64,000 nt of DNA from Candidatus Saccharimonadota bacterium. Lineage in GTDB: Bacteria; Patescibacteriota; Saccharimonadia; Saccharimonadales; Saccharimonadaceae. The translations under genes were made by a program, and so were the position numbers. Every line of letters begins with the position of its first letter. Positions within the stretch are counted from its first letter, which is position 1. This document shows positions 1-64,000 of this stretch, in pieces. The stretch covers positions 1 through 64,000 of the forward strand of contig JAQBRV010000001.1 of NCBI GenBank assembly GCA_028286285.1. The letters run 5' to 3'. The notes below the pieces were generated by a model. The model did not search any database, was not told where the DNA came from, and saw only the letters and a list, made by a program, of their open reading frames with translations.

Positions 1-1142
<1,142 letters not shown>

Positions 1143-1280
1143 AGATGTCACTATCTCAAGTGACGTCTATATAAATATAGACTGACGATGATATTGCACA
1201 ACTAAATTGTCAAAGTACTGTGATCATCTGTTTGAACTCCACAGCTCATATGTCGCATTTGAGCGATCAGACTGGTATCC

Positions 1281-1309
1281 ATCATACCTATAATTTCCCT
1301 GAGCGTCAA
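1281..1309 (-). promoter_or_regulatory. Predicted 16S rRNA promoter
   Basis: On the minus strand TTGACG (1309-1304) and TATGAT (1286-1281) are separated by 17 nt. This is a good sigma70-type promoter just downstream of the DUF212 stop codon. The predicted start near 1274 gives a leader of ~135 nt. That leader contains two perfect hairpins: arms GTCACT/AGTGAC, and arms GTCTATAT/ATATAGAC around 1166-1185. Confidence 0.65.
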
Positions 1310-1322
1310 GGGTCAATCTCCG

Positions 1323-1754
1323 TTACTTCGTAGCGAAAAACACAACGAGGCCGACAACGAGGCCGACAGCCGCTCCAACGACGACTTCGAGTGGGGTATG
1401 ACCCTTCGCGGCGCGGGGCTTGGCAACTTTACTTCCACCCTCTTTGATAAGAGCCTGAATCGCCAAGCCTTGTTCGCCGACTGAACGCCGAACCATGAGC
1501 GAATCATACATCACGATAGCCGTGAACAGGCTAGCAAGACCGAACAAACCAGTGCCTACCCCGTCTTTAAGACCGATCACTGTCAGTAGCGCGATTGTCG
1601 TTGCGCTGTGCGCACTTGGCATATTACCTGATAGGTAGAGCTGTCGCACGTGCGAGAGATTACGAGTTCTCGCCACAACGATCACATACTTCGCCCCTTG
1701 AGCCACAATCCAGCCCGCAGCAACTGCATATAGATAGGGGGATATCTCGCTCAT
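1323..1754 (-). CDS. Divergent PAP2 family (DUF212) membrane protein
   Basis: A 143-aa integral membrane protein of the divergent PAP2/DUF212 (YuiD-like) family. The conserved stretch GNMPSAHSATT (about residues 43-53) matches the family phosphatase-like signature, and several hydrophobic helices follow. The family resembles acid phosphatases such as undecaprenyl-diphosphate phosphatases, but its activity is not established. The ATG lies one nucleotide after the gyrA stop, so it is probably the last gene of a gyrB-gyrA-DUF212 unit. Confidence 0.85.
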   Translation of the reverse strand: MSEISPYLYAVAAGWIVAQGAKYVIVVARTRNLSHVRQLYLSGNMPSAHSATTIALLTVIGLKDGVGTGLFGLASLFTAIVMYDSLMVRRSVGEQGLAIQALIKEGGSKVAKPRAAKGHTPLEVVVGAAVGLVVGLVVFFATK

Positions 1755-1755
1755 T

Positions 1756-4281
1756 CTAGCTTTCTTCGTCCTCTTCGTCGATGACCGGCGCCTGATCAGG
1801 CATCAGTCCGATCGATGAGACCTTATCGCCTTCGCTCATACGCATAATCCGTACTCCCTGTGTCGTACGACCAAGCGTTGGGATATCTTTAAGACCTACC
1901 CGGATGGCTTGGCCTTTATTCGAGATGAGTAGCACTTCACTGGCATCTGGCTCAAGTGTACGAACCGCGATAATTGGTCCAGTCTTGGCTGTCACTACAG
2001 CGGCTTTGATACCAACACCACCTCGTTTGTGAGCTGTGAAGTGAGATACCTTAGTGGCTTTACCATAACCATTCTGGCTAATAACCAGTAATTTGCGGGT
2101 ATCGTCCACTATATCCATACCAACTACCCAGTCGTTTGGTCGCAGCCGAACACCACGGACGCCACGAGCGGCGCGCCCCATCGGTCGGGCGTCTTTCTCG
2201 CTAAAGCGGATGGCTTGGCCAGCAGATGTTGAAATAATAACATCGTCTTCCCCGTTTGTCTTCTGAATCCATCGAAGCTCATCGCTCTCATCGAGTTTGA
2301 TCGCAATCAGACCGTTGGTACGAATATTCGCATAGTCTTTGAGAGGTGTCTTCTTGATCGTCCCCTTGATGGTGGCCATGAAGAGATAGCCGTCATCTTT
2401 GGCATCTTTTTCATGACGAATAATCGAGGTGATCTTTTCCTCTGGTTGCAACTGCAAGAGATTTACTGCTGCAACACCTTTGGCGCTGAGGCCAGCTGCT
2501 GGCACTTCGTAGGCTTTCAGTCGGAAAATACGACCCTTATTCGTGAAGAATAGTAGGTAATCGTGGGTACTCGCCGGAATCAATTGATCAATGACGTCTT
2601 CTTCTTTAGTCGTCATACCACGCTTACCTTTACCGCCACGATGTTGACGGCGGTACTCACTGACCAGTGTTCGCTTGATATAGTTTTCTGTTGTAAGAAG
2701 TATAACGCTGTCTTCTTCAGGGATGAGTTCTTCATCACTGAACTTACCGAGTTCGTAATTAATCATCTTACTGCGACGATCGTCGCCGTATTTTTCTTTC
2801 ATTTCAAGTAGTTCTTCTTTAATAATTTGAAGAATCTCTGTCTCACTGGCTAGAATTGCCTCTAGCTTAGCAATCAATGCAAGGAGTTCCTTTAGTTCTT
2901 GCTCAATCTTGTCTCGCTCTAAGCCTGTCAGGCGTCGCAGTTGCATAGCAAGAATCGCCTGGGCTTGGATGTCCGATAGACCGAACTTCTTAATCAAGCC
3001 AGCTTGTGCAATCTCACTCGTCTTGCTGGCTCGAATCAGTGCGATCACCTCATCAATATGATCAAGCGCTATCTTGTAACCCTCGAGGATGTGTGCCCGT
3101 GCCTTAGCGGCCTTGAGCTCAAACTCAGTCCGACGACGCACGACAATACGACGGTGCTTGATAAACTCATCGAGAATCTCACGAAGCCCAAGGACTTTTG
3201 GCTGAATACCGTCGATGAGTGCCAGCATATTAAAGTGGAAGCTGGTCTGCAGCGCCGTCATCTTAAAGAGCTGGTTAAGTACCTTCTTAGGATATGCGTC
3301 TCTTCGAAGCTCAATCACAACGCGGACTTTACCACGAGCACTCTCGTCGCGCAGATCACTAATTAGTATCTTCTTGTCTTTATGGAGTTCGGCAATCTTT
3401 TCAATAAGCGTTGCCTTATTTACACCATAGGGCATTTCCGTCACAACAATCTGACTGCGGCCTTTTTTCGTCTCTTCAATATCAGTGACGGCACGAATCA
3501 TCACGCTGCCGCGACCTGTTTGGTAGGCCTGCTTCATCGGCGCGCCACCGTAGACAATTGCACCTGTTGGGAAGTCGGGACCCTTGACGTGTTTCATGAG
3601 ATCTTCAAAAGTCGCCTCGTTGTTGTCGATCAGCTCAATCGTTGCATCAACCAGTTCAGACAAGTTATGCGGCGGAATACTCGTCGCCATACCAACGGCA
3701 ATACCAATTTGCCCGTTCAAAAGCAGATTCGGTAGCTTTGCCGGCAAAACGCTCGGCTCTTGTTCTGAACCATCGTAGTTATCGCGAAAATCAACCGTAT
3801 CTTTATCGAGATCGCTCAAAAGTTCGTTACCTGCCCGACCAAGCCGCGCTTCGGTGTAACGACTAGCGGCTGGTGGATCGCCATCCATCGAGCCGTAGTT
3901 ACCCTGCCCGTTGACGAGCGGATAGCGCATGACCCAATCCTGTGCGAGTCGAACCATTGAAAGATAAATCGATGAATCACCATGCGGGTGATATTTACCC
4001 ATGACGTCACCAACAATACGGGCGCTCTTGAGGAATCGTCCGCCTGGACGGAGATTCTGTTCACCCATGCTGTATAAAATACGACGATGGACTGGTTTCA
4101 TACCGTCACGGACATCAGGTAAAGCACGGTCAATAATCACACTCATAGAATAACGAAGGAAACTATCCTCCATGACGTTTTCAACCGACTGATTCTCGAT
4201 CAGTCGCGAATGTGTCTGGGGCGGTGCAATTACTTCACCTTCTATTGGTGTGTCATTTACATCGAAAGTATTGTCATCCAT
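1756..4281 (-). CDS. gyrA: DNA gyrase subunit A
   Basis: 841 aa, full length for GyrA. It cleaves and rejoins DNA for ATP-driven negative supercoiling together with GyrB. The N-terminal winged-helix domain has [20 protein letters not shown] and the catalytic tyrosine context [10 protein letters not shown] (Tyr ~140). A coiled-coil tower and a six-bladed C-terminal domain with a GyrA box ([10 protein letters not shown]) follow, which favours gyrase over topoisomerase IV. In the quinolone-determining region the motif reads HGDSSIYL, so E. coli Asp87 is Leu. It starts 2 nt after gyrB. Confidence 0.97.
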
Positions 4282-4283
4282 GA

Positions 4284-6272
<1,989 letters not shown>

Positions 6273-6305
6273 TCATCAGTCGTTTCTGCTATTTACAATA
6301 TTCCT

Positions 6306-6334
6306 ATTATACCGAACAATTTGTGTTCACTCAA
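6306..6334 (-). promoter_or_regulatory. Predicted gyrB promoter
   Basis: On the minus strand TTGAGT (6334-6329), a 17-nt spacer and TATAAT (6311-6306) form a strong sigma70-like promoter. The predicted leader is ~38 nt and contains the GAGGG ribosome-binding site. Confidence 0.7.
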
Positions 6335-6356
6335 GCACTTGCGGTGAACATATTTC

Positions 6357-6377
6357 TTATGCTAATCTATAGCATAA
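6357..6377. promoter_or_regulatory. Inverted repeat, possible operator between gyrB and the surface protein
   Basis: A perfect 8-bp inverted repeat, TTATGCTA/TAGCATAA with a 5-nt spacer, sits between divergent genes. It lies just upstream of a candidate -10 (TATAAA, 6381-6386) for the plus-strand surface gene. It could be an operator, or two opposed extended -10 elements, since TTATGC is the local extended -10 motif. Confidence 0.4.
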
Positions 6378-6404
6378 AGGTATAAAAATAAACAAATACT
6401 CTAT

Positions 6405-8285
6405 ATGTTTCGGAAATTAGTATCAAATCTCGCATTTAGCCCCGCATTGATCGGCCAGCTCGGCTTCTATGCGAAGCGTTTGAAGAAGGAAGAGTTGACG
6501 CGTCGTCTGGGGTTGATCTTTACCGTCCTCGCACTCGTCGTCCAGTCATTTGCCGTTTTCCAACCCCCAGAAGCAGCCAATGCCTCGAGTAACGCCGACT
6601 TTGTACGAGGTGGTGTGACGAGCGTGCCTGATTTTTTGAATAATTATGATAACAGCCCAAAACTAAAGGGTCTCTTTTCATCACTTGGTATAACACGGGC
6701 GGAGATTGCTAACGCCCGTGCTGAGACAATTGGACAGCAAGGATATTATAACTGGTCAATGACAAGCTTATATAGTGCAGCTCAGGGTCAAAAACCCTAC
6801 ACGTTCTATCAGGCCGACGGCACCTCGCAAACCGTCTACAACCGCCCAATGGCTCTGACTCAAGAAGGTGGTCCGACCTACCCTGTATTCGCTGGCTATT
6901 CGCAAGCCTTTGGCTGGTTTGCTATTAAGAAAGACTGCGGCAACCTTGTTACCAAGAAGCAACCCCGCGCTGAGCCACAGCCCGAATCAACATGTAAGAA
7001 TCTGAGTGTTGTCGCCCTTGACGCTCAACGCTTCAAATTTACGGCCAAGAGTGATGTCACCGGAGACGCACGAATCCAAGGCTACACCTTTGTGATTGAG
7101 TCTCTCCCCGACGGAAATGTCGTTCATAGACAACGTGTGGCCTCGACTGAACAAAGTGTGACCTACCAATATGAACGGACGAAACCGGGCTCGTATAAGG
7201 TGTCGGTCATTGTTCACACATCTCTTGGAGATCGAACCAATAATAATTGTCGAGCCACCTTCAAAGTCAAAGAAGTGCATGTCGAGCAAGTTACGGCAGT
7301 ATGTAGTGGGCTTAAAATACATAAGATCGGTCGCACGAACATCGAAATGACGGGGTCGGCAACCGTCAACCAAGCTACGGTTCGTAAATATACCTTCATT
7401 ATCAAGAATAGTAAGGGTAAGACAGTCAAGACACAGGTTGTTACCACCAACAAACTGTCAGCCAAAACCGATGCCGTTTCTATCGAAACACCAGACCAAT
7501 ATACGGCTCGACTAACAGTCACGACAAGCCTCGGCGATAAAACTGACGCAGATTGTACCGGCAAATTTACGATTACTCCGGTCAACGTCTGCTCCCTGAA
7601 CCCCGAGCTGCCCGCTAGTAGCCCCGAATGCCAACCGTGCCCCACCAATCCAGAGATATGGTATAAGGATGCAGCTTGTGTGCCTACGGAATGTACGGGT
7701 GATGAATGTGGTGGTCTAATCGAACAAAAGACAGCTGTCAATCTCGATCAGTCGAGTGCCAACGCCGTCAGCGTACTCGCTAAGGCATCCGATCGCATTT
7801 CCTACACGGTAACCATCGAAAATACCGGCTTCACTGCCGTGACCCAGCCAATCGAGGAGAAACTTGAAGACGTATTACAATACGCAACCGTTGTGGACAC
7901 TGGTGGCGGAACCTTCAATAATGAGACTCAGACTCTTTCGTGGCCAGCAGTTGAAATTAAAGCGGGCGAAAAACAATCGCGTACCTTTATGATTCGCCTG
8001 GCGAGTACTATTGCTGCAACGAATACTGGCACGAGTGATGCAGCGTCGTTCGATTGTACGATGACGAATACCTTTGGAAATTCCATTGACGTCAAGGTCG
8101 ACTGTCCTATTCAAAAAGTGCTAGTCGAACAGGTTGTCGGCGAACTCCCAACAACTGGTCCGCGCGAGAATCTCATTTTTGGCGGTCTACTACTCTCGAT
8201 TGTTACCTACTTCTATGCCCGCACAAGGCAAACTGGTAAAGAAGTCCGTTTGATTCGACGTGATATTAACGCAGGAACGATATAA
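6405..8285 (+). CDS. Secreted surface protein with C-terminal LPXTG-like anchor and DUF11-like domain
   Basis: 626 aa. It has a basic N-terminus and a long hydrophobic segment (about residues 40-57) ending near AANAS, consistent with export. The middle holds at least two Ig/PKD-like repeats with similar Cys-containing strands (CKNLSVVAL, CSGLKIHKI). A Cys-rich stretch follows (CSLNP...CQPCP...CVPTECTGDECGG), then a DUF11-like module (RISYTVTIENTGFTAV). The C-terminus has LPTTGP at about residue 581, a hydrophobic helix and a basic tail, the layout of a sortase substrate. No sortase gene lies in the window. A host-contact or adhesion role is an inference. Confidence 0.8.
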   Translation: MFRKLVSNLAFSPALIGQLGFYAKRLKKEELTRRLGLIFTVLALVVQSFAVFQPPEAANASSNADFVRGGVTSVPDFLNNYDNSPKLKGLFSSLGITRAEIANARAETIGQQGYYNWSMTSLYSAAQGQKPYTFYQADGTSQTVYNRPMALTQEGGPTYPVFAGYSQAFGWFAIKKDCGNLVTKKQPRAEPQPESTCKNLSVVALDAQRFKFTAKSDVTGDARIQGYTFVIESLPDGNVVHRQRVASTEQSVTYQYERTKPGSYKVSVIVHTSLGDRTNNNCRATFKVKEVHVEQVTAVCSGLKIHKIGRTNIEMTGSATVNQATVRKYTFIIKNSKGKTVKTQVVTTNKLSAKTDAVSIETPDQYTARLTVTTSLGDKTDADCTGKFTITPVNVCSLNPELPASSPECQPCPTNPEIWYKDAACVPTECTGDECGGLIEQKTAVNLDQSSANAVSVLAKASDRISYTVTIENTGFTAVTQPIEEKLEDVLQYATVVDTGGGTFNNETQTLSWPAVEIKAGEKQSRTFMIRLASTIAATNTGTSDAASFDCTMTNTFGNSIDVKVDCPIQKVLVEQVVGELPTTGPRENLIFGGLLLSIVTYFYARTRQTGKEVRLIRRDINAGTI

Positions 8286-8304
8286 ATCATAAAAGGTGGT
8301 GGCT

Positions 8305-8889
8305 ATGGCAGATGCAGAACGAATAAAAGATAGTGGTGAACACGTAAAGAATCCTGAGGCACTTGAGAAAATACGTCTTGAGCAACAGGAGGCAATCCAA
8401 GAAAAAAGACTCGAACACGCTGGTGAGAAGACGCAGGAAAAATCTGCCGACGTCGCCCATGAAGCAATGGGGCACGCCAAGAGTCTCGAAAAAGATCAAC
8501 CCTCGCAGAAGCTTGAACGCGAAACTGCCACTGTCGAGCGACGAAAAGATGGCATCATCTCTAAGAAAGAAGGCGCGGCAAATTATAAGCGCACTATGTC
8601 ACAAGTCCAAAAAGACTTGCCGGTTGCGAGTCGCGCGTTTAGTAAGTTCATTCACAACAAAGCCGTCGAGCGTATTAGCGATACGGTCGGCTCTACGATT
8701 GCTCGTCCAAATGCTATCCTGACAGGCTCACTGACAGCCTTCGTGTTCACTCTGGCGATCTTCCTTATCGCTCGCTACTTTGGCTACCCGCTTTCAGGTA
8801 CTGAGACTATTGTTGCGTTTGTGCTCGGCTGGATGGTTGGTCTTCTCTATGACTATCTCCACCTTGAGTTTACCGGCGGAAAATCCTAA
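8305..8889 (+). CDS. Hypothetical membrane protein with charged coiled-coil N-terminus
   Basis: 194 aa from the ATG at 8305, which has AAAGGTGG 5-6 nt upstream; a GTG at 8296 is in frame but overlaps that ribosome-binding site. Residues 1-~100 are highly charged, rich in Glu, Lys and Gln, and probably coiled coil. Two hydrophobic helices follow at the C-terminus (around ILTGSLTAFVFTLAIFLIARYF and IVAFVLGWMVGLLYDYLHL). It starts 19 nt after the LPXTG-like protein, so co-transcription is likely. I do not recognise a named family. Confidence 0.75.
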   Translation: MADAERIKDSGEHVKNPEALEKIRLEQQEAIQEKRLEHAGEKTQEKSADVAHEAMGHAKSLEKDQPSQKLERETATVERRKDGIISKKEGAANYKRTMSQVQKDLPVASRAFSKFIHNKAVERISDTVGSTIARPNAILTGSLTAFVFTLAIFLIARYFGYPLSGTETIVAFVLGWMVGLLYDYLHLEFTGGKS

Positions 8890-8905
8890 GGCTCAGCCCC
8901 GTATT

Positions 8906-11737
8906 TTATCGATCAAATTTAATCGACACCTCGTCGTGTTGATTGGCATTCTTACCTCTCAGATCAAGCTTCTCGGGGGGTGATGATGGTGCAGGCTGGG
9001 TGTCTGTAGGTTGCGGGGCAGCGTCTGGCTGCACAGCAGGCTGCGTAAGCGGTGCTGGCGATCCAGATGGCTGCAAGGCCGTAGCTGACGGCTGCATGAC
9101 AGGTGGTGCCGCGGGAGAGGGCTGAGACCCTTGCGTTTTCGTGCCGCCAAGTTGCTGACGCTTCGCGAGCCATTCATCGAGAAATGACGAACCGCCGCCC
9201 GAAGCACCTGGGGCGCTCGCTCCGCTTCCCCCCATGCGTTGCTGCTGGTTCTGGCGCATCTCTTCGAGGCGGGCTTTCTTTTCCGCCTCAGCCTTCCCTA
9301 ACCTGTCAAAGATAGCTTTTTCAACTGTCGCCCGTGGAATTCCGTGTTTCGTGGCCGACAATCGTTTAAGCGCATCACTCAGCTGTTGGTTCGGCTCGCC
9401 CATTGGGGCTATCCAGGACATACTAAACGGTGCTGACGGCACGTTATTGATCATCACACTAGTGACCGACTGGTGATTCGGCATCTTCGTTAAGTCCTCT
9501 TGGTCAAATGTCGGCGAGAACTTCTTGACGAGTATCTCGGCATCCGTTACTCCGATACGGCCAGAGATAACCGTACCGACGTTACCGATAATTGCCTCTC
9601 TGACTTTATCGGTCAGCTGGGTCATAAACTGATTACCAAGCACAAGGTTGAGGTGATATTTTCGAGCCTCAGACAGGATTGATTCAAAGCTCTCCGTCGC
9701 AAAGTTTTGAAACTCATCAACGTAGAGACAGAAGTCCTCCCGCTCGGACTCCGGTATATTAGCTCGCCCCATGGCGGCTGCTTGAAATTTCATCACAAAG
9801 ATAATACCGAGCAATTTGGAGTTCAGCTCACCCATTTTACCCTTTGAAAGGTTAACTAGCAGAATCTTCTTGTTATCCATAATGTCGCGCAAGTTAAAGC
9901 CGCTCTTCGTCTGACCGATGATGTTACGCATAGCATCATTGGAGATAAACGGACCAAATTTCGAGACGACCCAGCTAATCACCTCACCCGATTCGTTGGA
10001 ACGCTTGGAGTCCGGAAATTCCTTGGTCCAGAAATCAAGCACTGTCTGGTCGGTCACATATTTGAGCTTGCTCTTCATAAACTCTTCGTCGATCAATAGC
10101 TTCGGTATATCAATAAACGTGCCGCCGGCAGGATCCGACATGAGAAGTAGCGCGCAGTTTCGGAAGATGTGTTCCAGCCGCGGACCAACGATGCCAGTGT
10201 GCCCTGGGTCGTACAAGCCATAGAGCATATTGATCGACTCCTGCACGAGGAAGTCCTTTTGGTCAGGATGATCAAACTCAAACATATTTAGCCCAATTGG
10301 GTTGCTCATATCGCCTGGGTTAAAGTAGATGACATCTTCGACCCGCTCTTTTGGCACCTTGCCAAGTAGTGCTTCGACGGAGTCTCCATGCGGATCAACG
10401 AAGGCAAAGCCGCGCCCATCCATCATGTCTTGGTAGGCGATATTCTCGAGCAGGACTGATTTACCCGTACCAGTCTGACCGATAATATAGGTGTGTCGTC
10501 GTCGATCGTTCATACTGAGACGAATCGGTTTCTTGATGCCACGGAATTCGTTGTACCCCAGTAAGACGCCTTCGTCCATAACTTGCGTCGGACCATCCAC
10601 CTGCTTGCTCATTTGCCGCTGAACTTGCGATGTAGGGATATTCTTCTGACTCGGCAAATGGAACAGCGTCGCTAGTTCGATACTATTGAGAATATTCTGC
10701 GTTACACCCTGCGGAAAGAAACGGAAGATATAAGCCGTCACCAATTCTTCAATATTACGCGAGACAGTAAATTTGAAGCCATTGTAGGTTGGCGAATCAA
10801 GCAGCGAGAAAGCGGCTACAACATTTTTTAAGAGTGTTTGTGAACGAGCCGCCGTATTGGAAGACACCACCACGCGCACTAGGATTTCGTAGCCCGGATA
10901 GCGCGTCTTCTCTTGGAGTGCCTCAACTGTCTTTTGTTCAAGCGACGATAACTGCTTGTCGTCCACCTTCGCTTTCCCATCTCCCGATTCGGGTGGTTTC
11001 CAGAGAGCCTCCATAATATCTTTTGGAGCAATCATACTAGCAATGCCAGTTTTTTTAATACCTTTATCCTTCGTGATACGATCAGCGGTCGAGACCGAAC
11101 GCTTCGTCCAGCCAGGACTAGCAGGCCTCAGCAGGATCTGTACACCAACGCCGTCTTCTCGACTCGCTGACGAGAGGGCGTTTAACAGTGCCCGAGATGC
11201 ATCCCGTTTTGACTCCTGGTAGGTTTCAATCGGGTAGATATAATCTTTCTTTAGGGTAAATTCTCCCCCGATAGTGCCGCTCAGCTTCCCTGTTTCACTA
11301 AAGATATTGTGTTCCTGAATCTCTTCCAATCGAGCTGACGGGTAGGCGGCGGCGATAGCTTGCCGCACCACATCGACCAGCACCACTGGTACTACGGCAT
11401 AGTAAAGAACCAACCCATCCTTGGCAACAATCTCGAAAGAAAGATGTCGTTGGCCATAAATCCTACTTTTGAAGCCTTTAGTAGCTGTGCTGGCAATGAT
11501 GTTATACATCACTTCTGCCTGTGACAGTACTTCCTCTGTGAGATCACGCTCATCACGACCACCACCGTCGATATCGTCGCTCGACGGTGGCAGATGAATG
11601 ATCATCGGCACCATCTTGAGCCCTCGCTCGTAGTTCTTAGCTTCACGCATTGTCTTTTGGTACTGCATAAATACAAAGATACCCGCGACAGATGCGAGCA
11701 CTAGTACAATAAATCCACTGATAATTACGCCAATCAT
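8906..11737 (-). CDS. VirD4/VirB4-like conjugative ATPase (type IV secretion coupling-protein type)
   Basis: 943 aa with one N-terminal membrane helix (residues ~3-24), as in coupling proteins. A poorly conserved domain runs to residue ~400, followed by a HerA/FtsK-superfamily ATPase. Walker A is GQTGTGKSVLLEN, Walker B is FCLYVDEFQNFA, and FVDPHGD is present. The last ~130 residues are rich in Pro, Gln and Ala and probably disordered. Families like this are widespread in CPR genomes, usually without a full conjugation set, and none is visible here. A role in DNA or protein transfer is inferred. It is followed on the map by two small envelope-type genes on the same strand. Confidence 0.8.
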   Translation of the reverse strand: MIGVIISGFIVLVLASVAGIFVFMQYQKTMREAKNYERGLKMVPMIIHLPPSSDDIDGGGRDERDLTEEVLSQAEVMYNIIASTATKGFKSRIYGQRHLSFEIVAKDGLVLYYAVVPVVLVDVVRQAIAAAYPSARLEEIQEHNIFSETGKLSGTIGGEFTLKKDYIYPIETYQESKRDASRALLNALSSASREDGVGVQILLRPASPGWTKRSVSTADRITKDKGIKKTGIASMIAPKDIMEALWKPPESGDGKAKVDDKQLSSLEQKTVEALQEKTRYPGYEILVRVVVSSNTAARSQTLLKNVVAAFSLLDSPTYNGFKFTVSRNIEELVTAYIFRFFPQGVTQNILNSIELATLFHLPSQKNIPTSQVQRQMSKQVDGPTQVMDEGVLLGYNEFRGIKKPIRLSMNDRRRHTYIIGQTGTGKSVLLENIAYQDMMDGRGFAFVDPHGDSVEALLGKVPKERVEDVIYFNPGDMSNPIGLNMFEFDHPDQKDFLVQESINMLYGLYDPGHTGIVGPRLEHIFRNCALLLMSDPAGGTFIDIPKLLIDEEFMKSKLKYVTDQTVLDFWTKEFPDSKRSNESGEVISWVVSKFGPFISNDAMRNIIGQTKSGFNLRDIMDNKKILLVNLSKGKMGELNSKLLGIIFVMKFQAAAMGRANIPESEREDFCLYVDEFQNFATESFESILSEARKYHLNLVLGNQFMTQLTDKVREAIIGNVGTVISGRIGVTDAEILVKKFSPTFDQEDLTKMPNHQSVTSVMINNVPSAPFSMSWIAPMGEPNQQLSDALKRLSATKHGIPRATVEKAIFDRLGKAEAEKKARLEEMRQNQQQRMGGSGASAPGASGGGSSFLDEWLAKRQQLGGTKTQGSQPSPAAPPVMQPSATALQPSGSPAPLTQPAVQPDAAPQPTDTQPAPSSPPEKLDLRGKNANQHDEVSIKFDR

Positions 11738-11761
11738 AGCATTACACGACCATCTCGAGTA

Positions 11762-12187
11762 TTACTCGATGACACCCAGCTCCTTCCCATAGCGCTTCCT
11801 TAAATAATCAGCCTGTAATTTTCCCACTTCCCGCTCGCGACGATGCGGATCGTCCCTGGTCTCTGCGATAATCTTTTTCGCATTATCGACCCACTCTTTT
11901 TCGATCAGATCGTCGTCATTAGCGGTGAGTGGCACACCGGCTACAACCTGTGAGCTTGCGTCGTCGGCAATTGGTGCCGGAATCGCTGGAGCCACAATTG
12001 GTGTCGGTAAGACAGGGGCTGCATTGACTGCAACGGGTGTTGCCTCGCCCTGTTGCTCCATTGGCTTCTCGGCTCGCTCAAACCCTGTTTCAGGGTTTGG
12101 TGGAAGCGGTAACGACTCTGGAGTTCGACTCTGTTCGTTAGGCGCACGCTCGAGATTATTATTTGGTGCAGGCAGCTTAGGTTCCAT
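11762..12187 (-). CDS. Hypothetical proline/alanine-rich protein
   Basis: 141 aa. Residues 1-~85 are a low-complexity Pro/Ala/Glu-rich segment. The C-terminal ~50 residues are charged and helical (DDLIEKEWVDNAKKIIAETRDDPHRRE) and resemble a small conserved Saccharibacteria domain of unknown function. An extended -10, TGC-TATAAT, ends 7 nt before the ATG, so the mRNA is probably leaderless. It lies 24 nt upstream of the VirD4/VirB4-like gene and may form a unit with it. Confidence 0.7.
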   Translation of the reverse strand: MEPKLPAPNNNLERAPNEQSRTPESLPLPPNPETGFERAEKPMEQQGEATPVAVNAAPVLPTPIVAPAIPAPIADDASSQVVAGVPLTANDDDLIEKEWVDNAKKIIAETRDDPHRREREVGKLQADYLRKRYGKELGVIE

Positions 12188-12217
12188 ATCTGTAATTATA
12201 GCATAATCATTTCATTG

Positions 12218-12604
12218 CTATGCAGTTCTTTTTGCGATATAGACGCAGCCAATTATCGTAAAAAGAGCTACTAGGCCGCATTCATATACCCCTATACCGC
12301 CGACCGACTGCATACCCACAAGCATAACAGGACTGAGCGACACTACGGAAGAAAAATAGTAAGCCCGAGATAGGGGCATTGGTTGCATCGGTCGTCTCAC
12401 TGTAAATGGTGACAACAATTTTACAACGATGTGCTGAATCCCCCAGATCAAGAAAGTTAGCGCACTAAAGAGCATAATATACAGACAAAGAAAAACCACT
12501 AGTATTCCTAATGGCCCTGCCTGCGATGGAGTTGAGGTGGTGACAAAAAATAGCAACACACTTGCTGCTATCACTCCCGCCGTACCAACTACCCTTGCCA
12601 ACAT
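12218..12604 (-). CDS. Hypothetical four-helix membrane protein
   Basis: 128 aa with about four hydrophobic helices and a short basic loop (FTVRRPMQP) in the middle. No known domain recognised. The -10 element TGG-TATAGT (12617-12612) ends 7 nt before the ATG, which predicts a leaderless mRNA and fixes this start. Another frame on the same strand (12465-12776) overlaps its 5' half. Confidence 0.65.
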   Translation of the reverse strand: MLARVVGTAGVIAASVLLFFVTTSTPSQAGPLGILVVFLCLYIMLFSALTFLIWGIQHIVVKLLSPFTVRRPMQPMPLSRAYYFSSVVSLSPVMLVGMQSVGGIGVYECGLVALFTIIGCVYIAKRTA

Positions 12605-12776
12605 ATCTATAACTATACCACTTCACATTAAAAAAGTTCTTGAGAGCCTGAGCGATAAACCATAGCGCTAAAGTCGCGACATCCGCCGCTAAAAAATAAA
12701 AGGGCGCGTGCTTCTTTAGCAGTTTACCGCTCGAGGCAACTGACCGCTCCAGCCGAAGCCGGGGCATATTGTACAT
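12465..12776 (-). CDS. Doubtful overlapping ORF
   Basis: 103 aa in a different frame, overlapping the first ~140 nt of the 128-aa membrane protein gene. The first ~45 residues look protein-like (basic start, then LALWFIAQALKNFF), while the rest looks like random reading of the overlapping gene. It could be a short real peptide, a decayed gene or chance. No ribosome-binding site is seen. Confidence 0.2.
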   Translation of the reverse strand: MYNMPRLRLERSVASSGKLLKKHAPFYFLAADVATLALWFIAQALKNFFNVKWYSYRYVGKGSWYGGSDSSKCVAIFCHHLNSIAGRAIRNTSGFSLSVYYAL

Positions 12777-12791
12777 GCATTGGATGTTCCG

Positions 12792-13024
12792 CGGTACACC
12801 GAGTAGTCACACTATTACCAGAGGTAACAAGGTTTAACTCGGTGTATCGGTACTAGTTCAATGCGCGCTCAAACGCCTGGATATCCTAAGATAGGACATT
12901 TTGGCGGAGCATCGATAACGCCAGCGTAGTGGTATATGAAGAAAAGGTGCGTGAGTTGCGGATGCAACTCAATGTTTTCATATACCCGTGCCGTTATCGA
13001 CTTTCCGTCGAAGCAGCGTTTCGG
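12792..13024. ncRNA. Candidate structured RNA, family not recognised (strand uncertain)
   Basis: Five non-overlapping helices can be drawn. H1 is 12792-12803 with 12838-12849 (12 bp, one G-U if plus), with an inner TTACC/GGTAA hairpin. H2 is 12874-12877/12903-12906 enclosing 12881-12888/12892-12899. H3 is 12912-12920/12992-13000 (9 bp). Inside H3 is 12931-12940/12977-12986 (10 bp), and inside that 12953-12959/12964-12970 (7 bp, loop GGAT). There is no long ORF. Single wobble pairs point to opposite strands in H1 and H2. A minus promoter candidate lies at 13084-13112; on the plus strand a T-rich stretch follows at 13045-13070. It does not match tmRNA, RNase P, SRP RNA or 5S. Confidence 0.55.
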
Positions 13025-13083
13025 TCAGATCTCAAATTGTTAAGGTTTTTTGCTTTTGTTTGTTTCTATAAAAGCTTGTTCTT

Positions 13084-13112
13084 ACCATAGCATAGGCATA
13101 TCGGTGGGTCAA
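13084..13112 (-). promoter_or_regulatory. Candidate minus-strand promoter for the structured RNA
   Basis: TTGACC (13112-13107), a 17-nt spacer and TATGGT (13089-13084) on the minus strand give a predicted start near 13077, reading into the multi-hairpin region. The -10 is only a 4/6 match. Confidence 0.35.
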
Positions 13113-13115
13113 TAT

Positions 13116-13434
13116 AAAACGATGTATTTGTAGTAGGTTATAAATACAACGCATGATATAACAGATCGTTTTCAAACAATTAAATATTATTCAATCGTTG
13201 TCCTTAAAACAATGCTTGATTATTATCACATCTAATAATGTCCCGTAGTTGGTACGGCGAGCATGCTTGATAGCCTGAGCTCTGCATCCCTCGCCTTGCC
13301 TACCACGTTCCATGTATCGAGCCGGCTCAACCAGTCATGAAAAAGGATGCTTTGCCCTGCATGATTAAGTCAGAGCCAGTCATAGTGCTTAGATCCACAT
13401 ATTGATGAAGTGTGCGGGGTCTGTCCTTTGCACT
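13116..13434. other. Further hairpin series in the gene-free region
   Basis: No convincing ORF. Nested inverted repeats follow one another. They are 13116-13129 with 13142-13148 and 13166-13172 (7+7 bp), an imperfect long stem about 13184-13228, GGTA..GGCGAG..ATGC (13251-13266) with 13284-13304, GGCTC..TCATG with CATGA..GAGCC (13324-13377), and TAGTGC/GCACTA (13383-13434). It may continue the RNA candidate at 12792-13024 or be a separate element. From 13435 to 13753 I see nothing convincing. Confidence 0.35.
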
Positions 13435-13753
13435 ACGTCAATGATAGATTTTGAGACAATAGCATGTGTTGCTGTAATTCAGTCATTTATACAGCCCACC
13501 GCTTTTCAGCTCCAATTTGTCATATTCATCATGATTGTTTGTAGAACTTTACCATACCGCTATCAAAAAATTCTATTTCTTTATAGCCCGCTTGCCTATT
13601 AGCTTCTCTACGGCCGTTTTTATAGCTGACTGCTACTCGCCAGACTATTCACCGGCTTCGTCGTCACGATTACACGCAATCTCTCAAACCAAGCCTACCT
13701 ACGGGGTAAAAACGACGTGGTATTTTTTACCTAAAGATTTTTCAAGAAAGTTA

Positions 13754-13782
13754 TTGACACAAGCGCTATGAAGACATATTAT
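13754..13782 (+). promoter_or_regulatory. Strong promoter of a small RNA candidate
   Basis: Perfect TTGACA (13754-13759), a 17-nt spacer and TATTAT (13777-13782) predict a start near 13789. No plausible ORF follows before the terminator at 13854-13887. Confidence 0.75.
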
Positions 13783-13788
13783 AGGGGT

Positions 13789-13887
13789 AGCTCCTGAATA
13801 AATAAATTATACAGAAGCCAAAAATAAACAAGAAATCAAAAAACTCCACACGAAACAACCACTACTCGCAGGTGGTTGTTTTATTTT
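13789..13887 (+). ncRNA. Candidate ~100-nt small RNA with intrinsic terminator
   Basis: The segment is bounded by a consensus promoter and a 9-bp terminator hairpin (13854-13862 with 13872-13880, then TTATTTT). The body is A-rich and unstructured, has no ATG, and begins with CTCCT (13791-13795), which could pair with AGGAG ribosome-binding sites. It converges with tmRNA, whose own terminator is at 13914-13937. The function is unknown. Confidence 0.55.
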
Positions 13888-13913
13888 GCCCTTTTCTCCT
13901 ATTTTCGTAGCTT

Positions 13914-13937
13914 AAAAATCCGCCCGAATGGGCGGAT
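13914..13937 (-). terminator. tmRNA terminator
   Basis: On the minus strand ATCCGCCC-ATTC-GGGCGGAT is followed by TTTTT, an 8-bp GC-rich hairpin with a U-run 12 nt after the tmRNA CCA end. Confidence 0.8.
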
Positions 13938-13949
13938 AGTAATTTCTAT

Positions 13950-14350
13950 TGGTGGAGCTGCGGGGCACTGCCCCCCGGTCCAAAAGGTAACGGATTATTC
14001 GTCTACAAGCATAGTTTGTCTTAGATCTTTACAATCCATTGAGCTTAGAAACAAACATAAATGTTCAATGGATTGCGTGGAAAGGTTTCCTTTAGTATAC
14101 GCCACTGCGCATATACCAAGTAAGCGGCATAAATATAACACCACGAGCCACTATGTCGCCTGGCAGCAAGTGATGATCGAGCGTATTAGGCTGCGATTGG
14201 CGCAAAAGCAAGTGTAGGAACGCTCAAAGCGCTCTTTAGCTTAGCAAATGCTAGTTTAATTGGGTTTGCAATTAAAAATATACGTACGTGTATGGTCGGC
14301 TTGCAAAATAATCTGTTAATGTCCTCTTGTCGAAAGCTAATTTCAGCCCC
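13950..14350 (-). ncRNA. ssrA: tmRNA (transfer-messenger RNA)
   Basis: It rescues stalled ribosomes. The minus strand begins GGGGCTGA..TTCGAC (5' end at 14350) and ends CAGCTCCACCA (13950). The 7-bp acceptor stem forms (GGGGCTG/CAGCTCC, one G-U). The tag frame opens with GCA AAC at 14269 and stops at 14186. It encodes 27 residues starting ANPIKLAFAK and ending LAFAPIAA, longer than the common ~10-residue tags. The T-stem CGGGG/CCCCG closes the loop GGCAGTG, unlike the canonical TTCRANY loop. Length is ~401 nt. Confidence 0.93.
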
Positions 14351-14363
14351 AACCTGTGCGTTT

Positions 14364-14392
14364 ATTATAGCATACTTACAGGGGTCGTTCAA
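14364..14392 (-). promoter_or_regulatory. tmRNA promoter
   Basis: TTGAAC (14392-14387), a 17-nt spacer and TATAAT (14369-14364) on the minus strand start transcription a few nucleotides upstream of the mature 5' end. It is divergent from the comM promoter at 14403-14415. Confidence 0.75.
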
Positions 14393-14424
14393 GAGCATCT
14401 TTCTTATGCTATACTAAAAATACT

Positions 14425-15945
14425 ATGGCAGGTGTCGCGAAGGTTTTATCTGTTGCACCCGTGGGATTTGAGGGTAGTTTAATAGAGGTGGAGGCGGACT
14501 CCAGCAAAGGACTTCCCTCCCTGCAGATTGTTGGGATGGGCAGCAAGGCTATCGACGAGGCCAAGGAGCGCGTCCGCAGCGCAATCAAAAACTCACTCTT
14601 AGAGTTCCCCACCCGTAAGGTGACGATCAACCTCGCTCCCGCTGAACTCCCGAAAGATGGCACCCACTACGACCTACCGATTGCCTTGGCAATTCTCGTC
14701 AGTAGCGGCCAATTACAACAATCAGAGGTGACAACCAGCTTATTCGCTGGGGAATTAGCTCTCGATGGCACTATACGACCCATCAAAGGAGCTATTACCA
14801 TCGCTGAAACCGCTAAGAACAACGGGCTACAGACGGTCTACTTACCTCGAGAGAATGTCGAGCAAGCCAGTTTAATTGAGGGGGTAACGGTTTTTGGAGT
14901 TACCTCACTAAAAGATCTCTACCTTCATCTCAAAAATGAGCTTCAACTCACTGCCACGCCGCCCGACACCCGTCCTCGCCCGAAAAAGCCACATCACCTC
15001 CCCACCCTCGATGAGATTCATGGACAAGATGTGGCCAAACGTGCACTCATCATTGCGGCGGCCGGTCACCACAATATTCTCCTGAGTGGCTCACCAGGCG
15101 CTGGAAAGACTATGATGGCTAAAGCACTCGCTGGCCTACTCCCACCCCTGTCCCCAGAAGAGCAAATCGCCACGACCAAGCTCCACAGCCTGGCTGGTAA
15201 AGCAATCGATGACATTGTCACCTCACGCCCTTTTCGCTCACCCCACCATACAGCGAGCCGCATCGCTCTTATCGGGGGTGGTTCAAAACCCAAGCCTGGT
15301 GAGATAAGCCTGGCTCACCTTGGTGTGTTATTTCTCGACGAGATTCCTGAATACCCCCGGACAACTCTTGAAGCACTCCGACAACCACTTGAAGACAAGA
15401 AGATATCAATCAGCCGAGCAAATGGCTACAGCCACTACCCCGCTGATTTCATGCTAGTAGCGACAATGAACCCGTGTCCCTGCGGTTACTACGGTGATCA
15501 GGCACGAGAATGCACCTGCAGTAGCTTACAAGTCTTGGCGTACCAGAAACGACTATCGGGTCCTCTGCTCGATCGTATCGATATGACGATCAACGTCGCG
15601 CGGGTGCCGAATAGTGAGCTACTCGGTCATAGCTCTAAGACTAATTTACAACAATCGAATGCACGAAGATTGATCGAAAATGCATTATCGATCCAAAACC
15701 ACAGATATAATAGTAGTTTAAAGAACAACGCTAATCTCACTAACCGTGACATGAGACGCCTGATTCCGCTTTCGCCCGACGTCCAGAATCTCCTCGCCCA
15801 AGCTGCCGATCGGCTTCAATTGAGCGCCCGAAGTTACTTCAAAATTGTCCGCGTGGCACGTACCATCGCCGATCTTGAAGGCGTCGACCATATCGCTTCC
15901 AGCCACATCGCCGAAGCTTTACAGTACCGCTTAAATCCGACTTGA
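14425..15945 (+). CDS. comM: YifB/ComM-family Mg-chelatase-like AAA+ ATPase
   Basis: 506 aa, full length. An N-terminal Lon-protease-like fold domain (GFEGSLIEVEADSSKGLPS) is followed by an AAA+ core with Walker A GSPGAGKTMMAKAL and Walker B VLFLDEIPE. The C-terminal zinc-like Cys motif is CPCGYYGD..CTC. In naturally competent bacteria ComM is a branch-migration helicase for integrating transformed DNA. With the T4P genes further along it supports DNA uptake (inference). The extended -10 TGC-TATACT ends 9 nt before the ATG, so the mRNA is near-leaderless. Confidence 0.93.
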   Translation: MAGVAKVLSVAPVGFEGSLIEVEADSSKGLPSLQIVGMGSKAIDEAKERVRSAIKNSLLEFPTRKVTINLAPAELPKDGTHYDLPIALAILVSSGQLQQSEVTTSLFAGELALDGTIRPIKGAITIAETAKNNGLQTVYLPRENVEQASLIEGVTVFGVTSLKDLYLHLKNELQLTATPPDTRPRPKKPHHLPTLDEIHGQDVAKRALIIAAAGHHNILLSGSPGAGKTMMAKALAGLLPPLSPEEQIATTKLHSLAGKAIDDIVTSRPFRSPHHTASRIALIGGGSKPKPGEISLAHLGVLFLDEIPEYPRTTLEALRQPLEDKKISISRANGYSHYPADFMLVATMNPCPCGYYGDQARECTCSSLQVLAYQKRLSGPLLDRIDMTINVARVPNSELLGHSSKTNLQQSNARRLIENALSIQNHRYNSSLKNNANLTNRDMRRLIPLSPDVQNLLAQAADRLQLSARSYFKIVRVARTIADLEGVDHIASSHIAEALQYRLNPT

Positions 15946-15971
15946 ACATACTACCCCCGTTGTGGTATAAT
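15942..15971 (+). promoter_or_regulatory. Promoter of infC-rpmI-rplT
   Basis: TTGAAC (15942-15947), an 18-nt spacer and extended TGG-TATAAT (15966-15971). The -35 overlaps the comM stop codon. The predicted leader is ~46 nt, with a small AGAG/CTCT hairpin and an AGGAG ribosome-binding site. Confidence 0.7.
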
Positions 15972-16023
15972 TGGCTACCAGAGTAACGCTCTACAATCAA
16001 CAGACTTCAAAAGGAGATAAGAG

Positions 16024-16530
16024 ATCAGTCAATCAATTCGCATCAACGAAGCCATCCGTGCAAAAGAACTGCGTGTTATCGGCACCAGTGGAGAGCAACT
16101 TGGCATCGTTCCGCGGGATGAAGCACTGAAGCTCGCGGAAGAGGCTGGAGTAGATTTGGTGGAAATATCACCAAACGCCGCTCCGCCAGTTGCTAAGATC
16201 GTCGACTGGGGTAAGTACCAGTACCAAAAGATGAAGGAGCAGCAAAAAACTCGTAAGAGTAGTAAGCAAAGCGAGCTGAAACAGATGCGATTTGGTCTTA
16301 AGATCGGCTCTGGTGATTTAGACATTAAGCTCCGCAAGATACGCGGCTTCCTGTCTGAAGGCCATAAAGTTCGTATCCAAATCTTTTACCGCGGTCGAGA
16401 GATGGCACACAAAGATCTTGGCTATGTGATGATCGACAAGATTATCAATCTACTTGAAGATGATGCAATCGTAGAGCAACAACCCCAGATGGCTGGCCGC
16501 AATCTGAGTATAGTAGTAAGGAGTAAATAA
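16024..16530 (+). CDS. infC: Translation initiation factor IF-3, with an AUC start codon
   Basis: 168 aa. IF-3 controls start-codon fidelity and subunit dissociation. The N-domain (INEAIRAKELRVIG), linker and C-domain (KQMRFGLKIGSGDLDIKLRKI) are all present. No ATG or GTG exists in frame between the in-frame TAA at 16018 and the conserved domain. AGGAG (16012-16016) sits 7 nt before ATC at 16024, which must be the start. Non-AUG starts in infC (AUU in E. coli) are known to mediate autoregulation by IF-3. The stop codon overlaps the rpmI ATG by one base. Confidence 0.93.
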   Translation: MSQSIRINEAIRAKELRVIGTSGEQLGIVPRDEALKLAEEAGVDLVEISPNAAPPVAKIVDWGKYQYQKMKEQQKTRKSSKQSELKQMRFGLKIGSGDLDIKLRKIRGFLSEGHKVRIQIFYRGREMAHKDLGYVMIDKIINLLEDDAIVEQQPQMAGRNLSIVVRSK

Positions 16531-16724
16531 TGCCAAAGTTAAAGACCCACAAAGGAACGGCGAAACGAATGAAGATTACCAGCACTGGTAAGGTCACTCG
16601 ACGTCGTGCGTTCGGCACTCACCTGCTCGCCAAGAAGAGCAAGAGTCGCAAGCGCGCTATCAAGACCACCGCAACTGTAACCGGTTCGATGGCAAAAAAT
16701 GTTAAACGAGCTTTAGGAGTATAA
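16530..16724 (+). CDS. rpmI: 50S ribosomal protein L35
   Basis: 64 aa, the usual size, starting MPKLKTHKGTAKR and very basic. It is translationally coupled to infC through an overlapping TAATG. Part of the classic infC-rpmI-rplT operon. Confidence 0.95.
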   Translation: MPKLKTHKGTAKRMKITSTGKVTRRRAFGTHLLAKKSKSRKRAIKTTATVTGSMAKNVKRALGV

Positions 16725-16727
16725 ATC

Positions 16728-17072
16728 ATGCGAGTAAAACGAGGCGTCACAGCACGCGCAAAGCATAAAAAGATATTAAAAGCCGCGAAGGGCATGCAGC
16801 ACAACCGCACCCGAAGCTTCCGCATGGCGAAGCAAGGTGTGATAAAAGCCCTTCAGTATGCCTACCGTGACCGTCGCAACCGCAAACGCGACCTGCGCGG
16901 CCTCTGGATCACCCGCATTAACGCGGCTGCCCGTGAGAACGGTACTACCTATGGTAAGCTAATCGCTGGTCTCAAGGGTGCACACATCGAACTTGATCGT
17001 AAAGTTCTAGCTGAGATTGCCGTCAAAGAGCCTGTTGCCTTCACTGCGATTGTAAAAAGCGCCAAAAGCTAA
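16728..17072 (+). CDS. rplT: 50S ribosomal protein L20
   Basis: 114 aa. The basic N-terminus ([21 protein letters not shown]) and globular C-domain are as in L20, which nucleates 50S assembly and in other bacteria represses this operon. It follows rpmI by 3 nt. Confidence 0.96.
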
Positions 17073-17090
17073 ATCTTTCTCCCTATTACT

Positions 17091-17129
17091 ACTAAAATAT
17101 CCGCTCTCTAACGAGGCGGATATTTTAGT
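17091..17129. terminator. Hairpin shared by the rplT and rnpB ends
   Basis: A 14-bp perfect stem (17091-17104 with 17116-17129) with an 11-nt loop lies between the convergent rplT operon and rnpB. It has no clean U-tract, so it may act as a bidirectional terminator or 3' protection. Confidence 0.6.
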
Positions 17130-17462
17130 AGGCAGCCCGTCTGTAAGCCGGGTTCTGTCGTGGACGATCATCTATCTAGTCCGCCAGTTGCCTGGCGGAT
17201 CAAGCGGTTATCGGCCTGCGGACGAGCCGTCCTTATGTGCAGACCTCCTTGCAGCCGACAGGGTTTACCTCCTCTGTATGTCACCATACATCGCTGTGAG
17301 CTCTTACCTCACTCGTTTCACCTTTGCCCCCGAAGGGGTAGTTTCGTTTCTGTGGCACTTTCCCTAGGGTCACCCCCGGTCGCCGTTAGCGACTGTCGTG
17401 CCCTTCGCTGCCCGGACTTTCCTCCCCGAACAAGTCGGGGCGACCGTCTAACGAACTGCCTA
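17129..17462 (-). ncRNA. rnpB: RNase P RNA (class A)
   Basis: The catalytic RNA of tRNA 5' maturation. The minus strand contains the near-invariant GAGGAAAGTCCGGGC near the 5' end and ACAGAACCCGGCTTACAG near the 3' end. The ends pair as P1 (TAGGCAG/CTGCCTA). Length ~334 nt. A TATACT -10 lies at 17469-17474, overlapping the end of the Nudix-RNase HI gene. Confidence 0.95.
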
Positions 17463-17476
17463 GAATAAAGTATACC

Positions 17477-18352
17477 CTATTTTGCGTCGTCGTGAGCGTT
17501 TAAGATCTTATTCACCATGCCGTCAGCCAACTGATTGAACTCGCGCCGAACATGAGTGAAGGTGACTTTATCAAAATGAGTTATCAGCTCTTTAATACGT
17601 TCATTGATCGGCCATAGTTCCCGATTCTTAATCTGATAGATGCCGTTGAGCTGATTGACGACGAGGAGGCTATCAATCCGGCATTCTACAGTCTTTGCAC
17701 CCATTTCGACCGCCTTCTCGAGCCCTAATCGCACCCCTTGATATTCGGCCTGATTATTCGTCGTAATCCCGAGGTACATGCCACCCTGATGAATGACATC
17801 TTCGTGGCTATTCATAACCACAAAACCAGCCGATGACGGTCCGGGATTACCCCGCGAGCCACCGTCTGAGTAGATAAGGAGTTGTGAAATATCTGTTGTA
17901 TCAATGACATCTTTACTGATTAATTCTGCTTGTTTAACAGAGTGAATTTGCTGTTGTGATATTCCCAACAATAGCTTGGCGGACTCGGTGAGCTCGTTCT
18001 GCTGAATGTCAGACATTTTTTTCCAAAGGTATTTGTCGTAATTTTGACTCAATGTAATTGTCGAGCCTCTGGCTCCCAAGCTAACTAGATACAAAATAAA
18101 CACATACTGGGTGTCGCGATCATCGTGATCAATATAGGTGAGCACATCGAACAGTTGTGCAGTCTGGATAACGAGATCGGCTTCGTTCTTGAAATGACGA
18201 GCCAGCGCATCCTCTGGCTGCTCACCGTAATCTAGCTTGCCCCCAGGTAATTCATACTTCCCCAAAATTGTCGGCCGGCCGTTCGCCCGCCTTAGAAGCA
18301 GTGTCTTCTCATCTTTTCGAATAATAGCTCGGACGGCAATTCGTTGATTCAT
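17477..18352 (-). CDS. Nudix hydrolase - RNase HI fusion
   Basis: 291 aa from the ATG at 18352; reading further upstream would run through a tRNA-like sequence, so that extension is rejected. Residues ~1-130 form a Nudix fold, but the box reads GKLDYGE..RHFKNE, so two acidic positions of REUxEE are lost and activity is doubtful. Residues ~155-290 are RNase HI with all four acids: YSDGG, NNQAEY, RIDS, NQLADG. RNase HI cuts RNA in RNA-DNA hybrids. The long predicted 5' leader contains a tRNA-Pro-like structure. Confidence 0.85.
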   Translation of the reverse strand: MNQRIAVRAIIRKDEKTLLLRRANGRPTILGKYELPGGKLDYGEQPEDALARHFKNEADLVIQTAQLFDVLTYIDHDDRDTQYVFILYLVSLGARGSTITLSQNYDKYLWKKMSDIQQNELTESAKLLLGISQQQIHSVKQAELISKDVIDTTDISQLLIYSDGGSRGNPGPSSAGFVVMNSHEDVIHQGGMYLGITTNNQAEYQGVRLGLEKAVEMGAKTVECRIDSLLVVNQLNGIYQIKNRELWPINERIKELITHFDKVTFTHVRREFNQLADGMVNKILNAHDDAK

Positions 18353-18406
18353 GGTTGCTTTCTGTCTTATTCTGCCCTGTGGCATTATCATATCATCAAA
18401 TTCATT

Positions 18407-18511
18407 TGGTCGGGATGACAAAACTTGCACTTGCGACCTTACGGTCACCTTGCAAGCACCACTGGCGCTCCTCACCCTCGCCGTGCGCGCTACTAGACTG
18501 CACACACCCCG
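18407..18511 (-). ncRNA. tRNA-Pro-like structure with enlarged anticodon loop
   Basis: The acceptor stem is CGGGGTG with CATCCCG (one G-U), then A and an encoded CCA (18407-18409). The D-arm is GTGC/GCGC around AGTCTAGTA, as in tRNA-Pro but with the D-loop GG changed to AG. The T-arm is GCAAG/TTTGT with loop TGCAAGT. A helix ACGG/CCGT stands where the anticodon stem should be, but its loop is ~36 nt, with an internal GGCG/CGCC hairpin. It is not a normal tRNA: either a decayed proline tRNA or a tRNA mimic. It lies 55 nt before the Nudix-RNase HI start. Confidence 0.5.
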
Positions 18512-18698
18512 ACACCAGATAACAAAATACCCCAAAGACCGCCTTTGGACGCTTGATATTCCCCGTGCAAATGCAAGGTGGGTTTCCTTTGAGACGTCTC
18601 CACGGAGACGAACCATTCGGAATCCCTATCGTATGATATTAGGAAAATCATATACGCCCGAAGCAGCTCTGGGACACTCCCTATTATAACACTCTAGG
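18512..18698 (-). promoter_or_regulatory. Predicted promoter and leader upstream of the tRNA-like element
   Basis: The extended -10 TGT-TATAAT (18688-18683, minus) predicts a start near 18676. The leader contains hairpins CGTCTCC/GGAGACG (18595-18610) and TATGAT/ATCATA near 18632-18652. No ORF. The same RNA would carry the tRNA-like element and then the Nudix-RNase HI reading frame. Confidence 0.45.
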
Positions 18699-19337
18699 TT
18701 AAACTGTGACGCCGAATATCTGCGCAAATACAGCCAGAATTGCCCCGATCGCACTGGTCATAAACATACCGATAACAGAGCTGGCAAGCATCACAATAGC
18801 AAATATGAAAATGATGCCATACTGTTCGATTGCTTCCATACCTCGACGCACAAAGTCGGGCGCGAGCGCATAGAGTACCCTCGAACCATCAAGTGGTGGG
18901 AGGGGGATCATATTAAATACAAAGAAGCCAAGATTTACCAGCACGGCCGTCGTCAGTACCTGGCCCAGAATACCATCAGGACCCCCGAGGAGCGCATACG
19001 CACCAAAAAGAAGGAAGGCAATCACAAAGTTAGTCAACGGGCCAGCGAGAGCCACCAGAGCAGCTCCCCACTCGTCATATTTTAGCCGAGCCGGATTAAA
19101 CGGTACTGGTTTTGCGCCACCGAAGATCGGACCTCCAATAACCGCCAAAAGAAGTGGCAGTGCAATCGTTAAGATTGGATCGATATGCTTGATCGGGTTG
19201 AGTGTCAGCCGCCCCTCACGCTTGGCCGTATCATCACCGAGCCAAAAGGCGACAAAACCGTGCATCGCTTCGTGTAGTGTCATGGAAAACAAAATGACCC
19301 CAAGAACAATAACAATCCGTAGTACTAATTCTTCCAT
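18699..19337 (-). CDS. Site-2 protease family (M50) membrane metalloprotease
   Basis: 212 aa, multi-pass. The zinc site HEAMH is near residue 23 and the second ligand motif NMIPLPPLDGSR is in a later helix, as in the M50B/SpoIVFB-like group. Such enzymes cut membrane-anchored substrates in regulated intramembrane proteolysis. The substrate is unknown. TATAAT (19351-19346) ends 8 nt before the ATG, so the mRNA is probably leaderless. Confidence 0.9.
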   Translation of the reverse strand: MEELVLRIVIVLGVILFSMTLHEAMHGFVAFWLGDDTAKREGRLTLNPIKHIDPILTIALPLLLAVIGGPIFGGAKPVPFNPARLKYDEWGAALVALAGPLTNFVIAFLLFGAYALLGGPDGILGQVLTTAVLVNLGFFVFNMIPLPPLDGSRVLYALAPDFVRRGMEAIEQYGIIFIFAIVMLASSVIGMFMTSAIGAILAVFAQIFGVTV

Positions 19338-19363
19338 TGAGCCTTATTATACAGGAATCGGGC

Positions 19364-20074
19364 TTAGTATTCTGATTCGTCGTAGTGAAATTCGCGCTCA
19401 ATAAAGGTTTGATTGGTATCAAGCAGTTCGTCAAATTCATTGACGCTACTAAATGTCTTAGTTTTGGCATTAAACTGCTCTCGGGTAAGCCATTCATTGT
19501 GCCCACCCTCGAAGTCGACCACCAGCTCACCGCGCGGATTGATGGCTTTGACACATAAGAATATTTTATCCTCGAGCAGTTTGTCGGTTGCAGTGTCAAA
19601 ATCTCGCTTATGGTACAGAATCTTGTACTCAAAATCGGCCCCAAGGCCTGATTCTTCCAGGAGTTCCCGCTTGGCTGCCTCGACAATCGACTCGCCCCAG
19701 CGCATTTTGCCACCCAAGCGTCCCCAGAATCCATAATAGGGATTCTTGAGACGTTGCTGGTAGAGTGACTCCCGCTGCCCCGCGTTATTCATCCGCTCCA
19801 GCACGATAACGACCGACACTTTTGGTTGTTTTTCAATTTCATTTTCATCGGTATCCATCCGATTGGCGTATTCTTTGCCTTTTCGACTCAGTTTATACGA
19901 CTTATCGTCCTTTTCAACGTAGCCTTCGTCGATTAACTTCTTGATGTGAAAGGTAAAATGATCGCTCGTCAGGTCAGTTGCTCGCTGAATATCGGCAAAC
20001 CCAGCCGACGGTACAAACAATAAATGACGCAGGATGGTCACTTGTATAGGGTGGGCGTTTGGTTCGTAGCTCAT
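19364..20074 (-). CDS. Winged-helix plus Nudix hydrolase fusion
   Basis: 236 aa. Residues ~1-80 form a winged helix (IQVTILRHLLFVPSAGFADIQRATDLT) of ArsR/transcriptional-regulator type. Residues ~90-230 form a Nudix domain with an intact box (GKMRWGESIVEAAKRELLEESGL). It could sense or hydrolyse a nucleotide-type ligand while binding DNA, like NrtR-type regulators (inference). AAGGAG lies 7 nt before the ATG. Confidence 0.85.
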   Translation of the reverse strand: MSYEPNAHPIQVTILRHLLFVPSAGFADIQRATDLTSDHFTFHIKKLIDEGYVEKDDKSYKLSRKGKEYANRMDTDENEIEKQPKVSVVIVLERMNNAGQRESLYQQRLKNPYYGFWGRLGGKMRWGESIVEAAKRELLEESGLGADFEYKILYHKRDFDTATDKLLEDKIFLCVKAINPRGELVVDFEGGHNEWLTREQFNAKTKTFSSVNEFDELLDTNQTFIEREFHYDESEY

Positions 20075-20161
20075 AGGTATCTCCTTTAGTATGCACGTAT
20101 ACGGTTTCTGTTCAAAGCATAACTAACGAGGTGAGTCTTTTCTAGTAAAGTCGGCTTTACC

Positions 20162-20190
20162 TTGACGAAATCATCTCCACAGAGTACAAT
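20162..20190 (+). promoter_or_regulatory. rpmB promoter
   Basis: TTGACG (20162-20167), a 17-nt spacer and TACAAT (20185-20190). Predicted leader ~30 nt. Confidence 0.65.
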
Positions 20191-20226
20191 AATACAGATT
20201 GTTAAAAATAAGCGAGATTTAAAGTA

Positions 20227-20448
20227 ATGGCAGCACGCTGTGAATTAACCGGTAAAGGCAAACAATTTGGCCACAATGTGAGCTTCTCTTTGCGCCGCAC
20301 CAAGCGCGTCTTCAAACCAAACCTCCAGAAGAAAACCTTCATGGTAGACGGTCAGAAGGTAACGATGATCCTTTCAACTCACGCGATTCGAACGCTCAAG
20401 AAAAAAGGTATCCTCGGCCAACCGGCTAAAGTCGAAGTCGCCCAGTAG
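20227..20448 (+). CDS. rpmB: 50S ribosomal protein L28
   Basis: 73 aa. It begins MAARCELTGKGKQFGHNVS and includes TKRVFKPNLQKKTF, typical of L28. Monocistronic, with its own promoter and terminator. Confidence 0.95.
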   Translation: MAARCELTGKGKQFGHNVSFSLRRTKRVFKPNLQKKTFMVDGQKVTMILSTHAIRTLKKKGILGQPAKVEVAQ

Positions 20449-20479
20449 AAAAAACCTCCGAGCAATCGGAGGTTTTTTC
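20449..20479. terminator. Bidirectional terminator after rpmB
   Basis: A 13-bp stem AAAAAACCTCCGA/TCGGAGGTTTTTT with a GCAA loop gives U-runs on both strands. It serves rpmB and the convergent MBL-fold gene. Confidence 0.9.
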
Positions 20480-20495
20480 TTAGTACCATTTTGTT

Positions 20496-21131
20496 CTAAC
20501 TGCGCGCTATTTCAACGACAGTTAAGACAGCGGGAATCGCCGCGGCAGATTTCACCTTATATTTTGGCACTGTCTCGATGGGAGCGCTAAGTTCACCCAC
20601 GAATGTACTAAGTTCGTCTTGAGGGACTTCATATTTTAGAGCTTTGTCGGCATAGTGTATTGGGATGACGACTTTTGGATCAATCTGGCGAATCATACTG
20701 GCTGCAGACGTGGCATCAAGTGTATAGCCACCACCACCAACAGGTATAATCGCGATGTCCACGACACCAAGTGCCTCGAGCTGATCCTCGCTCAGTTTCT
20801 CACTAACGTTCCCGATGAGGGCGATCCGGGCTTCACCTACTTCGATCCGATAGATGGTCGCAATCGGCTCATCAGTTTCAGTATCGAGATGCCGTTGGGC
20901 GAGGATGCCACGAACTGAAAAATCAGCTGTTTCGTACTCCCCTGGACCTTCAATCGAAAGTCGTGCCCCTTCACTATCAATTGCAAAACGAGGCTCCGTC
21001 GCTACTTCGATTGCCCCTTTAACAACGCTATCCTTGAGTCCCACAAGCGATTGCTTTGGATCGGTCACTAATGTGGCCTTCTTCGATGTAATAACAACTG
21101 TGTTGCCGCCTTTGTATTCAATTTCAAACAT
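20496..21131 (-). CDS. MBL-fold protein (UlaG-like, COG2220) lacking the HxHxDH motif
   Basis: 211 aa. The pattern of strands and GPGEYETADFSVRGI, DIAIIPVGGGGYTLDATSAA and PKVVIPIHY matches small UlaG-like metallo-beta-lactamase-fold proteins. Where HxHxDH is expected the sequence reads VATEPRFAID, so the usual metal site is absent and hydrolase activity is doubtful. An AAGGAG ribosome-binding site precedes the ATG. It follows the wHTH gene by 13 nt, suggesting one transcript. Confidence 0.75.
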   Translation of the reverse strand: MFEIEYKGGNTVVITSKKATLVTDPKQSLVGLKDSVVKGAIEVATEPRFAIDSEGARLSIEGPGEYETADFSVRGILAQRHLDTETDEPIATIYRIEVGEARIALIGNVSEKLSEDQLEALGVVDIAIIPVGGGGYTLDATSAASMIRQIDPKVVIPIHYADKALKYEVPQDELSTFVGELSAPIETVPKYKVKSAAAIPAVLTVVEIARS

Positions 21132-21144
21132 GCCTCGTACTCCT

Positions 21145-21741
21145 TTACTTCTGACTATTCAGGACATTATCTGTATCGACAAGTATCGTGTACTTGCCGT
21201 TTAGTATCTCTGTAATAAATTTATCACGAACGCTCAATCGATAGTAGAACTCATCGTATGACAGCAAACTATAGTTGAGCTCCCTGCCTTCGGATTTCTC
21301 GATCGCCTTCATGACGCGCTGTATCTTGGTAGGTGACGCGCTGCCTACTAGCAATATATCGATCTTACTGACCGACCCAGGAACCAAGACACCAGCTAGG
21401 ACGGCGATTCGCACATCCGTCAGTTCTGCCACGAGTTTTTGCCATGAGATGGCTTTTGCTTTTGGTTGAACAACTTTAGCCGACACGTCATCCGCAAAAA
21501 TAGTGCGGAGCGGCACATAATACTCATAACGCTGATCAACACCGTAGTAGAGCTTGTTGTCGGCGCTGTCGCTGGTGATAATACCGACTTCCAGCATATT
21601 GGATAGCTCGCGGCGAACCGAGTTAATTTGCTCATCAATCAGACGAGTAATTTCACGCACATAAAAGGATTTACCTGGGTTGTTCAGGAATAGATGCAGG
21701 AGTTTCACTCGAGTTTTTGAACCAAATAGTGCGTCAATCAT
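21145..21741 (-). CDS. Winged-helix transcriptional regulator
   Basis: 198 aa. The N-terminal ~90 residues form a winged helix (MIDALFGSKTRVKLLHLFLNNPGKSFYVREI). The C-terminal part resembles the nucleotidyltransferase-like domain often fused to such regulators (IAVLAGVLVPGSVSKIDILLVG), with no clear catalytic GS..D pair. Two 13-bp direct repeats lie upstream, a likely autoregulatory site. The target operon probably includes the next gene, the MBL-fold protein. Confidence 0.8.
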   Translation of the reverse strand: MIDALFGSKTRVKLLHLFLNNPGKSFYVREITRLIDEQINSVRRELSNMLEVGIITSDSADNKLYYGVDQRYEYYVPLRTIFADDVSAKVVQPKAKAISWQKLVAELTDVRIAVLAGVLVPGSVSKIDILLVGSASPTKIQRVMKAIEKSEGRELNYSLLSYDEFYYRLSVRDKFITEILNGKYTILVDTDNVLNSQK

Positions 21742-21757
21742 CTCTACCTCTGATAAA

Positions 21758-21804
21758 TTTCGTGTTCTATGTGAACAGCTCGTCTATAAACTTTCGTGTT
21801 CTAT
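21758..21804. promoter_or_regulatory. Paired direct repeats, probable operator of the wHTH gene
   Basis: TTTCGTGTTCTAT occurs at 21758-21770 and again at 21792-21804, 34 bp apart (about three helical turns), each preceded by ATAAA. They cover the promoter region of the wHTH gene, between its start codon and the end of miaA. Confidence 0.6.
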
Positions 21805-21817
21805 CATATCACGATTT

Positions 21818-22699
21818 TTATTCATTGGCGAGTAGCTGCGATAGATACTGTTTTGCCTCCGTTAGGGGTACCCATTTGACGTATGGATTCCGCTTCAACC
21901 ACGTCAATTGTCGTTTTGCGAGACGCCAATCAAGTGTTGTAATTTTCTCTTTCATTTCATCAAACGAAACTTCATTTTTCAGATACGAATGGACCAATGG
22001 ATAGATATTTCCGGTCATGGCTTCGCTTTTCCAGCCATATATTTTGCCCAATTTAGTTGCTTCCTGTACAACACCATCCTCAAATAAGTGTTCACTCCGC
22101 TCCGCTATCCTCTGTCGCAGAATTATTTGATCCGTAGCTATTCCTACAATGATAGTTGAGTCAATCAGGTCATGCTTTCTCTTGTTGCTTATGCTCCCAA
22201 GTTCAATCGCCCGGATGATGTAGCGTTTGTTTTGTCTGTTTTCAGGTAACACTACGTTGTGTTTATCGCAATAGTCATATAATTCCTCGAGTGATAACAC
22301 GTTGAGCTTTTCTCTCAATACTTCGTCCGCTGGCGTGCCGAATTCATAGTCAAATATGATGGCGTCAATATAGAGTCCCGTTCCACCCACTAGGAATGGA
22401 GTATGTCCTCGCTGACGAACTTCGTCAATCTTCTGATTGGCATATCGCTTGAAGTCGGCTGCACTGAAGCGCTCATCGGGTGTTACGAGATTGAGCCCCC
22501 AATGGGGTACTCGTGCCTGGTCTTCGGCTGTCGGTTTGGCGGTGCCAATATCCATCCCTTTATAGATTGTTCGGCTGTCGGCACAAATGATCTCACCCCC
22601 GTATTTCTCGGCAAGTTCAATCGCGAGAGAGGTCTTGCCGCTGGCCGTCGGACCAACAATGACGATAAGCGGCAGTTCGTCTATATCTTGGGGTGCCAT
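21818..22699 (-). CDS. miaA: tRNA dimethylallyltransferase
   Basis: 293 aa. It adds the isopentenyl group to A37 of tRNAs reading UNN codons. The P-loop GPTASGKTSLAIELA is followed by ADSRTIYKGMDIGTAKP and the FLVGGTGLYIDAI motif; the C-terminal helix contains DWRLAKRQLTWLKR. The ATG overlaps the end of the alkyltransferase-like gene by 19 nt, part of a thrS-HAD fragment-atl-miaA run. Confidence 0.95.
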   Translation of the reverse strand: MAPQDIDELPLIVIVGPTASGKTSLAIELAEKYGGEIICADSRTIYKGMDIGTAKPTAEDQARVPHWGLNLVTPDERFSAADFKRYANQKIDEVRQRGHTPFLVGGTGLYIDAIIFDYEFGTPADEVLREKLNVLSLEELYDYCDKHNVVLPENRQNKRYIIRAIELGSISNKRKHDLIDSTIIVGIATDQIILRQRIAERSEHLFEDGVVQEATKLGKIYGWKSEAMTGNIYPLVHSYLKNEVSFDEMKEKITTLDWRLAKRQLTWLKRNPYVKWVPLTEAKQYLSQLLANE

Positions 22700-22971
22700 C
22701 GTCGCTCCTTGAAATCGTCCACGATATAATTTGTACAGATGATGCCTTCTTGCTCAAGTAGTTGGGCTTGGGCTTCCCTGCCACCGTGAAATCCACTGGC
22801 CAGACCACCGAACCGATTCACCAAACGGTGCCATGGCAGATCGGTGTTTCCGTAGTGAGCAACCCCTCCGACAATCCGACTTGCATTAGCGTGACCAGCA
22901 AGTCCAGCAAGGTCTCCGTACGTAGTTACCTGTCCGTACGGCACTTGTGCTATAAGTGTTTCGATCTTCAT
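22681..22971 (-). CDS. Alkyltransferase-like protein (ATL, Cys to Trp)
   Basis: 96 aa from the ATG at 22971. It matches the MGMT DNA-binding domain: IPYGQVTTYGDLA-like start, Arg-finger context NASRIVGGV, and the active-site motif. That motif is PWHRL instead of PCHRV, as in ATL proteins, which bind O6-alkylguanine and recruit nucleotide excision repair rather than repairing directly. A longer frame to 23034 overlaps the HAD fragment and is less likely. Confidence 0.88.
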   Translation of the reverse strand: MKIETLIAQVPYGQVTTYGDLAGLAGHANASRIVGGVAHYGNTDLPWHRLVNRFGGLASGFHGGREAQAQLLEQEGIICTNYIVDDFKERRWHPKI

Positions 22972-22981
22972 GCGAAAATTC

Positions 22982-23110
22982 TTATCGGGTTCCATCAAGA
23001 TACTCCAAAAAGCTGGCCAGTCTTTCGTTAACAAGTAGCCTTAGTGCTTCCGTACTGTCGGCGAGCGTGTCATCCAGATCGATGGCAATGATTGGTCGTC
23101 CATCTGCCAT
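22982..23110 (-). pseudogene. Truncated HAD-family N-terminus (42 aa)
   Basis: The ATG at 23110 lies 3 nt after the thrS stop. The 42-residue frame contains PIIAIDLDDTLADSTEALR, HAD motif I of the 5'(3')-deoxyribonucleotidase type, then stops at TAA (22982). The remaining motifs are absent because the ATL gene follows at once. It is probably a deletion remnant, less likely a functional micro-protein. Confidence 0.7.
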
Positions 23111-23113
23111 GGA

Positions 23114-24925
23114 TTATAAATCCTGTAAGTAAGTACTGAGCTGATCGAGGGCGATTTTTTCTTCACCAGCTTGGGTACGAACACTGACTTGCTGGGCTTC
23201 TTTATCTTGAGAACCGACAATCAGCTGAACGGGGATTTTCAAAGTGGTCGCTTCGCGTATTTTTTTGCCGAGGCTTTCGTTGCGATCATCTCGCGTAAAG
23301 CGGATTTCGTTATATTTTACAGGCTTCATAAGGACTACGTCAGTGAGGACTGCTTCGATTTCTTTGACGTAATCTGCCACTGTGTCATTGATTGTGAGAA
23401 TACGAACCTGCTCTGGCGCTACCCAAAATGGAAACCAGCCAGCGGTGTGTTCGATAAAGACGCTTAAAAAGCGCTCAACCGATCCAAGCAAAGCACAGTG
23501 AATCATCACCGGGGTCTGGGCATTCCCTTCGGTATCGGTATATTCAAGTCCAAACCGAGCAGGCTGTACGAAATCAAGCTGCACGGTAGCCACTTGGTGC
23601 TCACGACCGATGGCATCAGTCGCCATGAAATCAATCTTTGGGCCATAAAAAGCCGCTTCACCGTCTTCTTCATAGAAGTCGAGCTTATTAGCAATAACGG
23701 CATTCTTCAATTGCTCCTGAGCAGTATTCCAGAGATCAATTTCACCAAGATAAGCGTCGCTACCGTCGCGGTAGCTGAGACGAACCCGCAATTTCATGTC
23801 AATTGAGCTATAAAGCTCACTTGCAGCGGCTAGTAGATTATTGATCTCTTGTTCAATCTGATCGGGACGAGCAAACACATGACTATCATCTTGTGTGAGA
23901 GAGCGAACTCGATTAAGGCCGCCAAGTTCCCCGGTTTTTTCATCACGGTAGTCGGTGGTCGTTTCAAGGAAGCGGACGGGCATATCTCGATAGCTTCGGG
24001 GTTTACTTGCAAAAATTTGCGTATGGTGTGGACAATTCATAGGCTTAAGGGCAAATTCGTCACTGGTTTCTTGGCTGGTGACCAAAAACAGTTCATCACC
24101 AAATTTTGCCCAATGACCCGAAGCCTCATAAAGTTCTTTTTTAGTAATATGCGGCGTCCATACTTTCTCGAATCCATGTCTTTGACGCAATTGATTAGAA
24201 TACTGTGTCATGATATCACGCAGAACCGTACCGTGGGGGGTAAAGAGGGGCAGCCCGGCACCGACGAGCGGTGATGAAGTGTAGAGACCTAGCTCTTTGC
24301 CGATCTTACGGTGATCACGCAGTTTTGCTTGTTCAAGATTCTCAATATACGTATCAAGCTCTTCTTGGGTTGCAAACGCTACGCCATAGAGTCGTTGCAT
24401 CTGTGCATTTTTTTCATTACCCCGCCAATAAGCACCGGCTATCTTCAGTAATTTAAATGCGCCTACCTCTTTGGTAGTAGCGACGTGCGGGCCCCGACAG
24501 AGGTCGGTAAAGTCACCGTTGGTATAAAATGATACCTCATTGATAGCTGCATCACCTTCGGTGATGGTTCCCAATTCATCAGCATCGAGATCTTTCGCGA
24601 CAGTGGTGCCACTCCGCTTCAAATCGTTAAGTAATTCCTCTTTATATGGCTGGTTATTTTCTTTTGCCCACGCTATTGCTTGATCAATCGGCTTGGTGGA
24701 TCGCTCGAAATCCTGCGCCTCGGCGATGATCCGATGCATTGTCTTCTCGATCTTACCAAATTGCTGCTCGCTGATCTTGTTATCTCCAAGGTCAATATCG
24801 TAATAAAACCCATTCTCAACCACAGGGCCGACGCCAAACTTCGCCTCTGGCCAGAGCCGCTTTACTGCGGCTGCGGTAATGTGCGCCAAGCTGTGACGCA
24901 TGGCATGTAGTTGTTCCTCATTCAT
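23114..24925 (-). CDS. thrS: Threonyl-tRNA synthetase lacking the TGS domain
   Basis: 603 aa from the ATG at 24925. The protein starts directly at the editing domain (MRHSLAHITAAAVKRLWP), so the N-terminal TGS domain of typical ~640-aa enzymes is missing. The catalytic core has MNCPHHTQIF and RSLTQDDSHVFAR, with the anticodon-binding domain at the C-terminus. TGC-TAAAAT (24941-24936) ends 10 nt before this ATG; an in-frame GTG at 24934 abuts the -10 and is unlikely. Confidence 0.95.
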   Translation of the reverse strand: MNEEQLHAMRHSLAHITAAAVKRLWPEAKFGVGPVVENGFYYDIDLGDNKISEQQFGKIEKTMHRIIAEAQDFERSTKPIDQAIAWAKENNQPYKEELLNDLKRSGTTVAKDLDADELGTITEGDAAINEVSFYTNGDFTDLCRGPHVATTKEVGAFKLLKIAGAYWRGNEKNAQMQRLYGVAFATQEELDTYIENLEQAKLRDHRKIGKELGLYTSSPLVGAGLPLFTPHGTVLRDIMTQYSNQLRQRHGFEKVWTPHITKKELYEASGHWAKFGDELFLVTSQETSDEFALKPMNCPHHTQIFASKPRSYRDMPVRFLETTTDYRDEKTGELGGLNRVRSLTQDDSHVFARPDQIEQEINNLLAAASELYSSIDMKLRVRLSYRDGSDAYLGEIDLWNTAQEQLKNAVIANKLDFYEEDGEAAFYGPKIDFMATDAIGREHQVATVQLDFVQPARFGLEYTDTEGNAQTPVMIHCALLGSVERFLSVFIEHTAGWFPFWVAPEQVRILTINDTVADYVKEIEAVLTDVVLMKPVKYNEIRFTRDDRNESLGKKIREATTLKIPVQLIVGSQDKEAQQVSVRTQAGEEKIALDQLSTYLQDL

Positions 24926-24992
24926 ATCTTTCACTATTTTAGCACGATTTATTGCGTCGTCACCCCTATTCTGCTATGATAATTCAAGCCAT

Positions 24993-25069
24993 GGACCCTT
25001 AGCTCAGTTGGCTAGAGCGCGTCATTGACGTTGACGAGGTCGGAGGTTCGAGTCCTCCAGGGTCCACCA
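24993..25069 (+). tRNA. tRNA-Val(GAC)
   Basis: Full cloverleaf: acceptor GGACCCT/AGGGTCC, anticodon loop TTGACGT (anticodon GAC), T-loop TTCGAGT, encoded CCA. Confidence 0.95.
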
Positions 25070-25205
25070 TAGTCGTTTTAATAGCAAGATCTCGTCAGAG
25101 GTCTTTTTATTTATCCTCAATTCTTTCAAGTTTTCCACGCGGGGATTATAGCTATCGTACCCTTCTTAATACCACATATGGTATATGTGGCGACAGTCTG
25201 TTCTA

Positions 25206-25234
25206 TTGACAAATATAACTGCTTATGCTAATAT
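25206..25234 (+). promoter_or_regulatory. Promoter of the 42-aa protein gene
   Basis: TTGACA (25206-25211), a 17-nt spacer and TGC-TAATAT (25229-25234). The predicted start coincides with the A of the ATG at 25241. Confidence 0.8.
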
Positions 25235-25240
25235 GTATGT

Positions 25241-25369
25241 ATGGCTAACGAAGAAGCAACACAAACAGTCACCAAACAGTCCCTTCTCTCTAAGTTTCAC
25301 CTCGATTACGAGTTGGACAAAACATGGAAAGAAGCCAAGCACGACGTAAAAATTCGTACTGAACGGTAA
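25241..25369 (+). CDS. Small hypothetical protein, leaderless (42 aa)
   Basis: 42 residues starting MANEEATQTVTKQSLLSKF and ending KHDVKIRTER. It is charged and probably helical, with no membrane segment. A near-consensus promoter ends 6 nt before the ATG, so the mRNA should start at the start codon. A strong terminator follows at 25415-25443. Such complete regulatory boundaries argue that this short gene is real and well expressed. Function unknown. Confidence 0.75.
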   Translation: MANEEATQTVTKQSLLSKFHLDYELDKTWKEAKHDVKIRTER

Positions 25370-25414
25370 TACAAATACCGAAAACCAGTCAGCGACTCGG
25401 TTGCACAGCCTAGG

Positions 25415-25443
25415 TTACCCCCTCGTCCGAGGGGGTAATTTTT
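25415..25443 (+). terminator. Terminator of the 42-aa gene
   Basis: 10-bp GC-rich stem TTACCCCCTC/GAGGGGGTAA with loop GTCC, followed by TTTTT. Confidence 0.88.
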
Positions 25444-25507
25444 GTTATCCCCCGAAAAAATGAATTATCCACTAGCTTTTTTAACAGCCGTATGACAATA
25501 TATAGAT

Positions 25508-25996
25508 ATGTTTTGCATTAATTGTTTTCATGAGAATACTTCAGTCACTAATTCGAGGGGGCATAAGAAACAGCCATCCGTATGGCGACGACGCGCCTGT
25601 ACTGAGTGTGGTACGGTCTTTACGACACTCGAGAAGCCTTCATTGGCTCAAAACACCCAGGTACATACGAACCACGGAACAAAGGAGCCATTTAACCTCG
25701 GGCAGCTCATCGTAAGTATCGCTGATGCTTTCAGTCACAACCCTAATGAGGGCAAGAAGTATGCGCTATGGTTGGCTCAGACAGTCGAAACGACACTTTC
25801 CACTCAGCACCCCGCCCTACTTACCCCTGAGGATATCGAGGCGACGACTCACGTCGTACTGAAGAGTTTTGATGAAGTAGCGGCTATTCAATACGCCGCC
25901 AAACATCAGTTGATTATTTCCGCCTCCATAAAACGCCGCGGCCGCCCTTCGCTCGTTTCGCCCGTGCGACCGACTGATGCGTCGCCTTCTCGGTAA
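25508..25996 (+). CDS. nrdR: NrdR-type transcriptional repressor
   Basis: 162 aa. The N-terminal zinc ribbon has CINC..RRRACTECGTVFTT, followed by an ATP-cone (TKEPFNLGQLIVSIADAF). NrdR represses ribonucleotide reductase genes according to dATP/ATP; none is in the window. The C-terminus is basic. Its last 83 nt overlap the 3' end of the convergent glycosyltransferase gene. Confidence 0.88.
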   Translation: MFCINCFHENTSVTNSRGHKKQPSVWRRRACTECGTVFTTLEKPSLAQNTQVHTNHGTKEPFNLGQLIVSIADAFSHNPNEGKKYALWLAQTVETTLSTQHPALLTPEDIEATTHVVLKSFDEVAAIQYAAKHQLIISASIKRRGRPSLVSPVRPTDASPSR

Positions 25997-27590
25997 CATC
26001 AAACTTATCAAGATATCTGCCGAATGCTAATCGGGTCTGAGAATAGAATGCCGACAGCGCGCTGTAGAGAACGGCTGTCACGGGCATCAGGATCCATTGC
26101 AAGACCATACCGACATTCCGATGGCGTTTATAACGCTCGGGACGCGGTGGCAGCATCTTAAAGGCCAAAAACACCGTCACAAAGAGACCGATCATGGCAA
26201 AGCGCTGGAAAATACTGATTACCTCGGGTAATTGGTGGGCGGCGACGCTACGAGCCGCTTCCCCATTGACCAATAGCGGCACCCAGCCCCCGACCGCTAC
26301 CAAGATCGAGACGCTCGCTAAGGTGACATGCCCGTCTACCAGACGGATTAACCGTGCCATACCCGCAAAAAACGGTACATTACGCTGCGAAGTAAAGATA
26401 CGGGTAGCTACATAAGGAACGTCTGAGGCACCGTAAGCCCAGCGGCGTAGCTGGACGAATTGAGCCTTCAGGGTACGAATATACGTGTCAGACAAGACGG
26501 CATCTTGGTAAATTGGCACATAGATGGGAGTGACGGCGTAATTACCGCCGAAATAGAAATAACTGCGCCAATACTGATGTCCGTCCTCAACGATCGTGCG
26601 CGTGCTCCAAAAATTCATTTCAACCAGGGCATCCATTGGCTGGGAGTGCGAGGCAAAGTTACGCAGCGTGTGGGGGCGCATCGAACTAATAATGTTCCAA
26701 AATGAGTTGCCAGTCGCCACCACACGCATAGGCGCCGGTGCATCCCAAATATTGTTCAAAAAGAGCGAAATTGGCTGATAGGACAAATGTTTACGGTTCT
26801 CGTGCACGATATATTCGTAGGTGACATAATCAAAATAGGACTGGTGCGGACGGTTATCGCTGTCGAGTGTCGTTACGATCACGTCTTCATAGCGGATATC
26901 TTGGGTATCAAGCCAGTATTTCAAATAGCGGCCACCGTAAGTGATATTGCCACCCTTCCCAACCACCTCGTGCGGGAGATCACTCGGGTGTTCGACGGCG
27001 TGAAAGGCATGGAACGAGTCGGCATATTTTTCCTCGAGTTTACGCACCGTAGCCTGGATTGCCGCACCACCCCGTTCCTCGTAAGCCAAGACGAGAATCA
27101 GTCGTTTTGGGTCGTAGTGAGTCTCGGTAATCGATTTGAGCGTCGGGTCAAGCACCTCAAATGATTCGTTGTAGGCAGCCACAATGACCGCGTTATACAG
27201 TTGGGATGGTTTCGGGAAGGTATCTGGCGCGGCCGATATGAGCCGGAGGTTTTCTTGGTGCTGCAAAAAGCCGAATTGCCTCAGTTGCTTTGCTCTAACG
27301 GCGCTGAAACTCGTCAGAGGATTCTCGAGATCAGCGAGACGCGTATGCCAATCAACCTTCTGGGCTTGGTCAAGTCGCGTACGACCCCTGATGGTATGGA
27401 CGGCAATTCCAATTGCCTTAACGATGACGGTGACAATAACAAGTAAGAGGTAGGCAGACGCCCAGAGTGGATCAATCAGTGATAATACAATAAGGAGAAC
27501 CAGCGAACCATAACTAAGAATAGCCGGCACCATCTCAAAAAATCGGTATTGTCGCGTTCGTTTGCCGAGTGGTATTTCTAGATTAACCAT
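25914..27590 (-). CDS. Membrane glycosyltransferase, family 2
   Basis: 558 aa from the ATG at 27590; frames reaching further upstream run into the preceding gene. Two N-terminal membrane helices lead to a GT-A domain with DSD (TTLDSDNRPH) and a QLRRW motif (residues ~410), as in processive GT2 enzymes. Further helices follow and the C-terminus is basic. It probably makes a cell-surface polysaccharide. It overlaps nrdR tail to tail. Confidence 0.85.
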   Translation of the reverse strand: MVNLEIPLGKRTRQYRFFEMVPAILSYGSLVLLIVLSLIDPLWASAYLLLVIVTVIVKAIGIAVHTIRGRTRLDQAQKVDWHTRLADLENPLTSFSAVRAKQLRQFGFLQHQENLRLISAAPDTFPKPSQLYNAVIVAAYNESFEVLDPTLKSITETHYDPKRLILVLAYEERGGAAIQATVRKLEEKYADSFHAFHAVEHPSDLPHEVVGKGGNITYGGRYLKYWLDTQDIRYEDVIVTTLDSDNRPHQSYFDYVTYEYIVHENRKHLSYQPISLFLNNIWDAPAPMRVVATGNSFWNIISSMRPHTLRNFASHSQPMDALVEMNFWSTRTIVEDGHQYWRSYFYFGGNYAVTPIYVPIYQDAVLSDTYIRTLKAQFVQLRRWAYGASDVPYVATRIFTSQRNVPFFAGMARLIRLVDGHVTLASVSILVAVGGWVPLLVNGEAARSVAAHQLPEVISIFQRFAMIGLFVTVFLAFKMLPPRPERYKRHRNVGMVLQWILMPVTAVLYSALSAFYSQTRLAFGRYLDKFDVTEKATHQSVARAKRAKGGRGVLWRRK

Positions 27591-27595
27591 AGGGG

Positions 27596-27967
27596 CTAAA
27601 AAGCGATACCGAGCACCGAATGCGTTAGGATGAAGAGTAATGACAGTACGATAAGTGATAGCCAGCCGAACGCCAGTGCCAGTGGACGCAGTTCCTGAGA
27701 GACAAGTTTTATAAGGATACCGATATGGGCAACTACAAACACTAGTCCGAAGACAGCAAACGTAATCAGATAATACCATTTGTTACGATAATAGTGCGTC
27801 TCACCAAAGGCGCTGTAATGTGCAGTCACAGGGAGAGTGTCTATCTGCAACGAGCTAATGACGTACACGATATAAACAATACCAAATACTGAAATGGCAA
27901 GTATAAACGCCAGCACAGCCCTGTCGGCAAAAAGATGTTTCAATGATGAGATAAATCGTGTATTCAT
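27596..27967 (-). CDS. Small membrane protein upstream of the GT2
   Basis: 123 aa with three hydrophobic helices (near residues 15-38, 68-88 and 96-118). It ends 5 nt before the GT2 start, so the two are probably co-transcribed and may act together. No known family recognised. Confidence 0.75.
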   Translation of the reverse strand: MNTRFISSLKHLFADRAVLAFILAISVFGIVYIVYVISSLQIDTLPVTAHYSAFGETHYYRNKWYYLITFAVFGLVFVVAHIGILIKLVSQELRPLALAFGWLSLIVLSLLFILTHSVLGIAF

Positions 27968-27986
27968 AGTTGTTGCTTTGTTCGCA

Positions 27987-28062
27987 TGGAGCCGCTGACC
28001 GGATTTGAACCGGTGGCCTACGCTTTACGAAAGCGCCGCTCTACCAGCTGAGCTACAGCGGC
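27987..28062 (-). tRNA. tRNA-Thr(CGT)
   Basis: Cloverleaf with acceptor GCCGCTG/CAGCGGC, anticodon loop TTCGTAA (anticodon CGT), T-loop TTCAAAT, encoded CCA. Confidence 0.95.
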
Positions 28063-28160
28063 AGGTTCCGCAGGCATTATTATAGCACTCTGCAGGCTCT
28101 CTCGCCAGTGTTGCACCAGAGGCCGAAAACTGCTATCATACGATAGTTCACGCGACTTCT

Positions 28161-28236
28161 GGGCTCGTAGTGAAGTGGTTATCACGCCTCCCTGTCACGG
28201 AGGAGATCGCCGGTTCAAATCCGGTCGAGCCCGCCA
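28161..28236 (+). tRNA. tRNA-Asp(GTC)
   Basis: Cloverleaf with acceptor GGGCTCG/CGAGCCC, anticodon loop CTGTCAC (anticodon GTC), T-loop TTCAAAT, encoded CCA. Confidence 0.96.
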
Positions 28237-28343
28237 AGCATAAGCACTATATTATATACCACGTTGGTGGTATTTTTAATCGCTCACAGTTAGCCTTAGT
28301 TAGTCTTGAATTATTATGATGCTTATGTTATAGTAGGGGTACT

Positions 28344-29504
28344 ATGGCAACAGCTTCGCCAGAATTGTCACCGACAATCGCACAGACCGAAAAATCAGAT
28401 TATGAAACTGCCCTGTTAGCAGATCAATATAAAAAATGGCAAAAACTTTTCGGCGTGAACCCTTATAAATACGATCAAGCAAATCCCGCTGTACCCGAAT
28501 CTGTCGATGAACTTATACATGCGATCGAGGATATCTGTACCGGAAGCGGCAGTACGGCTAGTTCTAGCATTTACCGCTTCACCTCAGGCCAGCGCGATAA
28601 TGGTGACCCAAAATTTGAGGTCATGCTTAACGAAGGCAATTTTGGCTGGGGATTGGACACTGGGCTTCTGGATGTTACACAGGCAAAAGTGACTAACATT
28701 CATTATGAGGAGCATTTCGGTGTCGGTTTTAAGGAACCATTCGGTAAATATCTAATCGAGGATACATTCTTTATTGACCCACGAACTAATGTTCCATCGG
28801 TACATCGACGCATGGCTCCTCTGCGACCTGGTCGACGTTACTACAAGTCAGCTATCAAGCCTGCGAACGCGCTGGATGTGGCGGCCGCACTGGATATCGT
28901 GAAGCAGGCCAAGACTGGTAGAGAAATCGAGGGGGAACTGCCGACCTATGTCGAGATTGGTTTTGGCATGGACTCCGCAGCAATGCTGGGTGACAGAAAG
29001 TTCGACTCCAAACAATATGTCGGAGTGGACGCAGTTCTCGGTCAGTACGCCCTTGAGAGCGGCCAGCCATACACTCAAGCTTTGCATGCAGAAACCGAGA
29101 TGTTAACAGCCCGGGTAGAAGATGAACGACCAGGTGAACACATCAAGTTCTCAGTTGCAGAGGGCGAGCACTTGGATATGCCCGATGAATCCGTTAGAGA
29201 AGTGTTCATGTCAAACGTTCTCAATGCGCCCGACATATCTATCGCTGACAAGCGAAAACTTTTGGCTGAGACTTCACGAATACTCGAAAAGGGTGGCCGC
29301 CTGGTAGTACGTGTCAACTGGCACCAAGACGACTGGTCACCCATGATGATGCGAGAGTTTCTAGAAGATAATGGCGCATTTATTGTCAAGGAAACTCATC
29401 CCGGGCAATCCAGCCATATATTGCTTGAAAGACAGTACGGTACACAGAAAACTGTTCAGGCTCCTGAAGGTTATTATCTGGTTTGTATGCTGCGATCTAT
29501 GTGA
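28344..29504 (+). CDS. Class I SAM-dependent methyltransferase
   Basis: 386 aa. The first ~180 residues have no recognised domain. Residues ~200-340 form a Rossmann methyltransferase: motif I YVEIGFGMDSA, VGVDAV, then the acidic/Asn stretch MSNVLNAPDI and GGRLVVRVNW. The substrate is unknown. TGT-TATAGT (28329-28334) ends 9 nt before the ATG, so it is near-leaderless. Confidence 0.82.
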   Translation: MATASPELSPTIAQTEKSDYETALLADQYKKWQKLFGVNPYKYDQANPAVPESVDELIHAIEDICTGSGSTASSSIYRFTSGQRDNGDPKFEVMLNEGNFGWGLDTGLLDVTQAKVTNIHYEEHFGVGFKEPFGKYLIEDTFFIDPRTNVPSVHRRMAPLRPGRRYYKSAIKPANALDVAAALDIVKQAKTGREIEGELPTYVEIGFGMDSAAMLGDRKFDSKQYVGVDAVLGQYALESGQPYTQALHAETEMLTARVEDERPGEHIKFSVAEGEHLDMPDESVREVFMSNVLNAPDISIADKRKLLAETSRILEKGGRLVVRVNWHQDDWSPMMMREFLEDNGAFIVKETHPGQSSHILLERQYGTQKTVQAPEGYYLVCMLRSM

Positions 29505-29698
29505 ATGACCAACGATAGTAAAAAGTAGTTATTCTCACAGAATTATTCCAAACTCTGTCCGCTACGACCAGACGCATCTTTAGAACTTTTAGCTATCTCT
29601 ACCTACATCTTCGTAATAGTTCTCGGAAATCCGACTCAATAGCCCGCCATATGAATATCAAAGCATCCTTCCTGAGGGTGCTTTTCCGTTTCAGTACT

Positions 29699-29833
29699 TT
29701 ACTGGCCGTGAAGTGTAGTATTCGAACTATCAGAAGTGGGTTGTGGCTTATCAAACGTCGTCGCCGCAATTGACACGAGTAGTCCTCCGAGGATAAAACA
29801 GATAATCCCAATAAGTAATGATTTCGTATCCAT
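29699..29833 (-). CDS. Small single-span membrane protein (44 aa)
   Basis: 44 residues starting MDTKSLLIGIICFILGG and ending TTLHGQ: one membrane helix and a polar tail. The ribosome-binding site TAGGAGG lies 6 nt before the ATG. It follows the DUF4396 gene by 9 nt and is trailed by a hairpin with an A/T-rich end near 29660-29690, so it is probably the last gene of the SOD operon. Confidence 0.75.
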   Translation of the reverse strand: MDTKSLLIGIICFILGGLLVSIAATTFDKPQPTSDSSNTTLHGQ

Positions 29834-29842
29834 ATGAGCCTC

Positions 29843-30307
29843 CTAGTGGTGGTGATCGTGTGATTCGTGATATTGATGAACGAGCGCATGCCCTTTGCCT
29901 CGCTTGAGAAGATACAGATTAACGGGATAGGCGGCGAAGAAAGCCACGGTCAGCGCGATGAGCATGCCTACCCAGAAGACCGGATTTACCAGGCCAGCAT
30001 TCATACCACCAGGGATAAGGGTCATTACGGTGTTATCGACGATTTCCATGGTTGCAATAGAAAGTGTATCGGCGGCGAGAACGGTTCCCAAAGCGACGCG
30101 AAGCGCGAGGCCAGACTGTACTAATGGCAGAGCCGAAAGGCTGTAACCAAAGATGAATGCCAGTATAACGGCTAGGACGACGGTCGTGAGCGTATCAAAG
30201 CCGGCAATCGTCCCGATGATTAAGCCAAGAATCTCACCAATTGCACAGCCGGTCAGGCAGTGGAGGGTCGCGCTGCGAGCAAGTGCCTGATAGTCTGGGG
30301 TATTCAT
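29843..30307 (-). CDS. DUF4396 membrane protein with His-rich tail
   Basis: 154 aa from the ATG at 30307; the longer frame to 30442 overlaps sod and is rejected. Four hydrophobic segments with the DUF4396 pattern (TLHCLTGCAIGEILGLIIG), ending in HQYHESHDHHH. Cys and His residues suggest metal binding. It lies directly downstream of superoxide dismutase, so a link to metal or redox handling is plausible but unproven. Confidence 0.8.
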   Translation of the reverse strand: MNTPDYQALARSATLHCLTGCAIGEILGLIIGTIAGFDTLTTVVLAVILAFIFGYSLSALPLVQSGLALRVALGTVLAADTLSIATMEIVDNTVMTLIPGGMNAGLVNPVFWVGMLIALTVAFFAAYPVNLYLLKRGKGHALVHQYHESHDHHH

Positions 30308-30317
30308 TGAAATCTTT

Positions 30318-30914
30318 CTACGCTTGCTCGAGGCGCTGGGCGACAAAATCCCAGTCGACCACGTGCCACCAGGCATTGATATAATCATCTCGTTTATTTT
30401 TGTAGTCGAGGTAATAAGCATGCTCCCAGACATCCAGGCCAAGCAGTGGCGCCGCTTTGCCGAGCATTATCGGTGTATCTTGGTTCGGTGTTGTCAAAAT
30501 CTCCATATCCGGTTGGAGCCAAGCCCAGCCACTACCAAACACACCCAATGACTTCGTTGTGAATTCATCAACGAAGGATTGAAAACTGCCATATTTCTCG
30601 ATCAACTTGGCGGCCAACTCCCCCGTCGGCTCCCCGCCACCATTCGGAGACATCCACTGCCAGAATAGGCTGTGGTTATAATGACCACCGCCATGGTTGC
30701 GAATAGCCGTCTGCACTGCAACTGGCAGACTATCGATATCGCTCAGCAAACTATCGAGTGGACGCTCTTTCAGAGCTGGCGCTTGATCAAGTGCGGCGTT
30801 AAGCTTGTCGACGTATGTCTGATGGTGCTTACTGTGATGCAGCTCCATAATGTCTTTACTGATGTACTTACTCAGCTGATCGTAGCCATAGCTTATGGCT
30901 GGTAGTTGATACAT
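30318..30914 (-). CDS. sodA: Superoxide dismutase, Fe/Mn type
   Basis: 198 aa. It converts superoxide to oxygen and peroxide. The conserved HHSKHHQTYVDKLN, HNHSLFWQWM-type (GGGHYNHSLFW) and the metal-ligand motif DVWEHAYYLDY are all present. Fe or Mn use cannot be decided by eye. A strong AAGGAGG ribosome-binding site precedes the ATG. Confidence 0.96.
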   Translation of the reverse strand: MYQLPAISYGYDQLSKYISKDIMELHHSKHHQTYVDKLNAALDQAPALKERPLDSLLSDIDSLPVAVQTAIRNHGGGHYNHSLFWQWMSPNGGGEPTGELAAKLIEKYGSFQSFVDEFTTKSLGVFGSGWAWLQPDMEILTTPNQDTPIMLGKAAPLLGLDVWEHAYYLDYKNKRDDYINAWWHVVDWDFVAQRLEQA

Positions 30915-30925
30915 GCGTTTCCTCC

Positions 30926-31966
30926 TTACTGGATAATTTGCGCTTCTGAGACAGGAATAGAAATGTACTCTTTTATCTTGTTCTGTTCGCGAAGTTGCGT
31001 AAATGCGGCGTTAAAAGTGGTCAGTGGGACTTTTAAATAACGGTAGCTCAGCTCATTGGCGTTGCTTTCAACTAGTTTGACAAAATAGTACCCGTCACCA
31101 GTGGTTGATTTGATAGCTTCAGAAGTCTGACCCACCGTCAGCTTGGTCGCTGCTTGGGTCAAACCGCCGTCTTGGTTGGTTTTTCGTACCAAGCCAGAAC
31201 TACCCGACTGCACACCCTCGACTTGCTTGGCAATGGCATCAAAATCTGCATTGGGATCAGCCACGAGCTGCGCGACGGCGCCAACTGTTTCAGAAGCGTG
31301 GGTATCGATCGTATAGGACACCTTGTGTCGAAGTAGTGACTGCCGAATAAGCAGTCGATACTCATCTTTGTCGTAGCCCAGGGTCTCCAATGTTGAGGCG
31401 TCGTATAATTCCTGTGAGATTGTGCCGTTGGCAGTCTGGAGACTCCGTTTCACCACCGCGTCGACTTCGTCGTCGGTGACGGTGAGGTTCTTCTCACGGG
31501 CAAGTTTTGCGGCGTAGGCATCCGCCTCGGCACCGTTGATAACACTCCGTTTGATGTAATTTATCTGACGTTCGTTGTCTTTTTTACCTTGTTCTATCTG
31601 TCCCTTGGCCGCTAACCAATGTTCCTGACTACGTAGGCGCATCAGGTAATCACTGTAGCGCACCGATTCACCATCAACCGAGGCAACCGAAAGAGGTAAA
31701 ACCTTGGTGGCACGATAAAAGAATGTACTGGTGTTCTGGACAGAATAGAGCTGCCACCAACCGACTACTCCTAAAATAATGACGGCTGTCAGAGCAATAA
31801 TCACGGCATTGATAACTAACCGATGCCGAGCATATTGCACCGGGTACTTGAACTTACGACCACCAGCCAGGATACGCTCACGGTGTTCAGCCACTGTTTC
31901 ATTAGTGATGCGCATCGATGATTGATCTGGCTGCTTGGTGGTGCGTTTTTTAAATATCTTCTTCAT
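30926..31966 (-). CDS. PrsA/SurA-like foldase, membrane-anchored
   Basis: 346 aa from the ATG at 31966, which has AAGGAG 4 nt upstream. A cytoplasmic basic segment is followed by a membrane helix (residues ~60-82) and a SurA_N-like chaperone region (residues ~100-215, NERQINYIKRSVINGAEADAYA). The C-terminal domain may be a parvulin-type PPIase. It likely helps fold exported proteins such as pilins. It overlaps the PH-domain gene by 17 nt. Confidence 0.75.
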   Translation of the reverse strand: MKKIFKKRTTKQPDQSSMRITNETVAEHRERILAGGRKFKYPVQYARHRLVINAVIIALTAVIILGVVGWWQLYSVQNTSTFFYRATKVLPLSVASVDGESVRYSDYLMRLRSQEHWLAAKGQIEQGKKDNERQINYIKRSVINGAEADAYAAKLAREKNLTVTDDEVDAVVKRSLQTANGTISQELYDASTLETLGYDKDEYRLLIRQSLLRHKVSYTIDTHASETVGAVAQLVADPNADFDAIAKQVEGVQSGSSGLVRKTNQDGGLTQAATKLTVGQTSEAIKSTTGDGYYFVKLVESNANELSYRYLKVPLTTFNAAFTQLREQNKIKEYISIPVSEAQIIQ

Positions 31967-32480
31967 AAACTCCTTGTTCGTCTGCGGATGCTTCAACTGC
32001 ATTCTGAAGCTTGTTGTAGATTTTATCTGGGTGTTCAGCATTATGGATCACGAGATCACCTACGTACGTTTGGATAACGATAGTTCCAAACTTGAATATC
32101 TCTCCTGAGAACCCTGGTATATTATAGCTTATGTTTTGAATCTTTGATAGCTTCAGCTCGACAACATTCTTACCGAAAAAGCCTTTTTGGGTGACTTGTC
32201 GGATGCGCTGACTGGTCACAATGTAGATCGTGAAGTACCACATCATAAAGTGATATGAAAACAACAACAAACCGACCACCAACCCGACAATCGGCAGAAT
32301 AAATAATTCAAGGTTGTTTTGCCAGATGAGTGGTGGAATGGCTGAAAGCGTAAAAGGAATCAGTAGCAAGTAGAAGCCCTTACGCATCGCGATGATATGG
32401 CGACGAAAGACAAATAAAAGCTCCTCGCCTTCCCGTTGGCCGTCAAAATCGTGTGGTTGAATGGTGTCTTCTTTGGTCAT
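31950..32480 (-). CDS. Bacterial PH domain membrane protein (YdbS-like)
   Basis: 176 aa from the ATG at 32480; the upstream extension reads through tRNA-Arg and is an artefact. Two membrane helices (near residues 36-80) precede a bPH2 domain with TSQRIRQVTQKGFFGKNVVEL and FGTIVIQTYVG. Role unknown. Confidence 0.8.
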   Translation of the reverse strand: MTKEDTIQPHDFDGQREGEELLFVFRRHIIAMRKGFYLLLIPFTLSAIPPLIWQNNLELFILPIVGLVVGLLLFSYHFMMWYFTIYIVTSQRIRQVTQKGFFGKNVVELKLSKIQNISYNIPGFSGEIFKFGTIVIQTYVGDLVIHNAEHPDKIYNKLQNAVEASADEQGVYEEDI

Positions 32481-32488
32481 ATATTTCC

Positions 32489-32565
32489 TGGTGCCCCGGG
32501 CAGGAGTCGAACCTGCAACCATATCCTTAGGACGGATCTACTCTATCCAGTTGAGCTACCGAGGC
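32489..32565 (-). tRNA. tRNA-Arg(CCT)
   Basis: Cloverleaf with acceptor GCCTCGG/CCGGGGC (one G-U), anticodon loop GTCCTAA (anticodon CCT), T-loop TTCGACT, encoded CCA. The first anticodon-stem pair is a G-A mismatch. Confidence 0.92.
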
Positions 32566-32664
32566 ATAATCCTCATAATCCCACCTTTACGGTGACGAGG
32601 CTCATACGGTTATTGTAGCATGAAAATGGCGACCCCAAGGGTCGCCATTTCTTTATACGGTGCG

Positions 32665-33171
32665 CTATCGTGTAAACTTTTCGTGTAATACACTGTAGTC
32701 ATAGAGTTCGTCATCCGAGAACCAGTGAGGGATCTCCTTCTTGGCATCGCTCAGGTCACCGGAGGCGTGAATGAGGTTCGGAATTCCCTTCTCTTGAGCA
32801 TCGCCATAGCCATAGCTCATATGCGAGAAGTCACCGCGGATGGTACCCGGTGCTGATGACTTCGGTTCCGTTGCACCAACCAATTTTCGAACCAATTCGA
32901 CAGCCTCAATACCCTCAAGTACCATAGCGATGACAGGACCTTCATTCATCATGTCCATCACATTATTAAACACCGCCTCTCCACGACGTGTAATAACCTG
33001 GCCAATTCCTTCGTAGTGTTCGTGATAGTGTTCGTGATCAGGGGCAACCATCTTGGTACCAACAATCTTGAGGCCAACCCGTTCAAAACGAGTCAGGATA
33101 TCCCCTATGACCCCACGCTGCACGGCATCAGGTTTAAACACTATTAATGTACGCTCGATATGACTAGTCAT
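32665..33171 (-). CDS. ndk: Nucleoside-diphosphate kinase
   Basis: 168 aa, slightly longer than the usual ~140-150. It balances NTP pools through a phospho-histidine. RTLIVFKPDAVQRG, the nucleotide site and the active-site NLIHASGD are present. A GAGGAG ribosome-binding site precedes the ATG. Confidence 0.96.
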   Translation of the reverse strand: MTSHIERTLIVFKPDAVQRGVIGDILTRFERVGLKIVGTKMVAPDHEHYHEHYEGIGQVITRRGEAVFNNVMDMMNEGPVIAMVLEGIEAVELVRKLVGATEPKSSAPGTIRGDFSHMSYGYGDAQEKGIPNLIHASGDLSDAKKEIPHWFSDDELYDYSVLHEKFTR

Positions 33172-33192
33172 TATTTCTCCTCTTCTTTTGCT

Positions 33193-33987
33193 CTATTGTA
33201 CCAAAAGGATGACTGCTAATACACCGGCAAGTCCTACTCGATACCAACCGAAGAGCGCCAAGCTGTGATTTGAAAGATACCGCATCAAGAAACCGACCGC
33301 AATCAGCCCCGAGATGAAGGCACAGACATTGCTTAGTGTTAACATGGCCGCATTATCAATAAAGTATTGTCGGTCACCGCTGCTCATCAGTAATTTTAAC
33401 GTCACGCCGAACATGATCGGCAGCGATGCTAGGAAGCTGTATTCGGCCGCCTCGGCTGCTTTAAGCCCCATCAGGCGTCCGGTGATAATCGTTGAACCCG
33501 ACCGCGATACACCTGGAATGAGTGCCATGATCTGCGCGAGGCCGATTACCAAGGCACGGCCGCTACTCAACTTCTCACCTGATGCGACGGGTGAGGCTTT
33601 TGGTAGTCTATCGAGCAGAATCATCACGACCCCGACAATAGCCAGCGTAAAGACCACTGTGACCGCGCTGTTGAAGAACAGTGTGTCAGCGATGAAGTCG
33701 GCCAGGACAAACCCCACGATACCCGCCGGGACAGCCGTAATGATAATATTGCGCGCGAGGCGGTAATTCTTATTCTGAAAGATGTCGATTAAAATAGTCA
33801 AGATACGCGCACGGAAGTACACCAGTAGCGCCAGCAGTGTTCCCAGATTGATCCACTCCAGAAAGAGATGGTTGGATGCCCCCGAGAAAAGAGTTTGGGC
33901 AATCACTAAATGACCCGAACTGCTGATCGGAATAAATTCGGTCAATCCCTGGATAAACCCAAGTATAATCGCTTCAATGATACTCAC
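33193..33987 (-). CDS. uppP: Undecaprenyl-diphosphatase (BacA family)
   Basis: 264 aa, about eight membrane helices. It recycles the lipid carrier for peptidoglycan and surface glycans. Signature motifs are LTEFIPISSSGHLVIA and PGVSRSGSTII. It is upstream of ndk on the same strand (21-nt gap) and divergent from xerC/D. Confidence 0.96.
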   Translation of the reverse strand: MSIIEAIILGFIQGLTEFIPISSSGHLVIAQTLFSGASNHLFLEWINLGTLLALLVYFRARILTILIDIFQNKNYRLARNIIITAVPAGIVGFVLADFIADTLFFNSAVTVVFTLAIVGVVMILLDRLPKASPVASGEKLSSGRALVIGLAQIMALIPGVSRSGSTIITGRLMGLKAAEAAEYSFLASLPIMFGVTLKLLMSSGDRQYFIDNAAMLTLSNVCAFISGLIAVGFLMRYLSNHSLALFGWYRVGLAGVLAVILLVQ

Positions 33988-34035
33988 TATCCCCTATTGT
34001 ACCTAAAACACTCCGTTTTGCGCTATGCTAAGAGT

Positions 34036-34953
34036 ATGTATATGTCGGAATTGCTCCTAGACTATATCGAACACCTTGAAGTAGAGGGTGGTCGATCGGC
34101 CAAAACAGCTGAAAATTATAAGCTCTATCTCGAACGTTTTGTGGAATTTACTGGTGATATCACCGTAGATAAAATTACATCGGAGATAATTCGTAAATAC
34201 CGTCTGTGGCTGAATCGTTATAGTAATGACAACGATGACTCGCTGGCTATTATTACCCAAAGTTATCACCTCATCGCCCTACGAGGGTTTCTCACCTACC
34301 TATCGGGGCGTGATATTGTCAGCCTCAGTCCTGAAAAGATAAAACTGCCGAAAGTATCACGCAAACAGGTCACCTTTTTACACTACGACGAAGTTGAGCG
34401 GTTATTGGCTCAAATTCCCTTGACCAACGAGGTCGGACTGCGTGATCGAGCTATCATTGAGCTGCTCTTTTCAAGTGGACTGCGCGTCTCTGAACTGGTA
34501 AATCTCAACCGAGACCACGTCAACACCAAGCGGCGAGAATTTATGGTACGCGGTAAGGGTCAGAAAGATCGTCCGGTCTTCATTGGGACGGCCACGGCCG
34601 AGCGGGTCAACGAATATCTCGCCGCTCGGCTTGATAACCTACCTCCACTTTTCTTGAGCTACAGTCGTAATAACATTGCAGGTACCGGTGGTGATTACCG
34701 TCGCCTTACCTCTCGGAGCATTCAACGTCTCATTAGTCAGTATGCTCGATTGGCCGGTATCACTAAACATGTCAGCCCGCACACCATGCGTCACAGCTTT
34801 GCAACCGATCTACTCATGAACGGTGCTGATATCCGTAGTGTCCAGAGCATGCTCGGTCATAGCAGCATCAGCACAACCCAGGTGTACACCCACGTGACTG
34901 ATGAGCACTTACGCGAAGTGTACGAAAAGTTTCATAGCGACCCTGAGGGTTAA
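34036..34953 (+). CDS. xerD: Tyrosine recombinase XerC/XerD family
   Basis: 305 aa from the ATG at 34036 (an ATG at 34042 is also possible); an upstream extension antisense to uppP is rejected. The N-terminal SAM-like DNA-binding domain is followed by the catalytic domain with Arg (SSGLRVSEL), HTMRHSFAT, LGHSSISTTQVY and the Tyr nucleophile (VYTHV). It is the likely dimer-resolution recombinase acting at dif; integrase activity is less likely because no mobile-element genes surround it. Confidence 0.88.
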   Translation: MYMSELLLDYIEHLEVEGGRSAKTAENYKLYLERFVEFTGDITVDKITSEIIRKYRLWLNRYSNDNDDSLAIITQSYHLIALRGFLTYLSGRDIVSLSPEKIKLPKVSRKQVTFLHYDEVERLLAQIPLTNEVGLRDRAIIELLFSSGLRVSELVNLNRDHVNTKRREFMVRGKGQKDRPVFIGTATAERVNEYLAARLDNLPPLFLSYSRNNIAGTGGDYRRLTSRSIQRLISQYARLAGITKHVSPHTMRHSFATDLLMNGADIRSVQSMLGHSSISTTQVYTHVTDEHLREVYEKFHSDPEG

Positions 34954-34976
34954 GTTACCGAACAAACTCTCTGACT

Positions 34977-36140
34977 CTATGGCACGGCAACATTGCAGCG
35001 GCCGGCGTCATAGTGTTCGATTTTGCTTGTTACGGAAAAGTCTTTACATAGGCTTCCATACAGGTCAACGGCATCTTCAGGATACGGGAAGTCGGTCGAT
35101 TCAAATTGAATACGGGCATTGACGCGTCGAAATAAGTCGTTAGCCCGACCAGTCGAGTCAACCTCAGGCTGAACGCCGTGAAATCGTACAACTGCGTCGC
35201 CATTTTTCATGACAACCTTATAGCGTGTCTTGTTATAGAGTGCACTGAGCCGCAAATATGCACCACTCGTCGGCTCGGGTAAAGTTAGCGTTACCGTGCA
35301 AGCATAATCTCCCTCAGAGAACTGGCTATTGTTACACTTAACACTTTGGGGTGTGCTATGTATCGGCCCATCTATACCAGGGTCAGCACTAAATGGCACA
35401 TCCAAGCCTATATTGGTCGGGTAGAGAAAAAGTGTATTTGCATTACCTAAGCCACCTGTCGTTTCTAAGCTCGATAGAGTAAAGGAACTACCCGTCTTGA
35501 TAAGTTGCGTGCGAAGAAGCGGAGGAGCTGTTTTTCCCCAACGAGTATCGTCACCCGACATCGGAAAGGGCATGCTGGCATAATTAGCTGGCAGCGTGTT
35601 ATCGCCGCTAAAGTCCTCACTTATATCGTCGCGAGTGAACCACTTGATCTCAATTTTATCGAACGATTCACCTGGAGCCACCCGGAGCGGAATAAGGTGT
35701 GACTTACCCGGCTGCAAGCCTTTTCGAGTATAGTCAGGGGTATTCTGGATTATCTTTACGCATGTGTAAGCCTGATCGAGTGATTCGTCTGAGACGGACT
35801 GTTGTATCTTTCTCTCATCGGTGGCCGAACCGTCAAAGATAGCACTAAGCGTACTGCACTGTTGTGAATCGAGCTTCGCATCGATGCCTTGGCATACTGT
35901 TGGCGCAGGGTCACTGGCACACTTCTTACTAATTACCATAGCCCTTTTCGCATCCTCAACCCCGGCTAATGCCGAATCGTAGGCACTTTGGGATAGATCG
36001 CTTTGTGTTGCCTGCTGCTGGTTACGAACCATGAGTTGCACAAAGCCAACCGTCACAATAATAACAAGGAGTGCCGTGAATATTACCACAAACAAGGATA
36101 CGGCGCCCTGCTGTCGGTTCTTAGTCTGATGATACTTCAT
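34977..36140 (-). CDS. PilX-like minor pilus protein
   Basis: 387 aa. A short polar leader (NRQQGAVSLFVVIFTALLVIIV) is followed by one helix, as in PilX/PilX_N-type minor pilins without the canonical Glu5. The large Cys-containing extracellular region is unlike known domains. It ends the minor-pilin cluster and overlaps the next pilin gene by one base. Confidence 0.7.
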   Translation of the reverse strand: MKYHQTKNRQQGAVSLFVVIFTALLVIIVTVGFVQLMVRNQQQATQSDLSQSAYDSALAGVEDAKRAMVISKKCASDPAPTVCQGIDAKLDSQQCSTLSAIFDGSATDERKIQQSVSDESLDQAYTCVKIIQNTPDYTRKGLQPGKSHLIPLRVAPGESFDKIEIKWFTRDDISEDFSGDNTLPANYASMPFPMSGDDTRWGKTAPPLLRTQLIKTGSSFTLSSLETTGGLGNANTLFLYPTNIGLDVPFSADPGIDGPIHSTPQSVKCNNSQFSEGDYACTVTLTLPEPTSGAYLRLSALYNKTRYKVVMKNGDAVVRFHGVQPEVDSTGRANDLFRRVNARIQFESTDFPYPEDAVDLYGSLCKDFSVTSKIEHYDAGRCNVAVP

Positions 36141-36841
36141 TATTCACTTCCTCCTGGCAGGTTGCCTGCTCTCGCAATTATACTAAATCGATTGAGTGAA
36201 CAGTAATTCTCGTCACCCACACCCTCGCTTGGCGGTTTACACACGCCATTCATGATTTGCTGTTCGGTGTTTGTACCAAGCACAAAATCAATTGCGTACA
36301 GTACTTGCCCGGATTCAGTGTCGCTCACAGCTGGCATAATGCTAAAGCTATGAAGTACCAAATCTCGGTCACCACCGGCTAGCATCTCCGTTGCTCGTGC
36401 CTTGTCAACAACAGCCGTTCCGGTCTCTTCACAGAGACTCGGATCCCTATCGGGGACTTTAACGAACCGAATCGGTGAATTATCTGTGAATGTTGTAAAT
36501 GCTGTCGATGGACTGGCTTTGAGACTCTTGCCATAATTCCATATGTAACTGTATTCACCAATACACAATCTCCCGCCTCTATCATCGACATTCTTGTAAT
36601 CCGGTTTCACGGCCGGGTTAGGAAGAACATTGAAGGGTATCGACCCCGCGATGCTTCGTTGCAAATCCTCGGAAATCGCAAGCCCAGCCTGATTTACATC
36701 TCGAATAGTGATACCTTTGGTGTATATGTTACTCATATGGATCGTCAGCATGGCGATAGCAAGAAGCAACAGCGAGACAAAGCTCATGGCGAGCATCAGC
36801 TCGATGAGAGTAAAGCCTTGTCTGTTATGCCGCTGGATCAT
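36140..36841 (-). CDS. Minor type IV pilin (PilW-like)
   Basis: 233 aa. The prepilin signal RQGFTLIELMLAMSFVSLLLLAI has a Gly at the cleavage site and Glu5. The extracellular part has Cys pairs. It overlaps its neighbours by 1 and 17 nt, showing tight coupling. Confidence 0.85.
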   Translation of the reverse strand: MIQRHNRQGFTLIELMLAMSFVSLLLLAIAMLTIHMSNIYTKGITIRDVNQAGLAISEDLQRSIAGSIPFNVLPNPAVKPDYKNVDDRGGRLCIGEYSYIWNYGKSLKASPSTAFTTFTDNSPIRFVKVPDRDPSLCEETGTAVVDKARATEMLAGGDRDLVLHSFSIMPAVSDTESGQVLYAIDFVLGTNTEQQIMNGVCKPPSEGVGDENYCSLNRFSIIARAGNLPGGSE

Positions 36842-37451
36842 ATAGCCTCACGATCGTGCCGAGTGTTATTGCCGGACTATTGCCTGGGCTCTCCCAGCAA
36901 GCACGGATATGAAAATCGATAAAACCGACATTCCCTGAACCACCCCCATCATTTCGCTGCGCTTCTATCCAGATGCCATAGGCATACAGACGATCGAGTC
37001 CATAGATTAGTTGAGCGTATGGCGGGGGTGTTTCACCCGGACTAGGGGGTGTGGACATCGAAATTGGGGGTTTGCTGTCAATACTGGCGGTTCGAGCGTT
37101 TAATACGAACGCCCGAGGAGAAGCAATAGCTGGGCAATTAATGCTACCGTTTGTGGCAAACCCACTGACACCGCCCGCTTCCGCTTTGGTACGTAGCTTC
37201 TCCCATTCGCTCATTACGCCATCATCTTGGCCTTCACTGAGACTATTGATGTACGTCTGGTGGATGAAGCGAAGTGCTTCAGCCTGTGCATCAATTTGCT
37301 GACGGACTTGGGTGATCTCGAGCGATCGCTGCGCGCTGTTGATACCCTGGTTCATGATTGCTATAGCGCCGACTGCGATCATACTGAATACTGTGACCGC
37401 GAGAAGCACCTCTATGATGGTGTCGCCGCGTTGGCTCGTTATCGCTAACAT
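36825..37451 (-). CDS. Minor type IV pilin (PilV-like)
   Basis: 208 aa. The N-terminus QRGDTIIEVLLAVTVFSMIAV is a class III signal with Glu5, followed by a long amphipathic helix (QVRQQIDAQAEALRFIHQTY) and a small globular domain. It overlaps both neighbouring pilin genes. Confidence 0.82.
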   Translation of the reverse strand: MLAITSQRGDTIIEVLLAVTVFSMIAVGAIAIMNQGINSAQRSLEITQVRQQIDAQAEALRFIHQTYINSLSEGQDDGVMSEWEKLRTKAEAGGVSGFATNGSINCPAIASPRAFVLNARTASIDSKPPISMSTPPSPGETPPPYAQLIYGLDRLYAYGIWIEAQRNDGGGSGNVGFIDFHIRACWESPGNSPAITLGTIVRLYDPAA

Positions 37452-38179
37452 GGGCCGCTTTCAGCTTCCATTTCGATTGCACTCGCGCCGCCCGCAGCGG
37501 CTCGAATGGTGATCCCAGTTGCCTGACCAGTTGAAAATCCATTCGTGTCCAGGCAAAGTGTTTGTTCGGCATTCAATGCATCGACGGCATTCGCTTGAAT
37601 CTCCCGAGAGTCAGGATCAGGCATTACCCCTGTTGGAATAAATGTTCGCAGTGAGCCCGAAAATGGCGAACGGAGCACCAATACAATGACATCCTGTGGG
37701 ATGACCTGTGCACCCCATGCAACAGGTGTTATTTCCTCGTCAATTGACGACCTGGTCATACGATACTGCTTCAGTGCATCGATATCGTTTGTTACAGGCG
37801 CCTCGTCGAAGCGTAATCCTATAACATTGGCCGTTGTAACATTGGTTCCAGTGCCATTAGCCATAAAGCGGACATATCGCCCCAGCACCACACACTCACT
37901 TGCCCCCCTTGTTCCAGACCCAGGTGCAATAAGTATCTTACCGCCATCATTGCCATCACTGCCACACTCTAAGTTATCGCCGCGACTGTTAACAACGTTG
38001 GATGTGTCAGCGTACTGACTCTGGAGGAGCGATTCGATTCCTATGGCAGCATCCCTGTAGCGTTGTTGCGATATTGCAATGCCAGAGCCAGCAAGAATAG
38101 CGATGACGAGAGCTCCGCTGACCGCCAAGAAAAGCATTGTTTCAATAACAGTAAATCCGTCATGACGTACAGTGTTCAT
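37445..38179 (-). CDS. Minor type IV pilin (GspH/FimT-like)
   Basis: 244 aa. The signal HDGFTVIETMLFLAVSGALVI has Glu5. First gene of the four-gene minor-pilin set. The promoter TGG-TATAAT (38194-38189) ends 9 nt before the ATG, so the operon mRNA is probably near-leaderless. Confidence 0.85.
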   Translation of the reverse strand: MNTVRHDGFTVIETMLFLAVSGALVIAILAGSGIAISQQRYRDAAIGIESLLQSQYADTSNVVNSRGDNLECGSDGNDGGKILIAPGSGTRGASECVVLGRYVRFMANGTGTNVTTANVIGLRFDEAPVTNDIDALKQYRMTRSSIDEEITPVAWGAQVIPQDVIVLVLRSPFSGSLRTFIPTGVMPDPDSREIQANAVDALNAEQTLCLDTNGFSTGQATGITIRAAAGGASAIEMEAESGPC

Positions 38180-38226
38180 TTGTTCATCATTATACCATAA
38201 GCATCATGCGGTGACAGAAGTTATAC

Positions 38227-39108
38227 CTAGAAAATAACTAAGCCTGAGTACCAGTCGATGACAGCCCGGCCGAAGAGCTCAGCCAGCACAAAGCCGGCAA
38301 TGAGCAGCGGCCCAAACGGCACCTGTGTAGTGCGAGTAAGCCGCTTCGTCACAAGACCCGGCATCACGATGACGCAGCCTATTAAATTAGCAGCGAACAA
38401 CGCAACAAGTGCCAGCTGCCAATCACCAAGTATGAGACCGAGTGCCAGGCCAAGTTTTACATCACCAAAACCTATCCAGGCGCCTTTTGACAGTATATAG
38501 AGTCCGAGGTAGATACCACTCAGCACGAAGACTGATTCTCCTACGTTCAGTAGTGCCGCCCCTACATCAGGAGAGTGGTAGACGGTCACCGCTGCCGTTA
38601 CGATACCTGACGCAATGAACGGGAATATTACTCGATCCGGAAGCAAGAACCACTTAAGATCATAGACAAACAGTATAGCTAGCATGACACCACCGACAAG
38701 CCATAAACCAAACTGTGCAATACTAAGACTCGATTCGACACCACCTGGCCAGAAAATGTAGGAAAGAACAAAAAATGCGGCCACTCCAATCTCTATCAGA
38801 GGTTCAAACCGTCCGATCGAATGACGGCAGTAGCGGCATTTACCGCGAGTACTCAACCAGCTAATGACCGGAACAAGATCATACCAAGCCAGTTGGTGAC
38901 CACACGATAGGCAACGTGAACGATCCTTCGCCCCTTTATGCTTCGTAAGGGGCAGTAGTTTTTCGTACTCTTTTTTGTCGTAGTCTTCTTTGGCCACTTT
39001 GTCTTCGACCAATTGGCGCGCTCTCAGGCGCCAGACGGTTGCGCCGGCGAAACTCCCCATAGCCATTCCAAGTAAACCAAGCGCGATACATACAAGTAAT
39101 TCATTCAT
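38227..39108 (-). CDS. pilD: Type IV prepilin peptidase
   Basis: 293 aa. It cleaves prepilin signals and N-methylates the new terminus. Motifs: zinc-type pairs CLSCGHQ..CRYC in the first cytoplasmic loop and the aspartate motifs FVYDLKW and FGDVKLGLALG. The start at 39108 is set by TATGAT (39121-39116) ending 7 nt upstream, so it is leaderless. Confidence 0.95.
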   Translation of the reverse strand: MNELLVCIALGLLGMAMGSFAGATVWRLRARQLVEDKVAKEDYDKKEYEKLLPLTKHKGAKDRSRCLSCGHQLAWYDLVPVISWLSTRGKCRYCRHSIGRFEPLIEIGVAAFFVLSYIFWPGGVESSLSIAQFGLWLVGGVMLAILFVYDLKWFLLPDRVIFPFIASGIVTAAVTVYHSPDVGAALLNVGESVFVLSGIYLGLYILSKGAWIGFGDVKLGLALGLILGDWQLALVALFAANLIGCVIVMPGLVTKRLTRTTQVPFGPLLIAGFVLAELFGRAVIDWYSGLVIF

Positions 39109-39139
39109 AAGCACTATCATACCCCACCAGATGCAAAAT

Positions 39140-39170
39140 GAAAACCTCGACAATTCTTGTCGAGGTTTTC
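39140..39170 (-). terminator. Terminator after pilA
   Basis: A perfect 14-bp hairpin (39140-39153 with 39157-39170) directly after the pilin gene, followed on the minus strand by CATTTTG. It would separate the pilin transcript from pilD. Confidence 0.85.
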
Positions 39171-39186
39171 ACCAGTTTCTAAACGA

Positions 39187-39672
39187 TTAGACGCCTAGAC
39201 AGGCGGTACCACCACCTTCAAGTGCCATACGAAGCGCAACGCTGCGAGATCCTGAAGGCATAACATCTTCACCCTTGCATTTAGTCGATAAATCAACCCA
39301 AATCTCGGCTTCACCAACTGCTCCAGTCTGCAAATAAGCCGGATATTGGCCTGCCCCCTTACCAGCGACAAAGAAATATTCACCTCTAGTAGGGTCTTCA
39401 AACGTATCTCCGTCAGCCTTTAAATATGTATCTCTGACACGCGTATTAAAATCAGAAACGGTCGGCAATGCGTTACGGTTGCTAGTTCGATAGTTATTTA
39501 CTGCCGTCTGCGCCCGACTCAAATCATTCCTGCGCTGCGTATCTCGCTGAGAGCGCTGCAACGCCGGCAGGGCGATGAACACCATCAAAAAGATAAGACC
39601 AGCGATCGCCAGTACTAAGACTACCTCGATGATTGTGAATCCTTTTTGCTTGTTTGTTATCTGTACGTTCAT
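39187..39672 (-). CDS. pilA: Type IV pilin, probable major subunit
   Basis: 161 aa. The signal QKGFTIIEVVLVLAIAGLIFL has Gly(-1) and Glu5. The globular domain ends in two Cys (CKGEDV..GGTACLGV), a likely disulfide. It has its own promoter, an AAGGTGG ribosome-binding site and a terminator within the pil cluster, so it can be expressed at higher levels than the motor genes. This supports a major-pilin role. Confidence 0.88.
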   Translation of the reverse strand: MNVQITNKQKGFTIIEVVLVLAIAGLIFLMVFIALPALQRSQRDTQRRNDLSRAQTAVNNYRTSNRNALPTVSDFNTRVRDTYLKADGDTFEDPTRGEYFFVAGKGAGQYPAYLQTGAVGEAEIWVDLSTKCKGEDVMPSGSRSVALRMALEGGGTACLGV

Positions 39673-39728
39673 AAAATTATTTCCACCTTTCTATGAACTT
39701 TAGTAAGTTCGCTACTGTGCTTACGCTT

Positions 39729-39757
39729 ATCATACCTTAGCCTTTTCACGTTGTCTA
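39729..39757 (-). promoter_or_regulatory. pilA promoter
   Basis: TAGACA (39757-39752), a 17-nt spacer and TATGAT (39734-39729) on the minus strand, overlapping the pilC stop. Leader ~50 nt with an AAGGTGG ribosome-binding site. Confidence 0.7.
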
Positions 39758-40966
39758 GAGGCTAATCGTATTTACCAGGCTGTAGATCGGTAACAAGATA
39801 GCTCCTACCATACCACCGGCCACGATTGCCAGTACCACCATCAGAATCGGTTCAATTGCCGTCGAGATAGCTCGGATCTCCTCATCCAGCTCATCCTCAA
39901 AAACCTGAGCCGTCTTGCCCATCATTTCATCGATTTTGCCGGATTGCTCACCAATCTTAATCATCTGCGGTACTAGTGGCAGAATGTAGTCTTCTGGCTG
40001 CAAGGAGTCAGACAGCGCTTTCCCTCCCTTTACTTTCTCGGCGGCACGATCGATACTGCGAGCAATGATTGTGTTACTCACCGCTTCGGCGGTAATTCTA
40101 AGCATGTCGAGCATCGGTACGCCGGTACTGAGTAGTGTCTGCCCTGTGCGAGCAAGTCGCGCCATATAAAGCTTGCGGAACATACCGCTAAATAGCGGGA
40201 CGTTGAGCTTGAGCGTATCGACGAGTCGAATGCCACCTTCTGTTTTGAGATACTGAATGAAGAAATACCCGCCGGTAACAAGAATAATAATAATAAGCCA
40301 CCAAAACTGAACCACAACGTCTGCTGCCGTGACCATCACTTGCGTCAGGAACGGTAGATCTTTCTTGAGGTCGATATAAAGCTTTTCAACTTGCGGTACG
40401 ACAGTGAAGAGCATGAATGCCATGACGCCAAAAATAACAAACAACACAATGATCGGATACGTCAGCGCGCCCTTGATCTTACTCATGACCGCCGCATCTT
40501 TTTCTTGTTGAGCGGCAATACGCATTAGCGCATCGTCCAGTGTTCCTGAGGCCTCACCAGCTTGAATCAATGCCAGGAATACCTTGTCAAACACCTCGGG
40601 GTGCTTACCGAACGCCTCTGAAAGGGCTCGACCGCCTTCAATATCAACGATAATATCGTCAACCACTCCCCGTAGCCTCTTATTATTTGTCTGGTCGAGC
40701 ACCGTACGGAGGCTCTGCGAAAGCGGCAACCCCGCCCCGAGCAACGTCGAGAGTTGGCGCGTAAAGACGATCTTGTCTTTGGTTGTAATGCGACCCGTTA
40801 GCCGACTAAGGAGACTGGTACCGTCGTCGAACTCTTTGATATCGAGTGGGATAAAACCCTGCTCGAGCAAAAGTTTAGCGGCGGAACTTTCGGACTCAGC
40901 CTGGACGATCGACTTGACGTGCTTGCCACTCGAATTGTCCTTGGCTTCATAGCTAAACTTTTTCAT
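39755..40966 (-). CDS. pilC: Type IV pilus inner-membrane platform protein
   Basis: 403 aa, full length. Two T2SF repeats (FTRQLSTLLGAGLPLSQSL and MARLARTGQTLLSTGVPML) and three membrane helices. It is the inner-membrane platform on which PilB and PilT act. It follows pilT by 6 nt. Confidence 0.96.
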   Translation of the reverse strand: MKKFSYEAKDNSSGKHVKSIVQAESESSAAKLLLEQGFIPLDIKEFDDGTSLLSRLTGRITTKDKIVFTRQLSTLLGAGLPLSQSLRTVLDQTNNKRLRGVVDDIIVDIEGGRALSEAFGKHPEVFDKVFLALIQAGEASGTLDDALMRIAAQQEKDAAVMSKIKGALTYPIIVLFVIFGVMAFMLFTVVPQVEKLYIDLKKDLPFLTQVMVTAADVVVQFWWLIIIILVTGGYFFIQYLKTEGGIRLVDTLKLNVPLFSGMFRKLYMARLARTGQTLLSTGVPMLDMLRITAEAVSNTIIARSIDRAAEKVKGGKALSDSLQPEDYILPLVPQMIKIGEQSGKIDEMMGKTAQVFEDELDEEIRAISTAIEPILMVVLAIVAGGMVGAILLPIYSLVNTISL

Positions 40967-40972
40967 GAGTTA

Positions 40973-42043
40973 TTATCCTCTCATCAGCCTTTCGAATTCA
41001 GTCAGGTCAACGGCGTAATCACGGGCGTTGTCATAGGTGACAGTACCAGCCTGTACCAGACCCACAAGAGTGCGATCCATTGTTTGCATGCCTTGATCGG
41101 CACCGGTTTGGATGACGGCATCAAGCTGGTGAGATTTCCCTTCGCGGATGATGTTGCGGACGGCTGAGTTTGCCACCAGAACTTCGGCAGCAACCACACG
41201 ACCACCGCCAATCGCTGGCACCAGACGCTGCGACACAATCGCCATCAGAATGTTGGACAGCTGGGCACGAATTTGCGGTTGTTGGTGAGGCGGGAAAACG
41301 TCAATCATACGATCAATCGACTGAGCCGCACTGTTGGTGTGCAGTGTCGCAAAGACGAGATGCCCGGTTTCGGCGATGGTGATCGCGGCCGAGATTGTCT
41401 CGAGGTCGCGCATCTCACCAATCAGAACGACGTCAGGGTCTTGACGCAAGCTGGAGCGCAACGCGGCCGAGAAACTGTAGGTATCGTAGTGAACTTCACG
41501 TTGCACCACGACCGACTTCTTCGATTTGTGGGTAAACTCGATTGGATCTTCGATAGTTATAATATGATGAGATTTTTCAGTGTTAATCTTATCAACCAAG
41601 GCTGCAAGTGTGGTCGACTTACCCGAGCCAGTCGGACCGGTAATCAGTACCAGGCCACGCGGAAAATCCGCAAAGCCCATCACAACATTTGGCATGCCGA
41701 GCTCAGTGACCGATTTAATTTCATTGGGAATAAGGCGCAGCGCCGCCGCAATATTACCGCGTTCGTGGAAGGCATTTACGCGGAAACGACCGAGATTACC
41801 GAAGGCAAAGCTAAAGTCGAATTCTTTGTCTTTCATCAGAATCTGTTGCTGATCCTGGTCAAGGATGGCGAATACCAGGGCTTCGACATTGGCTTCGTCG
41901 AGGGGGTTAAAGCCCGCCACGGGTACCAACGATCCATCGACACGCAGCATGGGCGGTAACCCAACTTGAAGGTGAAGGTCAGAAGCACGCTTCTTTATCA
42001 CCTCTTCGAGTAGCAGTTCGATCCTAAGCTCTTGATTGTTCAT
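40973..42043 (-). CDS. pilT: Pilus retraction ATPase
   Basis: 356 aa. Walker A GPTGSGKSTTLAAL, Asp box, His box ATLHTNSAAQSIDR and the C-terminal AVRNIIREGKSHQL, the retraction-specific motif. Powers pilus retraction and hence twitching or DNA pull-in. Confidence 0.97.
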   Translation of the reverse strand: MNNQELRIELLLEEVIKKRASDLHLQVGLPPMLRVDGSLVPVAGFNPLDEANVEALVFAILDQDQQQILMKDKEFDFSFAFGNLGRFRVNAFHERGNIAAALRLIPNEIKSVTELGMPNVVMGFADFPRGLVLITGPTGSGKSTTLAALVDKINTEKSHHIITIEDPIEFTHKSKKSVVVQREVHYDTYSFSAALRSSLRQDPDVVLIGEMRDLETISAAITIAETGHLVFATLHTNSAAQSIDRMIDVFPPHQQPQIRAQLSNILMAIVSQRLVPAIGGGRVVAAEVLVANSAVRNIIREGKSHQLDAVIQTGADQGMQTMDRTLVGLVQAGTVTYDNARDYAVDLTEFERLMRG

Positions 42044-42055
42044 ATTCCACCCTTC

Positions 42056-43819
42056 TTATGCAGTATCTGCAGCGACCCTATTTACTTCTTCAATGGTAGT
42101 GAGCCCCTGTAGGGCTTTGAGATACCCGTCCTGGCGCATTGTAATCATGCCTTGTGCGACCGCCAACCGTTGTATCTCAGCACTCGTGGCCCGATTTACG
42201 ATAAGTTTCTGGATCTCTTCGTTGACATCCATCACTTCGTAGAGGCCGGCGCGACCTGAATAACCACGTGGTGTTGCAGGTGTATCTTTACCCTTGACTA
42301 AAGTATAAGCGTTTTGACCCGCTAGAGGCAAGTCTTTATATCCGAGATCTTCCGAAACCCGCACGACTTCCTCTTTAGTCTTCGGCAATAGGTGCCCAAC
42401 AGTTGTCAGAATGTTCTGGGTTTCAATCGGTGATGAATTATAGGCATCGCGTTTGGGAGTAACTCGCCGCACAAGACGCTGACCAATAATAGTGTTGATG
42501 GTACTCGCGATCAAAAACGGCTCAATCCCCATATCGAGCAGTCGTGGCAACACGCCCGCAGCTGAATTGGTGTGGAGTGTGCTGAATACTAAGTGGCCAG
42601 TCAGCGCCGCCTGCACTGCTAGGTTAGCCGTTTCAGCGTCACGAATTTCCCCCACCATGACAACGTCGGGGTCTTGACGTAAAATCGAACGGAGTCCGCT
42701 AGCAAACGTCAGTCCGACGTCGCTATTAACTTGGATCTGGTTGACTCCGTCCATCTTATACTCAACCGGGTCTTCCAGGGTGACGATATTCACCGTGTCG
42801 TTCTTTATTTCTTTAATAATAGCGTAGAGGCTGGTGGACTTACCGGAGCCCGTCGGACCAGAGGTCAGTACCATACCGCTCGGACGTCTCATGCCCTTTT
42901 GGATAGCACGTAGCGCTCGGCCAGCGTAGCCCATTTGCGCAAGGTCAAAGCTGTTACCGGTTTTGTCGAGCAGACGAATCACGACTTGCTCACCCCATAC
43001 TACCGGGCTGATAGCGATACGAAGATCAACTTCTTTATTGGCGATCTTGACGGTAAACTGACCATCCTGTGGTGTGCGGTGTTCGTCGATTTTTAGATTG
43101 GACAAAATCTTTATACGGCTGACGAGCGCCGGTTCGATACTTTTTGGTAGCTGCATAATCTCACGCAGCACACCATCAACGCGACAACGAATCTTTAAAG
43201 AGCCTTCCAATGGTTCAATGTGAACATCACTGGAGCGCGTTTTTACAGCATATTCAAGAATGGTCGTCAGGGCACGACTAATCGGCGAGTCTTGAACAAT
43301 AGTCTTTATATTATTGCTCTCGGCAGTCACCGCGTCTTGTTCAGACGCCACCGCTGCAGCGTCGACCGTCGAAAGGTCGGTCTTGTACTGGTCGATGATG
43401 TGACGTACGCCGGCTTCCGACGCCATAAATACCTTGAGCGGGCGCTGGATCTTGTTTGACAGATAATCGACTGCTTGAACATTGTTGGCGTCGATCATGG
43501 CAACCGCTAAACGACTCTGTATCTCGGCTAGCGGCACAGCCATAAATCGCTCAGCAATGTCTTTGGGGATAAGGGCAAGGATTTCTTGACTGACAATCGA
43601 GTTCGTCAGATTGACATAGGGAACACCCGAGGCCTGGGCGGTGGCATGAGCCAGCAGCTCACTGTCGACAGCGCCCATCTCAGTCAGGATGTTGAGGACG
43701 GGTTTTTGCTGAGCATCGGCGGTCTGCCGAGCCTGATCAATCACCGTCCGATCAACTAATCCCTCTTCGATGAGAAGCGAGACTAATTTCTCTTGCAGGT
43801 CGGTTGTCATAAGAGACAT
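42056..43819 (-). CDS. pilB: Pilus extension ATPase
   Basis: 587 aa. N-terminal MshEN-type regions (GVPYVNLTN..LIPKDIAERF), which in other bacteria can bind c-di-GMP, then the GspE-type ATPase: Walker A GPTGSGKSTSLYAI, His box FSTLHTNSAAGV. The zinc-binding tetra-Cys motif common in PilB/GspE is absent (RRVTPKRDAYNSSP). Confidence 0.96.
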   Translation of the reverse strand: MSLMTTDLQEKLVSLLIEEGLVDRTVIDQARQTADAQQKPVLNILTEMGAVDSELLAHATAQASGVPYVNLTNSIVSQEILALIPKDIAERFMAVPLAEIQSRLAVAMIDANNVQAVDYLSNKIQRPLKVFMASEAGVRHIIDQYKTDLSTVDAAAVASEQDAVTAESNNIKTIVQDSPISRALTTILEYAVKTRSSDVHIEPLEGSLKIRCRVDGVLREIMQLPKSIEPALVSRIKILSNLKIDEHRTPQDGQFTVKIANKEVDLRIAISPVVWGEQVVIRLLDKTGNSFDLAQMGYAGRALRAIQKGMRRPSGMVLTSGPTGSGKSTSLYAIIKEIKNDTVNIVTLEDPVEYKMDGVNQIQVNSDVGLTFASGLRSILRQDPDVVMVGEIRDAETANLAVQAALTGHLVFSTLHTNSAAGVLPRLLDMGIEPFLIASTINTIIGQRLVRRVTPKRDAYNSSPIETQNILTTVGHLLPKTKEEVVRVSEDLGYKDLPLAGQNAYTLVKGKDTPATPRGYSGRAGLYEVMDVNEEIQKLIVNRATSAEIQRLAVAQGMITMRQDGYLKALQGLTTIEEVNRVAADTA

Positions 43820-43830
43820 GAACGCACCAC

Positions 43831-44103
43831 CTATTGCCCCTGCGGGGTTGATTCTACTGGGACTGTCGTGCTCGAATCTTGAGCCTCATTACCGATAATT
43901 ACCTCAACGGTCGGATTAATCGCCTCTGGATTGAATAATGTCGAATCTGGTGGCACAATTTTCTCAGCAATAGGAGTTGCGGTTTTTACTTTGACCGGTT
44001 TGGCAGTATCTTGAAAAACGGGTAATGACCCGACGATAAAGTATGCCGCCAGAATGCTAATAGAAGCTATCAATATGACCATTGCTATGTCGGTTTTCTT
44101 CAT
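43831..44103 (-). CDS. Small membrane protein of the pil cluster
   Basis: 90 aa. One N-terminal helix (residues ~8-28) and a polar extracytoplasmic tail. It sits between pilO-like and pilB genes, overlapping the former by 4 nt, the place where PilP-like lipoproteins occur in other bacteria; no sequence similarity to PilP is evident. Confidence 0.7.
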   Translation of the reverse strand: MKKTDIAMVILIASISILAAYFIVGSLPVFQDTAKPVKVKTATPIAEKIVPPDSTLFNPEAINPTVEVIIGNEAQDSSTTVPVESTPQGQ

Positions 44104-44789
44104 GGCCTTACTACCTTATCTTTTAGTGTCGCGACTGTCTCGGGTTGATAGTACACCTCAGCGGTTGCCTTTAACGCAAGTCGGCTCCCTTGACGTTCAA
44201 TCTCGTAAGAAAGCACGCGAACAATTCGTACAGAACGTTCGAGTCGCTGGAGAAGCTGACGTAAACTGTCAGCTCCATCTGGAGTGGTGGAAACGGAAAA
44301 ACTAAATACAATACTGTCGGCGCTGGTTGTCGCGGTGTCTGTAGTGACTGGATCCGATACAGAAGACTCGACGCCTGACACCGGATTGAGCGAAAGTGTA
44401 TCGATACTAATCCCCTCTCCAACAAGAAGTACTTGCTGAAGCGATGCTCCAAAAGCCGAAGAGTTGGCGTCTGCCGGTAAAGCATCAAGCACGACACGAA
44501 GTGGAGCATCTTCTGGGTGTGCTTTTGCATCAGTCAGCTCCTGACTGGTGTTCAAGACTCGTATGTTGTCCTTTAAACGGCTGGCTACTTTGTTGTTGTC
44601 TTGAAGTACATTGATTGTGTGTTGCTTTTCACCAAGAACCTTCTCATTGAAGAGTAGCTTCTGGCCCAAGAATATCGAAACGACAATCGCCATGCCGACA
44701 AGAGCCGACACGCCAGCTACAGTAATGAACATCGTGCGATTGGCGTTAGCAATCTGCTGTCGTTTACGAAGTGCTCTGTCTTGTGCCAT
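44100..44789 (-). CDS. pilO: PilO-like alignment protein
   Basis: 229 aa from the ATG at 44789; the longer frame overlaps the pilN-like gene. Short basic N-terminus, one membrane helix (MFITVAGVSALVGMAIVVSIF), coiled coil, then a small alpha-beta domain. Topology and position after the pilN-like gene match PilO. Sequence identity is weak. Confidence 0.75.
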   Translation of the reverse strand: MAQDRALRKRQQIANANRTMFITVAGVSALVGMAIVVSIFLGQKLLFNEKVLGEKQHTINVLQDNNKVASRLKDNIRVLNTSQELTDAKAHPEDAPLRVVLDALPADANSSAFGASLQQVLLVGEGISIDTLSLNPVSGVESSVSDPVTTDTATTSADSIVFSFSVSTTPDGADSLRQLLQRLERSVRIVRVLSYEIERQGSRLALKATAEVYYQPETVATLKDKVVRP

Positions 44790-44790
44790 A

Positions 44791-45519
44791 TTAATTATTC
44801 CCCGCTTTACTATCTGCTGCGCGTGACGTAAACAGACTTTCTGGTACACCCTCGAATGAATCGGTCGCGTTTTTTCGGTCAGGACCGACAATTGTTGCAT
44901 TACTAGTAGAGCGCATAAATAATTCATCGGGATACGTGAAACTAATCGTAAAACGAAGTACCTTTTTGCCACTGGCGTCTTCACCATAGCTTCTGTTACT
45001 GTCCGAGATGTCAGTGGCGAGTGCGACAGATCTTACTGCGTCGGCCTCAGAATATTCAAGATGTGTTGCCTCGATCGTCTTTCGAAATACTTCGAGCGCC
45101 GCAAATCCGTTATCGGCCTGGGCATCAATCGTGATAGTCCGTTTTTCGGTATCGACAGCCGTTTTACTAATCGCAATCGTATTCGGGGCTGGTGGAACAA
45201 TCGCGGAAAGCAGGTCGAAAACACGAGAGTTAACTTGACGATCTTGACCAAGTTCTGAGAGTTTTAATAGCTGTGCTTGGATAGTCAGTGCGTTGCCGAG
45301 ACCATCAACTTTTGAAATTTTTTCCTGTTCACTCTTGATCGCACCGTCGGCCAGAGTTGACCGCAGGGTTTGCGCGCCAAAGACATAGAGTGATAGAACG
45401 ACAACGATACCTGCTGACACAATACCAACAAGGGTTGCGATTGATATAACCGTAGCACGAAGTTGCTGAGCTCGAATGAGCTCTTGTTTTACGTCAGGGA
45501 CGAGGTTAATTTCAATCAT
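44791..45519 (-). CDS. pilN: PilN-like protein
   Basis: 242 aa. It starts MIEINLVPDVKQE, the INLxP motif with which PilN docks onto PilM, then one membrane helix and a periplasmic-type domain. It overlaps pilM by 4 nt. Confidence 0.87.
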   Translation of the reverse strand: MIEINLVPDVKQELIRAQQLRATVISIATLVGIVSAGIVVVLSLYVFGAQTLRSTLADGAIKSEQEKISKVDGLGNALTIQAQLLKLSELGQDRQVNSRVFDLLSAIVPPAPNTIAISKTAVDTEKRTITIDAQADNGFAALEVFRKTIEATHLEYSEADAVRSVALATDISDSNRSYGEDASGKKVLRFTISFTYPDELFMRSTSNATIVGPDRKNATDSFEGVPESLFTSRAADSKAGNN

Positions 45520-46562
45520 GACTTATTGCTCCGTTGTGCCAGGCCGATAACCGTCGCAAACTCAGCTGAGACTGGTGCAAGCTGCTGCTGATCTTTTTGT
45601 GAAACGCTCACTGCTTGCCATGGGTTAGCAAGAACCGACGCCACGCCGACTTTCGAGGTAATATATTCACCAAACTGCGGCACTGTACTGGCAAAGCCCG
45701 ACAGCAGGACACCACCAATTGCGATGCTTGGGTAGCGCGTCTGGAAAAATTTAATCGACTTCACTAGCTCGCTGGCAAAGTTATCAAGCGTGCTTTCGAG
45801 TGCGCGTAACACCTGGCCTTCGAGTCTATCAGGGGTTAGGCCAAATTTCAGAATAAACTGTCGCGCCTGATCATCTTGGACATTGAGGTTCTGGACGGCG
45901 GTCTTAATAAGCGACTGTAGGCCAATCGGTACGGTGCGGACGAGCCGCGGGGCGTTACCGTAGGTAATCGCGATGTCAGTTGACTGATCACCCATGTCAA
46001 CGATCAGGCGGGCATCCTGGACACCAGCCGGCAAGAGCGATCTGATCATGGCGATAGGATCAGGTTCAGCGCCAATCACGTTTAGGCCAAGACCTTCGAC
46101 AAATTCTAGGCGTTCTTCGGCGTACGAGTTGGCGGTGCTTGCTAGTAATACTTCCTGTTTCTTGGGATCATGGGCGGACTGACCAAGCAATACCCAGTCA
46201 ACCTTGGCCTCATCGATCGACATCGGAATGTATTGATCGATTTGATACTTGATCGTGCTGCGCAGCTCACTCTCGGGCATCACTGGTACATCAATGACGG
46301 TTGTAAAGGTTTTCTGCGAAGGCAGCCCGATCACGACATCTTTCGTCCGAATACCACTCTGTCCAACAGCGGTCATAATAATTTCACCAAGACGTCGCTG
46401 CGCATCTGCTGAATTTGCCGAGGTTAGTTTACTGTCGACCGGAGCATAGCCGTAATGTTGTAACGTCCAACCGGTACCGCTACGTGCCAGCTGAACCACA
46501 CGCACCGCGTTCGTACCGATGTCCAGTGCAAAGAAGTTGCCCACGCCTTTAAATAATGTCAT
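45516..46562 (-). CDS. pilM: PilM, actin-like pilus assembly ATPase
   Basis: 348 aa from the ATG at 46562. An ATG at 46574 overlaps the TATAAT -10 (46578-46573) and is unlikely to be used. The actin-fold motif FALDIGTNAVRVVQL and RLIVDMGDQSTDIAI are typical of PilM. First gene of the pilMNO-90aa-BTC run; near-leaderless. Confidence 0.93.
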   Translation of the reverse strand: MTLFKGVGNFFALDIGTNAVRVVQLARSGTGWTLQHYGYAPVDSKLTSANSADAQRRLGEIIMTAVGQSGIRTKDVVIGLPSQKTFTTVIDVPVMPESELRSTIKYQIDQYIPMSIDEAKVDWVLLGQSAHDPKKQEVLLASTANSYAEERLEFVEGLGLNVIGAEPDPIAMIRSLLPAGVQDARLIVDMGDQSTDIAITYGNAPRLVRTVPIGLQSLIKTAVQNLNVQDDQARQFILKFGLTPDRLEGQVLRALESTLDNFASELVKSIKFFQTRYPSIAIGGVLLSGFASTVPQFGEYITSKVGVASVLANPWQAVSVSQKDQQQLAPVSAEFATVIGLAQRSNKS

Positions 46563-46613
46563 ATTGTCCCTCATTATACATAAGCACTATCTCTAAAAGC
46601 AAGCCCATATAGA

Positions 46614-49016
46614 TTAGAATCGTGGCGGTAGTTCTGAGATATCAACCGTTTGGGCGACAGAGTTTGAGCTCGACTGTCCATAGCCCCACAAGAACGCGTC
46701 AGGACGGAGTCTGAATATTTCAGCCGCTACGCCTCTATCGAGATTTGGCTTTGCACCAAATGTCCGTCGTAACAATAAGTTACCGGTGACGACTGGACCA
46801 TTTACTTCTAACTTATTCGCACAAATATAGTCTGCTAAGTCGGCGGCGTCTGGAACATCGACACATGTATTTATGCTCCCGTGATTCGTGCCGTTAACTG
46901 TCGTAATGAGCCATGCATCGATTCGAGTAACATTCCCTTGAATCCTAATGTTCTTGGCAATAATAATCACTTGTGGTAATTTATCACCAGGTGCGAAAGA
47001 CTTATCGCTATATTGAATATTGTTGTTTATCGTCACATCTCCACTCGAGTATATGACATACGAACCAGTCACACCGTTGCCGCTCACTGAGACAGAACCA
47101 GTCGAATAGATGCCGTCCGCTCCCGATAAGCTGCCCCCCCATGGAGTTGTTGCTTTTGATACATAATATTCAGCGATCTTGGGCGGCTCCGGGATAGAGC
47201 CAAATTCACCATACGGCTCTCCGCTGTCATTGGCGAACGTTAGCTTGCTCCAAAGTGCCTTGTTGTCAGTACCACTACCCTCATTGTAGGCCGCTCCTGA
47301 GGCGGCAAAGTCATTCTGGCCCAGTGAAAAGGCACCGTACTCCACCCAACTGCCAAAGGTTTTTCCGCCTTCATCTGCATATTTGCTGACACTGGTGGTA
47401 ATATCACCCCTTACTGCAAGGTCTTCGCCACGAATTTGTACTCGTGGTCGTTTCGCAACCATCACACAGTCAGCATCACTGTGACTCCATAGCCGCGTTG
47501 ATTCGTCTTTGTATACTGTCTCGTCGACAGGGTATGGATGATTCACCCATCCATATATTGGGTCGCCGTGGGCGTCCGTACCTGTCTGTTCCCAGCGCCA
47601 ATCGTCATACCAGTGAGTGTATGGGTCGAGACCTTTTGGCAACTTAACGGATGATACATAACAAATACGGGTACCGGCAGCCATGTTATCAGGCACTGTT
47701 TCTTCCTGCTCACCACTAACTGGTACTCTTAGTGGATTAGGCGATCCTGGTTGCTTAAGAGCATGACCAGAATGCACCACTGGGCAGGGGGCGGCGGTTG
47801 GACAGACGAAAGGGCCTGTTCCACCAACAAACACAGTTGTATTCTCCGGTGGATATACTATCTTACGAACCTCCCAAAGTATAGTTTCTTCCTTCTGAGG
47901 CTCTAATGGATGTGGATGGGTGCTTTGTGGGATAAATCCATCGGTGACGGTTGCGTCCCAATAATATTTTGTATTTGGTTCAGTATAATCTGGCGAAACG
48001 GTAGAGTTTGGTACAAAATCACCACTCACTACATCTTTCTTAACTGGTATACACACGGGACTTGACGACCTGAACGTATTTTTTACGTCATTGGCTACCA
48101 CTGCATACGGCTTTATACGTATGTACTGACATATCCGCTTGCCCAGGTCGCCAGCCTGTGCAGTATATGACTTTGTCCTCGATAAAATGCTTCCATTCGG
48201 TTTATTTTTTTCGATGGTATCGCTTGCTATGGTAACGCCGATTTCATTTGGTCCGCCGTTGTCTTTTTTAAATTGCTTTATTTCCCAGTAAATCTTTTCG
48301 GTTGTTTTGTCAGGACCGGTTTTATTTACTGTATGATCCCAGGTAATATCTTTGCCAGGCTTTACTGCAGACGGATGTCCCACGGTCTTAGGTGTCGCCT
48401 CCCAATCAATTTGCGGCTTCGGTAGGCTAAGACGACCGACTGGATTGCCGCACGGTTTCTCAATAACATAGACCACGGATGCGCCCTTTTTAAACATAAT
48501 GAGCTGTCGAGCACCTGGATTATAATTTGTTACGAAAACGTCATTAATCGAATGGTCGTAGAATGTTATTCCACCATATCTATTAGGATCCTGCGAGTCG
48601 GTGACCATTGTGATGGATTGATCGTTGATTCTGGCTTCCCACTCTTCGATCATGTCCGGATTCGTCGATTTATCAACAGCGGGATTACCTCGGTCGCCTG
48701 CCCCTACCATTGTATTAATGACGTACGCAGCAGCCGTCCTCTCCTGTGTATTGCCGTGGTTGAGCTTATCCTTCATATAATCGATGAAGCCTGCTTTATT
48801 ACGAGCCCTGTCGGGGATTGTATCGGGGCTCGCCGCACTTGTTCTGCCCGGAAAAACGTCCTCATTCCACTGCAGTGTCGTCTGTGCTGGGTTATTACTA
48901 AAGTATCCTCTACCTGTGTACGTTGCTGCCGAAGCCGACTGTGAGATTATAGCCAGTGACGCTGCCATAAGTACGAAAAACAACAGTCCAGATGCTATAA
49001 TTTTTCTTGATTTCAT
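46614..49016 (-). CDS. Large secreted surface protein linked to the pilus locus
   Basis: 800 aa. N-terminal signal peptide (residues ~8-31, ending SASAA). The middle has no recognised domain but contains repeated Ig-like strands and Cys pairs. The C-terminal ~200 residues have short beta repeats (GSVSVSGNGVTGSYVIYSSGDVTINNN), resembling polymer-forming or right-handed helix folds. It overlaps the TPR gene through TAATG and lies upstream of pilM, so it may be a pilus tip or adhesion protein (inference). Confidence 0.75.
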   Translation of the reverse strand: MKSRKIIASGLLFFVLMAASLAIISQSASAATYTGRGYFSNNPAQTTLQWNEDVFPGRTSAASPDTIPDRARNKAGFIDYMKDKLNHGNTQERTAAAYVINTMVGAGDRGNPAVDKSTNPDMIEEWEARINDQSITMVTDSQDPNRYGGITFYDHSINDVFVTNYNPGARQLIMFKKGASVVYVIEKPCGNPVGRLSLPKPQIDWEATPKTVGHPSAVKPGKDITWDHTVNKTGPDKTTEKIYWEIKQFKKDNGGPNEIGVTIASDTIEKNKPNGSILSRTKSYTAQAGDLGKRICQYIRIKPYAVVANDVKNTFRSSSPVCIPVKKDVVSGDFVPNSTVSPDYTEPNTKYYWDATVTDGFIPQSTHPHPLEPQKEETILWEVRKIVYPPENTTVFVGGTGPFVCPTAAPCPVVHSGHALKQPGSPNPLRVPVSGEQEETVPDNMAAGTRICYVSSVKLPKGLDPYTHWYDDWRWEQTGTDAHGDPIYGWVNHPYPVDETVYKDESTRLWSHSDADCVMVAKRPRVQIRGEDLAVRGDITTSVSKYADEGGKTFGSWVEYGAFSLGQNDFAASGAAYNEGSGTDNKALWSKLTFANDSGEPYGEFGSIPEPPKIAEYYVSKATTPWGGSLSGADGIYSTGSVSVSGNGVTGSYVIYSSGDVTINNNIQYSDKSFAPGDKLPQVIIIAKNIRIQGNVTRIDAWLITTVNGTNHGSINTCVDVPDAADLADYICANKLEVNGPVVTGNLLLRRTFGAKPNLDRGVAAEIFRLRPDAFLWGYGQSSSNSVAQTVDISELPPRF

Positions 49017-49516
49017 TATCGGCTCTCCATTTGTTGTGCTCGTCCAGAATAGTAATTGTAGTCGCTTCTTGCGTCATCTGCAGAAGTTTTTGTTGCCAAT
49101 GATGCAGCTTTCTTATATGCTTCGGCTGCCTTCTTATAATCACCGGCTTGTTCAGCCGCATACCCAAGCTGTCCATAGCTATCAATCTGGGGATCTTCTT
49201 CAACCATTTTTTGGGCATACGTAACCGCCTGCACCTGCTCCCCAGCTCTGTTGGCATAAACATTTGATAACTTCTGATAAGCCTGAGCTCGTTCATCTTT
49301 TGTCTTAGCCACCTCGAGTTGCTTCTTGGCATCTGCTAATTCTTGTTCGGGTGTATACTCTTCTTCGACTATCGGTGGTGACGTGACTACTCCCTGATCA
49401 TTATGGCTATACCACCACCAAGCCCCAGCACTGCAGCTTAAGGCAACTATTACAAGTGCCGCCGTTAAAAAAGTCTTTTTCTTGAGTACTTTTTTTAGCT
49501 GTTTTACCTGCTTCAT
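49016..49516 (-). CDS. Membrane-anchored TPR protein
   Basis: 166 aa from the ATG at 49516. One N-terminal helix (FLTAALVIVALSCSAGAWWW), a Pro/Glu linker, then about three TPR-like repeats (YQKLSNVYANRAGEQVQAV; YGQLGYAAEQAGDYKKAAEAY). Possibly a pilus-assembly or secretion helper. It is translationally coupled to the 800-aa protein. Confidence 0.8.
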   Translation of the reverse strand: MKQVKQLKKVLKKKTFLTAALVIVALSCSAGAWWWYSHNDQGVVTSPPIVEEEYTPEQELADAKKQLEVAKTKDERAQAYQKLSNVYANRAGEQVQAVTYAQKMVEEDPQIDSYGQLGYAAEQAGDYKKAAEAYKKAASLATKTSADDARSDYNYYSGRAQQMESR

Positions 49517-49606
49517 GTTACTGCTTATGGTAGCACATTGGAGTAAGCGTAAAAACACTTTTTTGGAGACATTTTCACCATACCTCTGTTATAATCAGTA
49601 GTTATT

Positions 49607-50689
49607 GTGGCTCTCTCTATTGGCATCGTCGGTCTTCCCAACGTCGGCAAATCGACGCTTTTTAATGCATTGACGAATAATGACATCTTGGCAGCCAACT
49701 ACCCCTTCGCCACGATTGAACCAAATACTGGGATCGTGCCCGTCCCGGATGAACGCCTGGGTGAATTACAAAAAATGTATTCAGCCAAAAAGATCATTCC
49801 GGCAACTGTGACGTTTGTCGACATCGCCGGACTTGTAGCCGGTGCCAGTAAGGGCGAAGGCTTGGGCAATAAATTTTTGGCTAACATCCGCCAGTGCGAG
49901 GCGGTTGTCCATATCGTCCGAGCCTTTGATGACCCCGATGTCGTCCATGTAGCTGACACCGTCGATCCGAAAAGTGATATCGAGATTATCAATACCGAAC
50001 TGATACTCGCCGATATGCAAACCGTCGAGAATCGTTTGCCGAAACTGCAAAAAGAAGCGAAGGCCAAACCAGCCGCACGCGAGCAAGCGAGCTACCTCGA
50101 AAGCTTGCTACGACATCTCGAAACCGGTACGCCACTAAGTGCCCTGCCTTCACTCGACGAAGAAATCATTGCTGATCTTCACCTCCTCACCGCTAAGCCA
50201 GTTATCTATGCCTTCAACGTTGACGAAGCAACCCTGACCGATACCAATAAGCAGCAGGCTCTGGCCGCCCTCGTCGCACCAGCACGGAGCCTGTTCGTGT
50301 GCGCAAAATTAGAGGATGAGTTGAAGAGTCTCGAGACAGCGGACGCGACCGAACTCCTCGAAAGTTACGGTGTGAAAGAAACTGGGCTGCAGCAAATGAT
50401 CCATGCCGCCTACGAGATCTTAGGGCTGCAAAGTTACCTCACGGCGGGACCAGAAGAAGTTCGAGCATGGACAATAGCAAAAGGCGCCACCGCGCCACAA
50501 GCAGCCGGCGTCATTCACACCGATTTTGAACGCGGCTTTATTGCCGCCCAGATTATTGATTACAATGACCTTATCGTTGCCGGTTCCGAAACAGCAGCCA
50601 AGAGCGTTGGCAAAGTCCGGACTGAGGGCAAAGAGTACGTTATGCAGCCTGGCGACATCGTCGAATTTCGCTTCAATGTCTCGAAATAA
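49607..50689 (+). CDS. ychF: Ribosome-binding ATPase YchF (Obg-like)
   Basis: 360 aa with a GTG start. G1 motif GLPNVGKSTLFNAL, G3 DIAGLVAGASKGEGLGN and the C-terminal TGS domain (VRAWTIAKGATAPQAAGVIH). The family prefers ATP. TGT-TATAAT (49590-49595) ends 11 nt before the GTG, so the leader is minimal. Confidence 0.97.
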   Translation: MALSIGIVGLPNVGKSTLFNALTNNDILAANYPFATIEPNTGIVPVPDERLGELQKMYSAKKIIPATVTFVDIAGLVAGASKGEGLGNKFLANIRQCEAVVHIVRAFDDPDVVHVADTVDPKSDIEIINTELILADMQTVENRLPKLQKEAKAKPAAREQASYLESLLRHLETGTPLSALPSLDEEIIADLHLLTAKPVIYAFNVDEATLTDTNKQQALAALVAPARSLFVCAKLEDELKSLETADATELLESYGVKETGLQQMIHAAYEILGLQSYLTAGPEEVRAWTIAKGATAPQAAGVIHTDFERGFIAAQIIDYNDLIVAGSETAAKSVGKVRTEGKEYVMQPGDIVEFRFNVSK

Positions 50690-50705
50690 TTTCCTATGAA
50701 ATGAA

Positions 50706-50750
50706 GACGGCTCGGTCTCAACTACGCTGGTTGCGCAGGAGACCGAGCCG
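50706..50750. terminator. Long inverted repeat between ychF and the secreted protein gene
   Basis: A perfect 12-bp repeat, CGGCTCGGTCTC and GAGACCGAGCCG, with a ~19-nt loop between two convergent genes. Without a clear U-run; likely a bidirectional terminator. It is GC-rich like the adjacent foreign-looking gene. Confidence 0.6.
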
Positions 50751-50781
50751 ATGGTTCTTCGGTTCTAGCGTGCCCGGTGGC

Positions 50782-51861
50782 TCAGACTCGAGGTCCGAAG
50801 TACGAACCTCCGAGTCGGAGCTCGCGGGACTTGTGATTATGGTGCGCCGTCAGACTCTTGGCTCGACTGTCGAGCAGCCGGATGTCCTCCGGGTGCCGAT
50901 GAGTCCTCAAGTAGGGCTTCACCAGCTTATGGGTGTTGGTGATGTAGAACCGGCGAGCACTGGAATGCCTCACCGTCACCTGTCCGTCAGCACCGCGAAT
51001 CGAGATGTCCTCGCATACCGTCATCTCGCAGATGAGGACGTTGTGCGAATCGATGATCGTGATACTTCGACCCACTTGCGGGTCGTATCTGCAGCCGTGC
51101 TCATTGCCAATCCTGATGTTGTTCTTCACGTTGGTGAGCTCGATCCCTCGAACCACCGTGGTGTCGAGGATCCGCACGTTCCTGGCCCCGTCGGTGATGA
51201 CATTCTTGTTGACGTGAACACCAATGAGGTTGCATGTCTTGTCTTTGGGAACGCGCACATTATCGTAGACGCCCCCTCGAACGGTGCCGACGCACCTGAG
51301 ATTTCCCTTGCTGTGGTGCACGGTGTCAGGTACCGGGCACTCCTCGACACAAGGCGGCGGTTCCTCGTCGCAGCCCGGCATGGTGGGATCGGTCTCACAC
51401 GTCGGCGGCTCTTCCTCCACGACGCACTTGTTGGCGTAGATGGCCTGGCCGTTGGCATCCCAGTTCTGGTAGTAGGTGTGACCCTTGTACTCGAACGGCG
51501 GGATGATGTCCTCGCCGTTTTGATGATCAGAACCGAGGTGACCGTGGTATACGCCGGACTTGGAGATACTCTTGATCAGCACGTACGGGTTGCTATTGCT
51601 TCCCGTCGCGTGACAAATGGAGATCTTTTTGTCCTCGTCACAGTCACTACCATCTGTCTTGGAAGGGTGCTTGTCCTCGTCACAGTTGTGACCACCCCCG
51701 TTCCCGGTAGTCGCCGACGCCGTGTTGTTTCTCCCACTGCTGGCGACACTCATCGAAGCCGTGCTGAACATAGTGAAGACCAGCACGATCGAAGCAAAGA
51801 GCGTCAGCATCAGCTTCAGCCCTCTCGTCCCCTTACGCGGACGCATGGAAATACCTAGCAT
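50782..51861 (-). CDS. GC-rich Cys-containing secreted protein, probably acquired
   Basis: 359 aa. Signal peptide at residues ~15-38. The mature part has acidic Cys segments (HNCDEDKHP, GSDCDEDKK), then ICHATGSNSNPYVLIKSIS..DIIPPFEY, a module I associate with secreted actinobacterial proteins. Further Cys-rich linkers follow, then a parallel-beta-like repeat region (NVRILDTTVVRGIELTNVKNN). Codons end in G or C far more than in the neighbours, suggesting horizontal transfer, perhaps from an actinobacterial host. AAGGAAG precedes the ATG. The opposite strand is also open but is not a gene. Confidence 0.82.
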   Translation of the reverse strand: MLGISMRPRKGTRGLKLMLTLFASIVLVFTMFSTASMSVASSGRNNTASATTGNGGGHNCDEDKHPSKTDGSDCDEDKKISICHATGSNSNPYVLIKSISKSGVYHGHLGSDHQNGEDIIPPFEYKGHTYYQNWDANGQAIYANKCVVEEEPPTCETDPTMPGCDEEPPPCVEECPVPDTVHHSKGNLRCVGTVRGGVYDNVRVPKDKTCNLIGVHVNKNVITDGARNVRILDTTVVRGIELTNVKNNIRIGNEHGCRYDPQVGRSITIIDSHNVLICEMTVCEDISIRGADGQVTVRHSSARRFYITNTHKLVKPYLRTHRHPEDIRLLDSRAKSLTAHHNHKSRELRLGGSYFGPRV

Positions 51862-52097
51862 GTTTCACTTCCTTGTTCCCTATTGCTGGGATCGAAAAAT
51901 CGACTGGCTGTGCGGACGCACTGCCAGCGTCACAGTGATGTTGCGCTGTTTGCTAGAACCGAACTGTTAACTGCCCCGGATGGACAGTAAACAAAACAGT
52001 TCACACCACCAGAGCAACACCGACCATATACACGGTCAGCTATACATAATTATACCACCCGTCTTTCGCCACCCCCGTTTAGTGCGATAAGAGCGAG
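51862..52097. other. Upstream region of the GC-rich gene
   Basis: No ORF. It contains the inverted repeat GAACTGTT/AACAGTTC (51960-51967 with 51994-52001). A promoter for the minus-strand gene is not obvious by eye. Confidence 0.4.
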
Positions 52098-52832
52098 TTA
52101 CTTTTTGACGACAGACTGGCTAACATTCAACAAATAGAATCGTTCCCGATTTCCCTTGCTTCCGGCCACTTCACTGTCACGTTTATCGATAATCACGAAG
52201 TATTGTTTCGCCCACAGCTCGAAATCTTTGAGAATCTGGCGCCGCATCGAGTCATTTTTAATAATCCCTTTGTTGATCTGTTCTCTCCCCGCTTCAAATT
52301 GTGGTTTCACCATGGCAACAATCTGGGTATCATGGTTCGCGAAAGATGCGATATGGGGCAAGATCTCCCTGAGGCTAATAAAGCTAACGTCCATGACGAC
52401 GATGTCGACTGGTTCACGCGGAGTAAAGTCACGGATATCTGTCTTTTCATGAAGCTCAATCTGTCTATTGCGCCGTAGGCTGGGATGAAGCTGCTCCGTC
52501 CCAACATCGACTGCGATCGCTTTTTTGGCACCATGTTGCAGTGCATAGTCGGTGAAGCCTCCCGTACTACTCCCGACATCGAGTACCGTCGTGTCGCGAA
52601 AATCAACCTTAAGCAGCTGTGCCACGCTAGCTAGTTTCAAGCCGGCTCGACTGACATATCGCTCACCAGCTTTGAGTGCGATAGCATCCTGGGTCTGCAC
52701 TAAATGACTGGGTCGTTTCGTCACCGCCCCGTTGACACTGACGTGACCAAGTTTGATCCAATTCTCAGCCTGCGAGCGGCTGCTGGTAAGACCACGCTGC
52801 ATCAGCTCTCTATCTAGACGTTGTTTCTGCAT
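52098..52832 (-). CDS. tlyA: TlyA-family rRNA methyltransferase
   Basis: 244 aa from the ATG at 52832. An S4 domain (RLDRELMQRGLTSSRSQAENWI) is followed by an FtsJ-type fold with VLDVGSSTGGFTDYALQHGA and MDVSFISLREILP. TlyA 2'-O-methylates 16S/23S rRNA in mycobacteria and affects capreomycin response. TGG-TATGAT (52847-52842) ends 9 nt before the ATG, so it is near-leaderless. Confidence 0.93.
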   Translation of the reverse strand: MQKQRLDRELMQRGLTSSRSQAENWIKLGHVSVNGAVTKRPSHLVQTQDAIALKAGERYVSRAGLKLASVAQLLKVDFRDTTVLDVGSSTGGFTDYALQHGAKKAIAVDVGTEQLHPSLRRNRQIELHEKTDIRDFTPREPVDIVVMDVSFISLREILPHIASFANHDTQIVAMVKPQFEAGREQINKGIIKNDSMRRQILKDFELWAKQYFVIIDKRDSEVAGSKGNRERFYLLNVSQSVVKK

Positions 52833-52854
52833 AGTGCCTCTATCATACCACTGA

Positions 52855-54636
52855 TTATGGGTACATAATGCGCTCAACCTCGCGTGTGATATTGGCAATG
52901 GCGGTATATGACTGACCTTTCGTCATGACCGTCATGACATAACTGCCGCGTGGGTGCTGCACAATTGCCGAATCGTGGACATAATCCCATAAGAAACCGA
53001 CTTTGTTATGGACGATACCAGCGCTGCCAGTCGGAATACCATCCTGGTAGGGATGGATAAATAGATTATGGAGCAGCCGTTCACGATACGGTTCTTTGAC
53101 TAAGCTACCATTATTAAGACCGGTCATAAAGACGGTCAAGTCGGCCGCCGTGGTACTTACGGCCTCTCCTGCCACAAAAGCCGTTCCCTGGCTGAAACCG
53201 TGCGCATACACAAAAGCATTGATATTGTCCCGTCCCCAGTCAGCAATCCACTTTTCGGCACAAGGATTCGTCGAAGCGATCGTCATACGGTTGAAACAGC
53301 CTGACACGGTAGTATCGAGCATCGGGTCATCCCAGTGAATCTCACCTTTATCCATCTTGTCAAAAAGCATCAAGGCAATAAACAGCTTGAAGGTGCTGGC
53401 GCTCGGCGTACTTTCATCGGCTCGGGCATTGGCCGTCCATCTAGCCCCGTCAAGCTGCTGGATCGAGATGCGAACATTGCGTGTTCTGCTGATATCATTA
53501 ATGTATGCCCGCAAACCTTCTTGTGAGGCAGTGTACTTGTTGTTATAGATGATACCCGGCTGAATATCCACGAACTGGGCGACAATTGTGAAGCTCCCCT
53601 CCCCATTCAACACATACCCAGACAGCTGAGGAATAAGGGCATCCTGATTAACACCTCGTCCAAGCGCACCTGGGGTGCGACCTGTTTCCCCGCCATTCAC
53701 AATCGATATATTCGTCTGTCCGGCGGGCGTACCGACTTTTGCATCAATCTCTGCGAGATAGGCCGTTACTCGGACTGGGTCGATTGTCAGGATCGGTTCC
53801 CCCGCTGCATCGGCCCCAATGACGAGCCACGAAGCAGTGGTCGTTCGTGAGGGTGTAAATACCATGTCGTCGGCAGAGATATGGATTGTTCGCGCGAGGG
53901 CAGCTTCCGCTTTGGTCTTCACGGCCGCAAAATCACCAGCGGTCGTGGGTGCCTGGGTGCGTACCGATGGCACGACAACCGTATTGACGCTACCGAGCTT
54001 CATCGGCGCAACACGTAGTGCTTCGCGTAGCTGCCCCGATGACACCTGGCTTCCTGCCATATCCGACGTTGCAAGCAGCTTGCCATCTTGTATCGCCAAT
54101 CGAGCGTTGACGGGTTCGAAACTTAGTTCTTTACTGCGTGCATCGCTAAATTCCCTCAACACGGCTTCTGAATACGAGATGTCCGCCCTGGTCACTTGAG
54201 TTTGCCAGAAAACTGAAAACGGGAGGTAGCGCAGCCACAGTGGATAGTCACTCAACTGGGAGATCATGGCTTCAATGTCGGGTTCGGTACCAGCGAGTTT
54301 GAGTGGATAGACAACTGATTTATCTTTTCCTATGGTCAGTTTAATCTTAGTGGCGTCAAATCGGTCACTCAGTAGCTTCGCTATCGTTTCGTGATTACTC
54401 CAGCCGACGGGAGTGTTGTTAATCCGTGCCTGCGGTAGCGCTCGATCGAGTGGATACAGTAATTGGGCGGCGATTATCGCTGAGGTAACTAAAAACACCA
54501 TCCAGATAAGCACCCGGTGGTGTTTTTGGTTTGGCATGTATGTGAAATAGTGCCGTGATACGGCAGCCTTCACTCGACGAGGATGCAGAGGATGGATAGG
54601 CTTGTTTGTTTTTGTCGGTTTCTTCACCGCTATCAT
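52855..54636 (-). CDS. Membrane-anchored serine hydrolase of class A beta-lactamase fold
   Basis: 593 aa from the ATG at 54636. Basic start, membrane helix (residues ~43-63), then a large region including a VanW/PG-binding-like part (ARINNTPVGWSNHETIAKLL). The C-terminal ~230 residues have SxxK (SASTFKLF), an SGC motif (VSGCFNRM) in place of SDN, and HNKVG in place of KTG. It may be a peptidoglycan-related hydrolase or a divergent beta-lactamase. TGT-TATACT ends 7 nt before the ATG. Confidence 0.82.
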   Translation of the reverse strand: MIAVKKPTKTNKPIHPLHPRRVKAAVSRHYFTYMPNQKHHRVLIWMVFLVTSAIIAAQLLYPLDRALPQARINNTPVGWSNHETIAKLLSDRFDATKIKLTIGKDKSVVYPLKLAGTEPDIEAMISQLSDYPLWLRYLPFSVFWQTQVTRADISYSEAVLREFSDARSKELSFEPVNARLAIQDGKLLATSDMAGSQVSSGQLREALRVAPMKLGSVNTVVVPSVRTQAPTTAGDFAAVKTKAEAALARTIHISADDMVFTPSRTTTASWLVIGADAAGEPILTIDPVRVTAYLAEIDAKVGTPAGQTNISIVNGGETGRTPGALGRGVNQDALIPQLSGYVLNGEGSFTIVAQFVDIQPGIIYNNKYTASQEGLRAYINDISRTRNVRISIQQLDGARWTANARADESTPSASTFKLFIALMLFDKMDKGEIHWDDPMLDTTVSGCFNRMTIASTNPCAEKWIADWGRDNINAFVYAHGFSQGTAFVAGEAVSTTAADLTVFMTGLNNGSLVKEPYRERLLHNLFIHPYQDGIPTGSAGIVHNKVGFLWDYVHDSAIVQHPRGSYVMTVMTKGQSYTAIANITREVERIMYP

Positions 54637-54667
54637 GCGTCTCAGTATAACACTTTTAGCGTAAGGA

Positions 54668-55228
54668 CTATTTCTTGCGTTCGCGGTAGTCGCCCGTCGC
54701 GGTATCGACGGAAATGACGTCACCTACTTTTATAAAAGCCGGGACTTTGAGTGACAGTCCGGTTTCAAGTGTGGCATCTTTTAAGACAGCCCCTGACGTG
54801 TCGCCTTTCACAACATCTTCGGTATACGTCACTTCCAAATAAAGATTTTTGGGCAATTCGACAGTAATAACTTTGCCGTCAAAGAACTGAAGATTCAAAT
54901 TGTCGCCCTCTTTTAGGTATCGCGCTGCGTCGTCTACTACCTCGGTGTCAAGCTCAAACTGCTCGAAACTCTCAGGATCCATGAAGTAAAACTGTGCGCT
55001 GTCACTATAGAGATATTGAACACTTTTATTGTTCACTTCAGCTGGCTCAATTTTATCTTGGCCTTTGAAAGTCTTGGGAATAACGCTGCCGTCGATCAGG
55101 TTCTTCAGCTTTACATTTACAATACTGCCGCCGCGTCCCATCACCTTTTGGCTATAATCAGTGACGCGAAATGGCTTACCATCGAGCTGAATCACAGTTC
55201 CTTTTTTTAGATCGGTTGGTTGGTACAT
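54668..55228 (-). CDS. efp: Elongation factor P
   Basis: 186 aa, three beta-barrel domains. It relieves stalls at polyproline. The tip of domain I reads KVMGRGGSIV, so the residue that is Lys34 in E. coli is Arg32, as in the rhamnosylated type, but without the usual Pro-Gly. No modification enzyme is seen nearby. Confidence 0.95.
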   Translation of the reverse strand: MYQPTDLKKGTVIQLDGKPFRVTDYSQKVMGRGGSIVNVKLKNLIDGSVIPKTFKGQDKIEPAEVNNKSVQYLYSDSAQFYFMDPESFEQFELDTEVVDDAARYLKEGDNLNLQFFDGKVITVELPKNLYLEVTYTEDVVKGDTSGAVLKDATLETGLSLKVPAFIKVGDVISVDTATGDYRERKK

Positions 55229-55240
55229 AATCTATTTCCT

Positions 55241-55651
55241 CTACATTAATTCTTCAAAAACAGCACGCGTGGCTGGTGTTAGTAGGTGCTTATCACGAAG
55301 AGCATCCTCTTTTGTCATGGTCACGACCTCGCCCTCTCGAGCGACAAGTGTTGTGTCTTTCTCGAGAATAAGCCTGAATACTGACGCCGCTATCTCGACC
55401 TCATCAAGTTCATAGTCTGAGAAGACATTCACTGTGCCGATGAATTCAAAGTCGTCGGGTTGCGGAGTTAGTGAGGTTTCCTCGCCAAGTTCTCTACTGG
55501 CAGCTTCGTGTGGCTCCTCGCCAGGTTCGATCTTGCCACCAAAGGCTCCAATCAAGCCAGCTGCGCCGATAGTTGGGCTATTTTCTCGACGTTGCATGAG
55601 ATAAGTCTCATCTTTTTGAATGAGTCCGAGGCTTATCTCAAGTCGACGCAT
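55241..55651 (-). CDS. Nudix hydrolase
   Basis: 136 aa. Complete Nudix box (GKIEPGEEPHEAASRELGEE) after GAFGG. Likely hydrolyses a nucleotide derivative; substrate unknown. It lies between rpsR and efp. Confidence 0.87.
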   Translation of the reverse strand: MRRLEISLGLIQKDETYLMQRRENSPTIGAAGLIGAFGGKIEPGEEPHEAASRELGEETSLTPQPDDFEFIGTVNVFSDYELDEVEIAASVFRLILEKDTTLVAREGEVVTMTKEDALRDKHLLTPATRAVFEELM

Positions 55652-55660
55652 ACCTAGAGT

Positions 55661-55864
55661 TTATCCTTGGGTGACGAATGGAAGCATACCAAGGTGGCGG
55701 GCACGCTTGATAGCGGTGGCGAGTTGGCGCTGTTGCTTGGCGTTGAGGCCTGTTTTTGAAATCGGCTCAATCTGTCCGTAGATATTGATGTAGTGCTGCA
55801 AGGTCTTTACGTCTTTGTAATCAAAAAACGCTGGTGTATCTTTTTTTGCTCGTTTAATTGCCAT
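55661..55864 (-). CDS. rpsR: 30S ribosomal protein S18
   Basis: 67 aa. It contains [18 protein letters not shown] and [24 protein letters not shown], typical of S18. AGGAG precedes the ATG. Standard rpsF-ssb-rpsR order. Confidence 0.96.
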
Positions 55865-55877
55865 GATTCATATTCTC

Positions 55878-56318
55878 CTAGAATGGAATTTCAGATAGAT
55901 CAATTGGTTTGTCATCGATATCTTCGATCACAACGTCATCTGATTTTTTATTAGTTGATGAATTGCTCGTTGGAGCTTGAGGTGATTGCCCGTCGCCTGA
56001 TGGACCATCGAGGAAGGTAACGTCAGTAGCGGTTACTTCAACACGTGAGCGCTTCTTGCCAGTTTCTTTGTCGTCCCAGCTATCTTGGCGCAAACGTCCT
56101 TGTACCAGGACACGACGGCCTTTTGAGAGATACTGGGTCACAAGCTCACCGAGCTTTTCCCATGCGGTGATGTCGAAAAAATCAGCCTGGTCATCTGAAC
56201 CCTGACGGTCAACTGCTAGGCTAAAACTTACTACCGTTTTACCGGTTGACGTCGTGCGAGCTTCAGGATCGCGAGTCAGGCGGCCAAGAAGGATGACTTG
56301 GTTAATACTACGTGCCAT
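55878..56318 (-). CDS. ssb: Single-stranded DNA-binding protein
   Basis: 146 aa. OB fold (INQVILLGRLTRDPEARTT), linker, and acidic tail ending DDKPIDLSEIPF, the partner-binding tip. Between rpsF and rpsR. Confidence 0.96.
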   Translation of the reverse strand: MARSINQVILLGRLTRDPEARTTSTGKTVVSFSLAVDRQGSDDQADFFDITAWEKLGELVTQYLSKGRRVLVQGRLRQDSWDDKETGKKRSRVEVTATDVTFLDGPSGDGQSPQAPTSNSSTNKKSDDVVIEDIDDKPIDLSEIPF

Positions 56319-56323
56319 ATGGA

Positions 56324-56674
56324 TTATTCCCCACTTCCCGCATCAGTGGCTGACGCGCTAGCTTTTGCTTCTTCTAGAGCCTTGCGACCCTTTTCATCAA
56401 CAGTTACCAAGAGGTAGCGAAGTACTTCATCGGTAATGTTCAGCGTGTTACTAATCTTCAGTAGCGCCTCGGCTGGCAGTTTTACATCCATGTAAACATA
56501 GACAGCGAACGCTTCGCCTTTAATTCGGTACGCAAGTTTTTTCTTGCCCCAGTTGTCTTCTTTGACTATTTCACCACCAGCGTTGGTCACAATTGTGCGC
56601 ACTTTGCCGAGTGGGGTTTCAAGATCTGTTTCTAGATCTGGATGGATCAGAACGGTTAGTTCGTAATCTTTCAT
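56324..56674 (-). CDS. rpsF: 30S ribosomal protein S6
   Basis: 116 aa. It starts MKDYELTVLIHPDLETD and has the four-strand ferredoxin-like fold. First gene of rpsF-ssb-rpsR. The ~60-nt leader holds a hairpin that may be the S6:S18 control site. AGAGGAGG precedes the ATG. Confidence 0.95.
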   Translation of the reverse strand: MKDYELTVLIHPDLETDLETPLGKVRTIVTNAGGEIVKEDNWGKKKLAYRIKGEAFAVYVYMDVKLPAEALLKISNTLNITDEVLRYLLVTVDEKGRKALEEAKASASATDAGSGE

Positions 56675-56703
56675 AGATTTCCTCCTCTGGAATCCTTATG
56701 GAT

Positions 56704-56746
56704 GCTTATGTCGAGCATAAGCCGAGTTGTTAACCCTTTGATTATA
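56704..56746 (-). promoter_or_regulatory. rpsF promoter and leader hairpin
   Basis: Extended TGC-TATAAT (56746-56741, minus), start near 56734. The leader contains a perfect 7-bp hairpin GCTTATG/CATAAGC (56704-56722), adjacent to ACTCGG. Confidence 0.6.
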
Positions 56747-56777
56747 GCAAATATCTGTGGAAAAGCCTAGCTCTACG

Positions 56778-57308
56778 CTATTTCACGACACGGTAGTTAC
56801 TTGCAGAGTACGGACCTAGTATAGGTGCCGTCGTGCAAGCCCCTTGCAATGTATCCTGTTGAGCTCCCGACTCGAGTCGATATACAAATATATACATCTG
56901 CCGTGATGTAGTGGACACACCGCAGTATGTGCCGCCGCCAAAATAAGCATACGAGTAGTTATTCGTTGAACTTGCGACAAACACGCCCTGGGTATTCGTT
57001 GGGTCACTTGGAAGACTCGACATATAGGTGGGCACCAGTTGATTTTTCAAGTTAACCCAGCTTGCATCAGCCGTCGTACTCCATGAAGCGTTGATGGCCG
57101 TTGAGCCAGAGCCTAAAGGATATTGTCCATTATCCAGATAGTAAAGTTCGAGTGCCTTCGTAATAGCCACCACGTCACTTTTTCGCTGTGCATCTCGCCC
57201 GCGTTGCTGTATACCGCTAAATGCGACGGTCGTAATTGCAGCGAGGATTCCAATTACCACGATGACAATCAGAAGTTCAATAATGGTGAAGCCTTTGGCA
57301 TGTCGCAT
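56778..57308 (-). CDS. Second type IV pilin, outside the main locus
   Basis: 176 aa. Signal AKGFTIIELLIVIVVIGILAA with Gly(-1) and Glu5, then QQRGRDAQRKSDVVAITKALELYYLDNGQYP, typical of PilA/GspG pilins. Two Cys in the C-terminal domain (GTYCGV..QGACTT). It lies between rpsF and ftsK, over 7 kb from the main pilus cluster. TAGACT preceded by TGG lies 6 nt before the ATG. Confidence 0.88.
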   Translation of the reverse strand: MRHAKGFTIIELLIVIVVIGILAAITTVAFSGIQQRGRDAQRKSDVVAITKALELYYLDNGQYPLGSGSTAINASWSTTADASWVNLKNQLVPTYMSSLPSDPTNTQGVFVASSTNNYSYAYFGGGTYCGVSTTSRQMYIFVYRLESGAQQDTLQGACTTAPILGPYSASNYRVVK

Positions 57309-57335
57309 ATGCTTAGTCTACCATACAGAGCGGCG

Positions 57336-59576
57336 CTAGAAGTCGTCGGAGCTTGCGCCCAGGTCGTCAAGTGTCGAGATGAGTACTTCACGGGGGCGAG
57401 AGCCATCAGCTGCACCAATCACACCCTGCTCCTCCATCTCTTCGATGATGCGAGCGGCGCGGGCATAGCCAATACGCAGTCGGCGCTGCAGCAAGCTAGT
57501 ACTCGCCTTCTTGCTATCAATCACTACCCGTAGAGCATCTTTGTACATATCGTCGCCATCGGCGTGATCAAAGTCCATCACGACACCACCCTTGCCATTG
57601 AGTTGCACAGGCTGCGAAACGATCTCGTCGTTATACTGCGGGGCTGACTGCTGACGCAGATGATCAGTAATCTTACTGACTTCCTCGTCCATCACCCAGG
57701 CACCTTGGATACGACGTGGTTTACTCATGCTTGGTGTCAGCATCAGCATGTCACCTTGACCGAGGAGCTTCTCGGCACCGGCTTGGTCGAGAATGGTTCG
57801 GCTATCGATCTGACTGGCTACCGTAAAGGCAATGCGGGCCGGCACGTTAGCTTTGATCAGTCCAGTAATAACATCGACACTCGGTCGCTGGGTGGCGAGC
57901 ACCAGGTGAATACCAACGGCTCGAGCTTTTTGCGCCAGACGTACAATCAACGCTTCCACGTCGCGGGCGGCGACCATCATTAGATCGGCCAATTCGTCGA
58001 TGACGATAATAATATAGGGCATCGCGCCTTCGTCGTGCTGGTGGAGATTTCCATCCTCATCGGCGACCGATATCTTGGTACCATGGGCTTGGATCTTATC
58101 GTTATAACTCTTGATATCGCGCAGCTTCTCTTCGGCGAGTAATGAATAGCGGCGCTGCATCTCATTGACGGCCCATTTCAGAGCGCTAATGGTCTTTTCT
58201 GGTTCAGTAATCACCGGTGTCAGCAGATGAGGAATGTCCTCGTACGGCGCCATTTCAACTTGCTTTGGGTCAACCAGAATGAGTTTCATGTCGCTCGGGC
58301 TGTTGCGGTACAGCAAGCTGGTCAGTAGCGTATTGATCATGACCGACTTACCACTGCCCGTTTGACCAGCAATCAGCAAGTGGGGCATTTTATTGAGTTC
58401 GCCGATGACGGCTTCACCGGAAATATCTTTACCAATCGCAAAACTGAGTGGTTCATGGTTAGCTTGCCACTGCCGCGAACTGAGAATTCCGTGCAGACGC
58501 ACATCGGCAGCTTTACGGTTCGGTACTTCAATACCAACAGCACGTTGACCCGGGATCGGCGCTTCGATACGTAGCGTCTGGGCAGCAAGGTTTAGCGCGA
58601 TATTGGTTTCGAGGGCCGTAATACGAGTCAATTTAACGCCACTTGGTGGTCGCAGCGTGTACTGAGTCACCTTCGGACCAATGTTGGCTCCTTCCATCTC
58701 GACATCTATACTAAACTCAGCTAATGTATCTTTGATAATCTGGGCGTTATGCTGCACATCACCGGCGTCGGCTGGACTCTGTTTCTTTTCAAGTAAATCA
58801 AGCCCTGGCGCCACCCAGTTTGGATCGCTCACCGCTACGAGAGCAGCTCTTTCCTCGGCAACCTTATCTTGTTTAATACTGCCGCGAAGGGTTGATAGGC
58901 GTGATGATTTTCCATCATCATCGGGGTTCAGGGTTGGTACACCAGCGTTTAGCTTGAAGTCACCGAGTTTGGTCGATTTTGGTGCGGCCGCCGACTGGGC
59001 TTCGCGCATTATCTTGACATTGGCTTCCTCTTCAGTAGTATCCCGGCGCAGCAGTTCCCATAGCCTTTTGATGATCGCAATCGGTGACAATCGAAAGACA
59101 AAGAGCATAGTGATGAGGATTAGTAGTGCATAGACAAATACAGCCACGCCCCCGTTAACAAGCGACAACAGCGCGCTGTTGACTACGTCACCGACGAAGC
59201 CGCCCATACTTGTATTGGTCGTCTTGTCGTCCATGAGGCCGAACAGACCAGCAAACCAGACAATCAGCAGCGCGGTACCGAGCTTCATCACGAATGGTAG
59301 CTTATTCTCCTCGGCGCGAAAGACTTCGACCGCCACGTAGATAAACAGCAGTGGCACGATATAGATAGCATACCCAAGTGTGCTGAGTGATGACTGGTGA
59401 ATCCATTCTAGGACTGGTCCCCCGGCGCCGAACCAAGCCACGACGAACAAAATCGAGATCGCAATCAGGCTAATCGCCCCGACCTGCGCCCAAAATCCCT
59501 CCGGCAGCTTGTGCTGGGGCGAGCTTTTGCTTTTAGCCGCGGTTTTCTTTCGGGTCGTTTTTCTCTTTTTTGCCAT
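57336..59576 (-). CDS. ftsK: DNA translocase FtsK/SpoIIIE
   Basis: 746 aa. Four N-terminal membrane helices, a short linker, then the motor with Walker A GQTGSGKSVMINTLL and Walker B IIIVIDELADLMM. The C-terminal gamma winged helix (QRRLRIGYARAARIIEEMEEQG) recognises KOPS-like sites and activates Xer. It pairs functionally with the xerC/D gene at 34 kb. TTATAAT lies 11 nt before the ATG. Confidence 0.96.
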   Translation of the reverse strand: MAKKRKTTRKKTAAKSKSSPQHKLPEGFWAQVGAISLIAISILFVVAWFGAGGPVLEWIHQSSLSTLGYAIYIVPLLFIYVAVEVFRAEENKLPFVMKLGTALLIVWFAGLFGLMDDKTTNTSMGGFVGDVVNSALLSLVNGGVAVFVYALLILITMLFVFRLSPIAIIKRLWELLRRDTTEEEANVKIMREAQSAAAPKSTKLGDFKLNAGVPTLNPDDDGKSSRLSTLRGSIKQDKVAEERAALVAVSDPNWVAPGLDLLEKKQSPADAGDVQHNAQIIKDTLAEFSIDVEMEGANIGPKVTQYTLRPPSGVKLTRITALETNIALNLAAQTLRIEAPIPGQRAVGIEVPNRKAADVRLHGILSSRQWQANHEPLSFAIGKDISGEAVIGELNKMPHLLIAGQTGSGKSVMINTLLTSLLYRNSPSDMKLILVDPKQVEMAPYEDIPHLLTPVITEPEKTISALKWAVNEMQRRYSLLAEEKLRDIKSYNDKIQAHGTKISVADEDGNLHQHDEGAMPYIIIVIDELADLMMVAARDVEALIVRLAQKARAVGIHLVLATQRPSVDVITGLIKANVPARIAFTVASQIDSRTILDQAGAEKLLGQGDMLMLTPSMSKPRRIQGAWVMDEEVSKITDHLRQQSAPQYNDEIVSQPVQLNGKGGVVMDFDHADGDDMYKDALRVVIDSKKASTSLLQRRLRIGYARAARIIEEMEEQGVIGAADGSRPREVLISTLDDLGASSDDF

Positions 59577-59672
59577 AACTGTTCTTTATTATAAGCGGTT
59601 TATCGCTTTAATGATATTACATATTATAGCAAAATTTACTACGTTTTGCAAGAGGCTTATGGTTGCGACTAA

Positions 59673-61862
59673 CTAGTAGCCGCGAGTGTCAGTGCGTACA
59701 CGTGGTTCAGTCGCTTCGCTATCAGGCACTTGTGGCGCAGGGTAGACAATTGGTTCGGGTACGATGAGCGGTTCGTCAATGACAGGTTCGATGGTTTGAT
59801 GCGGACGAGAACCGTCGCGGCGTGGGCCACGATTGTCGCGGTTATCACGACCTTCGTTATTCTGGCGATTCTGTCCACCACCACTGCCACCGCCACCAAT
59901 TTCGTTGATCACTGGGATCACGATTGGCGTGCGGCGAGTCTGGTCGTAGAGGATATGGGTGATCTCGTCTTTGATTTCTTTCTTAATTTGATCAACATCA
60001 AATTTCTTATTACCAAAGCCGCGAGCGACTTTTTGCTTCAGATACTGACGAATCAGCCCCATCAGCTCTTCGCTATCACGTAAATAGATGAAGCCACGCG
60101 AAATGATATCAGGACTAGTCATCAGTCGGCCACTACCGCGTGCCACAGTGAGAACGACGATAAACATACCTTCGGTTGCCATGTGGATACGGTCTTTTAG
60201 GACAACTTCACTGACAATCGCGCCACTGTCATCGTACATAATGCCACCGACCGGGATACGGCCAGCTTTTTTAGCACCATCTGCGGTAATCTCAATGACG
60301 TCACCAGAGTCACACACAAAGATGTTGTGACGTGGGATGGCGGCTTCTTTTTCGGCTAGCTCAGCGTTATGAACCAACATGTGGAATTCGCCGTGGATTG
60401 GCAAGTAATAGGTTGGGTTCAGGGCATTGATCAGCTTGACGTGGTCTTCGTAGTAGCCGTGCCCTGAAAGGTGGAGTGGACCAACACCGGTCAGGTGAGT
60501 CTTGCCGTTCTGGATCACATCACTACCCTCACGCATCAGACCATCAACCGTACGGACGACATACTTCTCGTTACCCGGAATTGGGTTGGAGCTGAAGACG
60601 ATCACGTCTGAGTTTTTCACCTTGATAAACTTGTGTGAGCCACTGGCCATACGGTTGAGCACGGCGTTAAATTCACCCTGTGAACCGGTACAAACGATGG
60701 TAACTTTACCGTCGGGTAGCTTAACGACGTCTTCCATCTTGACGACGACATCTTTCGGGACGCGAATCGTGCCAGCGCGAAGCGCAACTTCCAGGTTTTG
60801 GATCATGCTGTAACCTGCAAAAGCGACTTTTCGGTCGTGTTTCTTGGCTTCATCCAAAATCACCTGCATACGGTGAATCTGGCTACTGAAACAACTCAGG
60901 ATGAGGCGAGAATTTGGATATTTGTCCATCACCTGCCCCATGCTCACCTGAATATCAAATTCGCCGTGGGTGTGGGTACCTTCTGATTCACAGTTGGTAC
61001 TTTCGTTCATGAGCATCAAGATGCCTTCTTTGGCAGCGATTTCAGTCAGACGTTCGAGGTCGAACTTCTTACCGTCGACTGGTTGGTCTTCAAAACGCCA
61101 GTCACCGGTATCGATCAGTACGCCGAGTGGCGTGCGCACTACGACAGCTGTCGCATCAGGAATCGAGTGGTTAACACGGACAAGTTCGATTGAGAAATTG
61201 TCGCTCACCTGAATTCGTTCGTGTGATTCAGGATCCATTTCGACGTAGTTTGGTTCGAAGCCGCTGACGGCTTCTTCCATGGTTCGTTTGACCATACCAA
61301 GCGTGAACTTCGAGCCGTAGACGGGCGCTGGAATACGGTGTGCCACGTGACGGTAGGCACCGATGTGGTCAAGGTGTCCGTGCGTAAAGACTTGCGCCTT
61401 AATTTTGTGTTTATTTTCTTCTAGATAGGTAATGTCTGGTGTGATGTAATTGATACCTGGGTAGTCTGCACCTGGGAATAAGAAGCCACAATCGATCACA
61501 ATAATTTCGTTGTCGTATTCGATAGCCATCATGTTTTTGCCAATACCCATTTCACCGAGTCCACCAATTGGCATGATACGAAGCTTCGGACCGTTAGTTC
61601 GTGGCATCTTCTTTTGGTCGGCAATACTAAATTGACGACCGTCGTAGCCGTTATAGATCGATTTATTAACCGGCACGTTGATGATGTGCTGTGACGCCTG
61701 AAGGTTTACACCCTCGCTGGTGCGGCGCTGCGCACGAAAAACTTCGCCTTTACGCGTGGTGGTGTTATTCAGTACCGTGTTGTTTGATTTTTGTCGCTGT
61801 GCGCCTTGTGAGCGCTTCGAAAGGTCATCACCTTGGGGGGTTGAGAGTCTTCGTTGACCCAT
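59673..61862 (-). CDS. rnj: Ribonuclease J
   Basis: 729 aa. A ~90-residue basic, Asn/Gln-rich N-terminal extension, then the MBL/beta-CASP core with HGHLDHIG, CTGSQGE and LPIHGEFHML. The C-terminal tail is Gly/Asn/Arg-rich (GGGGSGGGQNRQNNEGRD), probably disordered and RNA-binding. RNase J is the main 5'-3' exo/endonuclease of mRNA decay and works with PNPase, encoded just upstream. Confidence 0.95.
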   Translation of the reverse strand: MGQRRLSTPQGDDLSKRSQGAQRQKSNNTVLNNTTTRKGEVFRAQRRTSEGVNLQASQHIINVPVNKSIYNGYDGRQFSIADQKKMPRTNGPKLRIMPIGGLGEMGIGKNMMAIEYDNEIIVIDCGFLFPGADYPGINYITPDITYLEENKHKIKAQVFTHGHLDHIGAYRHVAHRIPAPVYGSKFTLGMVKRTMEEAVSGFEPNYVEMDPESHERIQVSDNFSIELVRVNHSIPDATAVVVRTPLGVLIDTGDWRFEDQPVDGKKFDLERLTEIAAKEGILMLMNESTNCESEGTHTHGEFDIQVSMGQVMDKYPNSRLILSCFSSQIHRMQVILDEAKKHDRKVAFAGYSMIQNLEVALRAGTIRVPKDVVVKMEDVVKLPDGKVTIVCTGSQGEFNAVLNRMASGSHKFIKVKNSDVIVFSSNPIPGNEKYVVRTVDGLMREGSDVIQNGKTHLTGVGPLHLSGHGYYEDHVKLINALNPTYYLPIHGEFHMLVHNAELAEKEAAIPRHNIFVCDSGDVIEITADGAKKAGRIPVGGIMYDDSGAIVSEVVLKDRIHMATEGMFIVVLTVARGSGRLMTSPDIISRGFIYLRDSEELMGLIRQYLKQKVARGFGNKKFDVDQIKKEIKDEITHILYDQTRRTPIVIPVINEIGGGGSGGGQNRQNNEGRDNRDNRGPRRDGSRPHQTIEPVIDEPLIVPEPIVYPAPQVPDSEATEPRVRTDTRGY

Positions 61863-61999
61863 AATGTGTTAATTCTCCTTTTGGTTGTTTAGAATTAGTT
61901 AATTTCTATGTATAAATTACAAGGTGAGGGGTGGAAAGTATCTGTCGTTCCCTCTTTCAAGTAGTTCCATTGTAGCAAACTTTGCCTGTTTTGGCAAGT

Positions 62000-62578
62000 T
62001 TAGAGCTGCTCTATCACCTTCGGCACACGCAAGAAATCGTCGATCAGCGTTTGACGCATCGAGCCGTTATAGAGCGCGGCAGCCGGGTGGTAGAGCGGCA
62101 CAATGACGATTTTATGATCGCCGAATTGGATCCGCTTGGCTTCGCCATGAATCTGACCGATCTTCATATCGGGCAAAAAATATTCCATGCTGTGACGACC
62201 AAGCGTAATGACGACTTTTGGCTCAATAATCTGCAGCTGCTTCAAAAGATACGGCCAAAATGCCCTCTTTTCTTCTGGCAGCGGATCACGATTATTGGGT
62301 GGGCGGTATTTGACGATATTGGTGATGAAAACGTCGCTGCGATCCATTCCCGCTGCTGCCAACATCTCGTTCAAAAACTTCCCCGCCGCGCCAACAAATG
62401 GCAAGCCCTGCTCGTCTTCGTTTTTGCCCGGTGCCTCACCGATAAAGACAATGTCGGCGTCAATATTGCCATCTCCCATCACCAAGTTTGTTGCCGTCTC
62501 GGCTAGATCTGGACAGATATTCATTTCCAGAATATCTGCCTTAATCTGATCAAGAAGTTGCTGCTTACTGCTCGACAT
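62000..62578 (-). CDS. udg: Uracil-DNA glycosylase, family 4-like, lacking iron-sulfur cysteines
   Basis: 192 aa. It removes uracil from DNA. Motif A GEAPGKNEDEQGLPFVGAAG and motif B HPAAAL fit family 4 (or 5) enzymes. The four cluster Cys are not kept: the first pair reads MNIC, and the later two positions are Tyr (NIVKYRPP) and Phe (KRAFWPYL), leaving one Cys. The start overlaps the pnp stop by 14 nt. Confidence 0.88.
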   Translation of the reverse strand: MSSSKQQLLDQIKADILEMNICPDLAETATNLVMGDGNIDADIVFIGEAPGKNEDEQGLPFVGAAGKFLNEMLAAAGMDRSDVFITNIVKYRPPNNRDPLPEEKRAFWPYLLKQLQIIEPKVVITLGRHSMEYFLPDMKIGQIHGEAKRIQFGDHKIVIVPLYHPAAALYNGSMRQTLIDDFLRVPKVIEQL

Positions 62579-64000
62579 CTTTCAGACTCAAACTGAGACG
62601 ACCGCGCTCGTCGATCCCGGTTAATTTAATCTTCACGATCTCACCTTCGTGCAAGACGTCAGTCACTTGTTCAACTCGTTCGTTCGACAGTTCAGAAACA
62701 TGCACCATACCGTCGATGCCAGGCAGAATGTTCACGAAAGCACCGAAGTCTTTAATGCTGACTACTTTACCTTCATAAATGCGACCGACTTCTGGCTCTT
62801 CGGTGAGGCTCTTGATCCAGTTGAGGGCTTTTTCAATACTGGCCGCATCATTGCTGGCAACCGTGATCAAGCCGTCTTCCTTGATGTCGATCATGGCACC
62901 AGTTTCAGCTGTAATCTTGTTGATCACTTCACCACCCTTACCGATCACCGCACCAATCTTTTCAGGATTAATCTTGATCTTCTCGATGCGTGGTGCGTAG
63001 GGACTGAGCTCTACTTTTGGCGCCGCAATCGTGGTCAACATGTGAGCCAAGATATGGGCACGACCAGGTTTCGAGGTCGTCAGTGCCTGGCGGAGTACCT
63101 CGACGGGGAGACCATGAACTTTCATGTCCATTTGGATTGCCGTAATCCCTTTTTCAGTTCCGGTCACCTTGAAATCCATATCACCAGCAAAATCTTCGGC
63201 ATCAGCAATGTCGCTGAGGATGTACGGCGTGTCGCCTTCCATCATCAGTCCCATAGCAATACCCGAAACTGGTGCCTTCAATGGCACGCCCGCATCCATC
63301 AGCGCGAGGACTGAGCTACAAGTCGCGGCCATCGAGGTTGAACCATTTTGACTCATAATCTCGGTCACACTACGAATGGTGTAGGGAAATTCCTCTTCAG
63401 TCGGCAGTACCGGCAAGACAGCACGTTCGGCCAGGTAGCCATGACCAATCTCACGACGGCCTGGTGAACCAAGTCGACGGACTTCACCAACCGTGTAGCC
63501 GGGTGCGTTGTAGTGGTGCATATAGCGGCGTTCACCGTCGTTTACTTCCATCGTGTCGACCATCTGGGCGTAGCTCAGCGGTGCCAAAGTAACAATATTC
63601 ATTCCTTGGGTAAGACCGCGAGTAAACAGGCTCGAACCGTGGGCTCGTGGCAAGATACCGATTTCTGAACTCAGCTGACGAATCTCATCGAGCTGACGGC
63701 CGTCAGGTCGCGTTTGCGATTCCACAATGCCTCGACGCACGTCTTTATGAAGTGCGGAAGTAAAAGCTTCGTCGTATTCATCACGCAATTTCGGATAATC
63801 TTCGTCGCCAACTTTGGCGCGCATTTCGTCGTGAAATGCCCAGCGTAGTGTTGATACCAGTTCGTTTCGTTCTGGATACGGTTTGTGGAGGGCTTCGCCC
63901 AGCTTACCTTCCACCCATGAGTCAACATCGGCTTGAATTTTATCGTCGGGTAACACAAGCGTGTATTCAAGTGCTTCAACACCAACTTTTTCGATGAGTT
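62565..64000 (-). CDS. pnp: Polyribonucleotide nucleotidyltransferase (5' part beyond the window)
   Basis: The frame stays open to the right edge; about 478 C-terminal residues are visible. The second RNase PH domain contains the conserved SSVL/MDAGVPLKAPVSGIAMGL region. It is followed by the KH domain (INPEKIGAVIGKGGEVINK) and the S1 domain (YEGKVVSIKDFGAFVNILPG). A phosphorolytic 3'-5' exonuclease. It probably heads a pnp-udg unit ahead of rnj. Confidence 0.96.
   Translation of the reverse strand, partial: LIEKVGVEALEYTLVLPDDKIQADVDSWVEGKLGEALHKPYPERNELVSTLRWAFHDEMRAKVGDEDYPKLRDEYDEAFTSALHKDVRRGIVESQTRPDGRQLDEIRQLSSEIGILPRAHGSSLFTRGLTQGMNIVTLAPLSYAQMVDTMEVNDGERRYMHHYNAPGYTVGEVRRLGSPGRREIGHGYLAERAVLPVLPTEEEFPYTIRSVTEIMSQNGSTSMAATCSSVLALMDAGVPLKAPVSGIAMGLMMEGDTPYILSDIADAEDFAGDMDFKVTGTEKGITAIQMDMKVHGLPVEVLRQALTTSKPGRAHILAHMLTTIAAPKVELSPYAPRIEKIKINPEKIGAVIGKGGEVINKITAETGAMIDIKEDGLITVASNDAASIEKALNWIKSLTEEPEVGRIYEGKVVSIKDFGAFVNILPGIDGMVHVSELSNERVEQVTDVLHEGEIVKIKLTGIDERGRLSLSLKDVEQ

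Follow-up and report, generated by a model that had tools for sequence, protein, structure and literature searches.

Here, we show that positions 12792-13024 of the window, by which we mean the whole 64,000-nt stretch of Candidatus Saccharimonadota DNA analysed, are the middle of an RNA gene of ~440 nt on the minus strand, which is conserved, has a covarying structure and a promoter of its own, and matches no known family. We consider it probable that this is a structured RNA gene that is transcribed independently and acts in trans. It appears to be a previously undescribed RNA of Saccharibacteria and is a candidate core RNA; no description of it was found in the literature searched, the coverage of which was partial.

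The initial annotation had confined a strongly base-paired RNA candidate to 12792-13024, and these boundaries proved too narrow. Most of the 49 loci identified with nhmmer gave near full-length matches to the RNA gene, and conserved sequence in the aligned homologues spans from ~13112, in the promoter, to ~12630, just before the TATAGT -10 box and start codon of the downstream gene (Table 1). Judged from the sequence, the transcript would start at ~13077 and have its 3' end within the T run at 12635-12630, the U-rich segment after P8 being a probable intrinsic termination site. The helices that had been described are all present, i.e., the 12912-13000 arm, which contains a 10-bp GGTATATGAA/TTCATATACC helix and a GAGTTGC/GCAACTC helix, the 12792-12849 stem, and the 12874-12906 composite hairpin. 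The claim of strong base pairing held as well, as the z-scores for folding of positions 12780-13030 were -7.4 (minus strand) and -5.1 (plus strand), and 0/200 dinucleotide shuffles of either strand were equally stable. As stated in the initial annotation, the stretch holds no credible reading frame. An ORF at 12465-12776 (minus strand) was rejected as a gene because it runs into the conserved RNA and because the start that is conserved downstream lies at 12604.

The strand, previously left open on the grounds that wobble pairs point both ways, can be assigned. RNA tolerates G-U pairs and does not tolerate A-C pairs; when alignments A1, A2, A3 and P6 are read as minus-strand RNA, their paired columns contain 158 + 45 + 45 + 33 = 281 G-U cells versus 31 + 15 + 8 + 6 = 60 A-C cells. 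Judged by these counts and by the conserved promoter, the RNA strand is resolved as minus. The promoter had been noticed as a minus-strand candidate and turned out to be conserved across homologues from many genera: its extended -10 reads TGCTATGGT, and TTGAc...TGCTAnnnTa is kept in nearly all of ~30 aligned homologues.

Table 1 Features of the predicted RNA gene and its immediate neighbour (P, paired element; positions are those of the window).
Feature	Position	Strand	Basis or remark
Whole RNA gene, predicted transcript ~440 nt	12630-13077	minus	nhmmer, alignment, covariation
Promoter: -35 TTGACC, 17-nt spacer, extended -10 TGC-TATGGT	13084-13112	minus	consensus scan
P1, 5' hairpin GCUUUU/AAAAGC with A/C-rich loop AUAGAAACAAAC	13052-13075	minus	conserved in homologues
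boxA-like element ACCUUAACAAUUU, after P1	13034-13046	minus	sequence pattern
P2, 5' half CUGACCG of an optional long-range helix	13022-13028	minus	partner CGGUCAG at 12740-12746
P3a	5' arm 13004-13012, 3' arm 12900-12908	minus	88.9% of cells paired
P3b, 5' arm UCGAUAACGGCAC	5' arm 12988-13000, 3' arm 12912-12924	minus	93.4% of cells paired
P3 apical hairpin GAGUUGC-AUCC-GCAACUC	12953-12970	minus	covariation-scan pairs 106-123 and 108-121
Conserved ACGCACCUU after P3 apical hairpin	12944-12952	minus	conserved sequence
P4, CGCC (12903-12906)/GGCG (12874-12877)	12874-12906	minus	arm complement search and covariation
P6 arm, AGUAC (12850-12854), stem-loop, GGAA (12787-12790)	12787-12854	minus	conserved motif and covariation
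P7 hairpin GCCCCGGC-UUCG-GCUGGAGC	12746-12765	minus	96.9% of cells paired
GGUCAGU, single-stranded, between P7 and P8	12739-12745	minus	invariant or nearly invariant columns
P8, long terminal hairpin	12646-12737	minus	outer arms ~12723-12737 and 12646-12660
P8 inner core motif CGCGCC/GCGGCGGAU	12703-12708 and 12681-12689	minus	
U-rich 3' end after P8	12630-12645	minus	from sequence
Downstream gene, 128-aa membrane protein	12218-12604	minus	neighbour outside the RNA; start 12604 conserved in relatives

Covariation was sought in homologous intergenic regions, as had been proposed along with the initial annotation, and the signal found there confirms, at the level of sequence comparison, a conserved structured RNA gene. 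Three sets of homologues were used in turn, comprising ~30 loci, then 48 full-length homologues (loci below 100 bits excluded), and then a compact set of 14 homologues from other families. In the set of 48, the top 19 pairs by mutual information with APC are all canonical and stacked in helices, falling in P3, P4, P6, P7 and P8; the scan was computed without any given structure and is free of structure-derived bias. Structures for the pair counts came from RNAalifold run on the same alignments followed by hand-editing, so that the proportions of paired cells lean towards them, at 90.0% for the P7/P8 alignment (two-sided change in 24/33 pairs), 91.6% for the P3 alignment (16/20 pairs) and 90.8% for the compact set (17/31 pairs). 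The P7/P8 alignment is above each of 500 shuffles whichever measure is used, and above all slid versions, and no shuffle equals the compact set. For P3, all 500 shuffles are exceeded on four measures and 1/500 equals the observed number of further pair types, and structure counts of both alignments lie above those of all slid versions. Two loci each were left out of A1 and A2, and 3/25 hairpins out of the P8 alignment. The suggestion that the nested helices were not a product of chance is thus borne out, given that covariation of P3 and P6 in homologues excludes it, and compact homologues of other families, through their own paired changes, independently confirm P7/P8.

At the level of single helices, two-sided change was seen in 7/8 pairs of P3a and 9/12 pairs of P3b. 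Within the P3 arm, the inner helix of 10 bp is variable between homologues and poorly alignable. P7 shows two-sided change in 4/7 pairs and was confirmed in the compact set, and the outer helix of P8, with 92.3% of cells paired, does so in 13/16 pairs (12/18 in the compact set). Pairs of the P6 stem rank among the strongest covarying ones in the unsupervised scan, and the AGTAC/GGAA sequences that bound P6 are exact in 39/48 homologues; this internal loop resembles the loop E or sarcin-ricin type, a resemblance only. The A-rich loop of P1 hardly varies among homologues. P2 was kept as optional, its extended complementarity being present in roughly 20/48 homologues and absent from the rest.

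P3a and P4 cannot coexist because both use the same strand. The reverse complement of the P4 arm occurs downstream in 30/48 homologues compared with 4.9 expected, both arms having changed in some, and one P4 pair, 12904-12876, ranks with the strongest in the mutual-information scan. The P3a/P4 competition, which was examined in the window's family, suggests that the RNA of this family may switch between two folds.

The locus had been described as an unassigned ncRNA beside ssrA, and unassigned it stays: compared with Rfam 15, it gave no match at the gathering score and chance-level scores only up to E = 10, so no known family was matched. When the homologue sets were scanned against Rfam, only neighbouring tmRNA and tRNA genes matched. 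Within the window, RF00023 (tmRNA) matches only 13950-14350 and RF00010 (RNase P RNA class A) only 17128-17459, both on the minus strand. In the window's family, the RNA and tmRNA are adjacent stable RNA genes that share a strand; the RNA differs from tmRNA in that neither a tRNA-like domain nor a tag reading frame was recognised in it. We noticed that ARAGORN missed the tmRNA at 13950-14350, which Rfam finds at 97.8 bits. A 6S identity was rejected, with no RF00013 match in the whole genome (the control search was positive in 8/14 genomes) and no bubble-helix fold, i.e., no single long helix with a central bubble; what the RNA could have in common with 6S is a candidate role as a global regulator in a genome where 6S itself was not detected. 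SRP RNA was likewise rejected, as neither RF00169 nor RF01854 matched in this genome and no SRP54/FtsY-type GTPase was found in it; many CPR bacteria have been reported to lack SRP subunits (PMC8080830). It is therefore highly improbable that the RNA has diverged far from a known family, e.g., as a second tmRNA-like RNA, SRP RNA, 6S or a riboswitch: adjacency to tmRNA and the missing SRP RNA and 6S would fit, but neither the window nor any homologue set scanned had an Rfam match above gathering, and an SRP RNA would have no partner protein here.

Other candidate identities were examined as well. Hfq was found neither in this genome nor in 20 relatives, and a typical Hfq-dependent sRNA is unlikely because Hfq is absent from these 21 genomes. 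A phage origin was rejected, positions 12700-13250 having no match in a phage collection and the exact arm pattern being absent from viral contigs. The genome contains no second copies of the RNA beyond chance, and a pairing target sought in the window for GGUCAGUC, namely GACTGACC, was found twice, which is the chance level. OLE, GOLLD, ROOL and raiA, which are large structured ncRNAs of bacteria, resemble this RNA in being hundreds of bases long, elaborately structured and strongly conserved; unlike these, it is without an Rfam match and has a compact form of ~190-230 nt in other families.

A second conserved small RNA gene was observed nearby on the plus strand at 13754-13890, ~100 nt long, with a near-consensus promoter (TTGACA-17-TATTAT), a GGGGU/ACUCC closing stem, a hairpin (GCUCCUG/CAGAAGC), and a terminator hairpin positioned such that it flanks the tmRNA on its 3' side as well. 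It is present in most family loci, mostly at 74-83% identity with some compensatory changes, and had no Rfam match above gathering.

The element after P1 was read as boxA, by sequence, because of its likeness to the known boxA of rRNA leaders. It is found in 46/48 family homologues. A boxA-like ACTTTGACAATTT also lies at 1204-1216 on the minus strand, ~65 bases ahead of the 16S rRNA gene, within its leader. The ACYTTRACAATTT pattern occurs exactly twice in the 64-kb window against 0.03 expected, an expectation that is post hoc as the pattern was written after comparing both sites. The putative boxA after P1 thus matches the 16S-leader copy, as counted in the window's family; boxA-like sequences in loci outside the order (e.g., UUGUUCUUUAUA) were spotted by eye. 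Besides this pattern, the RNA and the rRNA leader have in common an untranslated structured transcript, whereas the RNA is unlinked to rRNA genes and continues into a distinct conserved fold with a terminal hairpin of its own. A regulatory decoy that tunes rRNA synthesis, by titrating NusB/S10 through boxA or RNA polymerase in the manner of 6S, would explain why the boxA-like pattern in the window is common only to the RNA and the 16S leader, and would suit a genome in which 6S was not found by a search whose control succeeded elsewhere. We judge it quite unlikely, considering that boxA is also an ordinary antitermination element, that the RNA has no 6S family match, and that P3, P6 and P8, much of the conserved structure, would be superfluous for a simple decoy.

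Within the order, blastn of the region returned matches in 89/295 same-family genomes. Three models were built, the E-values of which are rough. R1, covering P7/P8 and built from the family, matched in 128/393 order genomes, and R2, built on the compact form, in 171/393; their union comprises at least 256/393 order genomes. This number is probably a lower bound because in genus g2 R1 is weak in some genomes, where the RNA can be seen by eye, and missing from others. Other families have a compact version of the RNA, which measures ~190-230 nt in most of the loci inspected and retains P8, P7-GGUCAGUC, and P1 together with the A-rich loop. The piece first described (P3, P4, P6) is therefore an elaboration of the window's family and not the core, while the wider core, consisting of P1 with the A-rich loop, P7-GGUCAGU and hairpin P8, lies outside the coordinates originally given. 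Scanned for an exact pattern of the core, 84,980 species genomes yielded 111 stretches; among the 80 matches listed, all but 7 were labelled Saccharibacteria, Saccharimonadales, Saccharimonas, Patescibacteria or bacterium MAGs, and the seven scattered ones correspond approximately to the chance handful expected by our own estimate. The initial proposal of a Saccharibacteria-specific ncRNA hence stands in so far as the RNA is order-wide in Saccharibacteria, and may fail in so far as there are likely homologues in other families of Patescibacteria.

The genomic position of the RNA is constant within the order, between comM on the opposite strand (found in most loci that extend far enough) and a small membrane-protein gene, mostly of ~110-130 aa. 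This constancy, which we count against the trans-acting reading, also fits a cis role, namely a leader or attenuator of the downstream membrane-protein operon in which P8 would be a terminator regulated by the P3a/P4 switch. We consider such a leader unlikely. The same gene type does follow across the order and the end of P8 is near the start codon, but the downstream gene in the window's family carries its own TATAGT -10 directly before the ATG, and several divergent genera have a further hairpin and T run between the RNA and that gene; the separate -10 and the extra terminators both argue for a separate transcription unit. Similarly, the conserved, mutually exclusive pairings that an attenuator would use were seen in the window's family only, and candidate homologues in other Patescibacteria precede unrelated genes. 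As a separate observation, two small proteins encoded at 11762-12187 and 12218-12604 (minus strand), in the interval that separates the RNA from a VirB4/TraG-like ATPase (8906-11737), are conserved and without a Pfam match; divergent families have homologues of them in the same arrangement.

Extension of the RNA across Patescibacteria is less secure and is argued from motifs and neighbourhoods. R3, a 60-position model of P8, had matches in other families of the phylum. An A-rich motif lies within 360 nt upstream of 10/19 non-order matches compared with a 2.4% background (p ~5 × 10−12), a p-value that is optimistic, given that several of the loci are related and that the motif was chosen with the loci already read. 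The model had been trained on four of the 19 sites (L132, L134, L135, L138), two of them with the motif; without these the count is 8/15. Weak model matches at L124 and L144, which look like coding sequence, and at L141 and L157, which have no A-rich motif, were dropped. The candidate homologues, consisting of P8 and A-rich motifs, adjoin different genes: by gene names assigned by eye, four f81 loci have a recA-like gene upstream and TraR/DksA- and LspA-like genes downstream, f61, f161 and f170 have DksA/LspA-like neighbours too, and a pheS-like gene lies downstream in f64 and f39. Such varied neighbours speak for a trans-acting RNA that is transcribed on its own, rather than for a leader.

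In non-Saccharibacteria loci, a long-range ACUGUUC/GAAYGGU helix was picked by eye and then compared with 200 shuffles per pair in 8 of 9 loci, the second strand of L149 being outside the pattern. It exceeded the shuffles at L151, L132 and L146 (14, 13 and 13 bp, p = 0.0; the latter two belong to one genus) and at L150 (9 bp, p = 0.005), was borderline at L142 (9 bp, p = 0.04), and did not exceed them at L143, L145 and L148 (p = 0.35, 0.46 and 0.685). With 3/8 measured loci no better than shuffles, the helix was set aside as phylum-wide support. Whether the RNA is a phylum-wide housekeeping RNA of Patescibacteria, with A-rich P1-type segments, P8 and perhaps a boxA-like element, its own promoter, family-dependent neighbours, and a bistable P3a/P4 in the window's family, we regard as an even question.

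For the trans-acting RNA gene that we favour, we infer boxA-assisted transcription, termination after P8, and a ribonucleoprotein-type role in trans. RNA polymerase would start at the extended -10 promoter, and NusB/S10 would bind boxA on the nascent RNA, allowing the untranslated folded transcript to be completed as for rRNA. Transcription would end after P8, and the RNA may then act in trans as a stable housekeeping RNA of the ribonucleoprotein type; likely surfaces for binding are the GGUCAGU linker and the A-rich P1 loop, a loop that other families keep in their compact form. The competition of P3a and P4 for one strand in the window's family may make that version a switch between two folds.

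If this holds, a large and mostly uncultured share of bacterial diversity would carry a conserved RNA gene outside Rfam, which would join the very few RNA genes retained in these streamlined genomes. The boxA link leads to the testable hypothesis that rRNA-type antitermination operates outside rRNA operons in these bacteria, and the bistable P3a/P4 is a further specific, testable claim. The RNA would also offer a genetic and biochemical handle on the biology of Saccharibacteria, which are ultrasmall and parasitic.

Follow-up and report, generated by a model that had tools for sequence, protein, structure and literature searches.

A tRNA-Pro(GGG) pseudogene of Saccharibacteria, probably inactivated by a small three-hairpin element that recurs at tRNA genes

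The tRNA-like sequence in the window (the whole stretch of 64,000 nucleotides that was analysed) is a dead tRNA gene, and its interest lies in the element that was found through it. It is the rest of a tRNA-Pro(GGG) gene linked to a 6S-like RNA; a copy of a small structured element probably put this gene out of action, and decay has followed. The first-pass annotation, which had named a dead tRNA gene as one of its readings, was right as far as it goes; what it had seen as an expanded loop would be one copy of a recurrent element.

The interrupted tRNA-Pro(GGG) gene

A likeness to proline tRNA in the acceptor, D and T arms and an encoded CCA had been claimed for this sequence, and both were confirmed by direct reading (acceptor CGGGGTG/CATCCCG with one G-U pair, encoded ACCA), by a match of its 3' part to the tRNA-Pro(GGG) of a relative (92% over 38 nt, E 6.7e-10) and by synteny with intact tRNA-Pro(GGG) genes. 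The anticodon loop of about 36 nt with its own hairpin, the D-loop AG and the T-loop TGCAAGT could likewise be reproduced from the sequence and from fold prediction, which indicated that the hairpin inside the expanded loop is real. Between CACGG and CCGT, 36 nt are found where the 7-nt anticodon loop belongs; they start with CGAGG and lack U33-NGG, so that neither a 7-nt loop nor a proline anticodon is present. Alignment with six intact relatives revealed that position 9 is missing and that G18 is changed to A and T55 to G, both G18 and T55 being present in all six; as read from the sequence, A18 and G55 break the elbow pair. In addition, the acceptor strands are mixed, with a 5' strand of the CGGGGTG type and a 3' strand of the CATCCCG type, and the relatives carry either matched set. 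Neither ARAGORN nor Rfam (gathering threshold) called this tRNA, both listing four other tRNAs in the window, and the cloverleaf is not its predicted fold (-30.7 kcal/mol when constrained vs -46.0 kcal/mol for the predicted fold).

A search for an intact tRNA-Pro elsewhere in the same genome (773,895 bases, 98% complete) led to tRNA-Pro(UGG) as the only tRNA-Pro, with no GGG or CGG gene among 38 tRNA matches; a regenerated intact tRNA-Pro(GGG) is thus missing, unlike in relatives such as G153. A tRNA-Pro(UGG) alone would be expected to read all proline codons. As tRNA-Pro(GGG) is absent here and missing from nine of the relatives' loci that were read, it is dispensable and often lost.

Table 1. 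Features of the locus (positions in the window).
Feature	Position	Strand	Basis
tRNA-Pro(GGG) pseudogene with interruption and encoded CCA	18407..18511	(-)	Sequence, relatives
tRNA 5' part as far as the insertion: acceptor 5' strand, D arm, anticodon stem 5' strand	18476..18511	(-)	Alignment with six intact relatives
tRNA 3' part: variable region, T arm, acceptor 3' strand, CCA	18407..18442	(-)	92% identity, query 40-77
Putative element remnant: 5' GTGAG, H1 (CCAGTGG), GCAAGG, then GTGACC	18443..18475	(-)	Motif; covariance model R1
6S-like RNA directly upstream of the tRNA	18526..18677	(-)	Rfam RF00013, 30.8 bits, E 1.3e-4; ten aligned genomes
TATAAT box, promoter of the 6S-like RNA	18683..18688	(-)	Sequence; conserved in alignment
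Downstream Nudix-RNase HI gene (context)	17477..18352	(-)	Pfam NUDIX and RVT_3/RNase_H
Upstream M50 peptidase gene (context)	18699..19337	(-)	Pfam Peptidase_M50

The 6S-linked locus in relatives

A permissive Rfam search of 18300-18720 gave one match only, the 6S RNA listed in Table 1, with a score below the Rfam gathering score of 46.4 bits; the copy at locus L041 reached 32.2 bits. This 6S-like RNA and the TATAAT box are conserved in an alignment of the window and nine relatives, and the supposed promoter of a Nudix leader is therefore the promoter of the 6S-like RNA. The box indeed lies upstream, with the tRNA-like sequence between it and the Nudix start, as the first-pass annotation had it, but a leader dedicated to the Nudix gene is not supported. 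It may be added that the 6S-like RNA of Saccharibacteria scores below the gathering threshold of Rfam despite its conservation together with a promoter.

Altogether, 28 of 61 genomes, the own genome included, match a 301-nt stretch of the locus, and the gene order in relatives is M50 peptidase, 6S-like RNA, tRNA-Pro(GGG) and Nudix. An intact tRNA-Pro(GGG) directly follows the 6S-like RNA in seven loci that were read (L033, L034, L037, L038, L039, L046, L051), no tRNA follows it in nine (L035, L036, L040-L044, L047, L056), and in genome G016 (L059) the tRNA-Pro behind it is interrupted in the D arm. Where the tRNA adjoins, RNase P cleavage at its 5' end could define the 3' end of the 6S-like RNA. 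Rfam also detected tmRNA and RNase P RNA less than 5 kb from the locus (13950-14350 and 17128-17459 in the window), and RNase P RNA was found near the 6S-like RNA in 11 of 12 relatives' loci scanned.

A family of structured elements

The inserts of the window and of G016 have GTGAGGANNGCCAGTGG in common. This pattern occurred at 19 places in 12 of 295 genomes of the family, and the reversed pattern was absent among the control matches listed. Seventeen sequences, gathered with the pattern from window and G016, could be aligned as an 88-nt element of three hairpins in series (H1 to H3), in which 95.1% of the pair cells hold standard pairs. Changes on both sides were observed in 20 of 29 base pairs, a value reached in 0 of 500 shuffles, and sliding the partners destroys the signal. 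As the sequences were gathered by a pattern, the invariance of H1 is partly due to construction, leaving H2 and H3 unaffected. H3 contains a conserved G-U pair.

A covariance model built from the 17 sequences (R1) matched 78 of 394 genomes of the family, in 24 of 61 genera. In a phylum-wide sample 12 of 379 genomes were matched, eight belonging to the same family, two to other families of the order and two being weak matches beyond it. Among 84,980 species genomes an exact 29-nt motif was found in 44 stretches, with the record names Saccharibacteria, Saccharimonadia, Patescibacteria or just bacterium, and viral contigs gave no exact match to a 24-nt motif of the element. Rfam, searched with five element loci at permissive thresholds, holds no family for the core. 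Likewise, the element was not found in the open-licence literature on tRNA, introns, noncoding or structured RNA, 6S RNA and integration in Saccharibacteria, and the broader literature led to analogues only. From open-licence papers and Rfam 15 the family thus seems not to have been described before.

The own genome also harbours a full-length element (G000:C4:178074-178160, 75.5 bits), located behind tRNA-Gln(UUG). Between this tRNA and the core (L024) lies a second displaced tRNA-Gln 3' end, ending CCACCCCAGCCA and without a core, which is probably an older remnant.

The copy in the window

The 5' element motif GTGAGRANNGCCAGTGG is found exactly at 18475-18459; by chance, even when one mismatch is tolerated, these 17 nt would occur 0.01 times per window. 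When R1, from whose training set the window copy had been kept out, was run on the 64-kb window, it gave this place (21.2 bits, E 0.0013) as its sole match up to E 10, and within 18400-18520 (121 nt) the E value was 9.8e-6. The copy has kept H1 minus one base and, at its end, GTGACC, and has lost H2 entirely and H3 for the most part. An ungapped profile of its first 29 nt led to 7.6 bits (shuffled windows: mean 5.6, maximum 12.5), which is not significant because the copy is one base short, and for the same reason a longer pattern of fixed spacing misses it. Its identity as an element remnant is based on the match to the gapped model, on the 17-mer without mismatch and on where it lies.

Comparison with intact relatives indicated that the core in the window replaces GGCC in CTGGG-GGCC-GTGAGG. 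A full core is present at the same place of the same 6S-linked tRNA-Pro(GGG) in G095 (L135) and G153 (L145), reading CTGGG-core-GTGAGG; a promoter comes next and then an intact tRNA-Pro(GGG), behind which G153 carries an apparent displaced 3' end of the first tRNA, AAGTCCAGTAACCCCGACCA. Insertions into the D arm at this locus were detected in G016, G177 and G119.

Linkage to tRNA genes and junctions

The following counts refer to 142 copies in the loci examined, mostly the best-scoring among the matches listed. They remained from 152 model rows after ten had been left out: the window copy, L124 (cut at a contig end), repeats of one place (L101 twice, L131 twice) and four low-scoring rows (L079, L081, L091, L076; 20-32 bits) with overlap to copies on the opposite strand. 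A tRNA on the same strand lies within 400 bp of 120 copies, upstream in 74 (median gap 80 nt) and downstream in 46 (median 64.5 nt). Of the remaining copies, one overlaps with a tRNA gene, one is accompanied by a tRNA on the opposite strand, and 20, some located at contig ends, have no tRNA in this range. By chance such proximity would be expected for about 2%, as we estimate from 38 tRNA matches in 774 kb. The tRNAs involved belong to 12 amino acids, and the copies sit in the D arm, the anticodon arm or the T loop, once on the antisense strand of a tRNA-Phe (L100).

For 96 of 122 copies the flanks match the nearby tRNA (at least 16 of 20 bases), compared to 9 of 122 in controls with random tRNAs, and in 84 of these 96 exactly four tRNA bases are replaced, namely GTTC (53), GGTT (11), GCGC (10), GCAC (3) and single cases of others. 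The last base of the element equals the fourth replaced base of the tRNA, being T in 11 of 11 GGTT cases and C in 49 of 53 GTTC cases (exceptions L129, L134, L178 and L194), and A, T, G and A in the single cases of GTTA, GTTT, GGTG and GCAA. As the last base follows the tRNA, only the three bases before it (GNN) are lost from the tRNA, or just NN where the G comes from the tRNA itself.

Inspection by eye revealed that behind the terminator of the tRNA, downstream copies typically show an inverted tRNA 3' half and then a sense 3' half with the core in its T loop, and that upstream copies have the mirror arrangement; the units carry terminators of their own. Intact insertions are usually accompanied by a second, intact tRNA and the displaced half of the first, often beside an inverted form of the same arm, and at eleven tRNA places copies were found on both sides. 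At one tRNA-Leu(UAA) locus within one genus, 23 distinct loci were read, of which six are filled, two contain remnants and 15 are without the element. Outside tRNAs, a core in G209 lies in the loop of another repeat, and the related G255 reads GGCGGG-GTGG-CCCCGA there without a core. Two tRNA-Gln units of G255 have left flanks that are identical over 45 nt and cores that are only 67% alike. Empty and filled sites together with equal flanks around differing cores point to insertion and exchange. The palindromic repeat AAACCCATTCCGCGGGTGACGTTCGGCGGGGTGGCCCCGA...GGGGCGGACCGGACGGCAGGACCCGAGGGGGTTT, a host of the core that is not a tRNA, was observed in L204 (minus strand), L205 and L173.

Search for a mobilising enzyme

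A comparison of Y1 transposases, reverse transcriptases and HNH endonucleases across genomes led to no mobilising enzyme. Y1 transposases were present in 11 of 14 multi-copy genomes and in 2 of 16 element-free genomes, a difference that ignores kinship and is suggestive; no Y1 match was obtained in G015, G124 and G482, which contain at least 11 copies each (all copy numbers per genome are lower bounds), nor in the own genome. RAYT genes as mobiliser were rejected, as the palindromes at these genes differ from the core and three multi-copy genomes lack Y1; the core is present in 3 of 20 Y1 stretches. The RAYT-like Y1 genes themselves (L240-L257) encode about 200 aa, and many are flanked by short palindromes such as AGAAGGACGGACCTTCT. 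Reverse transcriptases (5 of 14 multi-copy and 6 of 16 element-free genomes) and an HNH endonuclease next to a variant tRNA-Leu (5 of 36 genomes) showed no link and were discarded as well. This HNH gene of about 165-175 aa (shorter in L215) is located directly upstream of, and runs into, tRNA-Leu(UAA) (L204:3138-3662, L209, L211, L215) in the genomes G209, G235, G229 and G124, where the D arm and the anticodon stem of the tRNA differ from those of sister species; the pair looks like a cassette of a homing endonuclease and a resistant tRNA.

Proposed mechanism and alternatives

From the tRNA linkage, the junctions and the filled and empty sites, a non-autonomous element that invades hairpin loops is the likeliest reading. 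An element of about 88 nt would insert into the D, anticodon or T loop of a tRNA, or into one of a few other hairpin loops, replacing a GNN triplet and keeping the next tRNA base as its own last base, and a second, intact tRNA beside the displaced half would leave the cell with a working tRNA. Entry might occur as single-stranded DNA or RNA, and foldback copying could then give rise to the inverted tRNA arms. The state of the window may have developed from one as in G095 by a deletion between the repeated GTGAGG pieces, which would explain both the missing intact copy and the mixed acceptor strands; the loss of tRNA-Pro(GGG) would be tolerable because tRNA-Pro(UGG) remains. Only tentatively, and stopping short of calling it probable, we suggest that Saccharibacteria host a mobile element of a kind not described so far, which would read the folded loops of hairpins, those of tRNA arms above all, in DNA or RNA that is single-stranded, exchange GNN for a conserved three-hairpin module and leave a regenerated tRNA along with displaced, partly inverted halves.

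The main competing explanation takes the core for a functional non-coding host RNA, built from duplicated tRNA pieces beside tRNAs and acting, for example, in the control of tRNA transcription, processing or turnover, with a decayed copy in the window. The strong covariation of the core, the G-U pair in H3, which favours RNA, and the terminators of the units are in line with such a role. Furthermore, the tRNA-Lys(CUU) copies of four species are 92-97% identical pairwise and their flanks beyond the unit only about 50% alike, a conservation that, judging by the sequences, could mean a host function rather than a parasite. Nevertheless, we regard a host RNA as unlikely in view of the sporadic spread over genomes and genera, the filled, remnant and empty states at one locus within one genus, the copies at many different tRNAs and also outside tRNAs, and the loci L078 and L082, which share identical flanks in one genome but differ in their cores.

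A common tRNA pseudogene with a loop that grew by chance, and with no element involved, would fit the other marks of decay (missing position 9, A18, G55, lost anticodon) and the nine loci that hold no tRNA whatever, but it is very improbable given the rarity of the exact 17-nt motif, the E value of the model in place and the use of the same site by the element in G095 and G153. Still less credible is the short intron that the first-pass annotation had considered, whose removal would give a working tRNA. The ends and the D and T arms are kept, and G016 carries the full-length core in the D arm of the same, otherwise undecayed tRNA; yet the replacement of four tRNA bases at most junctions means that clean excision leaves the tRNA unrestored, and in the window both U33 and the GGG anticodon have been lost; U33 and a proline anticodon are restored neither by the exons that remain nor by any simple excision. 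Moreover, Rfam gave no match to group I or group II introns in the window stretch or in five element loci, and no archaeal-type bulge-helix-bulge pairing was seen by eye at the junctions. Equally remote is a tRNA mimic in the Nudix-RNase HI leader that regulates this gene through RNase P or ProRS, an idea suggested by the position between the 6S promoter and the Nudix start codon and perhaps by an RNase P cleavage that would also free the 6S 3' end, and rejected from synteny, fold and decay: at this locus the relatives carry either an ordinary tRNA or no tRNA, and they show decay in place of a conserved mimic structure, no interrupted form with compensatory changes was found in close relatives, the predicted fold is not a cloverleaf, and the elbow bases are broken.

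Genes for tRNAs are the classic docking sites of large genomic islands. If the reading as a mobile element is true, it would show how tRNA loci for 12 amino acids, in host genomes of about 1 Mb, can be invaded and rebuilt by some 90 nt that follow a strict junction rule and carry no integrase, it would account for many odd half-tRNAs in these genomes, and it would supply a defined RNA with which to look for a binding protein or enzyme. The tRNA loci of one order of ultra-small bacteria would have been reshaped in this way, and the genome of the window would have paid with its tRNA-Pro(GGG). If the core is a host RNA instead, the candidate phyla radiation would have a layer of tRNA control that has gone unnoticed.

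Comparison with known systems

Rickettsia palindromic elements are structure-forming, dispersed and non-autonomous, measure about 100 nt and can sit in genes. The element shares its small size, structure formation, dispersal, apparent lack of autonomy and location in genes with them, but they occupy coding frames, whereas the element is tied to tRNA arms and has a conserved three-hairpin RNA fold and a fixed junction rule. REP elements are hairpin elements mobilised by RAYT (Y1) transposases. The hairpin nature of our element and the RAYT-like Y1 genes in 11 of 14 multi-copy genomes are reminiscent of this system; in contrast, the RAYT genes here are flanked by other palindromes and not by the core.

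Group I introns also sit in bacterial tRNA genes (PMC3984707). They are far larger, recognised by Rfam and spliced out, whereas the element has no Rfam match, costs the tRNA bases at its junctions and occurs in D and T arms too. The repetitive hairpin elements of mitochondria are single or double hairpin repeats in compact genomes, many of them beside tRNA genes (PMC2800124), and thus resemble the element in their spread near tRNA genes; unlike it, they differ in sequence and size and are mostly intergenic, and a duplication of tRNA halves is not among the features described in the available text of that paper. A parallel in layout is found in the genomic islands mapped by Islander: the tRNA gene is split by the insertion, the intact tRNA is restored, and the end of the island is recognisable by the displaced fragment (PMC4383910). 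In the relatives of our genome the element likewise splits a tRNA gene and has an intact tRNA and a displaced fragment alongside. Compared to such islands, the insert is only about 100-200 nt long, free of genes and without room for an integrase, it occurs at tRNAs of 12 amino acids within one family, a GNN triplet is lost on insertion, and an inverted tRNA arm is often left behind.
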